DNA of 32,055 nt from Myxococcales bacterium. Lineage in GTDB: Bacteria; Myxococcota_A; Polyangia; Polyangiales; Polyangiaceae. Below the pieces are notes generated by a model. It saw only the letters and a list, made by a program, of their open reading frames with translations, was not told where the DNA came from and searched no databases. The position numbers and the translations under genes are program-made. Shown here in pieces: positions 1 through 32,055 of the stretch (positions within the stretch are counted from its first letter, which is position 1; each line of letters begins with the position of its first letter). Location of the stretch: positions 1 through 32,055 of the forward strand of contig JANXMC010000519.1 in NCBI GenBank assembly GCA_025354825.1, given 5' to 3'.

Positions 1-1458
<1,458 letters not shown>

Positions 1459-1464
<6 letters not shown>

Positions 1465-1490
1465 CAGTCGCCTTTTTACTCGAGACTGAT
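1459..1490. repeat. Short inverted repeat at the kinase breakpoint
   Basis: ATCAGTC at 1459-1465 is the perfect inverse complement of GACTGAT at 1484-1490, with an 18-base spacer containing a T5 run. It lies exactly where kinase homology stops. The surrounding 1463-1584 stretch has no gene and is a little AT-richer than its flanks. It may be chance, a weak terminator, or the scar of a rearrangement. Confidence 0.35.
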
Positions 1491-1584
1491 TTGTGAATAT
1501 GCACGCGTCGTGGGTATTTGATTCACTCCGTCGATTTCGTGATCATCGCGAGATCGTGCGGACATGCGCGCCGCGCACGCCCCG

Positions 1585-3096
1585 TCACTCGGCGCGGAGG
1601 CCGTCGGACGGGCGGAGGCGGGCCGCGTGAAGCGCGGGGAAGATCGACGCGATCACGCAGAAGGCCATGGCGCCGCCCCCGGCCACGAAGAAGTCCCACG
1701 GGTTGGTGGCGACCGGCAGCTTCGAGATGAAGTAGACCTTCGGGTCGAGGGGGAACGCATACGCCGCGAGGCCGGTGCAGCCGAAGTAGCCGACGAGCAG
1801 CCCCACCAGGGTGCCCGCGCCTCCGATGATTGCTCCCTGGTAGAGGAACACGCGCAGAATTGCCGAGTCGTGGGCGCCGATGGCCTTGAGGAGCGAGATC
1901 TCTTTCCGCTTGTCCAACACCATCATGATGATCGTCGCGACCACGGTGAACGAGGCGACGAAGGTCATGAGGAAGAGCACCATGGTCATTCCGTACCGCT
2001 GAATCTCGAGGGCCGTGAAAAGACCGTGATTCAGTTTTTGCCAATCGATCGAATAGTAAACGGTGCTGCCTAATACGCCCTCCACGTCATGGGCAATGCG
2101 CTTTGCGCCGTCGATGTCATCCACCGACATCTCCACGCCCGTCACGCTGTCGCCCGAGCCGTAGAACGACTGCGCTTCGAACAGATCGGTGTAAACGAGC
2201 TTGGAGTCGTACTGATCGAACCCTGCTTCGAAGAAGGCGATCACGCGAAACTGCTTTGCCATCGGCGGGCGTGCATTCGCGCCAAACGTGATCCCCACCG
2301 TGGGCGACGTGACTTGCACGCAGCCGCCAATCGCTACGTCGAGCTGCTTACCGAGGGCGCGCCCCATGATGATTCCGGGGAGCTTCGCCGTCTCGTCGGC
2401 GCTTCGGCACGGATCGGGGTCCACCGCGTCGGGAAGAACGTCGATATCGGGGAGTTGGCTCGCGAAGCCGCCGGTGGGGGTGACGTCGCCGATGGGCGAG
2501 CCCGCGGGGAGCACGGGCGTCGGCGCTTCGGCCGGGGGCGGCAGGCCGGGGTCGCGCGCGAGATCCTGCGCCGTGAGCGGCTTCAACCCTTTTGCACCGA
2601 AGGTCACGAGGCTCGTCGGGAACGCGCGCTCGGGCGGTTTCGCCCCGATCCTACGCAGCCCCGCCATGCTCCCTTCGACCATGTTTTTTGGGAGATCGAG
2701 CACGCGCCCAACGCGCTCTGGGTCGATCCCCTTCACGAGCACGCCCGTCGCCGTGCGCGGGCCGCGCGTGACCATCATCGGGCTTATCACGAACGGCGCG
2801 ACGCCCACGACGCCCTTGACCGTTTGCGCTTTTGCCATGACGTCGCGGTATTCGCGAAAGTCCGACGCATAGGACATGACGAGAACGTGGGCATTCACGC
2901 CGAGCACCTTCTCGCGAAACTGTTCTTGGAAACCGCGCGTGACGCTCATCACGATGGTGAGAGCGGCCACGCCGAGCGTGACGCCCAGCATCGCGAAGAC
3001 GGTGCCGATCGATACGAACGACTGCTTCTTCGAGCGGAGATACCGAACGGCGAGCACAAGCGGAAATCCCATGGATGCTGGCGCGCTTTCTGGCAC
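1585..3096 (-). CDS. LolC/LolE-type ABC transporter permease (lipoprotein release)
   Basis: The protein has the MacB/FtsX topology of LolC/LolE. There is an N-terminal transmembrane segment after LAVRYLRSKKQSFVSIGTV with the family hallmark VMSVTRGFQEQF, a large periplasmic domain, and three C-terminal transmembrane helices (about residues 370-400, 420-450, 465-490) ending HAARLRPSDGLRAE. LolCDE extracts lipoproteins from the inner membrane and passes them to LolA. At 503 residues it is about 90 longer than E. coli LolC/LolE; the extra length is a Pro-rich insert around residues 195-235 of the periplasmic domain. The annotated GTG start is at 3096; an ATG at 3072 (MGFPLVLAVRYL) is an equally good start, and neither has a clear ribosome site. 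No lolD ATPase gene follows; instead there is the breakpoint near 1464. Confidence 0.85.
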   Translation of the reverse strand: MPESAPASMGFPLVLAVRYLRSKKQSFVSIGTVFAMLGVTLGVAALTIVMSVTRGFQEQFREKVLGVNAHVLVMSYASDFREYRDVMAKAQTVKGVVGVAPFVISPMMVTRGPRTATGVLVKGIDPERVGRVLDLPKNMVEGSMAGLRRIGAKPPERAFPTSLVTFGAKGLKPLTAQDLARDPGLPPPAEAPTPVLPAGSPIGDVTPTGGFASQLPDIDVLPDAVDPDPCRSADETAKLPGIIMGRALGKQLDVAIGGCVQVTSPTVGITFGANARPPMAKQFRVIAFFEAGFDQYDSKLVYTDLFEAQSFYGSGDSVTGVEMSVDDIDGAKRIAHDVEGVLGSTVYYSIDWQKLNHGLFTALEIQRYGMTMVLFLMTFVASFTVVATIIMMVLDKRKEISLLKAIGAHDSAILRVFLYQGAIIGGAGTLVGLLVGYFGCTGLAAYAFPLDPKVYFISKLPVATNPWDFFVAGGGAMAFCVIASIFPALHAARLRPSDGLRAE

Positions 3097-3125
3097 CGCT
3101 GCGCGCGGGGCGCTAGAAAAGGCTC

Positions 3126-3416
3126 ATGTGCCGGAACATTCGCGTGCTCCACCACTTCGCGCCTCCCACGACCGAGAACGAGATCGAGGCGGCGGCGCTT
3201 CAATACGTTCGCAAGGTGAGCGGCCTCTCCAAGCCGACGGCGGCGGACGCCGAGGCGTTCGCGAAGGCCGTCGCCGAGGTCGCCGCGAGCACGAAGCGCC
3301 TCCTTGCGGCGCTACCCGAGCGTGGCGCGGTTCGCACGCGCGACGGAGAGCAGAAGAAGGCAAAGGCGAGATGGGCGCTGCGCGAAGCGCCACGCCGGGC
3401 CGCGAAGACGGCGTGA
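3126..3416 (+). CDS. DUF2277 family protein
   Basis: This small 96-residue protein begins MCRNIRVLHHFAPPTTENEI and continues with AALQYVRKVSGLSKPT, the recognisable signature of DUF2277. Its members are short, soluble proteins of unknown function, common in actinobacteria and proteobacteria. An AAAAGG ribosome site lies just before the ATG. The last 20 residues are Arg/Lys/Ala-rich. It is transcribed away from the LolC-like gene and runs head-on into the DUF6496 gene, so it is probably a single-gene unit. No membrane segment or signal peptide is present. Confidence 0.85.
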   Translation: MCRNIRVLHHFAPPTTENEIEAAALQYVRKVSGLSKPTAADAEAFAKAVAEVAASTKRLLAALPERGAVRTRDGEQKKAKARWALREAPRRAAKTA

Positions 3417-3433
3417 TTCGGACGCCGAGCGCG

Positions 3434-3751
3434 TCAGGCGGGCTGCTTCTTCGCGGTTCGCGTGCGGGCCGTCGTCGACTTCGCGGCTCTCTTTTTGGCG
3501 CTGCTGGCTCGCTTCTTCGCAGGCGACTTCCGCGCGGCGGACTTCTTGGCGTTCGGATTGGGCGGAACCTTTTTCCCTTCGCGGCGCGCTTCCGAAAGCC
3601 CAATTGCGATGGCCTGCTTCTTACTCGTGACTTTCTTGCCGGAGCTACCCGACCGCAGTGTGCCCTTCTTGCGCTCGTGCATCACTTTGCCGACCTTGTC
3701 GTTGGTCGCTTTGCTCGTTTTTCGTGCACTTGCCTTCTTCTTCGCGGCCAT
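3434..3751 (-). CDS. DUF6496 / histone H1-like Lys-Ala-rich protein
   Basis: The 105-residue product starts with a basic tail (MAAKKKASARKTSKATND), then a conserved core KVMHERKKGTLRSGSSGKK followed by KQAIAIGLSEARREGKK, then a C-terminal half made almost only of Lys, Ala, Arg and Ser repeats (AKKSAARKSPAKKRASSAKK). The core is the DUF6496 motif; the tail resembles eukaryotic histone H1 and bacterial nucleoid proteins such as HctB or AlgP. I infer DNA binding through the basic tail, possibly as a nucleoid or stress protein; no catalytic site is seen. It faces DUF2277 tail to tail with an 17-base gap. Confidence 0.75.
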   Translation of the reverse strand: MAAKKKASARKTSKATNDKVGKVMHERKKGTLRSGSSGKKVTSKKQAIAIGLSEARREGKKVPPNPNAKKSAARKSPAKKRASSAKKRAAKSTTARTRTAKKQPA

Positions 3752-3796
3752 CGTCGTTCTCCCTCCGTACGCGTTGAGTGAGCCTAGTACGCCGCC

Positions 3797-3919
3797 TCAC
3801 GCGGCGTTGAGAACGACCTTCTCGAAGTCGCCCTCCTTGCAGCGAAACATCTCGTAGGCGCGAAGCGCATCCGCCAGCGGCCTGTGCCCCTGGGCTCTCG
3901 CGGACGCGGCCGAGCTCAT
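3797..3919 (-). pseudogene. Remnant: C-terminal tail of a zinc-dependent alcohol dehydrogenase
   Basis: The minus frame reads HRPLADALRAYEMFRCKEGD, then FEKVVLNAA and a stop. This matches the last 30 residues of medium-chain Zn alcohol/formaldehyde dehydrogenases (typical form THRLPLADAPRAYEMFRDKxDGxxKVVL). Upstream of about 3890 the homology ends and only 12 unrelated codons back to an ATG at 3919 remain, so the NAD-binding and zinc domains are gone. The 40-codon reading frame is unlikely to give a functional protein. It is one of several truncated genes in this half of the window. Confidence 0.6.
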
Positions 3920-4162
3920 CGTTGGCATTCGTTCTGTTCCCTCATGCTCGGGCGGCCAGCGTCCTTACTCAAGGGCGTTCTGCACGGTTCTCTCCTTCTC
4001 AGAGCCCGCAGTGCAAATCGGCTGCCGAGCGGAAGACGGCATGCGTGCGGAACGGTCGCGCCGCGCACGCGTTCGCCACAGATCGTTCGCAATCGCCTCA
4101 GCAGGGTCAGGGGCCAATACCGACGTGCAGCCGCTTTCACCAGATTGCCCGCGATGGGCGGG
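3920..4162. other. Gene-free stretch upstream of the BON lipoprotein gene
   Basis: An open plus frame crosses this stretch and joins the lipoprotein gene, but its translation is low-complexity, without homology, and the true signal peptide starts at 4219. I see no RNA gene or repeat. Its right edge carries the promoter described next. Confidence 0.5.
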
Positions 4163-4163
4163 T

Positions 4164-4179
4164 TGGCTTCGCCCTTGCT
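4164..4179 (+). promoter_or_regulatory. Probable sigma-54 (-24/-12) promoter
   Basis: TGGCTTCGCCCTTGCT carries the invariant GG and GC dinucleotides at the exact sigma-54 spacing (consensus TGGCAC-N5-TTGCW). The -24 box lies at 4164-4167 and the -12 box at 4175-4178. Transcription would start near 4190, about 29 bases before the lipoprotein ATG at 4219, which leaves room for its GGGGAGA ribosome site. Sigma-54 promoters need an enhancer-binding activator; no activator site was identified. Confidence 0.6.
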
Positions 4180-4218
4180 AAACGGCATTCCGAGAAACCG
4201 AACTCGGGGAGAATCCAA

Positions 4219-4956
4219 ATGAAGATGCAATCACTCTTTCTCGCCAGCGCGCTCGCGCTCTGTGCTGCCGCCTGTGGAAAAGCCAGCGATCGTCCTGCGG
4301 AAGATCCGTCGGTTGCGAACGCGGCGAGCCAGTCGACGATCAACCCGGCCACGTCCTACGGGACCACGTCCGGCGCCGTCTCGGCCGACCCTTCGACGAC
4401 GACGAAGGTCGTCCCGGGTCAGTCCACGGGAACCGCGACGACGGACACCTCGGCGAACGCGATGGCCACCACGCCAAACTACGATTCGACGCCGAATTCC
4501 GCGCCGTCCACCACCCCCGCGCAGACGACGGCCGCCAACAGCCAGGGGCGCGCCGCGAAGGCCCGACCGGGCAACACGCAGGGGCCCTCCGTGGCGCCTA
4601 CGCCGCCGCCGGCTGCCGACCCGGTCGCGACTACGCCTCCCGGGGGCGCGGACCAGACGGCCGCAGCGACGAACACGAAGATCAACGATCGTGATCGTCA
4701 CGGGAGCACTCTCACGCCGATCGACCAGGGGAACAGCAAGGACGAGCTTCGCATCACCCAGGCGATCCGCAAAGGCGTGATGGGCGACAAGGGGCTCTCG
4801 TTCAACGCGAAGAACGTGAAGATCATCACCGTGGGAACGAAGGTCACGCTTCGTGGGCCGGTTGCGACAGATGCCGAAAAGGCGTCGATCGAATCGCGCG
4901 CCAAGGCGACGCCGGGCGTCACCGAAGTCGACGACCAGATCGAAGTCAAAAAGTAA
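4219..4956 (+). CDS. Lipoprotein with C-terminal BON domain
   Basis: The chosen start is the ATG at 4219, with GGGGAGA 7 bases upstream and an immediate signal peptide (MKMQSLFLASALALCAAACG) with lipobox AAAC. The longer frame to the left has no signal. The mature protein has a Thr/Ser/Pro/Ala-rich linker of about 130 residues and then a BON fold from about residue 170: ELRITQAIRKGVMGDKGLSF, NVKIITVGTKVTLRGPVAT, and AKATPGVTEVDDQIEVKK. BON domains (as in OsmY) bind phospholipid and protect the envelope under stress. The linker probably spans the periplasm or cell-wall space. The gene probably forms a unit with the stress protein 58 bases downstream, under the sigma-54 promoter. Confidence 0.85.
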   Translation: MKMQSLFLASALALCAAACGKASDRPAEDPSVANAASQSTINPATSYGTTSGAVSADPSTTTKVVPGQSTGTATTDTSANAMATTPNYDSTPNSAPSTTPAQTTAANSQGRAAKARPGNTQGPSVAPTPPPAADPVATTPPGGADQTAAATNTKINDRDRHGSTLTPIDQGNSKDELRITQAIRKGVMGDKGLSFNAKNVKIITVGTKVTLRGPVATDAEKASIESRAKATPGVTEVDDQIEVKK

Positions 4957-4961
4957 CGGGC

Positions 4962-4983
4962 GACGCTCACGCGCGTCTTTTCT
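4962..4983 (+). terminator. Weak hairpin with T-run between the BON and stress genes
   Basis: GACGC (4962-4966) pairs with GCGTC (4973-4977) and is followed by TTTT. The 5-base stem is short, so it would be at most a partial (attenuating) terminator inside the two-gene unit. Confidence 0.3.
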
Positions 4984-5013
4984 CAACTACGAAATAACGA
5001 AAAGGGAGACCCC

Positions 5014-5553
5014 ATGAAAAAAGCAGTCATGTGCATCGTGCAGTCCGAGCCGCAGGCCGAGGCGATCGTCCGCCAGCTTCAGACCTCGGGCTTCACTAAC
5101 AGCGATATTTCCGTCCTCTTCCCCAACAAGGACGGCACGCGTGACTTCGCTCACGAGCACAACACGAAGGCCCCCGAAGGCGCCGTTGCCGGCGCAGGCA
5201 CGGGTGGCGTGGTCGGCGGCGCTCTCGGTCTCCTCGCGGGCATCGGCGCCCTTGCGATCCCGGGGCTCGGCCCCTTCATCGCGGCAGGCCCGCTTCTCGC
5301 GGCCCTTAGCGGCGCAGCGGCAGGCGCGACGGTCGGTGGCGTCGCGGGCGCCCTCGTCGGCCTCGGCATTCCGGAGATCGAGGCGAAGCGCTACGAGGGG
5401 AAGATCAAGGGCGGCAACTTGCTCATCTCGGTGCATACCGAGTCGAGCGAAGAGCAGAAGCGCGCGGAGGAAATCTTCAACGCCGCGAAGGCCGAAGACG
5501 TCTGCTCGGCGGCCGAGTCGAGCGTCCCCAAGGCGACCGAGGCGCGCGTCTAA
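5014..5553 (+). CDS. Glycine-zipper general stress protein (DUF1269/YflT-like)
   Basis: The 179-residue protein has an N-terminal alpha/beta part (KKAVMCIVQSEPQAEAIVRQ, then GFTNSDISVLFPNKDG), a central Gly/Ala-rich membrane-active part with repeated GxxxG spacing from about residue 55 to 120 (GGALGLLAGIGALAIPGLGP is typical), and a C-terminal beta strand region KIKGGNLLISVHTESSEEQK. Proteins of this layout are annotated as general stress proteins and are thought to insert in or bind membranes; no enzyme activity is known. AAGGGAGA lies 6 bases before the ATG. It follows the BON lipoprotein and is closed by a strong terminator, so both are likely a small envelope-stress operon. Confidence 0.75.
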   Translation: MKKAVMCIVQSEPQAEAIVRQLQTSGFTNSDISVLFPNKDGTRDFAHEHNTKAPEGAVAGAGTGGVVGGALGLLAGIGALAIPGLGPFIAAGPLLAALSGAAAGATVGGVAGALVGLGIPEIEAKRYEGKIKGGNLLISVHTESSEEQKRAEEIFNAAKAEDVCSAAESSVPKATEARV

Positions 5554-5578
5554 GCACGACCGCATTCGTCTCTCGCGT

Positions 5579-5620
5579 GAGCACGGTGGTCTTCGGGCCG
5601 CCGTGCTCGTTTCCGTTTGT
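5579..5620 (+). terminator. Strong rho-independent-type terminator
   Basis: A 13-base-pair stem (5579-5591 with 5596-5608, two G-T pairs) closes on a TTCG tetraloop and is followed by the T-rich tail GTTTCCGTTTGT. It lies 26 bases after the stress-protein stop. The UUCG-type loop makes it unusually stable. Confidence 0.8.
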
Positions 5621-5700
5621 GGGGTCAGTCTTCACGGGTTTTGGGGACAGCGTGCACGGCAACGCTTGGGCGGTGTGAGGCTTGCGTGAGGGGTAGCTCC

Positions 5701-6849
5701 ATGGATACCGTTCAATTGCGCGACGTCAGGCGCTCGTCGCCTTATCCTCATAGCGCCACGTCGCGCCTCTCTGGCACGGATGGGCGCGCGGTGACAATGC
5801 GATCCCTCGAGATGCCGGCTTCCCTCGTGGGCGCGGCAGAATCGAGCCCGCTGTCCGTCGCGGCCACGGCCGACGGCTCCGCACCGGAGCTTGCGACCTC
5901 GCTACGTGCGGCGGGGCAGTTCGAGCTCGTGCACTGCGTTGGGCGTGGCAAGACGGGCGCAGTGTGGCGAGCACGGCACCCTCGCGTGGGGCGCGACGTC
6001 GCGCTGAAGATTCTTAGCCACACCGTGGACGTCGACGTCGCGCGGGAGCGTCTCGAGCGCGAGGCGCGCCTGTCGGCGCAGGTTCGTTCGGACGCGGTCG
6101 CCCATATTTACGACGTTGCCGAAGACCACGCCGGTCGGCCCTGTTTGGTGATGCAACTGTTCGAAGGGAAGACGCTCGCGTCGCTGCTTGCGCCGCGCAG
6201 CCCCCTCGGGCTCGAGCGCTCCGTTCGGCTCATCAAGCAGATTGCGCGGGCCCTCGACGAGATTCACGAGAGCGCGATCGTCCATTGCGATTTGAAGCCT
6301 GAGGACATCATCGTCACGCGAGGCACGAACCGCGGCGGTCGCATTAAGATCATCGACTTCGGAGATGCACAACCGCCGACGGAGGCGAGCGGCGTCGACG
6401 CGCGCTCAGATGTCTCTGCGCTCAGCGAAATTGCCTATCGCTGCCTCACGGGCCGGCGCCCCTCCCATGAGCATGTTGCGCTCGCATCGCGTTACGACGA
6501 TGCGCTTCCGCGCGCGGTCGATGCCGTGCTTTCGCGCGCGCTTTCTCCCAACGCGCGGGACCGCTTCTCTCATGCGGGCGAGCTTGCCAGCGCGCTCGAA
6601 GAGGCCTCACAGCCCCGTGCGCGTCGCTCCCCGCCCCGTTCGCCTCAAAAGGCGCGCGAGCTTCTCGTAACTCCACCTGTTGCGGCGACGCCTTCGGCCC
6701 CAGAGCCGCGCGCGCGTCTCTCGGCGCGGGGCGCGTCGGCGACACTTGCCGTGCTCTTGGTCGCGCTCGTCGCAGGCGGCATCGCGGGGCGCGTGTGGAA
6801 GCCGGCCCGCGCACCGTTGCCCGTGCTCTCCGCCGCCACGCAGCGGTGA
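5701..6849 (+). CDS. Membrane Ser/Thr kinase-like protein lacking most of the activation segment
   Basis: The ATG at 5701 follows GAGGGG by 7 bases and is preferred over the earlier frame opening at 5617. Residues 1-75 are Ser/Ala-rich. The kinase domain follows: Gly loop GRGKTGAV at about 81-88, the ATP lysine in VALKIL (K103), the catalytic loop HCDLKPED (195-202; HRD has Cys for Arg and the usual Asn is Asp), and DFG at 219-221. After IIDFGDA only about 10 residues separate DFG from SGVDARSDVSALSEIAYRCL, so the activation loop, the GTxxYMAPE P+1 segment and the APE motif are absent. The domain then resumes normally (SPNARDRFSHAGELASALEE). A single transmembrane helix lies near 355-375. It may be a pseudokinase, or have lost a segment by deletion or assembly collapse. 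Confidence 0.8.
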   Translation: MDTVQLRDVRRSSPYPHSATSRLSGTDGRAVTMRSLEMPASLVGAAESSPLSVAATADGSAPELATSLRAAGQFELVHCVGRGKTGAVWRARHPRVGRDVALKILSHTVDVDVARERLEREARLSAQVRSDAVAHIYDVAEDHAGRPCLVMQLFEGKTLASLLAPRSPLGLERSVRLIKQIARALDEIHESAIVHCDLKPEDIIVTRGTNRGGRIKIIDFGDAQPPTEASGVDARSDVSALSEIAYRCLTGRRPSHEHVALASRYDDALPRAVDAVLSRALSPNARDRFSHAGELASALEEASQPRARRSPPRSPQKARELLVTPPVAATPSAPEPRARLSARGASATLAVLLVALVAGGIAGRVWKPARAPLPVLSAATQR

Positions 6850-6951
6850 TGGTCTAAGACGGCTTGTGGACGATCTCGCGCGCCACAACTCTGGCGAATC
6901 ATCGGCTCACCGTCGATGATGAGAGTGCGGCCCCGTGGCAATGCGGGTGGC

Positions 6952-6973
6952 GGGGGAGCGTATCGCCTCCCCC
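6952..6973. repeat. GC-rich inverted repeat upstream of the histidine kinase gene
   Basis: GGGGGAG (6952-6958) and CTCCCCC (6967-6973) form a perfect 7-bp stem with an 8-base loop. No T-run follows. It lies 28 bases before the kinase ATG, so it could be an operator, a leader hairpin, or a weak terminator of the preceding gene. Confidence 0.3.
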
Positions 6974-7001
6974 AGGCATACGCTACACAGCACGGCGTAC
7001 C

Positions 7002-9224
7002 ATGCGTGATGAGCTCCAAAACAGTCCTGCCTCGGGCGCTACGAACGATTCGACGCTCGAGCGGGGGGAAGAGCTCGCCGAGGCGGCACTCGCGCCGCGA
7101 TTGCCCTTTCCCGTAGTCGGTATCGGCGCATCGGCCGGCGGCCTCGAGGCGTTTTTCGAGCTGTTCGACGCAATGCCCAGTACCACCGGCGCGGCATTCG
7201 TCCTTGTGCAGCACTTGCCGCCAGATCGCGAGAGCCTCCTCGCGGAGCTGCTTCAGGCGCGCACGGCGATGAAGGTTCGCGAGGTCGTCGATGGGATGCC
7301 GGTCGAGCCGAATCACCTCTACGTGATTAGGCCGGGGCGCACTCTCACACTGAGGGACGGCCTGCTTCGCCTCGGTGAACCGGTTGAGCGAAGAGGCCAG
7401 GCGCGCCCGGTGGACGATTTCTTTCGGTCTCTCGCCGAAGAGCAGCGCGAACGCGCAATTTGCATCGTGATGTCGGGAATGGGTAGCAATGGGAGCGCCG
7501 GCGCCCAACTCGTCAAGGCGGTGGGAGGCCCGTGCATTGCGCAAGATCAGCTGCGGGCTTCGAACGAAGAGGCGACGAGCGTCAACGAGGAGCTTCAAAG
7601 CACGAACGAAGAGCTCGAGACGAGCAAAGAGGAGCTTCAATCGCTCAACGAAGAGCTCTCGACTCTCAACGCGCAGCTCCATGTGAAAATGCAAGAGCAC
7701 GAGACCGCCACGAGTGATCTCAGTAGCCTGCTGCGAAGCACAGATATCGCCGTTCTCTTTCTCGATCGCTCGTTCCAAATTCGCAAGTTCACACCCGCCG
7801 TTCGAGATCTCCTCGATCTCATCCCGACCGACATCGGCCGCCCACTGTCGCATTTGGCGCCGAAGTTCAGCGATCCCGATCTTCTGGCAGATGCGGCGGC
7901 CGTGCTCGATCGCCTGGTACCAATCGAGAAAGAGGTCGCGAGCGAGAGCCGCCGTTGGTATGCGCGGCGGATATTGCCTTATCGCACGTCGGACAACCGC
8001 CTCGATGGCGTGGTCATTACGTTCGTGGACATCACGAGCCGCAAGCACGGCGAGCTGTCGCTCCGCGAAAAGGCGCGCCTCCTCGATTTGACCAACGACG
8101 CCATCATCGTTCGAAACTTGAACGACGAAATCGTCTCGTGGAATCAGGGCGCGACCGACAAGTTCGGCTGGTCGAGCGAGGAGGCCGTTGGGAGAGAGGC
8201 GCGGGGCTTGCTGAAGAGCGTCGGCGAGCCCAGCCTCAACGAGCTCGTCGAGCTTTTGCGGCGCCACGAACGTCACACGGGCGAGGTGGTTCAGACCACC
8301 CGCGACGGGCGGAAAATCACGTCGCTCGTACGGTGGGCGCTCGATCGGAGCGCCGACGGCGAGCCTGTGGCGATCCTCACGTCGATGAACGACATCACAG
8401 AGCTAAAGCGGGGTGCCGAGACGCTGCAGGAGCGGGAGCAGCAGTTCCGATTCCTCGTCGAGGAAGCGCACGACTTCGCGCTCCTCCTTCTCGACGCCGA
8501 GGGGCGCATCACAGCGTGGAACGTGGGAGCCGAGCGCCTCCTAGGGTTCACAGAGCGCGACGTCCTGGGTCACAGCCTCACGATGACCTTCCCCGCCGAA
8601 GAACGGGTGTTGAGCGACTTCTCCTCCGTCTGCGCCGCCGCTGTCCGCGACGGGCGTACGGAAGACGCGCGGTGGCACGCTCGCAAAGACGGCTCGCGGT
8701 TTTTTGGCACGGGCGTGATCACCGTCGTGCGCGGCTGCGACGGGATCGTGCGCGGCTTCGTGAAGGTCGTTCGCGACGATACGGCGCGGAAGCTCGCGGA
8801 GGACACGCTCCTCGAGGCGGCGGCAAGGGCAACGTCAGCAAACCGCATGAAGGACGAGCTCTTGGCGACCTTGAGCCACGAGCTCCGCACACCCCTCGGC
8901 GCGATACAGCTTTGGGTTCGAGTCCTCGCCGACGGCCCGCAAGACGCCGAGAGCCGCGCACGGGGGCTCGCTGCCATCGAGAAGAGCGTAAAGGCGCAAA
9001 AACAGCTCATCGACGACCTTTTGGATACGTCGCGTATCGCCGCCGGGACGCTGCGCGTCGGGCTCGAAGAGTGCGATCTCGCCGCGAAGCTCCGCTCGTG
9101 GGTCGATGCCGTCGTGCCTATTGCCGAAGTGAAAGGCGTGCACGTTGGCCTCGCGATTGCGAACGACGTCGGAACCGTCGCGACCGACCCCGACAGGCTC
9201 GAGCAGGTCGTGTGTCGTGATTAG
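7002..9224 (+). CDS. CheB-PAS-histidine kinase, internally deleted and C-terminally truncated
   Basis: The family is CheB methylesterase-CheR methyltransferase-PAS-histidine kinase, often followed by a receiver. Here the CheB part has GASAGG (S44) and QHLPP (H71), but SGMGSNG carries Asn163 where the catalytic Asp is expected. Homology stops at IAQDQ (about residue 183) and passes directly to the coiled coil LRASNEEATSVNEELQSTNE that normally follows CheR. The late CheB part and the whole CheR domain are missing. Three PAS domains follow (about 235-345, 360-465, 480-590), then the HisKA helix with ATLSHELRTPLGA (H626). The protein ends at DPDRLEQVVCRD, just where the ATPase N-box should start, so no ATP-binding domain exists. 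It could dimerise and accept phosphate but not autophosphorylate. The start has no clear ribosome site. Confidence 0.8.
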   Translation: MRDELQNSPASGATNDSTLERGEELAEAALAPRLPFPVVGIGASAGGLEAFFELFDAMPSTTGAAFVLVQHLPPDRESLLAELLQARTAMKVREVVDGMPVEPNHLYVIRPGRTLTLRDGLLRLGEPVERRGQARPVDDFFRSLAEEQRERAICIVMSGMGSNGSAGAQLVKAVGGPCIAQDQLRASNEEATSVNEELQSTNEELETSKEELQSLNEELSTLNAQLHVKMQEHETATSDLSSLLRSTDIAVLFLDRSFQIRKFTPAVRDLLDLIPTDIGRPLSHLAPKFSDPDLLADAAAVLDRLVPIEKEVASESRRWYARRILPYRTSDNRLDGVVITFVDITSRKHGELSLREKARLLDLTNDAIIVRNLNDEIVSWNQGATDKFGWSSEEAVGREARGLLKSVGEPSLNELVELLRRHERHTGEVVQTTRDGRKITSLVRWALDRSADGEPVAILTSMNDITELKRGAETLQEREQQFRFLVEEAHDFALLLLDAEGRITAWNVGAERLLGFTERDVLGHSLTMTFPAEERVLSDFSSVCAAAVRDGRTEDARWHARKDGSRFFGTGVITVVRGCDGIVRGFVKVVRDDTARKLAEDTLLEAAARATSANRMKDELLATLSHELRTPLGAIQLWVRVLADGPQDAESRARGLAAIEKSVKAQKQLIDDLLDTSRIAAGTLRVGLEECDLAAKLRSWVDAVVPIAEVKGVHVGLAIANDVGTVATDPDRLEQVVCRD

Positions 9225-9459
9225 CGATATCGCGATGCCCGACGAAGATGGCTACAGCCTCGTGCGTCGGATTCGAGCGATCGATGCCACGAACCAGGTC
9301 AGCCCGGTCCCCGTCATCGCGGTCAGCGCGCTCGCGCGCGACGGGGATCGCGCCGATGCGCTCGCGGCGGGCTTCGATGCCCACATCGCAAAACCGTTCG
9401 AGACCGAAGAGCTCGTCGCCGCAATCGAGAGACTAACGGCCGAGGCGAAGAGGCGATGA
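9211..9459 (+). pseudogene. Receiver-domain C-terminal half, detached from the kinase
   Basis: In the frame shifted relative to the kinase, VVISDIAMPDEDGYSLVRRI gives the second half of a CheY-like receiver: phosphoacceptor Asp at 9226-9228, then PVIAVSALA (Thr/Ser switch) and AHIAKPFETEELV (conserved Lys-Pro). The first half with the acidic pair is absent. It joins the kinase across a GTCGTG repeat (9208-9219: GTCGTG-T-GTCGTG region), consistent with a deletion that removed the kinase ATPase domain and the start of the receiver. A GTG at 9217 or ATG at 9235 could start translation, but the fold would be incomplete. Its stop overlaps the next gene's ATG. Confidence 0.75.
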
Positions 9460-10055
9460 GACGGAGCGAGCATCGATTTACGACGGCGATGTCGGCGGGC
9501 CTCGCCGCCCTCACAGCCACGATGTCGGCGCCGCTTCGAGCCGCAGCCCAAGAGTCGAACGATCCGCCGCGCCATGCTTCCGCCGTGGAGGCCCGCGCAA
9601 GCTACGACACGTCGGGTCTCGCCCTGCTGGGTGGCCTGGGCACTCAATACGGCTCGGCCGGGTTCACCGCGGAGTACTATTTGCCAATCGGCCCTTGGCC
9701 ACTTCACGTCGCCCCCTTTGCGAGCCTGGGGCGCTGGGTCATCGCAGGGACGAACGGCGCTTTCGCGCCCGCTGGAGGCGTGGCACTCGCGTTTGGCCAC
9801 CGTCATCGCATTTATGCCGATGTGAGCTTTGGGCCGATGCGATCGCAAACGCTGCAGCTCCACGGGACGGTCGTCGACGCGCGCCTCCTCTACGGTCTCG
9901 AAACTGGAATCGGCTGGGAGTACATGGCGGCTTCGGGCTTCACGCTACGCATTTTACCCCTCGGTCTCGCGGTGGGGCTCGATCCGCGCCTCCCCGCGGG
10001 CGGGCATACCGCCTACTACGCGCCCGCGGCCGCCATTGGGTGGAAGCTATGGTGA
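9456..10055 (+). CDS. Predicted outer-membrane beta-barrel protein
   Basis: The 199-residue product has a signal peptide (basic start MRRSEHR, hydrophobic core, cleavage near APLRAAAQE) and then alternating short strands rich in Gly and aromatics: GGLGTQYGSAGFTAEYYLPI, GGVALAFGHRHRIYADVSFG, LLYGLETGIGWEYMAASGFT. It ends in an aromatic residue (KLW), as many outer-membrane barrels do. I do not recognise a family. The ATG overlaps the receiver stop (ATGA) and its own stop overlaps the next gene, so the three are translationally coupled and it may be an output or sensor partner of the original histidine kinase locus. Confidence 0.65.
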   Translation: MRRSEHRFTTAMSAGLAALTATMSAPLRAAAQESNDPPRHASAVEARASYDTSGLALLGGLGTQYGSAGFTAEYYLPIGPWPLHVAPFASLGRWVIAGTNGAFAPAGGVALAFGHRHRIYADVSFGPMRSQTLQLHGTVVDARLLYGLETGIGWEYMAASGFTLRILPLGLAVGLDPRLPAGGHTAYYAPAAAIGWKLW

Positions 10056-11368
10056 GCCTCACAGATCGAGCTTCGTGGGCTCTGGCGCTTTTTCTCACGA
10101 GCGCGCTCACCATCGGTTGCCGAAAGGCGACCTGCGACGTGGAGCAGTGCGACATTCGCGAGGCCACCTGCCAGGCGGTCGCGGCCCACGCTGCGGCCTG
10201 TTTTCGCGGCGATTCGAGCGTGAGCACCCCCGTCACGGTGATACCGCGGAGCACGACGGGGGAAATGAGCACCCCGCCCACGAACGCGCAGGTCGAGGCC
10301 TACGTGCTCAATGCCAAGGCGCTCTCGCTGTACCTCTTGGCGAAGGCCGACGTCACGCTTCAGCAGACGTCGGCGCTCCAGTACCAACAGGTGGGGGCCT
10401 ACTATTCGTCGTCCACCAAGGCGATCACGATCATCGACGACGGCTACCCTCTCGACGGCTATTGGGCCGTCGCGATGCTGGTTCACGAAAACGTGCACGC
10501 CCTGCAAGACCGCGACGGGACGTTGGGAAAAACGTCTCCAAAGACCTTCGACGAAGGGATTGCCGTGAGCGCGCTCATCGAGGGGGAAGCGGCGTTCATC
10601 GAAGACCGCGCGACGCTTGCGATGTTCGGGACACGCGAAGACTCCTTCGCCTGGAACCCCATTTTCGACCACTGGCAGTCGGCGCAACGGAGCCGCGCCT
10701 TCGCCTCCGAGGTACCCCTCGCGCTGGAGTACAGCCATGTCTCCTACGCGTTCGGAGAGCCCATCGTTCGCGACGCGTATCTTCAAGGCGGCGAGGCGCG
10801 TGAGCGGAGCACAGTACAAACTCCCCCCCTTACGACCCGTCGTCTTTTGCAGAGGTCGTTGGGAGATCCAAAGGCCGATGGCGACGTGCGCGCGGCCCTC
10901 GAAGCGACGGCCGTCCCCGATCTCGGCGCGCCCTATTCGTTCTATTCGTCGGACGCTCTCGGCGCGTGGGCCCTCGAGCAGTTCTTGGGCCGCCTCGATC
11001 AGGTCGACCTCGGGCGCACTGCCGCTGCGGCGTTGGCGGGCGATACGTACGTCGTTCACATCGACGACACGCGTACCAACGTCGTCGGAACGTGGCACCT
11101 CCGCTTCGACGACGCGGCAACCGCGGCGGCGGTCCTCGCAGCCGTGAGTGGCCGTTTGCCTTGGCGGGTGTGGCAGACCGGGGCCGACGTCGTCCTCGTG
11201 GGCGCGTCGAACGGTACGTTTCTCGAGCGCCTACCCAACCAGCCGCCGCTCGGCCCGCTCCCCGCGGCGAGCCCCGCAGCTGCGGCGACCACCACGGCCT
11301 CGGCGGGGCCGCGCGATGCGCGAACCGTGGTCTGCGCGCCGGACCAAGCGGCGGTGACGAATCGCTGA
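10049..11368 (+). CDS. Lipoprotein with zincin-like HExxH motif
   Basis: I chose the ATG at 10049, which overlaps the preceding stop by 7 bases; it gives a signal peptide (ASWALALFLTSALTIGC) with a lipobox Cys. The 439-residue protein has LVHENVHALQD at 144-154, an HExxH zinc motif (H146, E147, H150), and about 30 residues later EGEAAFIED (E178, E180), where a third zinc ligand of gluzincins would sit. A second conserved-looking block is AYLQGGEARERS, followed by a C-terminal alpha/beta part. The tail is Ala/Pro-rich. I infer a surface or periplasmic metalloprotease-like protein of unrecognised family; the activity is untested. It seems to be the last gene of the REC-barrel-peptidase chain. 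Confidence 0.65.
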   Translation: MVSLTDRASWALALFLTSALTIGCRKATCDVEQCDIREATCQAVAAHAAACFRGDSSVSTPVTVIPRSTTGEMSTPPTNAQVEAYVLNAKALSLYLLAKADVTLQQTSALQYQQVGAYYSSSTKAITIIDDGYPLDGYWAVAMLVHENVHALQDRDGTLGKTSPKTFDEGIAVSALIEGEAAFIEDRATLAMFGTREDSFAWNPIFDHWQSAQRSRAFASEVPLALEYSHVSYAFGEPIVRDAYLQGGEARERSTVQTPPLTTRRLLQRSLGDPKADGDVRAALEATAVPDLGAPYSFYSSDALGAWALEQFLGRLDQVDLGRTAAAALAGDTYVVHIDDTRTNVVGTWHLRFDDAATAAAVLAAVSGRLPWRVWQTGADVVLVGASNGTFLERLPNQPPLGPLPAASPAAAATTTASAGPRDARTVVCAPDQAAVTNR

Positions 11369-11467
11369 GGCGTCTATTTCAGCGGATGCAGCGAACGCCG
11401 CCCACGCATCGAGCTTAGGAGAACGCGGCAAGCTCGCAATTCCCCCCGCGCGGCACGCGAACGGTTC

Positions 11468-11845
11468 GTGATTCATCCTACCAACTGCGGAATGGATCTC
11501 TTCACGGACGGCGTGCTTCGTAATCTCCTTTCGACGAGCCTCGAGACGGCGGGGCCCGCGGGCGGTGAGCCCGGTCGCGCTGGGCGAACGTCCTCGCGGC
11601 AGAGGCGTGACCCCTCCGAGGGGGGGCGTAGCATCCAACAGTTCGTGCGCTGGGTTTACGAAACAGACGGAATCGCGGATGGGCTCGTTGTCATGCACCG
11701 CGACGACGTGTGCAGGCTCGCGGAATGCGTTGCGCTCGCCCCGGAGTTGGTCGTTCTTTTCGACCGCCACGAGGGGCACATCAAAGCGTATTGGCACCTG
11801 GCGAACGGCGCGTTCCTCTGCGAATCGGAGGTCGGCGAAGCGTGA
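11468..11845 (+). CDS. Hypothetical protein
   Basis: This frame opens with GTG at 11468 (or ATG at 11491, MDLFTDGVLRNLL). The middle is low-complexity (Gly/Arg-rich), but the C-terminal half SIQQFVRWVYETDGIADGLV and ELVVLFDRHEGHIKAYWHLA has balanced composition and normal GC-rich third positions, suggesting real coding. An antisense frame of similar size exists but gives Arg-rich nonsense. I recognise no family, signal or membrane segment. An AGGAGAA near 11416 is too far to serve as the ribosome site. Confidence 0.4.
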   Translation: MIHPTNCGMDLFTDGVLRNLLSTSLETAGPAGGEPGRAGRTSSRQRRDPSEGGRSIQQFVRWVYETDGIADGLVVMHRDDVCRLAECVALAPELVVLFDRHEGHIKAYWHLANGAFLCESEVGEA

Positions 11846-11937
11846 GCGGCGCGATTGGTATGCCTTCGTGAGAAGCCGCCGTAGCACCACGTGGCGCGTC
11901 GCCTCGGCCACGGTGCCAACGTCGCGCTTCCGAGGGG

Positions 11938-12144
11938 TTGCGCGCGCGATGCGCCTCCGTCGTCTTCGCGGTACTTGCCAATCGACGGAACATCTCCGAA
12001 TGGGAGAGTCCGCGCGGCGCTACACAGAAGACGCTCCGCTCGCGCCGGATCGAGCCGTTCCTACTGCGCGCGCGTCGGAGAGAGGCCGAGATTACGCCTG
12101 CGGAGCGGTTGCGGCGCCGGCGTAGGGTGCAGGCGAGCCTGTAG
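11938..12144 (+). pseudogene. Possible C-terminal fragment of an unrecognised protein
   Basis: From a TTG at 11938 the frame reads NRRNISEWESPRGATQKTLR, RIEPFLLRARRREAEITPAE and RLRRRRRVQASL. It has ordered, charged-helix composition and G/C-rich wobble positions, unlike the flanking 90 bases, but lacks a convincing start or ribosome site. It reads like the end of a larger helical protein whose front is missing. Apart from this and the preceding ORF, 11369-12155 shows nothing. Confidence 0.35.
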
Positions 12145-12155
12145 CCCCCGCTCGA

Positions 12156-12545
12156 TTACCCGAGCTTGGCGAACAGGCTCACGTGGTTCCCATCGGGATC
12201 GATGACGACGGCGTAGCGCTGCCCCCAAACGGCGTCCCACGGAGCTTTGTGCCCTGCGTAACCCGCCTTCACGACCGCCGAAAACGTCGCGTCGACCTCG
12301 GCGGGGGAGTCACACAAAAACGCGAGCTCCATTCGCTGCCCTTCGGGTTCCACCCAATTCGGATTGAGCTCTTTCGCCATGGCGAGGGCGTTCCACGAGA
12401 TCCGGTATCCGTTCTTCGTGATGATTTCGGTATACGGCGACCCTGCGGCGGGCGGCGGCGCGTCGAGGCCCAAGAGTTTGTAGAAGGCGAGCGATACTTC
12501 GATATCGCGAGCGACGATTCCTATCATGTCGGGGCGGAGGCTCAT
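12156..12545 (-). CDS. VOC-superfamily (glyoxalase/bleomycin-resistance fold) protein
   Basis: A single vicinal-oxygen-chelate module of 129 residues: MIGIVARDIEVSLAFYKLLG opens the first beta-alpha-beta unit, and YAVVIDPDGNHVSLFAKLG closes the second. The ATG at 12545 overlaps the end of the AraC gene (ATGA), with AAGGA upstream in the AraC coding sequence. The first metal-ligand position (His in glyoxalase I) is not His here, so metal-dependent isomerase activity is doubtful; a binding or resistance role is possible. Being coupled to the AraC regulator suggests it is that regulator's co-transcribed effector. Confidence 0.85.
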   Translation of the reverse strand: MSLRPDMIGIVARDIEVSLAFYKLLGLDAPPPAAGSPYTEIITKNGYRISWNALAMAKELNPNWVEPEGQRMELAFLCDSPAEVDATFSAVVKAGYAGHKAPWDAVWGQRYAVVIDPDGNHVSLFAKLG

Positions 12546-13405
12546 ACAAACGTCCTTTCGGAGAGGGGCAGCGTGGGGAGGAGGGCACTTTGGCCCTTCT
12601 CCGGCCCCGCCGGCTTGTACGAAAACGACATTCGCTCGCGGTACAGCTCGCTTGGCGTAACCCCCGCGAGGCTCTTCACCTCGCGCGCCATATGAGGTTG
12701 ATCGGCGTACACGCAGTCGACGGCGATCCGCGCCCAGGGCGGCGAGGTGGTGAGCGTGTCGAGGCAAGCGCAGAGAGATTGCAGGCGAAATGCGCGGGCG
12801 AGCGTCTTTGGAGGGATGCCGACGCGCTCGTCGAAGAGGCGTAAAAGCTGTCGCTCGCCGACGCAGGCGCGGCGCGCGACTTCGACAATGGGCAGCGCGC
12901 CGTGGGTCGCCTCGAGCAGGTTTACGGCGTGACGAACGCGGTCTTCGGGCGTGCGAACGTGGGCGAGGCGAGCAAGGAGGAACGCGTCCAGAACGTCGGC
13001 CACTGCGCGGGGAGGGGGCGCGCCCGATGCGGAGCGCGACGCCCGGGCGATCCGCTCGCCGAGGGCTTCGAAACCGGTGAGGCCAAGGGTTTCGGGCGAG
13101 ACGGTCGCGTCGCGAAGCGCGCCCGATTCGATACCGAAGAATGCGAACGCTTCCCCCGGCCGAAAGCGTACACCAACGGCGTTTTCGAGCGGCGCATCGG
13201 GGGCGACGATGGCGCTCGTCATCGTCCCCACCACGGTGGCCTCGAGCCTCTTTTCGCCGACCCAAATGAGGATATCCATCGCCCCGTCGGGGAGCACGCG
13301 ATGGGGCGCGGTTGGCGCTGCGAGCCGTGCGGGCGCCTCCATGATCCAGAAGCAGGCGACATGGCGCCGAAGGGGGGGCGCGGGGTGGAGCTCGCGGTAG
13401 CTCAC
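12542..13405 (-). CDS. AraC-family transcriptional regulator
   Basis: The 287-residue protein has an N-terminal sensor domain of the DUF6597 type (YRELHPAPPLRRHVACFWIM, then HRVLPDGAMDILIW and GVRFRPGEAFAFFG) and a C-terminal AraC DNA-binding domain. Its first helix-turn-helix is EVARRACVGERQLLRLFDER and its second is IAVDCVYADQPHMAREVKSL, ending in AGVTPSELYRE. It overlaps the glyoxalase-fold gene by 4 bases and its own start overlaps the stop of the small lipoprotein-like frame, forming a three-frame chain on the minus strand. The ligand is unknown. Regulation of its own operon is the usual arrangement. Confidence 0.85.
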   Translation of the reverse strand: MSYRELHPAPPLRRHVACFWIMEAPARLAAPTAPHRVLPDGAMDILIWVGEKRLEATVVGTMTSAIVAPDAPLENAVGVRFRPGEAFAFFGIESGALRDATVSPETLGLTGFEALGERIARASRSASGAPPPRAVADVLDAFLLARLAHVRTPEDRVRHAVNLLEATHGALPIVEVARRACVGERQLLRLFDERVGIPPKTLARAFRLQSLCACLDTLTTSPPWARIAVDCVYADQPHMAREVKSLAGVTPSELYRERMSFSYKPAGPEKGQSALLPTLPLSERTFV

Positions 13406-13689
13406 GACGAGCTTTGGCGCCGGCGCGAGGCGCGCGCTTCAGGGGCGCGGCGGAACTTGCCAGCGCGCGGGGAGCTGGCGAAGCACGGTGAGCGGCCGTC
13501 CAACCACGTCGTCGCCGCCGCCGGGGCGTGGAGCGCCGTTCGGGGGGGGAGCGCCGGTGCCGACGCGACCACCGCCGCGGGTGTCACCGCGACGGTGGTA
13601 GCCGACGACGAGGTTGCCGTACTGCACCCCGCTGCGCTTTCGAGCAGGAGCCACGCCGCGCCCGCGATGGCGAGGCGCGGATAGCGCAC
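13402..13689 (-). CDS. Small lipoprotein-like hypothetical
   Basis: From a GTG at 13689 the frame gives a signal-like start (VRYPRLAIAGAAWLLLESAAGCS) with a lipobox Cys and a Ser/Thr/Ala/Val-rich stretch after it. The last 30 residues turn Arg/Ser-rich and look out of frame, so the real gene may be frameshifted or shortened. The stop overlaps the AraC start by 4 bases. A longer frame to 13773 is excluded because it would run through the tRNA. No family is recognised. Confidence 0.35.
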   Translation of the reverse strand: MRYPRLAIAGAAWLLLESAAGCSTATSSSATTVAVTPAAVVASAPALPPRTALHAPAAATTWLDGRSPCFASSPRAGKFRRAPEARASRRRQSSS

Positions 13690-13719
13690 TACGAGCGGCC
13701 GCTCACTTGGAAGTACTGC

Positions 13720-13805
13720 GGAGACGAAGGGATTCGAACCCCCGGTACCCTTGCGGATACACATGATTTCCAATCATGCACCTTCGACCACTCGGTCACG
13801 TCTCC
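13720..13805 (-). tRNA. tRNA-Ser(GGA): tRNA-Ser (anticodon GGA)
   Basis: The 86-base minus-strand sequence folds as a class II tRNA. The acceptor stem is GGAGACG with CGTCTCC, the D arm holds GACCGAGTGGTCGAAGG, the anticodon stem ATGATT pairs with AATCAT around loop TGGAA (anticodon GGA at 13771-13769), a long variable arm follows, and the T arm is GGGGGTTCGAATCCC. The long variable arm and GGA identify serine (UCC/UCU codons). CCA is not encoded at the 3' end. It stands alone between the lipoprotein-like frame and the glycosylase gene. Confidence 0.95.
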
Positions 13806-13875
13806 GTCCCTCGTCCGTTCCCGGTTGGGGGACGCACTAGCTAGCATACCGCCTGGCTCCCGGTCGAAGCCAAAA

Positions 13876-14601
13876 TCACGGGATTGCGACCCCCTGCTTC
13901 CGTAAGCCCGCCTCGGCCGCCTCCGCCCAGCCGCGGTTGGCGAGTGGGCTGGCGGGGCTCGGGTGGAGGACGGTGCCGATGGTGATGGGGAGCCCGTCGA
14001 GCGCTTCGGCGGCGCGCTTCTCGGCGAAGGCGCCGATGCCGATGACGTGCGAGGGCTTGAGCGTGGCGACGATTCGGCGGAGCGCCTCGTCGCATGGGGC
14101 GTAGAGCGCCGCGCGCTCTTTAGGGGTGAGCTTGTCCGGCGTGAGGTTCTTGCCGCCCCCCTCCATGAAGAGGAGCGGGCAGTAGTTCACCACGAAAAAA
14201 CGCTTGAAAAAGGCGTCTGCCGTGACGAATCGCGCTTTCGCCCACCCCCAGAAACGCGCGCCGCTCACCTCGCTGCGCGGGCTGTCCATCCCCACGATGG
14301 GGCGCGCCGGGTGCTCTTTCTTGGGCTTCGAGACCAGTCCCGTGATGCCGAGAAAATCGCGGACGAGGGCCGGATCGCCGAAGGGGACGCCGGTTTGCGC
14401 CATGCCGAAGGGGCCGGGGTTCATTCCGAGGAAGAGCGCCTCTTTGGGGGCGGCGCCCCATTTCGCGAGGTACGCCTCGTGGGGGCCGCGCGCGTACGCG
14501 AGCGGGTTGTAAACGAACGCCACGGGCGTCGCGGCCGGGCCTTGGAAGCGGAGACGATCGACGGACGCCGAGAGATCGCGCGAGATGGCGGCGAGAGACA
14601 T
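13876..14601 (-). CDS. SMUG1-type uracil-DNA glycosylase
   Basis: The 241-residue protein carries the SMUG1 active-site motif GMNPGPFGMAQTGVPFGD, the conserved RFWGWAKA and FVVNYCPLLFMEGGG segments, and the DNA-intercalation motif HPSPASP near the C-terminus. SMUG1 enzymes remove uracil and oxidised pyrimidines from DNA in base-excision repair. SMUG1 is best known from animals, with a bacterial branch (family 3 UDG) in scattered groups including myxobacteria. The ATG at 14601 (MSLAAISRDLSASV) has AAAGG about 8 bases before it and is preferred over upstream in-frame Mets. Divergent to the methyltransferase gene, with 166 bases between. Confidence 0.9.
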   Translation of the reverse strand: MSLAAISRDLSASVDRLRFQGPAATPVAFVYNPLAYARGPHEAYLAKWGAAPKEALFLGMNPGPFGMAQTGVPFGDPALVRDFLGITGLVSKPKKEHPARPIVGMDSPRSEVSGARFWGWAKARFVTADAFFKRFFVVNYCPLLFMEGGGKNLTPDKLTPKERAALYAPCDEALRRIVATLKPSHVIGIGAFAEKRAAEALDGLPITIGTVLHPSPASPLANRGWAEAAEAGLRKQGVAIP

Positions 14602-14767
14602 GGCCTTTGCCTTTACAAGCCCCCGCCGGCCAGCGGGAGGGGGCGCTTTCGAATCGCCGTTCGCGTGCGGCGCAATTCCGCGACGGAATGTGGCGAGAGC
14701 GGACCTCACGCGTCGTGCCTCCGAGCGCTCACGGTGCTGAGATCGGTGTGACCATCGCGTCGCGGGC

Positions 14768-15757
14768 ATGCAGCACGGGGCGGCCCGATCCGTGCGAACG
14801 CGTTTTGGTGTGAGCCTACGCATCCACCACGAACCGCTCGTCGAGCTCGGTCGAGCTCTGCTACGCCAAGGCTACAGCTTCATCACGCCGACGCCTGAAA
14901 CCCATCGCCGCGCCAACCGAAACGCCGAGGCGCGAGGCCGCGCGCGGGGGTCGTCGCTCCGAGATGTCTTTGGGTGGAATCGCCCCTTCGACCAGGGCGC
15001 ATTGCCGAGCCCCTTGCTGTCTCTGCTGCGCGACGCAAATGCGCTCGATGTCCGTCAAGATGACCTGCGATCACGCGTTCGGTTCTCGACGCTCGGGGGT
15101 CGAGCCTTCGCCCACGGGAGCTATCCGACCGTTGAGGACGACGCTGTCTTCTTCGGTCCGGACACGTATCGATTTTGCTCTCTCATCACGAGCAACATGG
15201 TCCCGTGCGCGCGCGTCGCCGACATCGGATGCGGCTCGGGCGCAGGCGGAATCGTCGCATCGCGCTTTGCCCGAGACGTGGTGCTTTCGGACATCAATGA
15301 CAGCGCGCTCGCCCTCGCGCGGGTGAATGCAGCAATCGCTGGGCTCGAGCGCGTGGAGGCCGTGCGCAGCGACGTCCTCGCATCGGTCGATGGATCGTTC
15401 GACTGCATCGTCGCCAATCCGCCCTACCTCGCCGATGCCGCCGCGCGCGCGTACCGCCATGGGGGAGACGACCTTGGGTCGGAGCTTTCGTTGCGAATCG
15501 CGCGCGAATCGCTCGACCGCCTCGCTCCCGGAGGGCGGCTCATTCTGTACACAGGCGCCGCCATCGTGGACGGCGTCGACGTAATTCAGCGAGGTTTGCT
15601 GCCGCTGCTCACCGAGCGTGGCGCCACGTATACGTATGAGGAGATCGACCCCGACGTATTTGGAGAAGAGCTAGACCTAGCTGCCTATCAAAACGTCGAT
15701 CGGATCGCCGCCGTGGGCCTCGTGGCCGTGATGCCAATGACGTCAGGAGCCCGATGA
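14768..15757 (+). CDS. SAM-dependent methyltransferase with NPPY motif
   Basis: Motif I VADIGCGSGAGGI (about residues 152-164), the acidic SAM-ribose site LSDIND, and IVANPPYLADAAARAY (NPPY) identify a class I methyltransferase of the HemK/RsmC type, which methylates planar sp2 nitrogen (glutamine amide, adenine or guanine amine). The N-terminal 130 residues (SSLRDVFGWNRPFDQGALPS) form a substrate domain, not the usual PrmC helical bundle, so a release-factor role is unlikely. The ATG at 14768 or a GTG at 14810 (VSLRIHHEPL) may be the start. Its last 4 bases overlap the ATP-grasp ATG, so the two are translationally coupled, which suggests small-molecule rather than rRNA or protein methylation. 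Confidence 0.75.
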   Translation: MQHGAARSVRTRFGVSLRIHHEPLVELGRALLRQGYSFITPTPETHRRANRNAEARGRARGSSLRDVFGWNRPFDQGALPSPLLSLLRDANALDVRQDDLRSRVRFSTLGGRAFAHGSYPTVEDDAVFFGPDTYRFCSLITSNMVPCARVADIGCGSGAGGIVASRFARDVVLSDINDSALALARVNAAIAGLERVEAVRSDVLASVDGSFDCIVANPPYLADAAARAYRHGGDDLGSELSLRIARESLDRLAPGGRLILYTGAAIVDGVDVIQRGLLPLLTERGATYTYEEIDPDVFGEELDLAAYQNVDRIAAVGLVAVMPMTSGAR

Positions 15758-17049
15758 AGTTCATTGTTTCGACGCAGGATTACGTGGGATTAGGCTTCGC
15801 CGTGCGCCTTGGTGCCGAAGGGCACGAGGTGATTTTGGCTACGAATCCGTCTCCCGAAGCGCTCTCTCCCCGGAGACGCGAGGCCTACGACCGCGTGGGA
15901 GACGGCCTGGTGGCGAAGGCGACTTTGCGCGATCTGTTGGCGCGGCGCGAGTCGCTGCGCGACGCCTATTGGATTTGGGACTTCAACCACTCTGTCGACG
16001 AGAACGAGCTTCTGCGCGCAGAGGGCTTCAAAGTGTTTGGAGGCGGCGCCCACGCGAACACGATGGAGCACGATCGGGCGAAGTGCCTCGCGCTCGTCGA
16101 AGCGCAAGGGCTCAAAGCGCCCCCGTCGACGCGGTTCGACGACCCGAACGCCGCAATCGCGTTTCTCAACGAGAACCCTTCGATCGCGTACGTGTACAAA
16201 CCGGACGAAGGGGAGAGCTTCGAGACGTTCGTGCCCGAGGCGGAGGAACCTGCGGACGCGAATGAAGAGCTTCGCGTGCATCTCGCGGCGAGCACCCACG
16301 CGGGGGCTTTCATTCTGCAAGAGCGGAAGGAGGGCGTAGAGACGAACGCGGAGGTGTGGTTTCAAAACGGCGAGCCTGTCTTCGCGTTCATGGCGATCGA
16401 GTGCAAGAAGAACTGCGCTCTCGATTTAGGCCACTTCGTAGGGTGCGCCTTCAACTACGCGTTCGTCGTACCGCTCGAATGCCGCGCCGTGCAGGAGGTC
16501 ATGGGCAAGCTTTTCCCCTTCTACCGCGCGATGAAATACACCGGCTTTGGCGACGCGAATTTCATTGCCGCAAGAGACGGGATCTGGTTCCTCGAGAAGT
16601 GCGAACGATTTGGGTACAATTCCCACCCCAATTTGTTCTGGAATCTCTCGCGCCATGGGATGGGAGAGGTGATCGCGAGCCTGGTCGACGGCACGTTCAA
16701 GCCCGATTTCGCCGAAGGTTTCGGGGCGTCGCTTCTCATGTCGACGAAAGAGGGGGCGCCGGGTGGGCACGCCATTCAGTTCCCGCCCAAGCTCGAGAGC
16801 TCGCTCTTCTATTGGGATGTGCTTAAAAGGGACGGCCTGTACCTAACGGCCGGCTACGACGCCGACGGCTACGTACTGCTGGTGAATGCCCACGGATTCA
16901 CGATGGAAACGGCCTGGCAGTCGGTCCTTCAGAAGGCGAGTCAAATTCGCTTCCCCTATCGGCACTACCGCGCTGATGGCGACCAGACCAACTATCCATC
17001 GAGCCCGATTCGCAGGTACGAGGCGCTCAAGGCCATGGGGTATATCTGA
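15754..17049 (+). CDS. PurD-like ATP-grasp ligase
   Basis: The 431-residue protein starts MKFIVSTQDYVGLGFAVRLG (Rossmann-like pre-ATP-grasp domain), then has HDRAKCLALVEAQGLKAP, AYVYKPDEGES (ATP-binding lysine strand), AGAFILQERKEGVETNAEVW (central strand, ligating Glu) and YTGFGDANFIAA with WFLEKCERFGYNSHP (Mg-binding Glu/Asn). This is the layout of phosphoribosylamine-glycine ligase (PurD) relatives, but the RFGDPE signature of true PurD is changed to RFGYNSHPN, and the setting is not purine synthesis. ATP-grasp ligases join a carboxylate to an amine through an acyl phosphate. Start and stop overlap or abut the methyltransferase and oxidase genes. I infer amide-bond formation in a small-molecule pathway; substrates are unknown. 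Confidence 0.75.
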   Translation: MKFIVSTQDYVGLGFAVRLGAEGHEVILATNPSPEALSPRRREAYDRVGDGLVAKATLRDLLARRESLRDAYWIWDFNHSVDENELLRAEGFKVFGGGAHANTMEHDRAKCLALVEAQGLKAPPSTRFDDPNAAIAFLNENPSIAYVYKPDEGESFETFVPEAEEPADANEELRVHLAASTHAGAFILQERKEGVETNAEVWFQNGEPVFAFMAIECKKNCALDLGHFVGCAFNYAFVVPLECRAVQEVMGKLFPFYRAMKYTGFGDANFIAARDGIWFLEKCERFGYNSHPNLFWNLSRHGMGEVIASLVDGTFKPDFAEGFGASLLMSTKEGAPGGHAIQFPPKLESSLFYWDVLKRDGLYLTAGYDADGYVLLVNAHGFTMETAWQSVLQKASQIRFPYRHYRADGDQTNYPSSPIRRYEALKAMGYI

Positions 17050-17092
17050 GCTGCACGGCCCAAAGGGGATCGAGGGCGTTGCCGAGGCGCCA

Positions 17093-18082
17093 ATGTGCAC
17101 AGCGCCCAGCGCGACCGAGACCACCGCCGCATCCCTCCTCGCACAGGCACGCGGCCCGTCGATTGCAACTCACGTCCGCATGAGCGTCACCACTCTCACA
17201 CTCGATAAGCAGCCGCGCCTTCGGCTCGTCTCTTCGCCTACGGCCCTTCAGCGCGATCTCGCAGCGTTCAATCGCTTGCGCCTCGCCCCTTCGATCCCGT
17301 CGCGCGACTGGCGCGACGCCCTCGCGGAAGAGGCGAGGATGCGCTTCGTCGAGGTCGAATTCCTCGAGCGGGAGCGGGCGGTGGTACGCAATGCCGCGGC
17401 TGCGGCGCCGCGCGACGCCGACGCCTTCGTCGCTTGGTTCGAAGAGCTCAAGGCGAATGGGCCTGGCCAGGGTGACCCGCTCTTTCCGTTTCTCGCGACG
17501 ACCGCGAGCCTCGAACAGATGAAATGGTTTCTCCAGCAAGAGGTCGCGGGCGAGGCCGGCTTCGACGACCTCGTCGCGATGACCCAGGTAAAGATGCCTG
17601 CGCAAGCGAAGCTCGAGCTCGCCCATAACTACTGGGATGAAATGGGGCAGGGGAATGCCGGCGGAATGCACGGCCCCATGCTCGGTCGCCTCGCGCAGGA
17701 GCTTGCGCTTCCCGAAGACGACGACGCCATCGTCTGGGAGTCCTTGGCGCTCGGCAATCTCTTGGTAGGGCTCGCGACCCACCGCGCCTATGCGTACCAT
17801 TCCATTGGGGCCCTGGGCGCCATCGAGCTAACGGCGCCCGGGCGCGCGGAGCAGGTGAATGCCGCACTAAAGCGCCTCGGGGTGCGCGGGGAGGCGCGTC
17901 GCTACTTCGCACTTCACGCGACGCTCGACGTGAAACATTCGGTCGCGTGGAATCGCGATGTGCTCCACCCTATTGTCGCGGAGCGGCCCGAGGCAGCCTC
18001 CGCGATCGCGGAGGGGGCGCTGATGCGACTGCGCGCGGGGGCGCGTTGCTTCGAACGTTACCGAGCCCACTTCGGCATTTGA
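17093..18082 (+). CDS. Heme-oxygenase-like diiron oxidase (iron-containing redox enzyme family)
   Basis: Starting at ATG 17093 (GAGG just upstream; an alternative ATG is at 17180) the product has 329 residues. The all-helical domain carries the ligands of the HDO family: E150/E154 in LQQEVAGEAGFDD, E183 and H193 in NYWDEMGQGNAGGMHGPM, and D279/H282 in HATLDVKHSVAWNRDVLHPI. The NxxDExGxGxxxxMH pattern is the family hallmark. Known members (SznF, UndA, BesC) use O2 at a transient diiron centre to N-hydroxylate, cleave or desaturate amino acids and fatty acids. It starts 44 bases after the ATP-grasp stop. I infer an oxidative step on the substrate built by the neighbouring enzymes. Confidence 0.8.
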   Translation: MCTAPSATETTAASLLAQARGPSIATHVRMSVTTLTLDKQPRLRLVSSPTALQRDLAAFNRLRLAPSIPSRDWRDALAEEARMRFVEVEFLERERAVVRNAAAAAPRDADAFVAWFEELKANGPGQGDPLFPFLATTASLEQMKWFLQQEVAGEAGFDDLVAMTQVKMPAQAKLELAHNYWDEMGQGNAGGMHGPMLGRLAQELALPEDDDAIVWESLALGNLLVGLATHRAYAYHSIGALGAIELTAPGRAEQVNAALKRLGVRGEARRYFALHATLDVKHSVAWNRDVLHPIVAERPEAASAIAEGALMRLRAGARCFERYRAHFGI

Positions 18083-18120
18083 AGAGGACGCGGGCGCTAG
18101 TGGATTCCAGCAAAATAATT

Positions 18121-18136
18121 GGGCACGAAGCCTGCT
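18121..18136 (+). promoter_or_regulatory. Possible sigma-54 promoter before the guanidino hydrolase gene
   Basis: GGGCACGAAGCCTGCT matches the sigma-54 consensus at GGCACG and TGCT with correct spacing (mismatches only at the first T and one T of the -12 box). Transcription would start near 18147, only about 4 bases before the ATG at 18151, which would make the mRNA nearly leaderless. A sigma-70-like TTGGGC/CATAAT pair overlaps. No ribosome site precedes the ATG, which fits a leaderless start, but the match may be chance. Confidence 0.35.
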
Positions 18137-18150
18137 TGTCATAATCCTCA

Positions 18151-19035
18151 ATGGAATCGGAGAACCTTGCTCTCTTCGTAAGTCAGGTGGTCTGCGTGGG
18201 CGACCACGCCGCGACCGTAGACTGCGCCTACCAAGTTGCGTGGTCGATCAATCCGCACATGCGCGTGGGCTCGGTGGACGTTCATCGCGCGCAGCGGCAG
18301 CACGAGAGGTTCACGGCCTCACTCCGGCGGCTTGGAGCAGAGGTTACGGAGCTCCCCTTCGTGCACGGCGCCTTCGATTCTGTATTCGCGAAGGACAATG
18401 CGCTCTTGGTGACGCAGCAAGGCCGCCGCCGCGCGCTCCTTGCGCGGCCACGGTGCGGAGAGCGCGCATCGGAGCAGGCGCCGCGCGCCCACGCCTTGGA
18501 GCGTGCGGGGTTCGATGTGTCCATCGCGCACGGTGAGCCGATAGAGGGGGGCGACATCGTGATGCTCCCAAACGGCGGAGGCGCGCTACTGGGGTATGGC
18601 TTTCGCTCGTCACGCGGCGCCGCGGCGGGTCTCGCGAGCTTTCTCGGTGCAGACGTCTTGCCGCTGAAGCTTCGTGATCCGGCGCTGTACCATCTCGACA
18701 CCGCCCTCTTCGCACTCAACGATGGAACCCTCTTGGTATGTCCCGAGGCGTTCACGAACGAGGGGTTGCGCGCTCTCGAAGCGCACCCCGCCGTTCGCGA
18801 TATCGCGTATGTGCCGCGCGAAGAAGCGCTCCGATTCGGCGTGAATCTCGTCCAAATCGGCGCGACGCTCCTCGTGGGCGGTCCGGCGCCGACCGTGGCC
18901 TACGCGGCGCGCGCACGGGGGCTTCGTTTGGAGATCACACCGCTTGACGAGTTTCAGCTCGCCGGGGGGAGCGCCGCGTGCCTCGTGAGCCATGTGCATG
19001 CGCTCGACGCTGCCACGACGGCGGCCGCCGCCTAG
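18151..19035 (+). CDS. Pentein-fold guanidino hydrolase / amidinotransferase-like enzyme
   Basis: The 294-residue protein shows the whole dimethylargininase/amidinotransferase signature: GAFDSVFAKDNALL (D76), EGGDIVMLPNGG (E132, D135), the catalytic YHLDTALFAL (H181) and LAGGSAACLVSHVH with nucleophile C277 near the C-terminus. Penteins attack the guanidino carbon of arginine-like substrates through a Cys-thiouronium, releasing ammonia or an alkylamine, or passing the amidino group to an acceptor. Length (about 250-300) fits DDAH or the single-domain pentein group rather than the 400-residue arginine deiminase. It ends the four-gene block 14768-19035. The arginine or methylarginine substrate is inferred from family only. 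Confidence 0.8.
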   Translation: MESENLALFVSQVVCVGDHAATVDCAYQVAWSINPHMRVGSVDVHRAQRQHERFTASLRRLGAEVTELPFVHGAFDSVFAKDNALLVTQQGRRRALLARPRCGERASEQAPRAHALERAGFDVSIAHGEPIEGGDIVMLPNGGGALLGYGFRSSRGAAAGLASFLGADVLPLKLRDPALYHLDTALFALNDGTLLVCPEAFTNEGLRALEAHPAVRDIAYVPREEALRFGVNLVQIGATLLVGGPAPTVAYAARARGLRLEITPLDEFQLAGGSAACLVSHVHALDAATTAAAA

Positions 19036-19073
19036 CCGCCCCACGCTTCAAGAGCGTCGTCGCTTGTAACCCC

Positions 19074-19136
19074 GCACGCCGCCGGGCACGGTGGGGCCGG
19101 CGTGCCAATCGTCGTCGGAGACGCCCAATAGGGCGT
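19074..19136 (+). terminator. Two hairpins after the biosynthetic block
   Basis: GCACGCCG (19074-19081) pairs with CGGCGTGC (19098-19105); ACGCCC (19121-19126) pairs with GGGCGT (19131-19136) on an AATA loop. Neither has a T-run, so termination efficiency is uncertain. They sit between the pentein stop and the next lipoprotein start. Confidence 0.3.
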
Positions 19137-19172
19137 GACTTCGCGCGCCTCCGCGGTGACCGTTCGCCCTCC

Positions 19173-20093
19173 ATGGCTACCCACGCCCGCACCGCGTCGC
19201 TGTTGTTTGCCGCCGCCGCAAGCTCCATCTCCTGCTCGTCGACGAACGCAAGCGCGCCCGCCCAAGGCGCCGTCGACGCGGGTGCCGACGCGGTGCACGC
19301 GGGCCCTCTCCCGTGCTCGACGCCTGTAGAAGACCGTCCGCCGGGAGCACCCTGCGTGCTCGAGGCGCGGGGCTCCGTGACGGACGTTCCGGGCACGCCG
19401 CTGAACGACCTCGTCGTCACTTTCTGCGGGAATACCTGTTACGGCTCGCGCACCGACGCCACGGGTCATTTCGTGATTCCGATTGGCAACTTTCTCAATC
19501 GTGAGGACTACGCGCTTCACGTCGACGGGCGACCCGATCACGTGACGACCTATCTGCGCTTCGACAAGGGGGACGCGCAAGTCATCGACCTCGCGGCGCC
19601 GTTCCGCCTCCCGCTTCTCCCCACGGTAGGCACCGTGCTCCCCGCCGACGGCGCCCCGGCGTCGACCGCAATGTCGGGCGGCGTGACGCTTGCCATTGCC
19701 GGCGGCACCACGTTCGATCTCGATATTGCCGACTTCGACAAAGGGGACTCGGGGCGAAAATTTCGCGCGGTCAACGTGCAACTCGAAATTGCCCCGCCGT
19801 TCGCGTCGCTTGCGAAGGTCGATGCTGTTTACGCATTGGCGCCGTCGGGCGCGACTGCGTCGGCAAAAATGGGCGTCACGCTGCCGAACCCGTCCGTCGC
19901 TACAATGCCCGCGGGGGCCGCCGTCGACGTGCTGGTTCTTGGCGACGACTACCTCTCCTCGCCGCCCACGGTGGGCATTCTCGCGGTGGCGGCGGCCGCG
20001 CGCGTCTCGGCGGATGGGCAGTCGATTGCCACCGATCCGGGCGAGGGAATCACGAAGATCACCTGGATGGCTGTGCGAAAGAGAGGGAATTGA
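19173..20093 (+). CDS. Lipoprotein with a carboxypeptidase-regulatory-like domain
   Basis: The ATG at 19173 gives a short signal peptide (MATHARTASLLFAAAASSIS) with lipobox Cys following SSIS. A low-complexity Ala/Asp/Gly linker leads to EARGSVTDVPGTPLNDLVVT, then YGSRTDATGHFVIPI, a CarboxypepD_reg/PEGA-like beta fold, and RRED-type surface strands (YALHVDGRPDHVTTYLRF). The C-terminal 130 residues are a beta-rich domain (DLDIADFDKGDSGRKFRAV) that I do not recognise. It is probably displayed at the outer membrane. Three bases separate it from the thioredoxin-like lipoprotein, so they form one operon. The longer upstream frame to 18978 overlaps the pentein gene and is dismissed. Confidence 0.7.
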   Translation: MATHARTASLLFAAAASSISCSSTNASAPAQGAVDAGADAVHAGPLPCSTPVEDRPPGAPCVLEARGSVTDVPGTPLNDLVVTFCGNTCYGSRTDATGHFVIPIGNFLNREDYALHVDGRPDHVTTYLRFDKGDAQVIDLAAPFRLPLLPTVGTVLPADGAPASTAMSGGVTLAIAGGTTFDLDIADFDKGDSGRKFRAVNVQLEIAPPFASLAKVDAVYALAPSGATASAKMGVTLPNPSVATMPAGAAVDVLVLGDDYLSSPPTVGILAVAAAARVSADGQSIATDPGEGITKITWMAVRKRGN

Positions 20094-20096
20094 GAG

Positions 20097-20858
20097 ATGA
20101 CGAACCGTGGCGGAACTGTGAGGTTCGGGGCGTTTGCGAGAACGGCGACGGCAGCATCGTTCGCGTGCGTGATGCTCGCCGCGTGCTCTAGCAGCGACGC
20201 GCCCGCGCCCGTGACCGCGAACGACGCGGGCGCATCGAGCGGCGATGCGGCGAAACCCATCCCTCAGGCGGGGGGCGATTCGGGCGCGGGCGCAGGCAGC
20301 GACGACGCCGCCACGGCCGACCCGTATCCCAAAGGCCCCTACGGGATCGCCGTGGGGGACGTCATCGCGGACCGCACGTGGGTGGGGTACCAAAACCCGA
20401 CGGCTGACGCGGTATCGACGACGAAGCCGTACGGTGCCTATTCGCTCGGGGACGCCCATGCGTCGGGCAAGCGGTACGCGCTCGTCAACCTCGCCGAGAG
20501 CCTTTGCCCCGGCTGTCAGAAGAGCGCAAAAGAGTTCAACACCGGCGCGAAAGCCGTCCTCGACGTGGGCGGGCTCGTCATCGAGGTGCTCGAGACGACC
20601 GGCTTCACCAAGCAGCCCGCGAAGAGCGACCTCGACGCGTGGGTGAACAAGTACGCGCTGCCGGTTACGGCTGTGAAAGATCCCGATAGCGCAGGCACGG
20701 CGACCCTCACGGCGCTCGGGCCGCGGGAGCACGCGTACATCATCGAGCTCGCAACCATGAAGATCGTCGAGGTTATCACCGGCGACAACACGGGCATCGG
20801 CGCAACGAGCGGTGGCAAAGGGCTGGCGTCGCTGAAGACGCTTCTGGCAGCGAAATAG
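20097..20858 (+). CDS. Thioredoxin-like lipoprotein (CPGC motif)
   Basis: A 253-residue lipoprotein: signal peptide with ASFACVMLAACSSS (lipobox AAC), an Asp/Ala/Gly-rich linker (NDAGASSGDAAKPIPQAGGD), and from about residue 75 a redoxin fold, GIAVGDVIADRTWVGYQNPT, YALVNLAESLCPGCQKSAKE and ELATMKIVEVITGDN. CPGC follows the strand where AhpC/TlpA-type redoxins have their active-site CxxC. I infer a periplasm-facing thiol-disulfide or peroxide-reducing activity. The start follows GAGAG by one base after the previous stop. Similar lipoproteins with this AhpC-like domain are numerous in Polyangiales. Confidence 0.75.
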   Translation: MTNRGGTVRFGAFARTATAASFACVMLAACSSSDAPAPVTANDAGASSGDAAKPIPQAGGDSGAGAGSDDAATADPYPKGPYGIAVGDVIADRTWVGYQNPTADAVSTTKPYGAYSLGDAHASGKRYALVNLAESLCPGCQKSAKEFNTGAKAVLDVGGLVIEVLETTGFTKQPAKSDLDAWVNKYALPVTAVKDPDSAGTATLTALGPREHAYIIELATMKIVEVITGDNTGIGATSGGKGLASLKTLLAAK

Positions 20859-20974
20859 CGAGCTTCTCGCGTCATCCAGGTCGCCGCCTCAACGAGGGGA
20901 GCGGCGACGCTCCGTGTCGTGAACCGGTACGGCTCACCCTCGTCTACCGCCACACAAAGTGGTAGTCCCGAAGA

Positions 20975-21628
20975 ATGCAGCACGTCGAGAGAACGCGGGT
21001 GATCCTGGTCGACGACCATCCGGTCTTCTTACTAGGGCTTCGTGACTGGCTCGCGCTGCAGCCCGACTTGGAGGTCGTCGCCATTGCCAATGACGGCGAC
21101 ACGGCGCGTGCGGCCGTCGCCGCGGGGCAACCGGACATCGTCGTTGTGGACTTGGCACTCCCGGGAGAGAGCGCAATTACGATTCTGCCGACGCTGCGGC
21201 AGCTTTCTCCGAAAACCCGTTACTTCGTTTTCTCCGGCCAGCGAATCCACGGCGATACGCTGCGTGAGGTGATGGTCGCGGGCGCGAACGGCTTCGGGAC
21301 GAAGAACGAAGACCCCCAGGCGATCCTCCGCGCCATTCGGGGCGTGCGAACGGGGGCAATTCACGTTTCGTCCTTCGAGTCGGCATTCGATCAAACGTCG
21401 GCCGAAACGTCGACATTTCTGCCCCCTCACCACATGCGACTCACGCCCCGCGAGCGAGGCGTTTTCTGTTTGGCGATCTGCGGCTTATCGAACTTGGAAA
21501 TCGCACAGCGATTGGCCATTTCGGTAAAAACAGTCGAAACCCATCGCGCGGCCATGAACCGGAAGCTCAAGGTTCGGACGCCAGGCGAGCTTGCACGCTA
21601 CGCCGCTCAACGCGGACTGCTTGCGTGA
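20975..21628 (+). CDS. NarL/FixJ-family response regulator
   Basis: The 217-residue protein has a receiver domain (VILVDDHPVFLLGLRDWL acidic pair, D59 in VVVDLALPGES, FVFSGQ switch Ser, conserved Lys in GTKN) and a C-terminal LuxR/GerE helix-turn-helix (LTPRERGVFCLAICGLSNLE, IAQRLAISVKTVETHRAAMN). Phosphorylation at D59 should release DNA binding. No histidine kinase gene is adjacent; the truncated kinase at 7002 is on the same strand but distant. The downstream gene DUF4385 is convergent and the two coding sequences overlap by 22 bases. Confidence 0.9.
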   Translation: MQHVERTRVILVDDHPVFLLGLRDWLALQPDLEVVAIANDGDTARAAVAAGQPDIVVVDLALPGESAITILPTLRQLSPKTRYFVFSGQRIHGDTLREVMVAGANGFGTKNEDPQAILRAIRGVRTGAIHVSSFESAFDQTSAETSTFLPPHHMRLTPRERGVFCLAICGLSNLEIAQRLAISVKTVETHRAAMNRKLKVRTPGELARYAAQRGLLA

Positions 21629-22071
21629 GCGCGGGCGCGCATCTCGGCGCGCCAGCGTACGTACGTCGGGTCGCGCTCGGCGCGCTTCCACCGCTCGAAA
21701 AAGGGGGCGGCGCACCTGGCTTTCTCGTCGTCGGGAGAGCGCGAGAGCGGCTCGCCGTTCGGCCCATACTTTCGCCCCGACGCGTGGTTCGCGTAGCGTC
21801 TCGAGCGCGTGAATCCCATTTGTAAGAACTTTCGCGCCATATCCATTCCAATGAAATCGCGCGTTCGCCGATAGCGAACGAAAGCATTCCACAACCGAAT
21901 CGACGACCGCAGCGCGATCTCGGGTGTGCGAAACCGCCAGAGCGGGAGGAGCTCGCTTTTGTATGGCTCGGCGGAAAGGACGCCCGCTTCGCCGCGGCCA
22001 ACGCGGTAGGCCTCGGGGCGCTGCCGGAAGTCGATCCCGTGGTAGGGCGAGCGGGCATCCGAGCGAGCCAT
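21607..22071 (-). CDS. DUF4385 family protein
   Basis: The frame reads GIDFRQRPEAYRVGRGEAGV, LSAEPYKSELLPLWRFRTPE and FIGMDMARKFLQMGFTRSRR, then YANHASGRKY, the clear DUF4385 signature. Members are about 150-residue cytoplasmic proteins of unknown role, widely spread in bacteria and some eukaryotes. The ATG at 22071 lacks a strong ribosome site. Its tail overlaps the response regulator tail; its head is divergent to the DUF72 fragment with 99 bases between. Confidence 0.85.
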   Translation of the reverse strand: MARSDARSPYHGIDFRQRPEAYRVGRGEAGVLSAEPYKSELLPLWRFRTPEIALRSSIRLWNAFVRYRRTRDFIGMDMARKFLQMGFTRSRRYANHASGRKYGPNGEPLSRSPDDEKARCAAPFFERWKRAERDPTYVRWRAEMRARAHASSPR

Positions 22072-22170
22072 TCTCGAAAACTATCGATTCGACCCTTTGC
22101 CATCAAGCAGAGTGTGAGGCCGAGGTCGATAGCGCGTGGGCACGCAATTCGCTCAAGATCCAAACCCGCG

Positions 22171-22377
22171 ATGAGGCCTACTTTTCACATCGGTACCGCG
22201 GGTTGGGCGGTTCCTCGCGAGCACAGCGGCGCGTTCCCAAGGGACGGCTCGGGGCTCGCGCGTTACGCGGCTGTATTGCGTGCCGCGGAAATCAACACGA
22301 CCTTCTACCGCTTTCCAAGGTGTCCTCGGTCGGTAAAAACCGTTCGGCGCTCTAGAAACGGTCAGCCCAGCGCGTAG
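22171..22377 (+). pseudogene. DUF72 family protein, N-terminal remnant
   Basis: From ATG 22171 the frame reads HIGTAGWAVPREHSGAFPRD, GSGLARYAAVLRAAEINTTF, then YRFPR. This is the start of a DUF72 (YecE-like) TIM-barrel protein, normally 240-290 residues. At about 22318 homology stops and only 20 unrelated codons remain before the stop, right beside the tail of the FAD reductase. DUF72 proteins have unknown function. The rest of the barrel is missing from the window. Confidence 0.7.
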
Positions 22378-23450
22378 CCCAGCGTGGCGTCGAACAGCTT
22401 TGGGAAGCGCGCGAGGGTGTGAACGGCGGCGCGCCGCAGCCGGGGGGCACGCGCAATGGCGAGTACCGTGGTCGCGAGGCGCGCGTATTTGCCATACACG
22501 CGGGCGTAGGCGCGCTCGTAGGGGGCGAGGGCGAGCTCGTTCGCCCCTTGCGCGATGGCGACGGGCAAGAGATCGCCAAGCGCGACGGCGCAGGCGAACG
22601 CGAGGGAGAGCCCTTCGCCCGTAATCGCGTCGACGTAGCCGGCCGCGTCGCCGAGGAGAACGAAGCGGTCGCGCACGCGGGCTGTCGCCCCACGCGCGAG
22701 TGGGCCGGCGCCGCGCGGAGCCGAGTCGGTCGGGGCGTCGCCGAGGCGCGCGTCGAGGCGCGGGAAACGCTTGCGGAAGGCCGTGATCGTGACGTCGCGC
22801 TGCGCGCCGTCCTCCCACAAGAAAGCGACTCCGACGCGCCCTGCACCTGCCGGCGTGACGTACGCCTCCACCCCTTTCGACCAATGGACCTCGACACTGC
22901 GGCTCCACGGCGCGAGGGCGAAGTGCTGGCGAAGGCCGAACCGCTTGCGCGCGAGCGGTGGCCCGTCGAGCCCCTCTTGATGGCGGCGTGGGGACGCGAG
23001 ACCGTCGGCGGCGACGAGCACACGTGCTGTCACGGGGCCGTGGTCCGTTGCAAGCGCGACGTGGTCTGCGGCGTGGGTGTGGTGGCGAACCGCCACGTCG
23101 TGGTGCACCAATGCGCCGCTCTCGCGTGCGCACGCCTCGAGCGCCGCCGTAAGGGCAATTCGGCGAATGCCAAGTCCGCCGCCGCCAGGAAGCTTTCCCG
23201 TTACGTGGGAGCCGTCCTCTTGAACGTATTCGATCGATTCGATAGGCGCTGTGTCGCTCATGGAGAGATGTCGACGCGCGCCTAACGTCTCGAGCGCGTG
23301 GAGACCGAAGGGCATGAGACCTTCGCCGCACGCTTTGTCCGGCGCGCCGCTCTTTTTTTCGAAGACGACGACCTCCAGCCCCTTTTTTGCAGCCGCCGCG
23401 GCGAGGGCGAGGCCTGCGGGTCCACCCCCGACGATGGCGACGTCGATCAC
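22362..23450 (-). CDS. FAD-dependent oxidoreductase, geranylgeranyl-reductase-like
   Basis: The 362-residue flavoprotein starts DVAIVGGGPAGLALAAAAAK (GxGxxG dinucleotide site) with FEKKSGAPDKACGEGLMPFG, a GGR-family substrate and flavin motif. DGLASPRRHQ and DRFVLLGDAAGYVDAITGEG (GD motif binding FAD ribityl) follow. Such enzymes reduce or hydroxylate lipid and polyketide products. The start overlaps the acyl carrier protein gene by 4 bases, so it is the last gene of the type III PKS operon. I infer tailoring (hydroxylation or double-bond reduction) of the alkyl polyketide; the product cannot be read from sequence. Confidence 0.85.
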   Translation of the reverse strand: MIDVAIVGGGPAGLALAAAAAKKGLEVVVFEKKSGAPDKACGEGLMPFGLHALETLGARRHLSMSDTAPIESIEYVQEDGSHVTGKLPGGGGLGIRRIALTAALEACARESGALVHHDVAVRHHTHAADHVALATDHGPVTARVLVAADGLASPRRHQEGLDGPPLARKRFGLRQHFALAPWSRSVEVHWSKGVEAYVTPAGAGRVGVAFLWEDGAQRDVTITAFRKRFPRLDARLGDAPTDSAPRGAGPLARGATARVRDRFVLLGDAAGYVDAITGEGLSLAFACAVALGDLLPVAIAQGANELALAPYERAYARVYGKYARLATTVLAIARAPRLRRAAVHTLARFPKLFDATLGYALG

Positions 23451-23737
23451 AGTGGCGACGCGCTCGCCCGCATCGCGACGAGGCGAGCGAGATCGCTCAC
23501 TGTGAGGGCTGCGTCTTCATCTGTGAGAATGACGCGAAAGTGATCTTCGAGGCCAACGGCGAGCGTCGTGAGGGCCATGGAGTCGAGCGCGAGATCGCCC
23601 ATGAGCTCTTCGCGGCCCGTGATTTCTCGATCGATCCCGAGGTCGCGCGCCAGGATGATTCGGATCTCGCTCACCGCCTCGCGTTCGAGATCGGCAACCG
23701 ATGTACGTGCAATCGATGCGTGAGAGCCATCAGGCAT
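23447..23737 (-). CDS. Acyl carrier protein in a type III PKS operon
   Basis: The 96-residue protein has the carrier fold, helix I VADLEREAVSEIRIILARDL, and the phosphopantetheine site GDLALDSMALTTLA with Ser53 (LDSM). The ATG at 23737 has GGAG 6 bases before it and is preferred over an upstream Met at 23794. It overlaps the methyltransferase-like gene by 8 bases upstream and the FAD reductase by 4 bases downstream. Type III PKSs normally use CoA starters, so a dedicated carrier protein next to one suggests that the starter acyl chain is delivered from, or stored on, an ACP. Confidence 0.85.
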   Translation of the reverse strand: MPDGSHASIARTSVADLEREAVSEIRIILARDLGIDREITGREELMGDLALDSMALTTLAVGLEDHFRVILTDEDAALTVSDLARLVAMRASASPL

Positions 23738-24302
23738 GGGGTGCTCCTGGGATAAAGCGGGGGCGCCCTTCGAAGGCGCGTTCGTAGGCGGCACCTAGGG
23801 CAGCTTCCTCGGCGCGAATGCGAACCGTCAAAAGTGCCGCGTTGGCCACGGAAAAGACGACGGCCGTGAGCCACGCGCCGTGAATCAGCGGGACGGCGAG
23901 AAGCTCGACGACGACAGCGAGGTAGTTGGGGTGGCGGAGAAATCGGTACGGCCCCGCAGTGACCGGGCTGTCGCCAGGAACGAAGATCACACGCGTATTC
24001 CAGCGCGGGCCGAGGGTTGAAATGGCCCAGTAGCGAAGGGCTTGGGAGCCCAGCGCGAGCACCAACGCGACGACGCCGAACGCGCCTGGAAACGGGCGTT
24101 TCAGGAGGACTACCTCGGCGCCGCAGGCGACGAAGAAGAGCGAGTGGAGCACAACCATCACGCGGTAGTGCCCCGTTCCAACCTCGACGCCGCCGCGGGA
24201 TAGCGCGAAGGCGGCGTTCCGTTTCGAGATGCCGAGCTCGACGACTCGCTCGATCGCCAGCAGGCCAAGAAAAGCCAAATAGAGCGCGTACGTGCTTACC
24301 AT
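23730..24302 (-). CDS. Isoprenylcysteine carboxyl-methyltransferase-like membrane protein
   Basis: The 190-residue protein has 4-5 transmembrane helices (YALYLAFLGLLAIERVVELG, VMVVLHSLFFVACGAEVVLL, GVVALVLALGSQALRYWAIS, LAVVVELLAVPLIHGAWLTA). The SAM-binding motif GPYRFLRHPNYLAVVVELLA with the RHPxY core and the trailing Glu pair of ICMT/PEMT-like enzymes are present. These methylate lipophilic carboxyl or phenol groups at the membrane. It overlaps the PKS stop by 7 bases. ICMT-like genes frequently accompany alkylresorcinol/alkylpyrone type III PKSs, where O-methylation of the ring hydroxyl is the expected role. Confidence 0.85.
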   Translation of the reverse strand: MVSTYALYLAFLGLLAIERVVELGISKRNAAFALSRGGVEVGTGHYRVMVVLHSLFFVACGAEVVLLKRPFPGAFGVVALVLALGSQALRYWAISTLGPRWNTRVIFVPGDSPVTAGPYRFLRHPNYLAVVVELLAVPLIHGAWLTAVVFSVANAALLTVRIRAEEAALGAAYERAFEGRPRFIPGAPHA

Positions 24303-25396
24303 CGGAGGAGAACCAGCTCGGAGCAGAAGCCCGGCCCCATCGCCGCCAAAAGGCCGTAATCACCGGTTTTCGCTACGCGTGAATCGAGCAGCTCGCGCAG
24401 TACGAAGAGCACCGATGCGGACGAGAGATTGCCCGTCTCCTCGAGGGCCCGCCACGAGCCGGCGAGCGCTTTGGCAGGAAGATCGAGCGACTTCTCGAAC
24501 GCCTCGAGCACCTTCGGCCCGCCGGTGTGGACGACCCAATGGGCGATGTCTTTGCGCCCAATGCCGTGCTTCGCGAGAAAGGCGTCGACGTTCTCGGGAA
24601 TGTGCTTTTGAACAATGGCGGGAACGTCAGGCGAGAGAACGAGCTTGAAGCCCGTGTCGACGACGTCCCACCCCATCACGCGTTCGGAGTCGGGATACAA
24701 AACCGATTGCGTCGCGACGACTTGCGGGGCGAGGCCCGCCGGGGCTGCGTTGGGCTTATCGAGGCGTGCGTCGCGCCGCGCGGCGCCTTCGAGAACGACG
24801 GCCGCGGCGCCGTCGCCGAAGAGTCCCGAGGCGATGATGTTGGGGATTGAGAGGTCGTCCTGTTGAAGTGTGAGGGAGCAGAGCTCGACGGCGAGCAATA
24901 CACAAATATCGTTCGGGAACGCTCGCAAGTAGTCGCTCGCGCGGGCCGTGCCGGCTGCGCCCGCCACGCAGCCGAGGCCGAACAGAGGCGTCCGTTTCAC
25001 GTCGGGGCGCATCCCCATGCGGTTCGCGAGGCGAGCTTCGATGCTCGGCGTGGAGATGCCCGTGACGGTCGTGAAAAAGATGTGATCCACGTCGCGGACC
25101 GTGAGATTCGCGGCGTCGAGGGCGCGGCGCACGGCCTTTTCGCCGACGTCGAGGGCTACGCGGATCCAGACGTCGTTGCGCTTTCCGAAGGAATCGAGGT
25201 CGCGCATCGCATCCGGCGGAACTGCCAAATAGCGGCCGGAGACTTTCACCGAGCGGTGGAGCTGCGCCAGCCGGTCGGGGTTGTAGTGCTTCTTGGCCCA
25301 CAGGCTTTTTAGTGAGGCCGCGATGGTCTCTTGGTCGACGTGGTGTTCGGGAAGCGCGCACCCGACGGACACGATCGAAGGAAGATGCGCCGTCAT
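24296..25396 (-). CDS. Type III polyketide synthase (chalcone/alkylresorcinol synthase family)
   Basis: The 366-residue thiolase-fold enzyme carries the full Cys-His-Asn triad: GLGCVAGAAG (C143), WVVHTGGPKVLE (H290) and GNLSSASV (N323). PLFGLGCVAGAAGTARASDY and MGPGFCSELVLLRW are family motifs. It condenses an acyl starter with malonyl units and cyclises to a resorcinol or pyrone. The ATG at 25396 has GAGG upstream. It is first in the operon PKS-ICMT-ACP-FAD reductase (25396 to 22362, all junctions overlapping). The long, lipid-like tailoring set suggests an alkyl starter, not an aromatic one. Confidence 0.92.
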   Translation of the reverse strand: MTAHLPSIVSVGCALPEHHVDQETIAASLKSLWAKKHYNPDRLAQLHRSVKVSGRYLAVPPDAMRDLDSFGKRNDVWIRVALDVGEKAVRRALDAANLTVRDVDHIFFTTVTGISTPSIEARLANRMGMRPDVKRTPLFGLGCVAGAAGTARASDYLRAFPNDICVLLAVELCSLTLQQDDLSIPNIIASGLFGDGAAAVVLEGAARRDARLDKPNAAPAGLAPQVVATQSVLYPDSERVMGWDVVDTGFKLVLSPDVPAIVQKHIPENVDAFLAKHGIGRKDIAHWVVHTGGPKVLEAFEKSLDLPAKALAGSWRALEETGNLSSASVLFVLRELLDSRVAKTGDYGLLAAMGPGFCSELVLLRW

Positions 25397-25661
25397 GGGT
25401 CGCCTCGTCCGTAGTTAGGAATCCGCATTGCTGCCATGTCCGCCGCAAAGCACAGAGCGTGCGCGTCGTGACTCAAGCGGGCTGAACGTACGGCTCCAGG
25501 TGCGGTTGCGGGCCTTCGGGCTGCAGTGACGCGCCTTGACGCACGACGTTTTCAGGTCACATTCAGCGCTCTCGCGCACTCCCCGAGTGCAGCGGCGCCG
25601 CCTTCCGAGTCGGCACGACACCAAAACCGCCTCACCTGCCTCATCTGGGAGTGGCCTGTTC

Positions 25662-26627
25662 ATGAAGACGTCCTCGCTCGCGTTTGCGTTGGTACTTTTA
25701 TTTTCGATCTCGGCCTGCGCGGTCGACGCAACGCCTGCGGAGCCCGCCGCAGCCGCGCCACCGGCGGAGGAGGATGTTGGCGCCGTGGCCCAAGACTGGG
25801 ATGCCGAAAGCGCAACCAACGAGACCGACAGCACCCATTTATGGATTGTCGATCGCGCTCTCGATCTCCTCTCGAGCCGCACCGACTTGCCGCTCGCCGC
25901 GTCGATCGTATCTGTGATGAATGCCCCTGGCTGCCGCTCCCAATGGCAGCAAGGGTTGTTGGATGCGGACTTCCTCGCGGCGTACAACAACGGCTTCTTC
26001 GATACCAAACCGGGCGACCCCACGGCGAAGCTCCTCGCGTCGGGCGCGACGTGGAAGAGCCATTTCTACGATCCGGACACGGGGAGGAACTATGAGGGGG
26101 AGACGTCACCCACGGCCCGCACGCAAGCCGCTCGCTTCCTTGCGGCGGCGACCACCGATTGGGCCGCGCGGCGCACCGCTTCCGCCTGTTACGAGCTTGG
26201 CCTCTCGCTCCATTACATGACCGACGCCACGCAACCTATGCATGCGTCGAACTTCACCGCGAAGGACCGCGCGCTCAGCCTGCATACCAACGTCGAGTCC
26301 TATGCCATGCAGGTTCAGGACGCCTACGTTGTGCATGATGCACGTTTCGTGGGGCTAGGGGCCCCGGGAGCGCTCTCGCCCGACGCGACGCTCGTCGCCT
26401 CTGCGCGCACGTCGAAAGCCCTCTGGCCTGGGCTGCGCGCGTCGATCTACAGCGCCTACCAACACGCAGGGCTCACCTGTTATCTCGCGTACAAAACGTG
26501 GCTCGTCGACAGACCGTCGTGTTGGAAGAAGGACGCCGACGTCGATCAGCAGATCGGTGTGAGCCTGTCGACCGCGCAGACGTCGACCGCGAGCTACATT
26601 TACGCGGTGAGCAGCGCCTTCCGCTGA
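25662..26627 (+). CDS. Zinc-dependent phospholipase C-like lipoprotein
   Basis: The lipoprotein signal MKTSSLAFALVLLFSISACA (lipobox SAC) starts at 25662, with GGGAG about 12 bases upstream. The mature protein has the zinc phospholipase C / S1-P1 nuclease ligand set: STHLWIVDRA (H59), a Trp-Lys-Ser-His-Phe-Tyr-Asp site (WKSHFYDPD), LSLHYMTDATQPMHASNFT (H184, D188, H194), and LHTNVESYAMQ (H208, E212). The HxxxDxxxPxH string is diagnostic of the Bacillus cereus PLC fold. The usual mature N-terminal Trp ligand is replaced by a linker, so the third zinc may be bound differently. I infer phospholipid hydrolysis at the cell surface. Its 3' end overlaps the convergent oxidoreductase by 28 bases. Confidence 0.8.
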   Translation: MKTSSLAFALVLLFSISACAVDATPAEPAAAAPPAEEDVGAVAQDWDAESATNETDSTHLWIVDRALDLLSSRTDLPLAASIVSVMNAPGCRSQWQQGLLDADFLAAYNNGFFDTKPGDPTAKLLASGATWKSHFYDPDTGRNYEGETSPTARTQAARFLAAATTDWAARRTASACYELGLSLHYMTDATQPMHASNFTAKDRALSLHTNVESYAMQVQDAYVVHDARFVGLGAPGALSPDATLVASARTSKALWPGLRASIYSAYQHAGLTCYLAYKTWLVDRPSCWKKDADVDQQIGVSLSTAQTSTASYIYAVSSAFR

Positions 26628-27856
26628 TTGGGCTTGGGGGCGAAGAGCGCAGTGGCCAAATCGTAGCTTACGTATTTGGCAATCGCGCCCCACGTCGAGG
26701 CGTGGAGATCGGGCTCGAGTCCCCGCGCGATCCGCGTGAGCGCCGACCAGTACCAAGCCCCTTCGGCAAGTGCCGTCAGGCTCTTCGGTGCCCGCCGCGC
26801 CTTGAGCGGAACGGCGCCCGTGGCTTCGCCCGAAAGCAGGCGTGCGGCGAGCTCGGGCTCGACGATGAGCGGGCGCGCCATGCCGACGACGTCGACGCCT
26901 TTGGCGAGCGCTTCGTCCATCCCCGCGCGCGTGCGGAAGCCGCCCGTCAGCATGAGGGGGAGCTTCACGTCCGCGCGCACCTTCTTCGCGACATCGAGAA
27001 AATAAGCCTCGCGCGCGGCCGTGCGCACACTCTTCGGCTGCCCCTCCCCCTCGCCGAAGAACGCGAACGACTCATAGCTGCCGCCCGAGATCTCGATCAA
27101 ATCTACGGCTTCGCGGTCGAGCAGCTTGGCGACGGCGCGGAAGTCGTCGGCCTCGAAACCGCCCCGCTGAAAGTCGGCCGAGTTTAGCTTCACGGCCACG
27201 GCGAAGTCATCGCCTGTGGCTTCGCGCACGGCGCGCACGATGGCAATGAGCAGACGCGCGCGGTTCTCGAGGCTGCCGCCGTAGGCGTCGGTTCGCTGGT
27301 TGGTGAGGGGCGAGAGAAACTGACTAAGCAGATAGCCGTGGGCCGCGTGAACTTGTACGCCGGTGAAGCCGGCCTTTTTGGCAGTCAGCGCGGCGCGCGC
27401 AAATCGAAGTACGGTGACGTCGATCTCGGCGGGTGTCATGGCGCGGGGCCGCCCAAAGTTGCCAAGCATCTTCACGGCCGCACCGGCGGAAGGCGCGGTG
27501 GGCTCCCGCGTGATCACGCGGGGCGTCTGCCTACCGGCGTGATTGAGCTGCATCCACGCTTCGCTCCCGCCCGATCGCGCGGAGGCAGCCCACGCCCTGA
27601 GCGCGGCGACACGCCCTTCGTCGTGCCCGTCGACGACGACGTCGCGGGCGCGACCGCGGTGCTCGCGATCGACGATGACGTGGCCTGTGATGAGGAGCCC
27701 AGCGCCACCCTGCGACCAGCGGCCGTAGAGATGGGCGAGCTCCGTCGTGGGATTGCCGTAGGCGTCGGCCAAGGCTTCTTCCGTCGCGGCTTTCGCAATT
27801 CGATTTTTGAGGACGGCACCGGACCGGAGGCGGAGCTGTGATGCGAGAGTGGTCAC
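26600..27856 (-). CDS. NADH:flavin oxidoreductase, old yellow enzyme family
   Basis: The 418-residue FMN TIM-barrel begins with a GTG at 27856 (GGAG upstream). It shows LKNRIAKAATEEALADAYGN, WMQLNHAGRQTPR (catalytic Gln/His region), GFTGVQVHAAHGYLLSQFLS (HAAHGYL), PLTNQRTDAYGGSLENRARL, and the FMN-phosphate end GMDEALAKGVDVVGMARPLI. Members reduce activated C=C bonds, or dienoyl-CoA in the larger enzymes; this one is the short, single-domain class without an iron-sulphur part. The substrate is unknown. It is divergent from the GH31 gene with about 95 bases between. Confidence 0.9.
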   Translation of the reverse strand: MTTLASQLRLRSGAVLKNRIAKAATEEALADAYGNPTTELAHLYGRWSQGGAGLLITGHVIVDREHRGRARDVVVDGHDEGRVAALRAWAASARSGGSEAWMQLNHAGRQTPRVITREPTAPSAGAAVKMLGNFGRPRAMTPAEIDVTVLRFARAALTAKKAGFTGVQVHAAHGYLLSQFLSPLTNQRTDAYGGSLENRARLLIAIVRAVREATGDDFAVAVKLNSADFQRGGFEADDFRAVAKLLDREAVDLIEISGGSYESFAFFGEGEGQPKSVRTAAREAYFLDVAKKVRADVKLPLMLTGGFRTRAGMDEALAKGVDVVGMARPLIVEPELAARLLSGEATGAVPLKARRAPKSLTALAEGAWYWSALTRIARGLEPDLHASTWGAIAKYVSYDLATALFAPKPNQRKALLTA

Positions 27857-27952
27857 GGCGGCTCCGATGTCGACGCCAGCGCCACCGTTCCGTGGTCGCC
27901 CGGCCGGGATCGCCCTGGTATCCGTCAGACACTCACGCTACCAAGTGGTTGA

Positions 27953-30337
27953 ATGCCGCGCAAACACCGTTCGATGCCCCTCGCCTGCCTCACCTTCGTC
28001 GCGGCCGCGGGCGCCTGTTCGAGCACGCGCGAGGCGATAAGCATCACGCGCTCCCTGGGCCCGTACACGGTCACGCTCGATGACGCGCCGGGGGCGATTC
28101 ACATCACCGGTGGCGGCCGAAAGCTCCTCGATTTCGACGTCACGCGGTTCGCGTTTCGCGCAGGCACGGCAACCCACGAGACGAAGTTCGGTAGCTTCAA
28201 AGTCATCGAGACCGCGGGCGATTGGCGCTACGGCGCGACGCTCGGGGAAATCGCCCAAGCGGGGAGCGACGGCCCTCTCACATTTGCAATTACAGGCGGC
28301 AGCGTGCGCGCCCACGGCACCCTCGTTCTCGCCGGCGATGGCCACCTCGCCCTCACAGTCTCGTCCGACGACGTGCGCGACAACCGCGCGAAGATCGCCT
28401 TCGCCTGCGCAAAGACGGACCACTTCGCTGGGCTCGGCGCGCAGAGCGCCGACGTGGACCATCGCGGGCAAAACGTGCCGCTTTGGGTGAGCGAGCCTGG
28501 TGTCGGGAAGCGGGAAGACGACGAGATCACGAGTAACTGGTTCGTACAGGGGCGGCGCCACACGACGTCGATCCCCATTCCGGCGGTCGTCACGAGCCGC
28601 GGCACGGCGCTCGTTCTCGATACGTACGCGTATGCCAACTTCGATTTGTGCGCGGCCTCGGAAGCGCGTGTCGAAATGGAAGCGTGGGAGCACGAGCTGC
28701 GCCTCCATCTGTTCGACGGCCCCGAGCCTCTCGCGGCGCTCTCCCGCATGACGACGTTCGTCGGGAGGCCGCCCATGCCGCCGCCGTGGGCTTTTGCGCC
28801 GTGGAACGACGCTGTGACCGGGTCGGACGCCGTGCGCGCCTTTGCCAAGCTGTTACGCGACGAGAAAATCCCATCGAGCGCAATTTGGACGGAAGACTTT
28901 CGCGGCGGTTCGTTTGGTCAGTACGGCTACCGCATCGCCGAGAACTGGCGTGTAGACCGCACGCTGTATCCCGATCTCGAACAGCTCATCGCCGACTTGA
29001 AGACGCAGGGAATGGCGATGCAGCTCTATTACAACCCCCACGTGATCGGTACCGCCGACATCGCCGACGATGCGCGAACGGGTGGGCACCTCGTCTCCCA
29101 TACCAACGGCGAGCCCTACTACTGGCAAGGGGCCGACGGCACGTTTGGAGATCAGGGGACTCTCGATCTCACACGCCCCGAGACGCGAGCGTTTGCCAAA
29201 ACTCTTTTGAAAGAAGGAATTGCCCAGGGAGCCCTGGGCTGGATGGCCGACTTTGGTGAATGGACGCCGGTGGACGACGCAAAGCTCGCGAACGGGGAAG
29301 ACCCCGAGCAGCTTCACAATCGGTACCCGCTGCTGTGGCAGCAGGTGAACCGTGAGGCGATGACCGAGAGCGGAATGGACAGCAAAATGGCCGTGTACTT
29401 TCGGTCGGGGCATCTGCGATCACAAGCGAGCGCGGGCATCGTGTGGGCGGGCGATCAGCGTACGAGCTTTCAGGACGACGACGGCCTTCCGACGATCATT
29501 CCCATTGGGCTCGGCCTCGCCGCCACCGGATTTCCGTTCTATGGCCACGACATCGCGGGCTACCAATTCTTAGGAAATAGCGCCCCGCAAGAGAGCACGA
29601 AGGAGCTCTTTTTCAGGTGGACGATGCTCGGCGCGCTGAGCCCCGTGATGCGTACGCACCATGGGATTAAGCTCAAAGAGAACTGGAACCTCGCCCGTGA
29701 TGCCGAGACGCTTGCGCATTACAAACGGTACGCCGAGCTTCACATAAGGCTCTACCCGTACCTGCGATCGCTTGCCCACCGCGCGGTGGACGAGGGGCGA
29801 CCGTTATGGATTCCCATGGGGCTGTTGCATCCAATGGACGACGCCGTGTGGGGCGTGAAGGACGAGTTTTTCCTCGGCGACGCGCTGCTGGTGGCTCCTG
29901 TCGTGACCGAGGGGCAGACCGCGCGAGACGTGGTGTTTCCGACGGGGCGCTATGCGCCGCTTCTCGCGGCGGGGGAGGCGATTGTCGGCCCGGCGACGCA
30001 AAACGTAGCGGCACCCATGACCGAGATTCCACTCTTCATCGCGGCCGGGGGCATTGTCCCCATGACGCGCGAGCCGGCGCAAACGCTGTTCGAGGGGACG
30101 GCGGAGGTACCTGGGATCGAGAGCACGATGGGAGATCGCGTGGTGTACGTGGGGCTTGGAGCGCCGGCGACATTTCGCGAGGAGGACGGGGCGACGTATA
30201 CGCTCGAAGGCGTAGGCACAACGCGGCCAACGGCGCCTGTGGATTTGGTGGGGGAAGGGAGCTTCGAAGGCGACGGCTATAAGCTCACGTTGGTAGGTCA
30301 CCCCGCGGCACGGAAGACGCACGTGGAATTTCGGTAG
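27953..30337 (+). CDS. GH31 glycoside hydrolase lipoprotein
   Basis: The 794-residue product begins with a lipoprotein signal (MPRKHRSMPLACLTFVAAAG followed by Ala-Cys). After an N-terminal beta-sandwich, the (beta/alpha)8 barrel carries the GH31 nucleophile in GWMADFGEWTP (D433) and the acid/base in IVWAGDQRTSF (D501). The substrate-loop strings IWTEDFRGGSFGQYGYRIAE, FYGHDIAGYQF and SPVMRTHHGIKL follow. C-terminal beta domains close it. GH31 covers alpha-glucosidases, alpha-xylosidases and sulfoquinovosidases; the barrel strings look closer to the sulfoquinovosidase branch than to alpha-glucosidase, but the key sulfonate-binding residues were not verified. It is exported, so it likely acts on polymeric or glycolipid sugar outside the inner membrane. 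Confidence 0.85.
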   Translation: MPRKHRSMPLACLTFVAAAGACSSTREAISITRSLGPYTVTLDDAPGAIHITGGGRKLLDFDVTRFAFRAGTATHETKFGSFKVIETAGDWRYGATLGEIAQAGSDGPLTFAITGGSVRAHGTLVLAGDGHLALTVSSDDVRDNRAKIAFACAKTDHFAGLGAQSADVDHRGQNVPLWVSEPGVGKREDDEITSNWFVQGRRHTTSIPIPAVVTSRGTALVLDTYAYANFDLCAASEARVEMEAWEHELRLHLFDGPEPLAALSRMTTFVGRPPMPPPWAFAPWNDAVTGSDAVRAFAKLLRDEKIPSSAIWTEDFRGGSFGQYGYRIAENWRVDRTLYPDLEQLIADLKTQGMAMQLYYNPHVIGTADIADDARTGGHLVSHTNGEPYYWQGADGTFGDQGTLDLTRPETRAFAKTLLKEGIAQGALGWMADFGEWTPVDDAKLANGEDPEQLHNRYPLLWQQVNREAMTESGMDSKMAVYFRSGHLRSQASAGIVWAGDQRTSFQDDDGLPTIIPIGLGLAATGFPFYGHDIAGYQFLGNSAPQESTKELFFRWTMLGALSPVMRTHHGIKLKENWNLARDAETLAHYKRYAELHIRLYPYLRSLAHRAVDEGRPLWIPMGLLHPMDDAVWGVKDEFFLGDALLVAPVVTEGQTARDVVFPTGRYAPLLAAGEAIVGPATQNVAAPMTEIPLFIAAGGIVPMTREPAQTLFEGTAEVPGIESTMGDRVVYVGLGAPATFREEDGATYTLEGVGTTRPTAPVDLVGEGSFEGDGYKLTLVGHPAARKTHVEFR

Positions 30338-30360
30338 GGATTCGGGTACGATTAGGCGGC

Positions 30361-31068
30361 TTACGCCCCGCGCACCTTGCGAACAACGGCCCCCGTCGCG
30401 AGATCCGCCACGAGCACCACGTCGGCGCGCCCCACGAAGAGCCCTGTCTCCACGACGCCCGGAATCGCGCGTAGTCGCGAATCGAGCGCTTTCGGATCCT
30501 CGATGGGGGCCGAGCGAACATCGTAAATGCAATTCCCACTATCGGTCACGAACGGCGCGCCGTTCACCATGCGCTGTTTGGGCTCGCCGAAGGCCGAAAG
30601 GTGGTGCGCCGTTTGAGCGTGCCCATATCGAACGACCTCGATGGGAATCGGCCATGTCTCTCCGAGTTTCTTCGAGAGCTTGTCGGCCGTCACGATGATG
30701 ACGTTCCTGCGAGATGCGGCGTTGACGATCTTCTCGCGCGTGTGGGCGCCGCCGCCGCCTTTGATCAAATCGAGATCGGCGCTCACTTCGTCGGCGCCGT
30801 CGATGGTCACGTCGATCTCCCACGGGCCGTCGTCGCCCGCGAGGGGGATGCCGGCGGCGACCGCGTCTCGGCGCGCCGCTTCGGACGTTGGTACGCCGAG
30901 TACGGTGCGTGCGCCGTTCCCCTCGCGTAACCAAGCCCCGAGCTCTTCGAGGAAGATGCGCGCCGTCGTCCCCGACCCGAGGCCGAGAACGCCGCGCGTC
31001 GGGATTTCGAGAAGCGCGGCTCGGGCCGCGGCGCGCTTGGCATCGTTCGAGGCGGGGCTCTGGCTCAT
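30361..31068 (-). CDS. rpiA: Ribose-5-phosphate isomerase A
   Basis: The 235-residue protein has the RpiA motifs: GVLGLGSGTTARIFLEELG, the catalytic IDVTIDGADEVSADLDLIKG with following GGGGAHTREKIV (base and phosphate-binding Lys), and GVPTSEAARRDA. It interconverts ribose-5-phosphate and ribulose-5-phosphate in the pentose-phosphate pathway. The GGGGAHTREK loop has His-Thr where Ala-Leu/Leu-Leu is more usual. The ATG at 31068 lies 7 bases after the SDR stop with AAGGGGG between, so the two genes are co-transcribed. It runs toward the GH31 gene, with 23 bases between the stops. Confidence 0.95.
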   Translation of the reverse strand: MSQSPASNDAKRAAARAALLEIPTRGVLGLGSGTTARIFLEELGAWLREGNGARTVLGVPTSEAARRDAVAAGIPLAGDDGPWEIDVTIDGADEVSADLDLIKGGGGAHTREKIVNAASRRNVIIVTADKLSKKLGETWPIPIEVVRYGHAQTAHHLSAFGEPKQRMVNGAPFVTDSGNCIYDVRSAPIEDPKALDSRLRAIPGVVETGLFVGRADVVLVADLATGAVVRKVRGA

Positions 31069-31075
31069 TCCCCCT

Positions 31076-31837
31076 TCAGAACGTTTCGACGGACGGGCGT
31101 AAATCGGTTTCGAACGTCCACGCGCTTTCGGGCTGCGAATGGATATGAAAATACGTTTCGGCGATGGCGTCGGGGTCGAGCATCGTCGGGCTCACCGGGC
31201 CGGGCGCCCGGCTTGCCGTGAGCGACGCGCGCGGCGTCGCGATCTGCCCATCGATCACGATGTGGGCTACGTGCACGCCTTGGGGCGCGTATTCGCGGGC
31301 CATCGACTGGGCGAGGGCGCGAAGGCCAAATTTGCCCACGGCGAGCGAGGAGAAGCGCGCCGAGCCCCGGCGCGATGCGGTGGCGCCCGAGAACAGAATC
31401 GTCCCATGCCGGCGCGCGAGCATCGACGGCAAGACGTGTTGCGCGGCCAAGAACGCGCCGAAGCAGTTGATCTTCCAGTTGGCCTCGAACGCTTCCGGCG
31501 TCAGCTCGAGAACGCCCCCCGGTTGGTACGATCCGGCGTTGTAGACGAGCACACCGATGGGCCCGAGCTTCGTCGTAATCTCCTTGATTCCCGCGGCCAA
31601 GCTCGCCGGATCGGTCGCGTCGGCGACGACGGCGTGGGGCATCGTCGCCATCGCCGACAGAGCCGAGCCGACGGCGGTCGCGCCTCGCGAGCGGAGCTCT
31701 TCCGCCACGGGCGCGAGGCTCTCTTCGCGGCGCGCGATGAGGCCGATTTTGTAGCCGCCGGCTGCAAAGCGGCGTGCGACCGCGGCGCCGAGCCCCGGCC
31801 CCACACCGACCACGACGGCGACGTTCGAGCTCTCCAT
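31076..31837 (-). CDS. Short-chain dehydrogenase/reductase-like protein lacking the catalytic Tyr
   Basis: Starting at ATG 31837 (GGAG 9 bases upstream, MESSNVAVVVGVGPGLGAAV), the fold is an SDR: nucleotide site GVGPGLG, VYNAGSYQPGGV (NAG), and FSGATASRRGSARFSSLAVG with KFGLRALAQ. In a normal SDR the Tyr four residues before this Lys is catalytic; here the position is Leu (SSLAVGK). Ser in the FSGATAS strand is kept. Several SDR subfamilies with the SGATASxxG/KFALRALAQSMARE core share this change, so it may bind NADP without ordinary oxidoreduction. It lies between a PA14 protein gene and rpiA. A longer frame upstream (to 31900) lacks a better ribosome site. Confidence 0.8.
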   Translation of the reverse strand: MESSNVAVVVGVGPGLGAAVARRFAAGGYKIGLIARREESLAPVAEELRSRGATAVGSALSAMATMPHAVVADATDPASLAAGIKEITTKLGPIGVLVYNAGSYQPGGVLELTPEAFEANWKINCFGAFLAAQHVLPSMLARRHGTILFSGATASRRGSARFSSLAVGKFGLRALAQSMAREYAPQGVHVAHIVIDGQIATPRASLTASRAPGPVSPTMLDPDAIAETYFHIHSQPESAWTFETDLRPSVETF

Positions 31838-31853
31838 GATTTCTTCTCCTACG

Positions 31854-32055
31854 TTATCGAAATAGCTGAATCTCGAGGCGCGCGTCGTTCCCGTTGTCAC
31901 GGAAGAGCACGCGGAAGGCGCGATTGCCTGCGGTGGCGTTCGTCCAAGGCATCGTTTGTTGGACTGTGCCGTTGGGCGGGTAGCTCCAGTCGTTCACGAT
32001 CGCGACGCCGTCGACGTAAACGCGAACGCCGTCGTCTTTGATGTACTTGAGCGTG
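31854..32055 (-). CDS. PA14-domain protein, C-terminal end (partial)
   Basis: The minus frame from the right edge reads LKYIKDDGVRVYVDGVAIVN, DWSYPPNGTVQQTMPWTNAT, AGNRAFRVLFRDNGNDARLE and ends IQLFR before a TAA. The pattern DDGVRVYVDGxxxxxDW with later AGxxAFRVxFRDNGxDA is the C-terminal half of the PA14 beta-barrel, a carbohydrate- or cell-surface-binding module common in large secreted proteins. The rest lies beyond the window. Its stop is 16 bases before the SDR start, so read-through into SDR-rpiA is possible. Confidence 0.8.
   Translation of the reverse strand, partial: TLKYIKDDGVRVYVDGVAIVNDWSYPPNGTVQQTMPWTNATAGNRAFRVLFRDNGNDARLEIQLFR

Follow-up and report, generated by a model that had tools for sequence, protein, structure and literature searches.

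Among described systems, the gene set closest to the one reported here is the mangotoxin cluster mboABCDEF of Pseudomonas syringae, a compact group of a heme-oxygenase-like diiron oxygenase (HDO), ATP-grasp ligases and an arginine-acting pentein, its likeness being one of enzyme class only. There, Leu-Ala-Arg is processed by the HDO MboA, the ATP-grasps MboC and MboD and MboE, an arginine deiminase; MboA forms an alkyne on the peptide arginine, and the product carries an alkyne and no N-oxide (PMC13185094). MboA has its own reductase, MboB, and a tripeptide as substrate, the ATP-grasps are two, and no methyltransferase is described in the text consulted, whereas the block analysed here has an HDO of the HrmI-type clade and a PurD-like ligase. 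The original prediction knew of no described cluster with this exact set; given the HDO, two ATP-grasps, arginine deiminase and alkyne product of mangotoxin, that statement needs to be qualified.

Other known pathways share single elements with the block. HrmI and BelK, of the hormaomycin and belactosin pathways, convert lysine to nitro-norleucine, a six-electron oxidation of its side-chain amine, within large peptide clusters, and HrmI, with identical ligand residues, is the closest solved relative of the block's HDO; to our knowledge, no methyltransferase, pentein or cyanophycin genes are linked to these pathways. In streptozotocin synthesis, SznE and SznF are a methyltransferase and an HDO acting on arginine, the same gene classes as in the block, but a cupin domain and a 3H/4C site set SznF apart. 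GenN and AerE, which N-methylate a small molecule or a side-chain amide, are like the block's methyltransferase in full-length fold, including the N-terminal domain, though with about 20% identity and in other clusters with other substrates. The nearest solved relatives of the pentein, ArgZ and AgrE, are tied to arginine and cyanophycin turnover and degrade arginine in cyanobacteria (PMC8262935).

Gene organization

Re-derivation of the open reading frames with their translations in the window (the whole stretch of 32,055 nucleotides that was analysed) gave four plus-strand genes in the order methyltransferase, ATP-grasp, HDO and pentein. Their coordinates agree with the predicted same-strand arrangement with a 4-base overlap and short gaps, and the predicted NPPY, NxxDExGxGxxxxMH and pentein DSVF/EGGD/HxD/GGSAAC motifs were all found in the translations. 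The features are as follows.

14768..15757, + strand: N-methyltransferase (MT), 329 aa, PrmC-like Rossmann domain plus N-terminal domain
15416..15427, + strand: NPPY catalytic motif, MT residues 217-220, from the translation
15754..17049, + strand: PurD-like ATP-grasp ligase, 431 aa, 4-base overlap with MT
16591..16617, + strand: C-terminal metal motif LEKCERFGY of the ligase, Cys283 replacing the canonical Asn, by alignment to PurD 2ip4 and homologues
17093..18082, + strand: HrmI-type HDO, 329 aa, 43 bases after the ATP-grasp
17627..17671, + strand: HDO metal-ligand motif NYWDEMG...MH (E183, H193), invariant in 86/86 clade members
17915..17938, + strand: HDO core helix 3 ligands H275, D279 and H282, kept in 85, 86 and 86 of 86
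18151..19035, + strand: pentein (guanidino-modifying enzyme), 294 aa, 68 bases after the HDO
18376..18396, + strand: DSVFAKD with guanidine-pocket Asp82, KD in all 22 linked penteins
18544..18555, + strand: EGGD, Glu132 as partner of the catalytic His, in 22/22 linked penteins
18688..18699, + strand: YHLD, His181 and second guanidine Asp183, in 22/22 linked penteins
18961..18981, + strand: AGGSAAC with nucleophile Cys277, Cys in 22/22 linked penteins

Functional assignment of the four enzymes

Both the HDO and the pentein domain calls hold in profile search, the former also by fold. The HDO protein matches PF14518 (E=2.1e-40), and its segment NYWDEMGQGNAGGMH fits NxxDExGxGxxxxMH. HrmI was the closest solved relative by profile (1e-43, about 27% identity) and also headed the fold ranking, where the AlphaFold model (pLDDT 84) gave Z 32.8 against HrmI 9nh9, with an rmsd of 2.7 over 297 residues, followed by RohS (Z 26.4) and SznF (Z 22.9). 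The HrmI, RohS and SznF families are N-oxygenases. As the three nearest characterised fold families are thus all of this kind, N-oxygenation is the likelier chemistry, in keeping with the predicted N-oxygenase-like enzyme; it is put as the likelier option since HDOs with near-identical ligand sets, such as MboA and the lysine-fragmenting BesC, do different chemistry.

SznF, which had been proposed as an analogue, gives way to HrmI and RohS, its match being far weaker. No cupin domain was found in the HDO, PF14518 being the sole family in the 329 residues and the model ending with the HDO helices; with HrmI and RohS closer, membership in a SznF-type N-nitrosourea pathway was ruled out. E150, E183, H193, H275, D279 and H282, the metal ligands as individually assigned by alignment, coincide with those of HrmI and are kept in 85-86 of 86 clade HDOs. 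HrmI shares R231, E245 and R251, none of which varies within the clade, and the three residues are compatible with anchoring of an alpha-amino acid. The start of the HDO is uncertain: residues 1-41 have pLDDT below 50 and the alignments with homologues begin near residue 46, for which reason the in-frame ATG at 17180 may be the true start.

The MT matches PF05175 (2.5e-15), and its AlphaFold model (pLDDT 89) can be superposed from end to end on GenN (Z 25.4) and on AerE (Z 25.3). Both the NPPY motif and the N-terminal domain of such N-methyltransferases are matched. Of 61 homologues, 90% or more keep N217-P218-P219. Equivalence to the PrmC release-factor glutamine methyltransferase was rejected, TIGR03534 scoring 67 bits against a cut-off of 199.

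A PurD-type ATP-grasp domain was assigned to the second gene from the match of its family profile (A5) to PurD structures (8e-32). The predicted Lys/Glu/Asn set stands for K149, N269 and E281 and fails at the metal-binding Asn after the Glu; at this position of the PurD LExN-RFG motif the block's enzyme has Cys283 and its relatives Thr. With this E-x-N motif broken and a TIGR00877 (purD) score of 34.5 bits (9.9e-9), far under the cut-off of 288, identity as PurD (GAR synthetase) was discarded. Since the canonical Asn is missing and identity to the ATP-grasps found at other HDO loci is only 24-28%, its ligase activity stays putative.

For the pentein, ArgZ/AgrE were the nearest solved structures (profile, 5e-38). 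Matches to NF045659 (1e-34, 119.8 bits, cut-off 300) and NF052232 (3e-28, 98.7 bits, cut-off 450) fall far under the curated NCBIfam cut-offs, and the candidates DDAH and arginine dihydrolase were dropped as equivalogs. The motifs D76SVF, E132GGD, H181LD and GGSAAC277 are present, and the full guanidino-modifying signature (D82, E132, H181, D183 and C277) is invariant in the 22 linked penteins. The protein belongs to an ArgZ/DDAH-like subfamily with an FxKD motif. It differs from ArgZ/AgrE in being without the ornithine cyclodeaminase domain as well as in scoring under the family cut-offs, and ArgZ carries Ala-Asn where block-type penteins carry Lys-Asp.

Recurrence and co-occurrence of the gene set

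At the 80 closest HDO loci, at least one partner gene was found in 51 and all four genes in 2 (L047 and L056). The remaining partner sets were MT (26 loci), pentein (10, an 11th being a weak match), MT with ATP-grasp (10) and MT with pentein (3), and 28 of the 80 had no partner nearby. Pentein and ATP-grasp are each missing from most of these loci, and gene orders and strands vary; wherever the pentein match is strong (15 loci), no more than about 2 kb separates it from the HDO. Supported branches of the HDO tree, for which homology-anchored frames were used, imply at least five label changes for ATP-grasp, at least four for pentein and at least four for cyanophycin. Among other neighbours, L027:3065-4249 and the MT neighbour L106:11859-12809 had no Pfam family, and the latter's homologue L094:11778-12779 had no NCBIfam family.

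In 179 Polyangiales genomes, MT occurs in 16 of 21 with the HDO and in 0 of 158 lacking it (p 8e-19, Fisher p values for gene co-occurrence here and below being inflated by phylogenetic non-independence). The pentein occurs in 8/21 and 0/158, respectively. No strong MT homologue was found in HDO-less genomes of either bacterial group searched for both genes. The set recurs beyond one strain, across several phyla, with its genes co-occurring in genomes, which rules out a chance neighbourhood and makes the four genes a genuine module. The core of the module is MT plus HDO, widespread in Alphaproteobacteria; the original prediction had overlooked this pairing and its tie to cyanophycin genes there.

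Association with cyanophycin genes

Cyanophycin is an arginine-containing storage polymer and a well-studied nitrogen store. MT/HDO loci are linked with cphA (cyanophycin synthetase), cphB and iaaA, and cyanophycin clusters of these genes hold or adjoin MT and HDO in Caulobacteraceae and some Sphingomonadales. Among the 16 Caulobacteraceae genomes with cphA, the HDO is present in 16 and MT in 15; all 28 MT-bearing genomes of the family also have the HDO. In 11 genomes MT and cphA are no more than about 2.2 kb apart; in 4 of these the HDO is far off. Sphingomonadaceae gave a weak replicate (MT in 3/6 cphA-bearing genomes against 20/174 others, p 0.03). One genome of this family, G543, has MT 36 bases before cphA.

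In Polyangiales no cphA association was found (4/21 genomes with the HDO against 34/158 without, p=1), and the window's own genome (G000) has no TIGR02068 match for cphA. No HDO locus of the tree set has both ATP-grasp and cphA, which would fit one ligase replacing the other, though the numbers are too small to decide. The accessible text of a published cyanophycin cluster survey mentions neither MT nor HDO (PMC10206079). That HDO and MT sit beside cyanophycin genes in Caulobacteria and related groups suggests an undescribed pathway decorating arginine-type amino acids.

Proposed pathway and alternative readings

We give about an even chance to a small biosynthetic module that N-oxygenates, N-methylates and ligates an arginine-family amino acid (Arg, or an Orn-, citrulline- or Lys-like one); its substrate, step order, N- rather than C-oxidation and product are what we infer, whereas the domain assignments, the kept catalytic residues, the recurrent and reshuffled gene linkage, the HDO-MT co-occurrence in genomes and the Caulobacteraceae cyanophycin link are results of the analysis. 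The HDO would bind the free basic amino acid and oxygenate a side-chain nitrogen with O2 at the diiron site, as modelled on HrmI acting on the lysine epsilon-amine. The NPPY MT could then methylate a side-chain nitrogen, of guanidino, ureido or amide type. The PurD-like ATP-grasp would activate a carboxylate with ATP and couple it to the modified amino acid through a peptide or amide bond; in Caulobacteraceae and some Sphingomonadales, cyanophycin synthetase may take over this step. Lastly, the pentein might remove or hydrolyse a guanidine (or N-oxidised) group through Cys277. The predicted arginine or guanidine link is judged likely. Counting against the module are the many loci at which the HDO lacks pentein, ATP-grasp or any partner, the divergent ATP-grasp, and the missing cphA association in Polyangiales.

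The matching enzyme classes of the mbo cluster could instead suggest a mangotoxin-like route, in which an arginine-containing peptide is first built by the ATP-grasp, oxidation by the HDO falls on a side-chain carbon (desaturation or alkyne), the pentein deiminates arginine to citrulline and methylation is a tailoring step. The KD pocket and HxD motif of the pentein, which resemble those of arginine deiminases, are in its favor. We regard this route as unlikely: the HDO is nearest to HrmI, which binds free lysine, most related HDO loci are without pentein and ATP-grasp, and the four-gene block holds neither an MboB-like flavin/2Fe-2S reductase nor a second ATP-grasp, its single one being of PurD type. 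A role of the pentein in resistance or release, hydrolysing a reactive N-oxidised (e.g. nitro) amino acid made by HDO and MT, appears quite improbable in view of its complete guanidine-binding signature and closeness to arginine enzymes, in spite of two points that speak for it. Strong-match penteins all keep within about 2 kb of an HDO (15 loci of the 80), and NnhA, a guanidino-modifying-superfamily enzyme, hydrolyses 2-nitroimidazole (PMC11659421), or azomycin, whose nitro group is made by RohS, the second-best fold match to the HDO.

Linkage with cphA, cphB and iaaA and the kinship of the pentein with the arginine-catabolic ArgZ/AgrE of cyanobacteria would also fit a catabolic role, with HDO, MT and pentein breaking down or remodelling cyanophycin-released arginine and no natural product at the end. 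Catabolism is unlikely to involve a SAM-dependent methyltransferase, cphA association is absent in Polyangiales, and the surveyed cyanophycin clusters are, in the text available, described without HDO, MT or pentein (PMC10206079); we hold this role to be distinctly unlikely.

Returning to the biosynthetic module, the cyanophycin tie yields a specific hypothesis that can be tested, with arginine or Asp-Arg as the substrate. It also suggests that an undescribed oxidative pathway includes or modifies the cyanophycin of Brevundimonas, Caulobacter and Novosphingobium. As a doubtful extension, the arginine-type amino acid produced by HDO and MT might be both N-oxidised and N-methylated; in Caulobacteraceae CphA would polymerise it, or cyanophycin would supply it, and in myxobacteria the PurD-like ligase would couple it to a further amino acid. 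The outcome would be a chemically modified cyanophycin or a concealed natural-product branch of nitrogen storage.

The Acinetobacter HDO DtpC, which protects against desiccation, has a different operon partner (katE) and gave no lead. HDOs form a large oxygenase superfamily, mostly uncharacterised, and the present clade, which keeps all ligands, is widespread, with 464 relatives in the genome scan.

Organization and recurrence of the four-gene block

The original prediction had described four genes on one strand, and the corresponding ORFs were all recovered:

14768-15757, + strand, methyltransferase (MT)
15754-17049, + strand, ATP-grasp ligase
17093-18082, + strand, heme-oxygenase-like diiron oxygenase (HDO)
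18151-19035, + strand, pentein (guanidino-modifying enzyme)

NPPY, the diiron pattern of the HDO and the four pentein motifs were all found as claimed. The proposed ATP-grasp Lys/Glu/Asn set held in part: Lys149, Asn269 and Glu281 are kept, but the usual Asn after Glu is Cys283. A divergent uracil-DNA-glycosylase-like gene lies 5' of the block (its likely start ~165 bases away from MT) and a lipoprotein-like gene lies 3'; recurrence of these neighbours was not seen in related loci.

Scanning an HDO alignment against 84,980 species genomes yielded 464 relatives, of which the best 80 were analyzed as loci with flanks of up to 10 kb. The predicted set does recur, all four genes being found in 2 of these 80 loci, both from myxobacterial MAGs (L047 and L056), and L056 is unlike the window in gene order and strand (MT+, pentein-, HDO+, ATP-grasp-). 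Among the same 80, MT was present in 26, pentein in 11 (one, L113, a weak match), MT with ATP-grasp in 10 and MT with pentein in 3; 28 had no partner gene. When 86 HDOs are placed on a maximum-likelihood tree, its well-supported branches require a minimum of 5 changes in the ATP-grasp label and of 4 each in the labels for pentein and cyanophycin genes, so these associations arose more than once or were repeatedly lost. Cytochrome bd oxidase genes adjoin one HDO-MT pair (L028:2796-5164).

Identity of the enzymes

The HDO matches PF14518 (E=2e-40), and its clade profile retrieves HrmI (Lys to nitro) at 1e-43 and SznF (streptozotocin), the enzyme to which it had been likened, at just 0.0025. The fold comparison of its AlphaFold model (pLDDT 84) ranked HrmI (Z 32.8) above RohS (azomycin; 26.4) and SznF (22.9), each an N-oxygenase; FlcD (Z 22) ties with SznF, and BesC, PolF and UndA rank below the three. 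The ligands E150, E183, H193, H275, D279 and H282 are kept in 85-86 of 86 homologues, likewise R231, E245 and R251, which are common to HrmI too. The annotated N-terminus is doubtful because residues 1-41 have very low model confidence, and the ATG at 17180 would better fit the homologues. Two HDO paralogues from other Polyangiales (L045:8806-9756 and L043:8763-9926) differ at some aligned metal-ligand positions, which suggests decay or a different role.

The MT model (pLDDT 89) matches GenN, a small-molecule N-methyltransferase, and AerE, an Asn-side-chain N-methyltransferase, over its full length including the N-terminal domain (Z 25), ahead of PrmC and HEMK2/N6AMT1. A divergent second MT copy in the window genome (G000:C800:1806-2393; locus L002, about 1060-1647, - strand), with NPPY apparently replaced (reads NTCGA) and followed by an acidic low-complexity insert, is possibly a repurposed or dead paralogue.

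By profile comparison the pentein is nearest to the cyanobacterial arginine dihydrolases ArgZ/AgrE, with DDAH next. It has Asp82, Glu132, His181, Asp183 and Cys277, which do not vary among 22 linked homologues, and its pocket pair is Lys-Asp, in contrast to Ala-Asn in ArgZ; human DDAH has Glu-Asp at this position. The ligase groups by profile with PurD-like ATP-grasps; identity with PurD itself was rejected.

Genome co-occurrence and the cyanophycin link

HDO (E<1e-60) occurs in 21 of 179 Polyangiales genomes. MT (E<1e-70) was found in 16/21 HDO-positive versus 0/158 HDO-negative genomes and pentein in 8/21 versus 0/158 (a weaker pentein of 44% identity in one HDO-negative genome excepted); the Fisher tests on these counts take no account of phylogeny and make the evidence look stronger than it is. 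As MT is distant from HDO or on a separate contig in several genomes (e.g. G181, G125, G096), their co-occurrence exceeds co-inheritance of one locus.

The most surprising feature of the module is its tie to cyanophycin. HDO and/or MT adjoin genes for cyanophycin synthetase (cphA), cyanophycinase (cphB) and beta-aspartyl peptidase (iaaA) in 12 of the best 80 loci, from Brevundimonas, Caulobacter, Phenylobacterium, Peiella, Novosphingobium and Sphingopyxis. Additionally, MT adjoins cphA in L142, with HDO elsewhere, and in Sphingobium chlorophenolicum (L137:7528-8977) cphB and iaaA fragments directly precede an intact MT gene, which marks a decayed cyanophycin locus. Of 179 Caulobacteraceae genomes, 16 carry cphA, 55 HDO and 28 MT; every cphA genome and every MT genome has HDO (16/16 and 28/28), and MT accompanies cphA in 15/16. 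In 11 of these genomes MT and cphA are no more than about 2.2 kb apart, with HDO distant in 4 of the 11. This nested HDO > MT > CphA pattern would fit a step order of HDO, MT and ligase. The MT/cphA association is weak in Sphingomonadaceae, no cphA association was found in Polyangiales, and a search of the window genome found no cphA. The accessible portion of a cyanophycin gene-cluster survey mentions neither HDO nor MT (PMC10206079). In Brevundimonas, manganese catalase and DUF892 genes (L100:4459-5364, L076:5419-5937) recur beside cphB-cphA-HDO-MT.

Proposed pathway

A basic, arginine-type amino acid is proposed as the shared substrate type, because it is common to HrmI-type HDOs, NPPY N-methyltransferases, full-guanidine-pocket penteins, ATP-grasp ligases and cyanophycin enzymes. 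HDO would oxygenate its side-chain nitrogen, MT would N-methylate, the ATP-grasp enzyme (or CphA) would carry out condensation, and pentein would process the guanidine or N-oxide; the analysis establishes which families the proteins belong to, which residues are conserved and how the genes associate, and the substrate, order and product are proposals.

According to a report on the mangotoxin cluster, HDO, ATP-grasp and arginine deiminase cooperate there on peptide arginine, with carbon desaturation, and at least 25 HDO/ATP-grasp cluster types exist (PMC13185094). The window module could be among these, because CphA itself has an ATP-grasp domain. A precedent for a pentein that works on an HDO product is NnhA, in the case of azomycin (PMC11659421).

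Elsewhere in the window lies a compact type III polyketide cluster:

22362-25396, - strand, DpgA-like chalcone-synthase-family enzyme, isoprenylcysteine-methyltransferase-like membrane protein and geranylgeranyl-reductase-like flavoprotein
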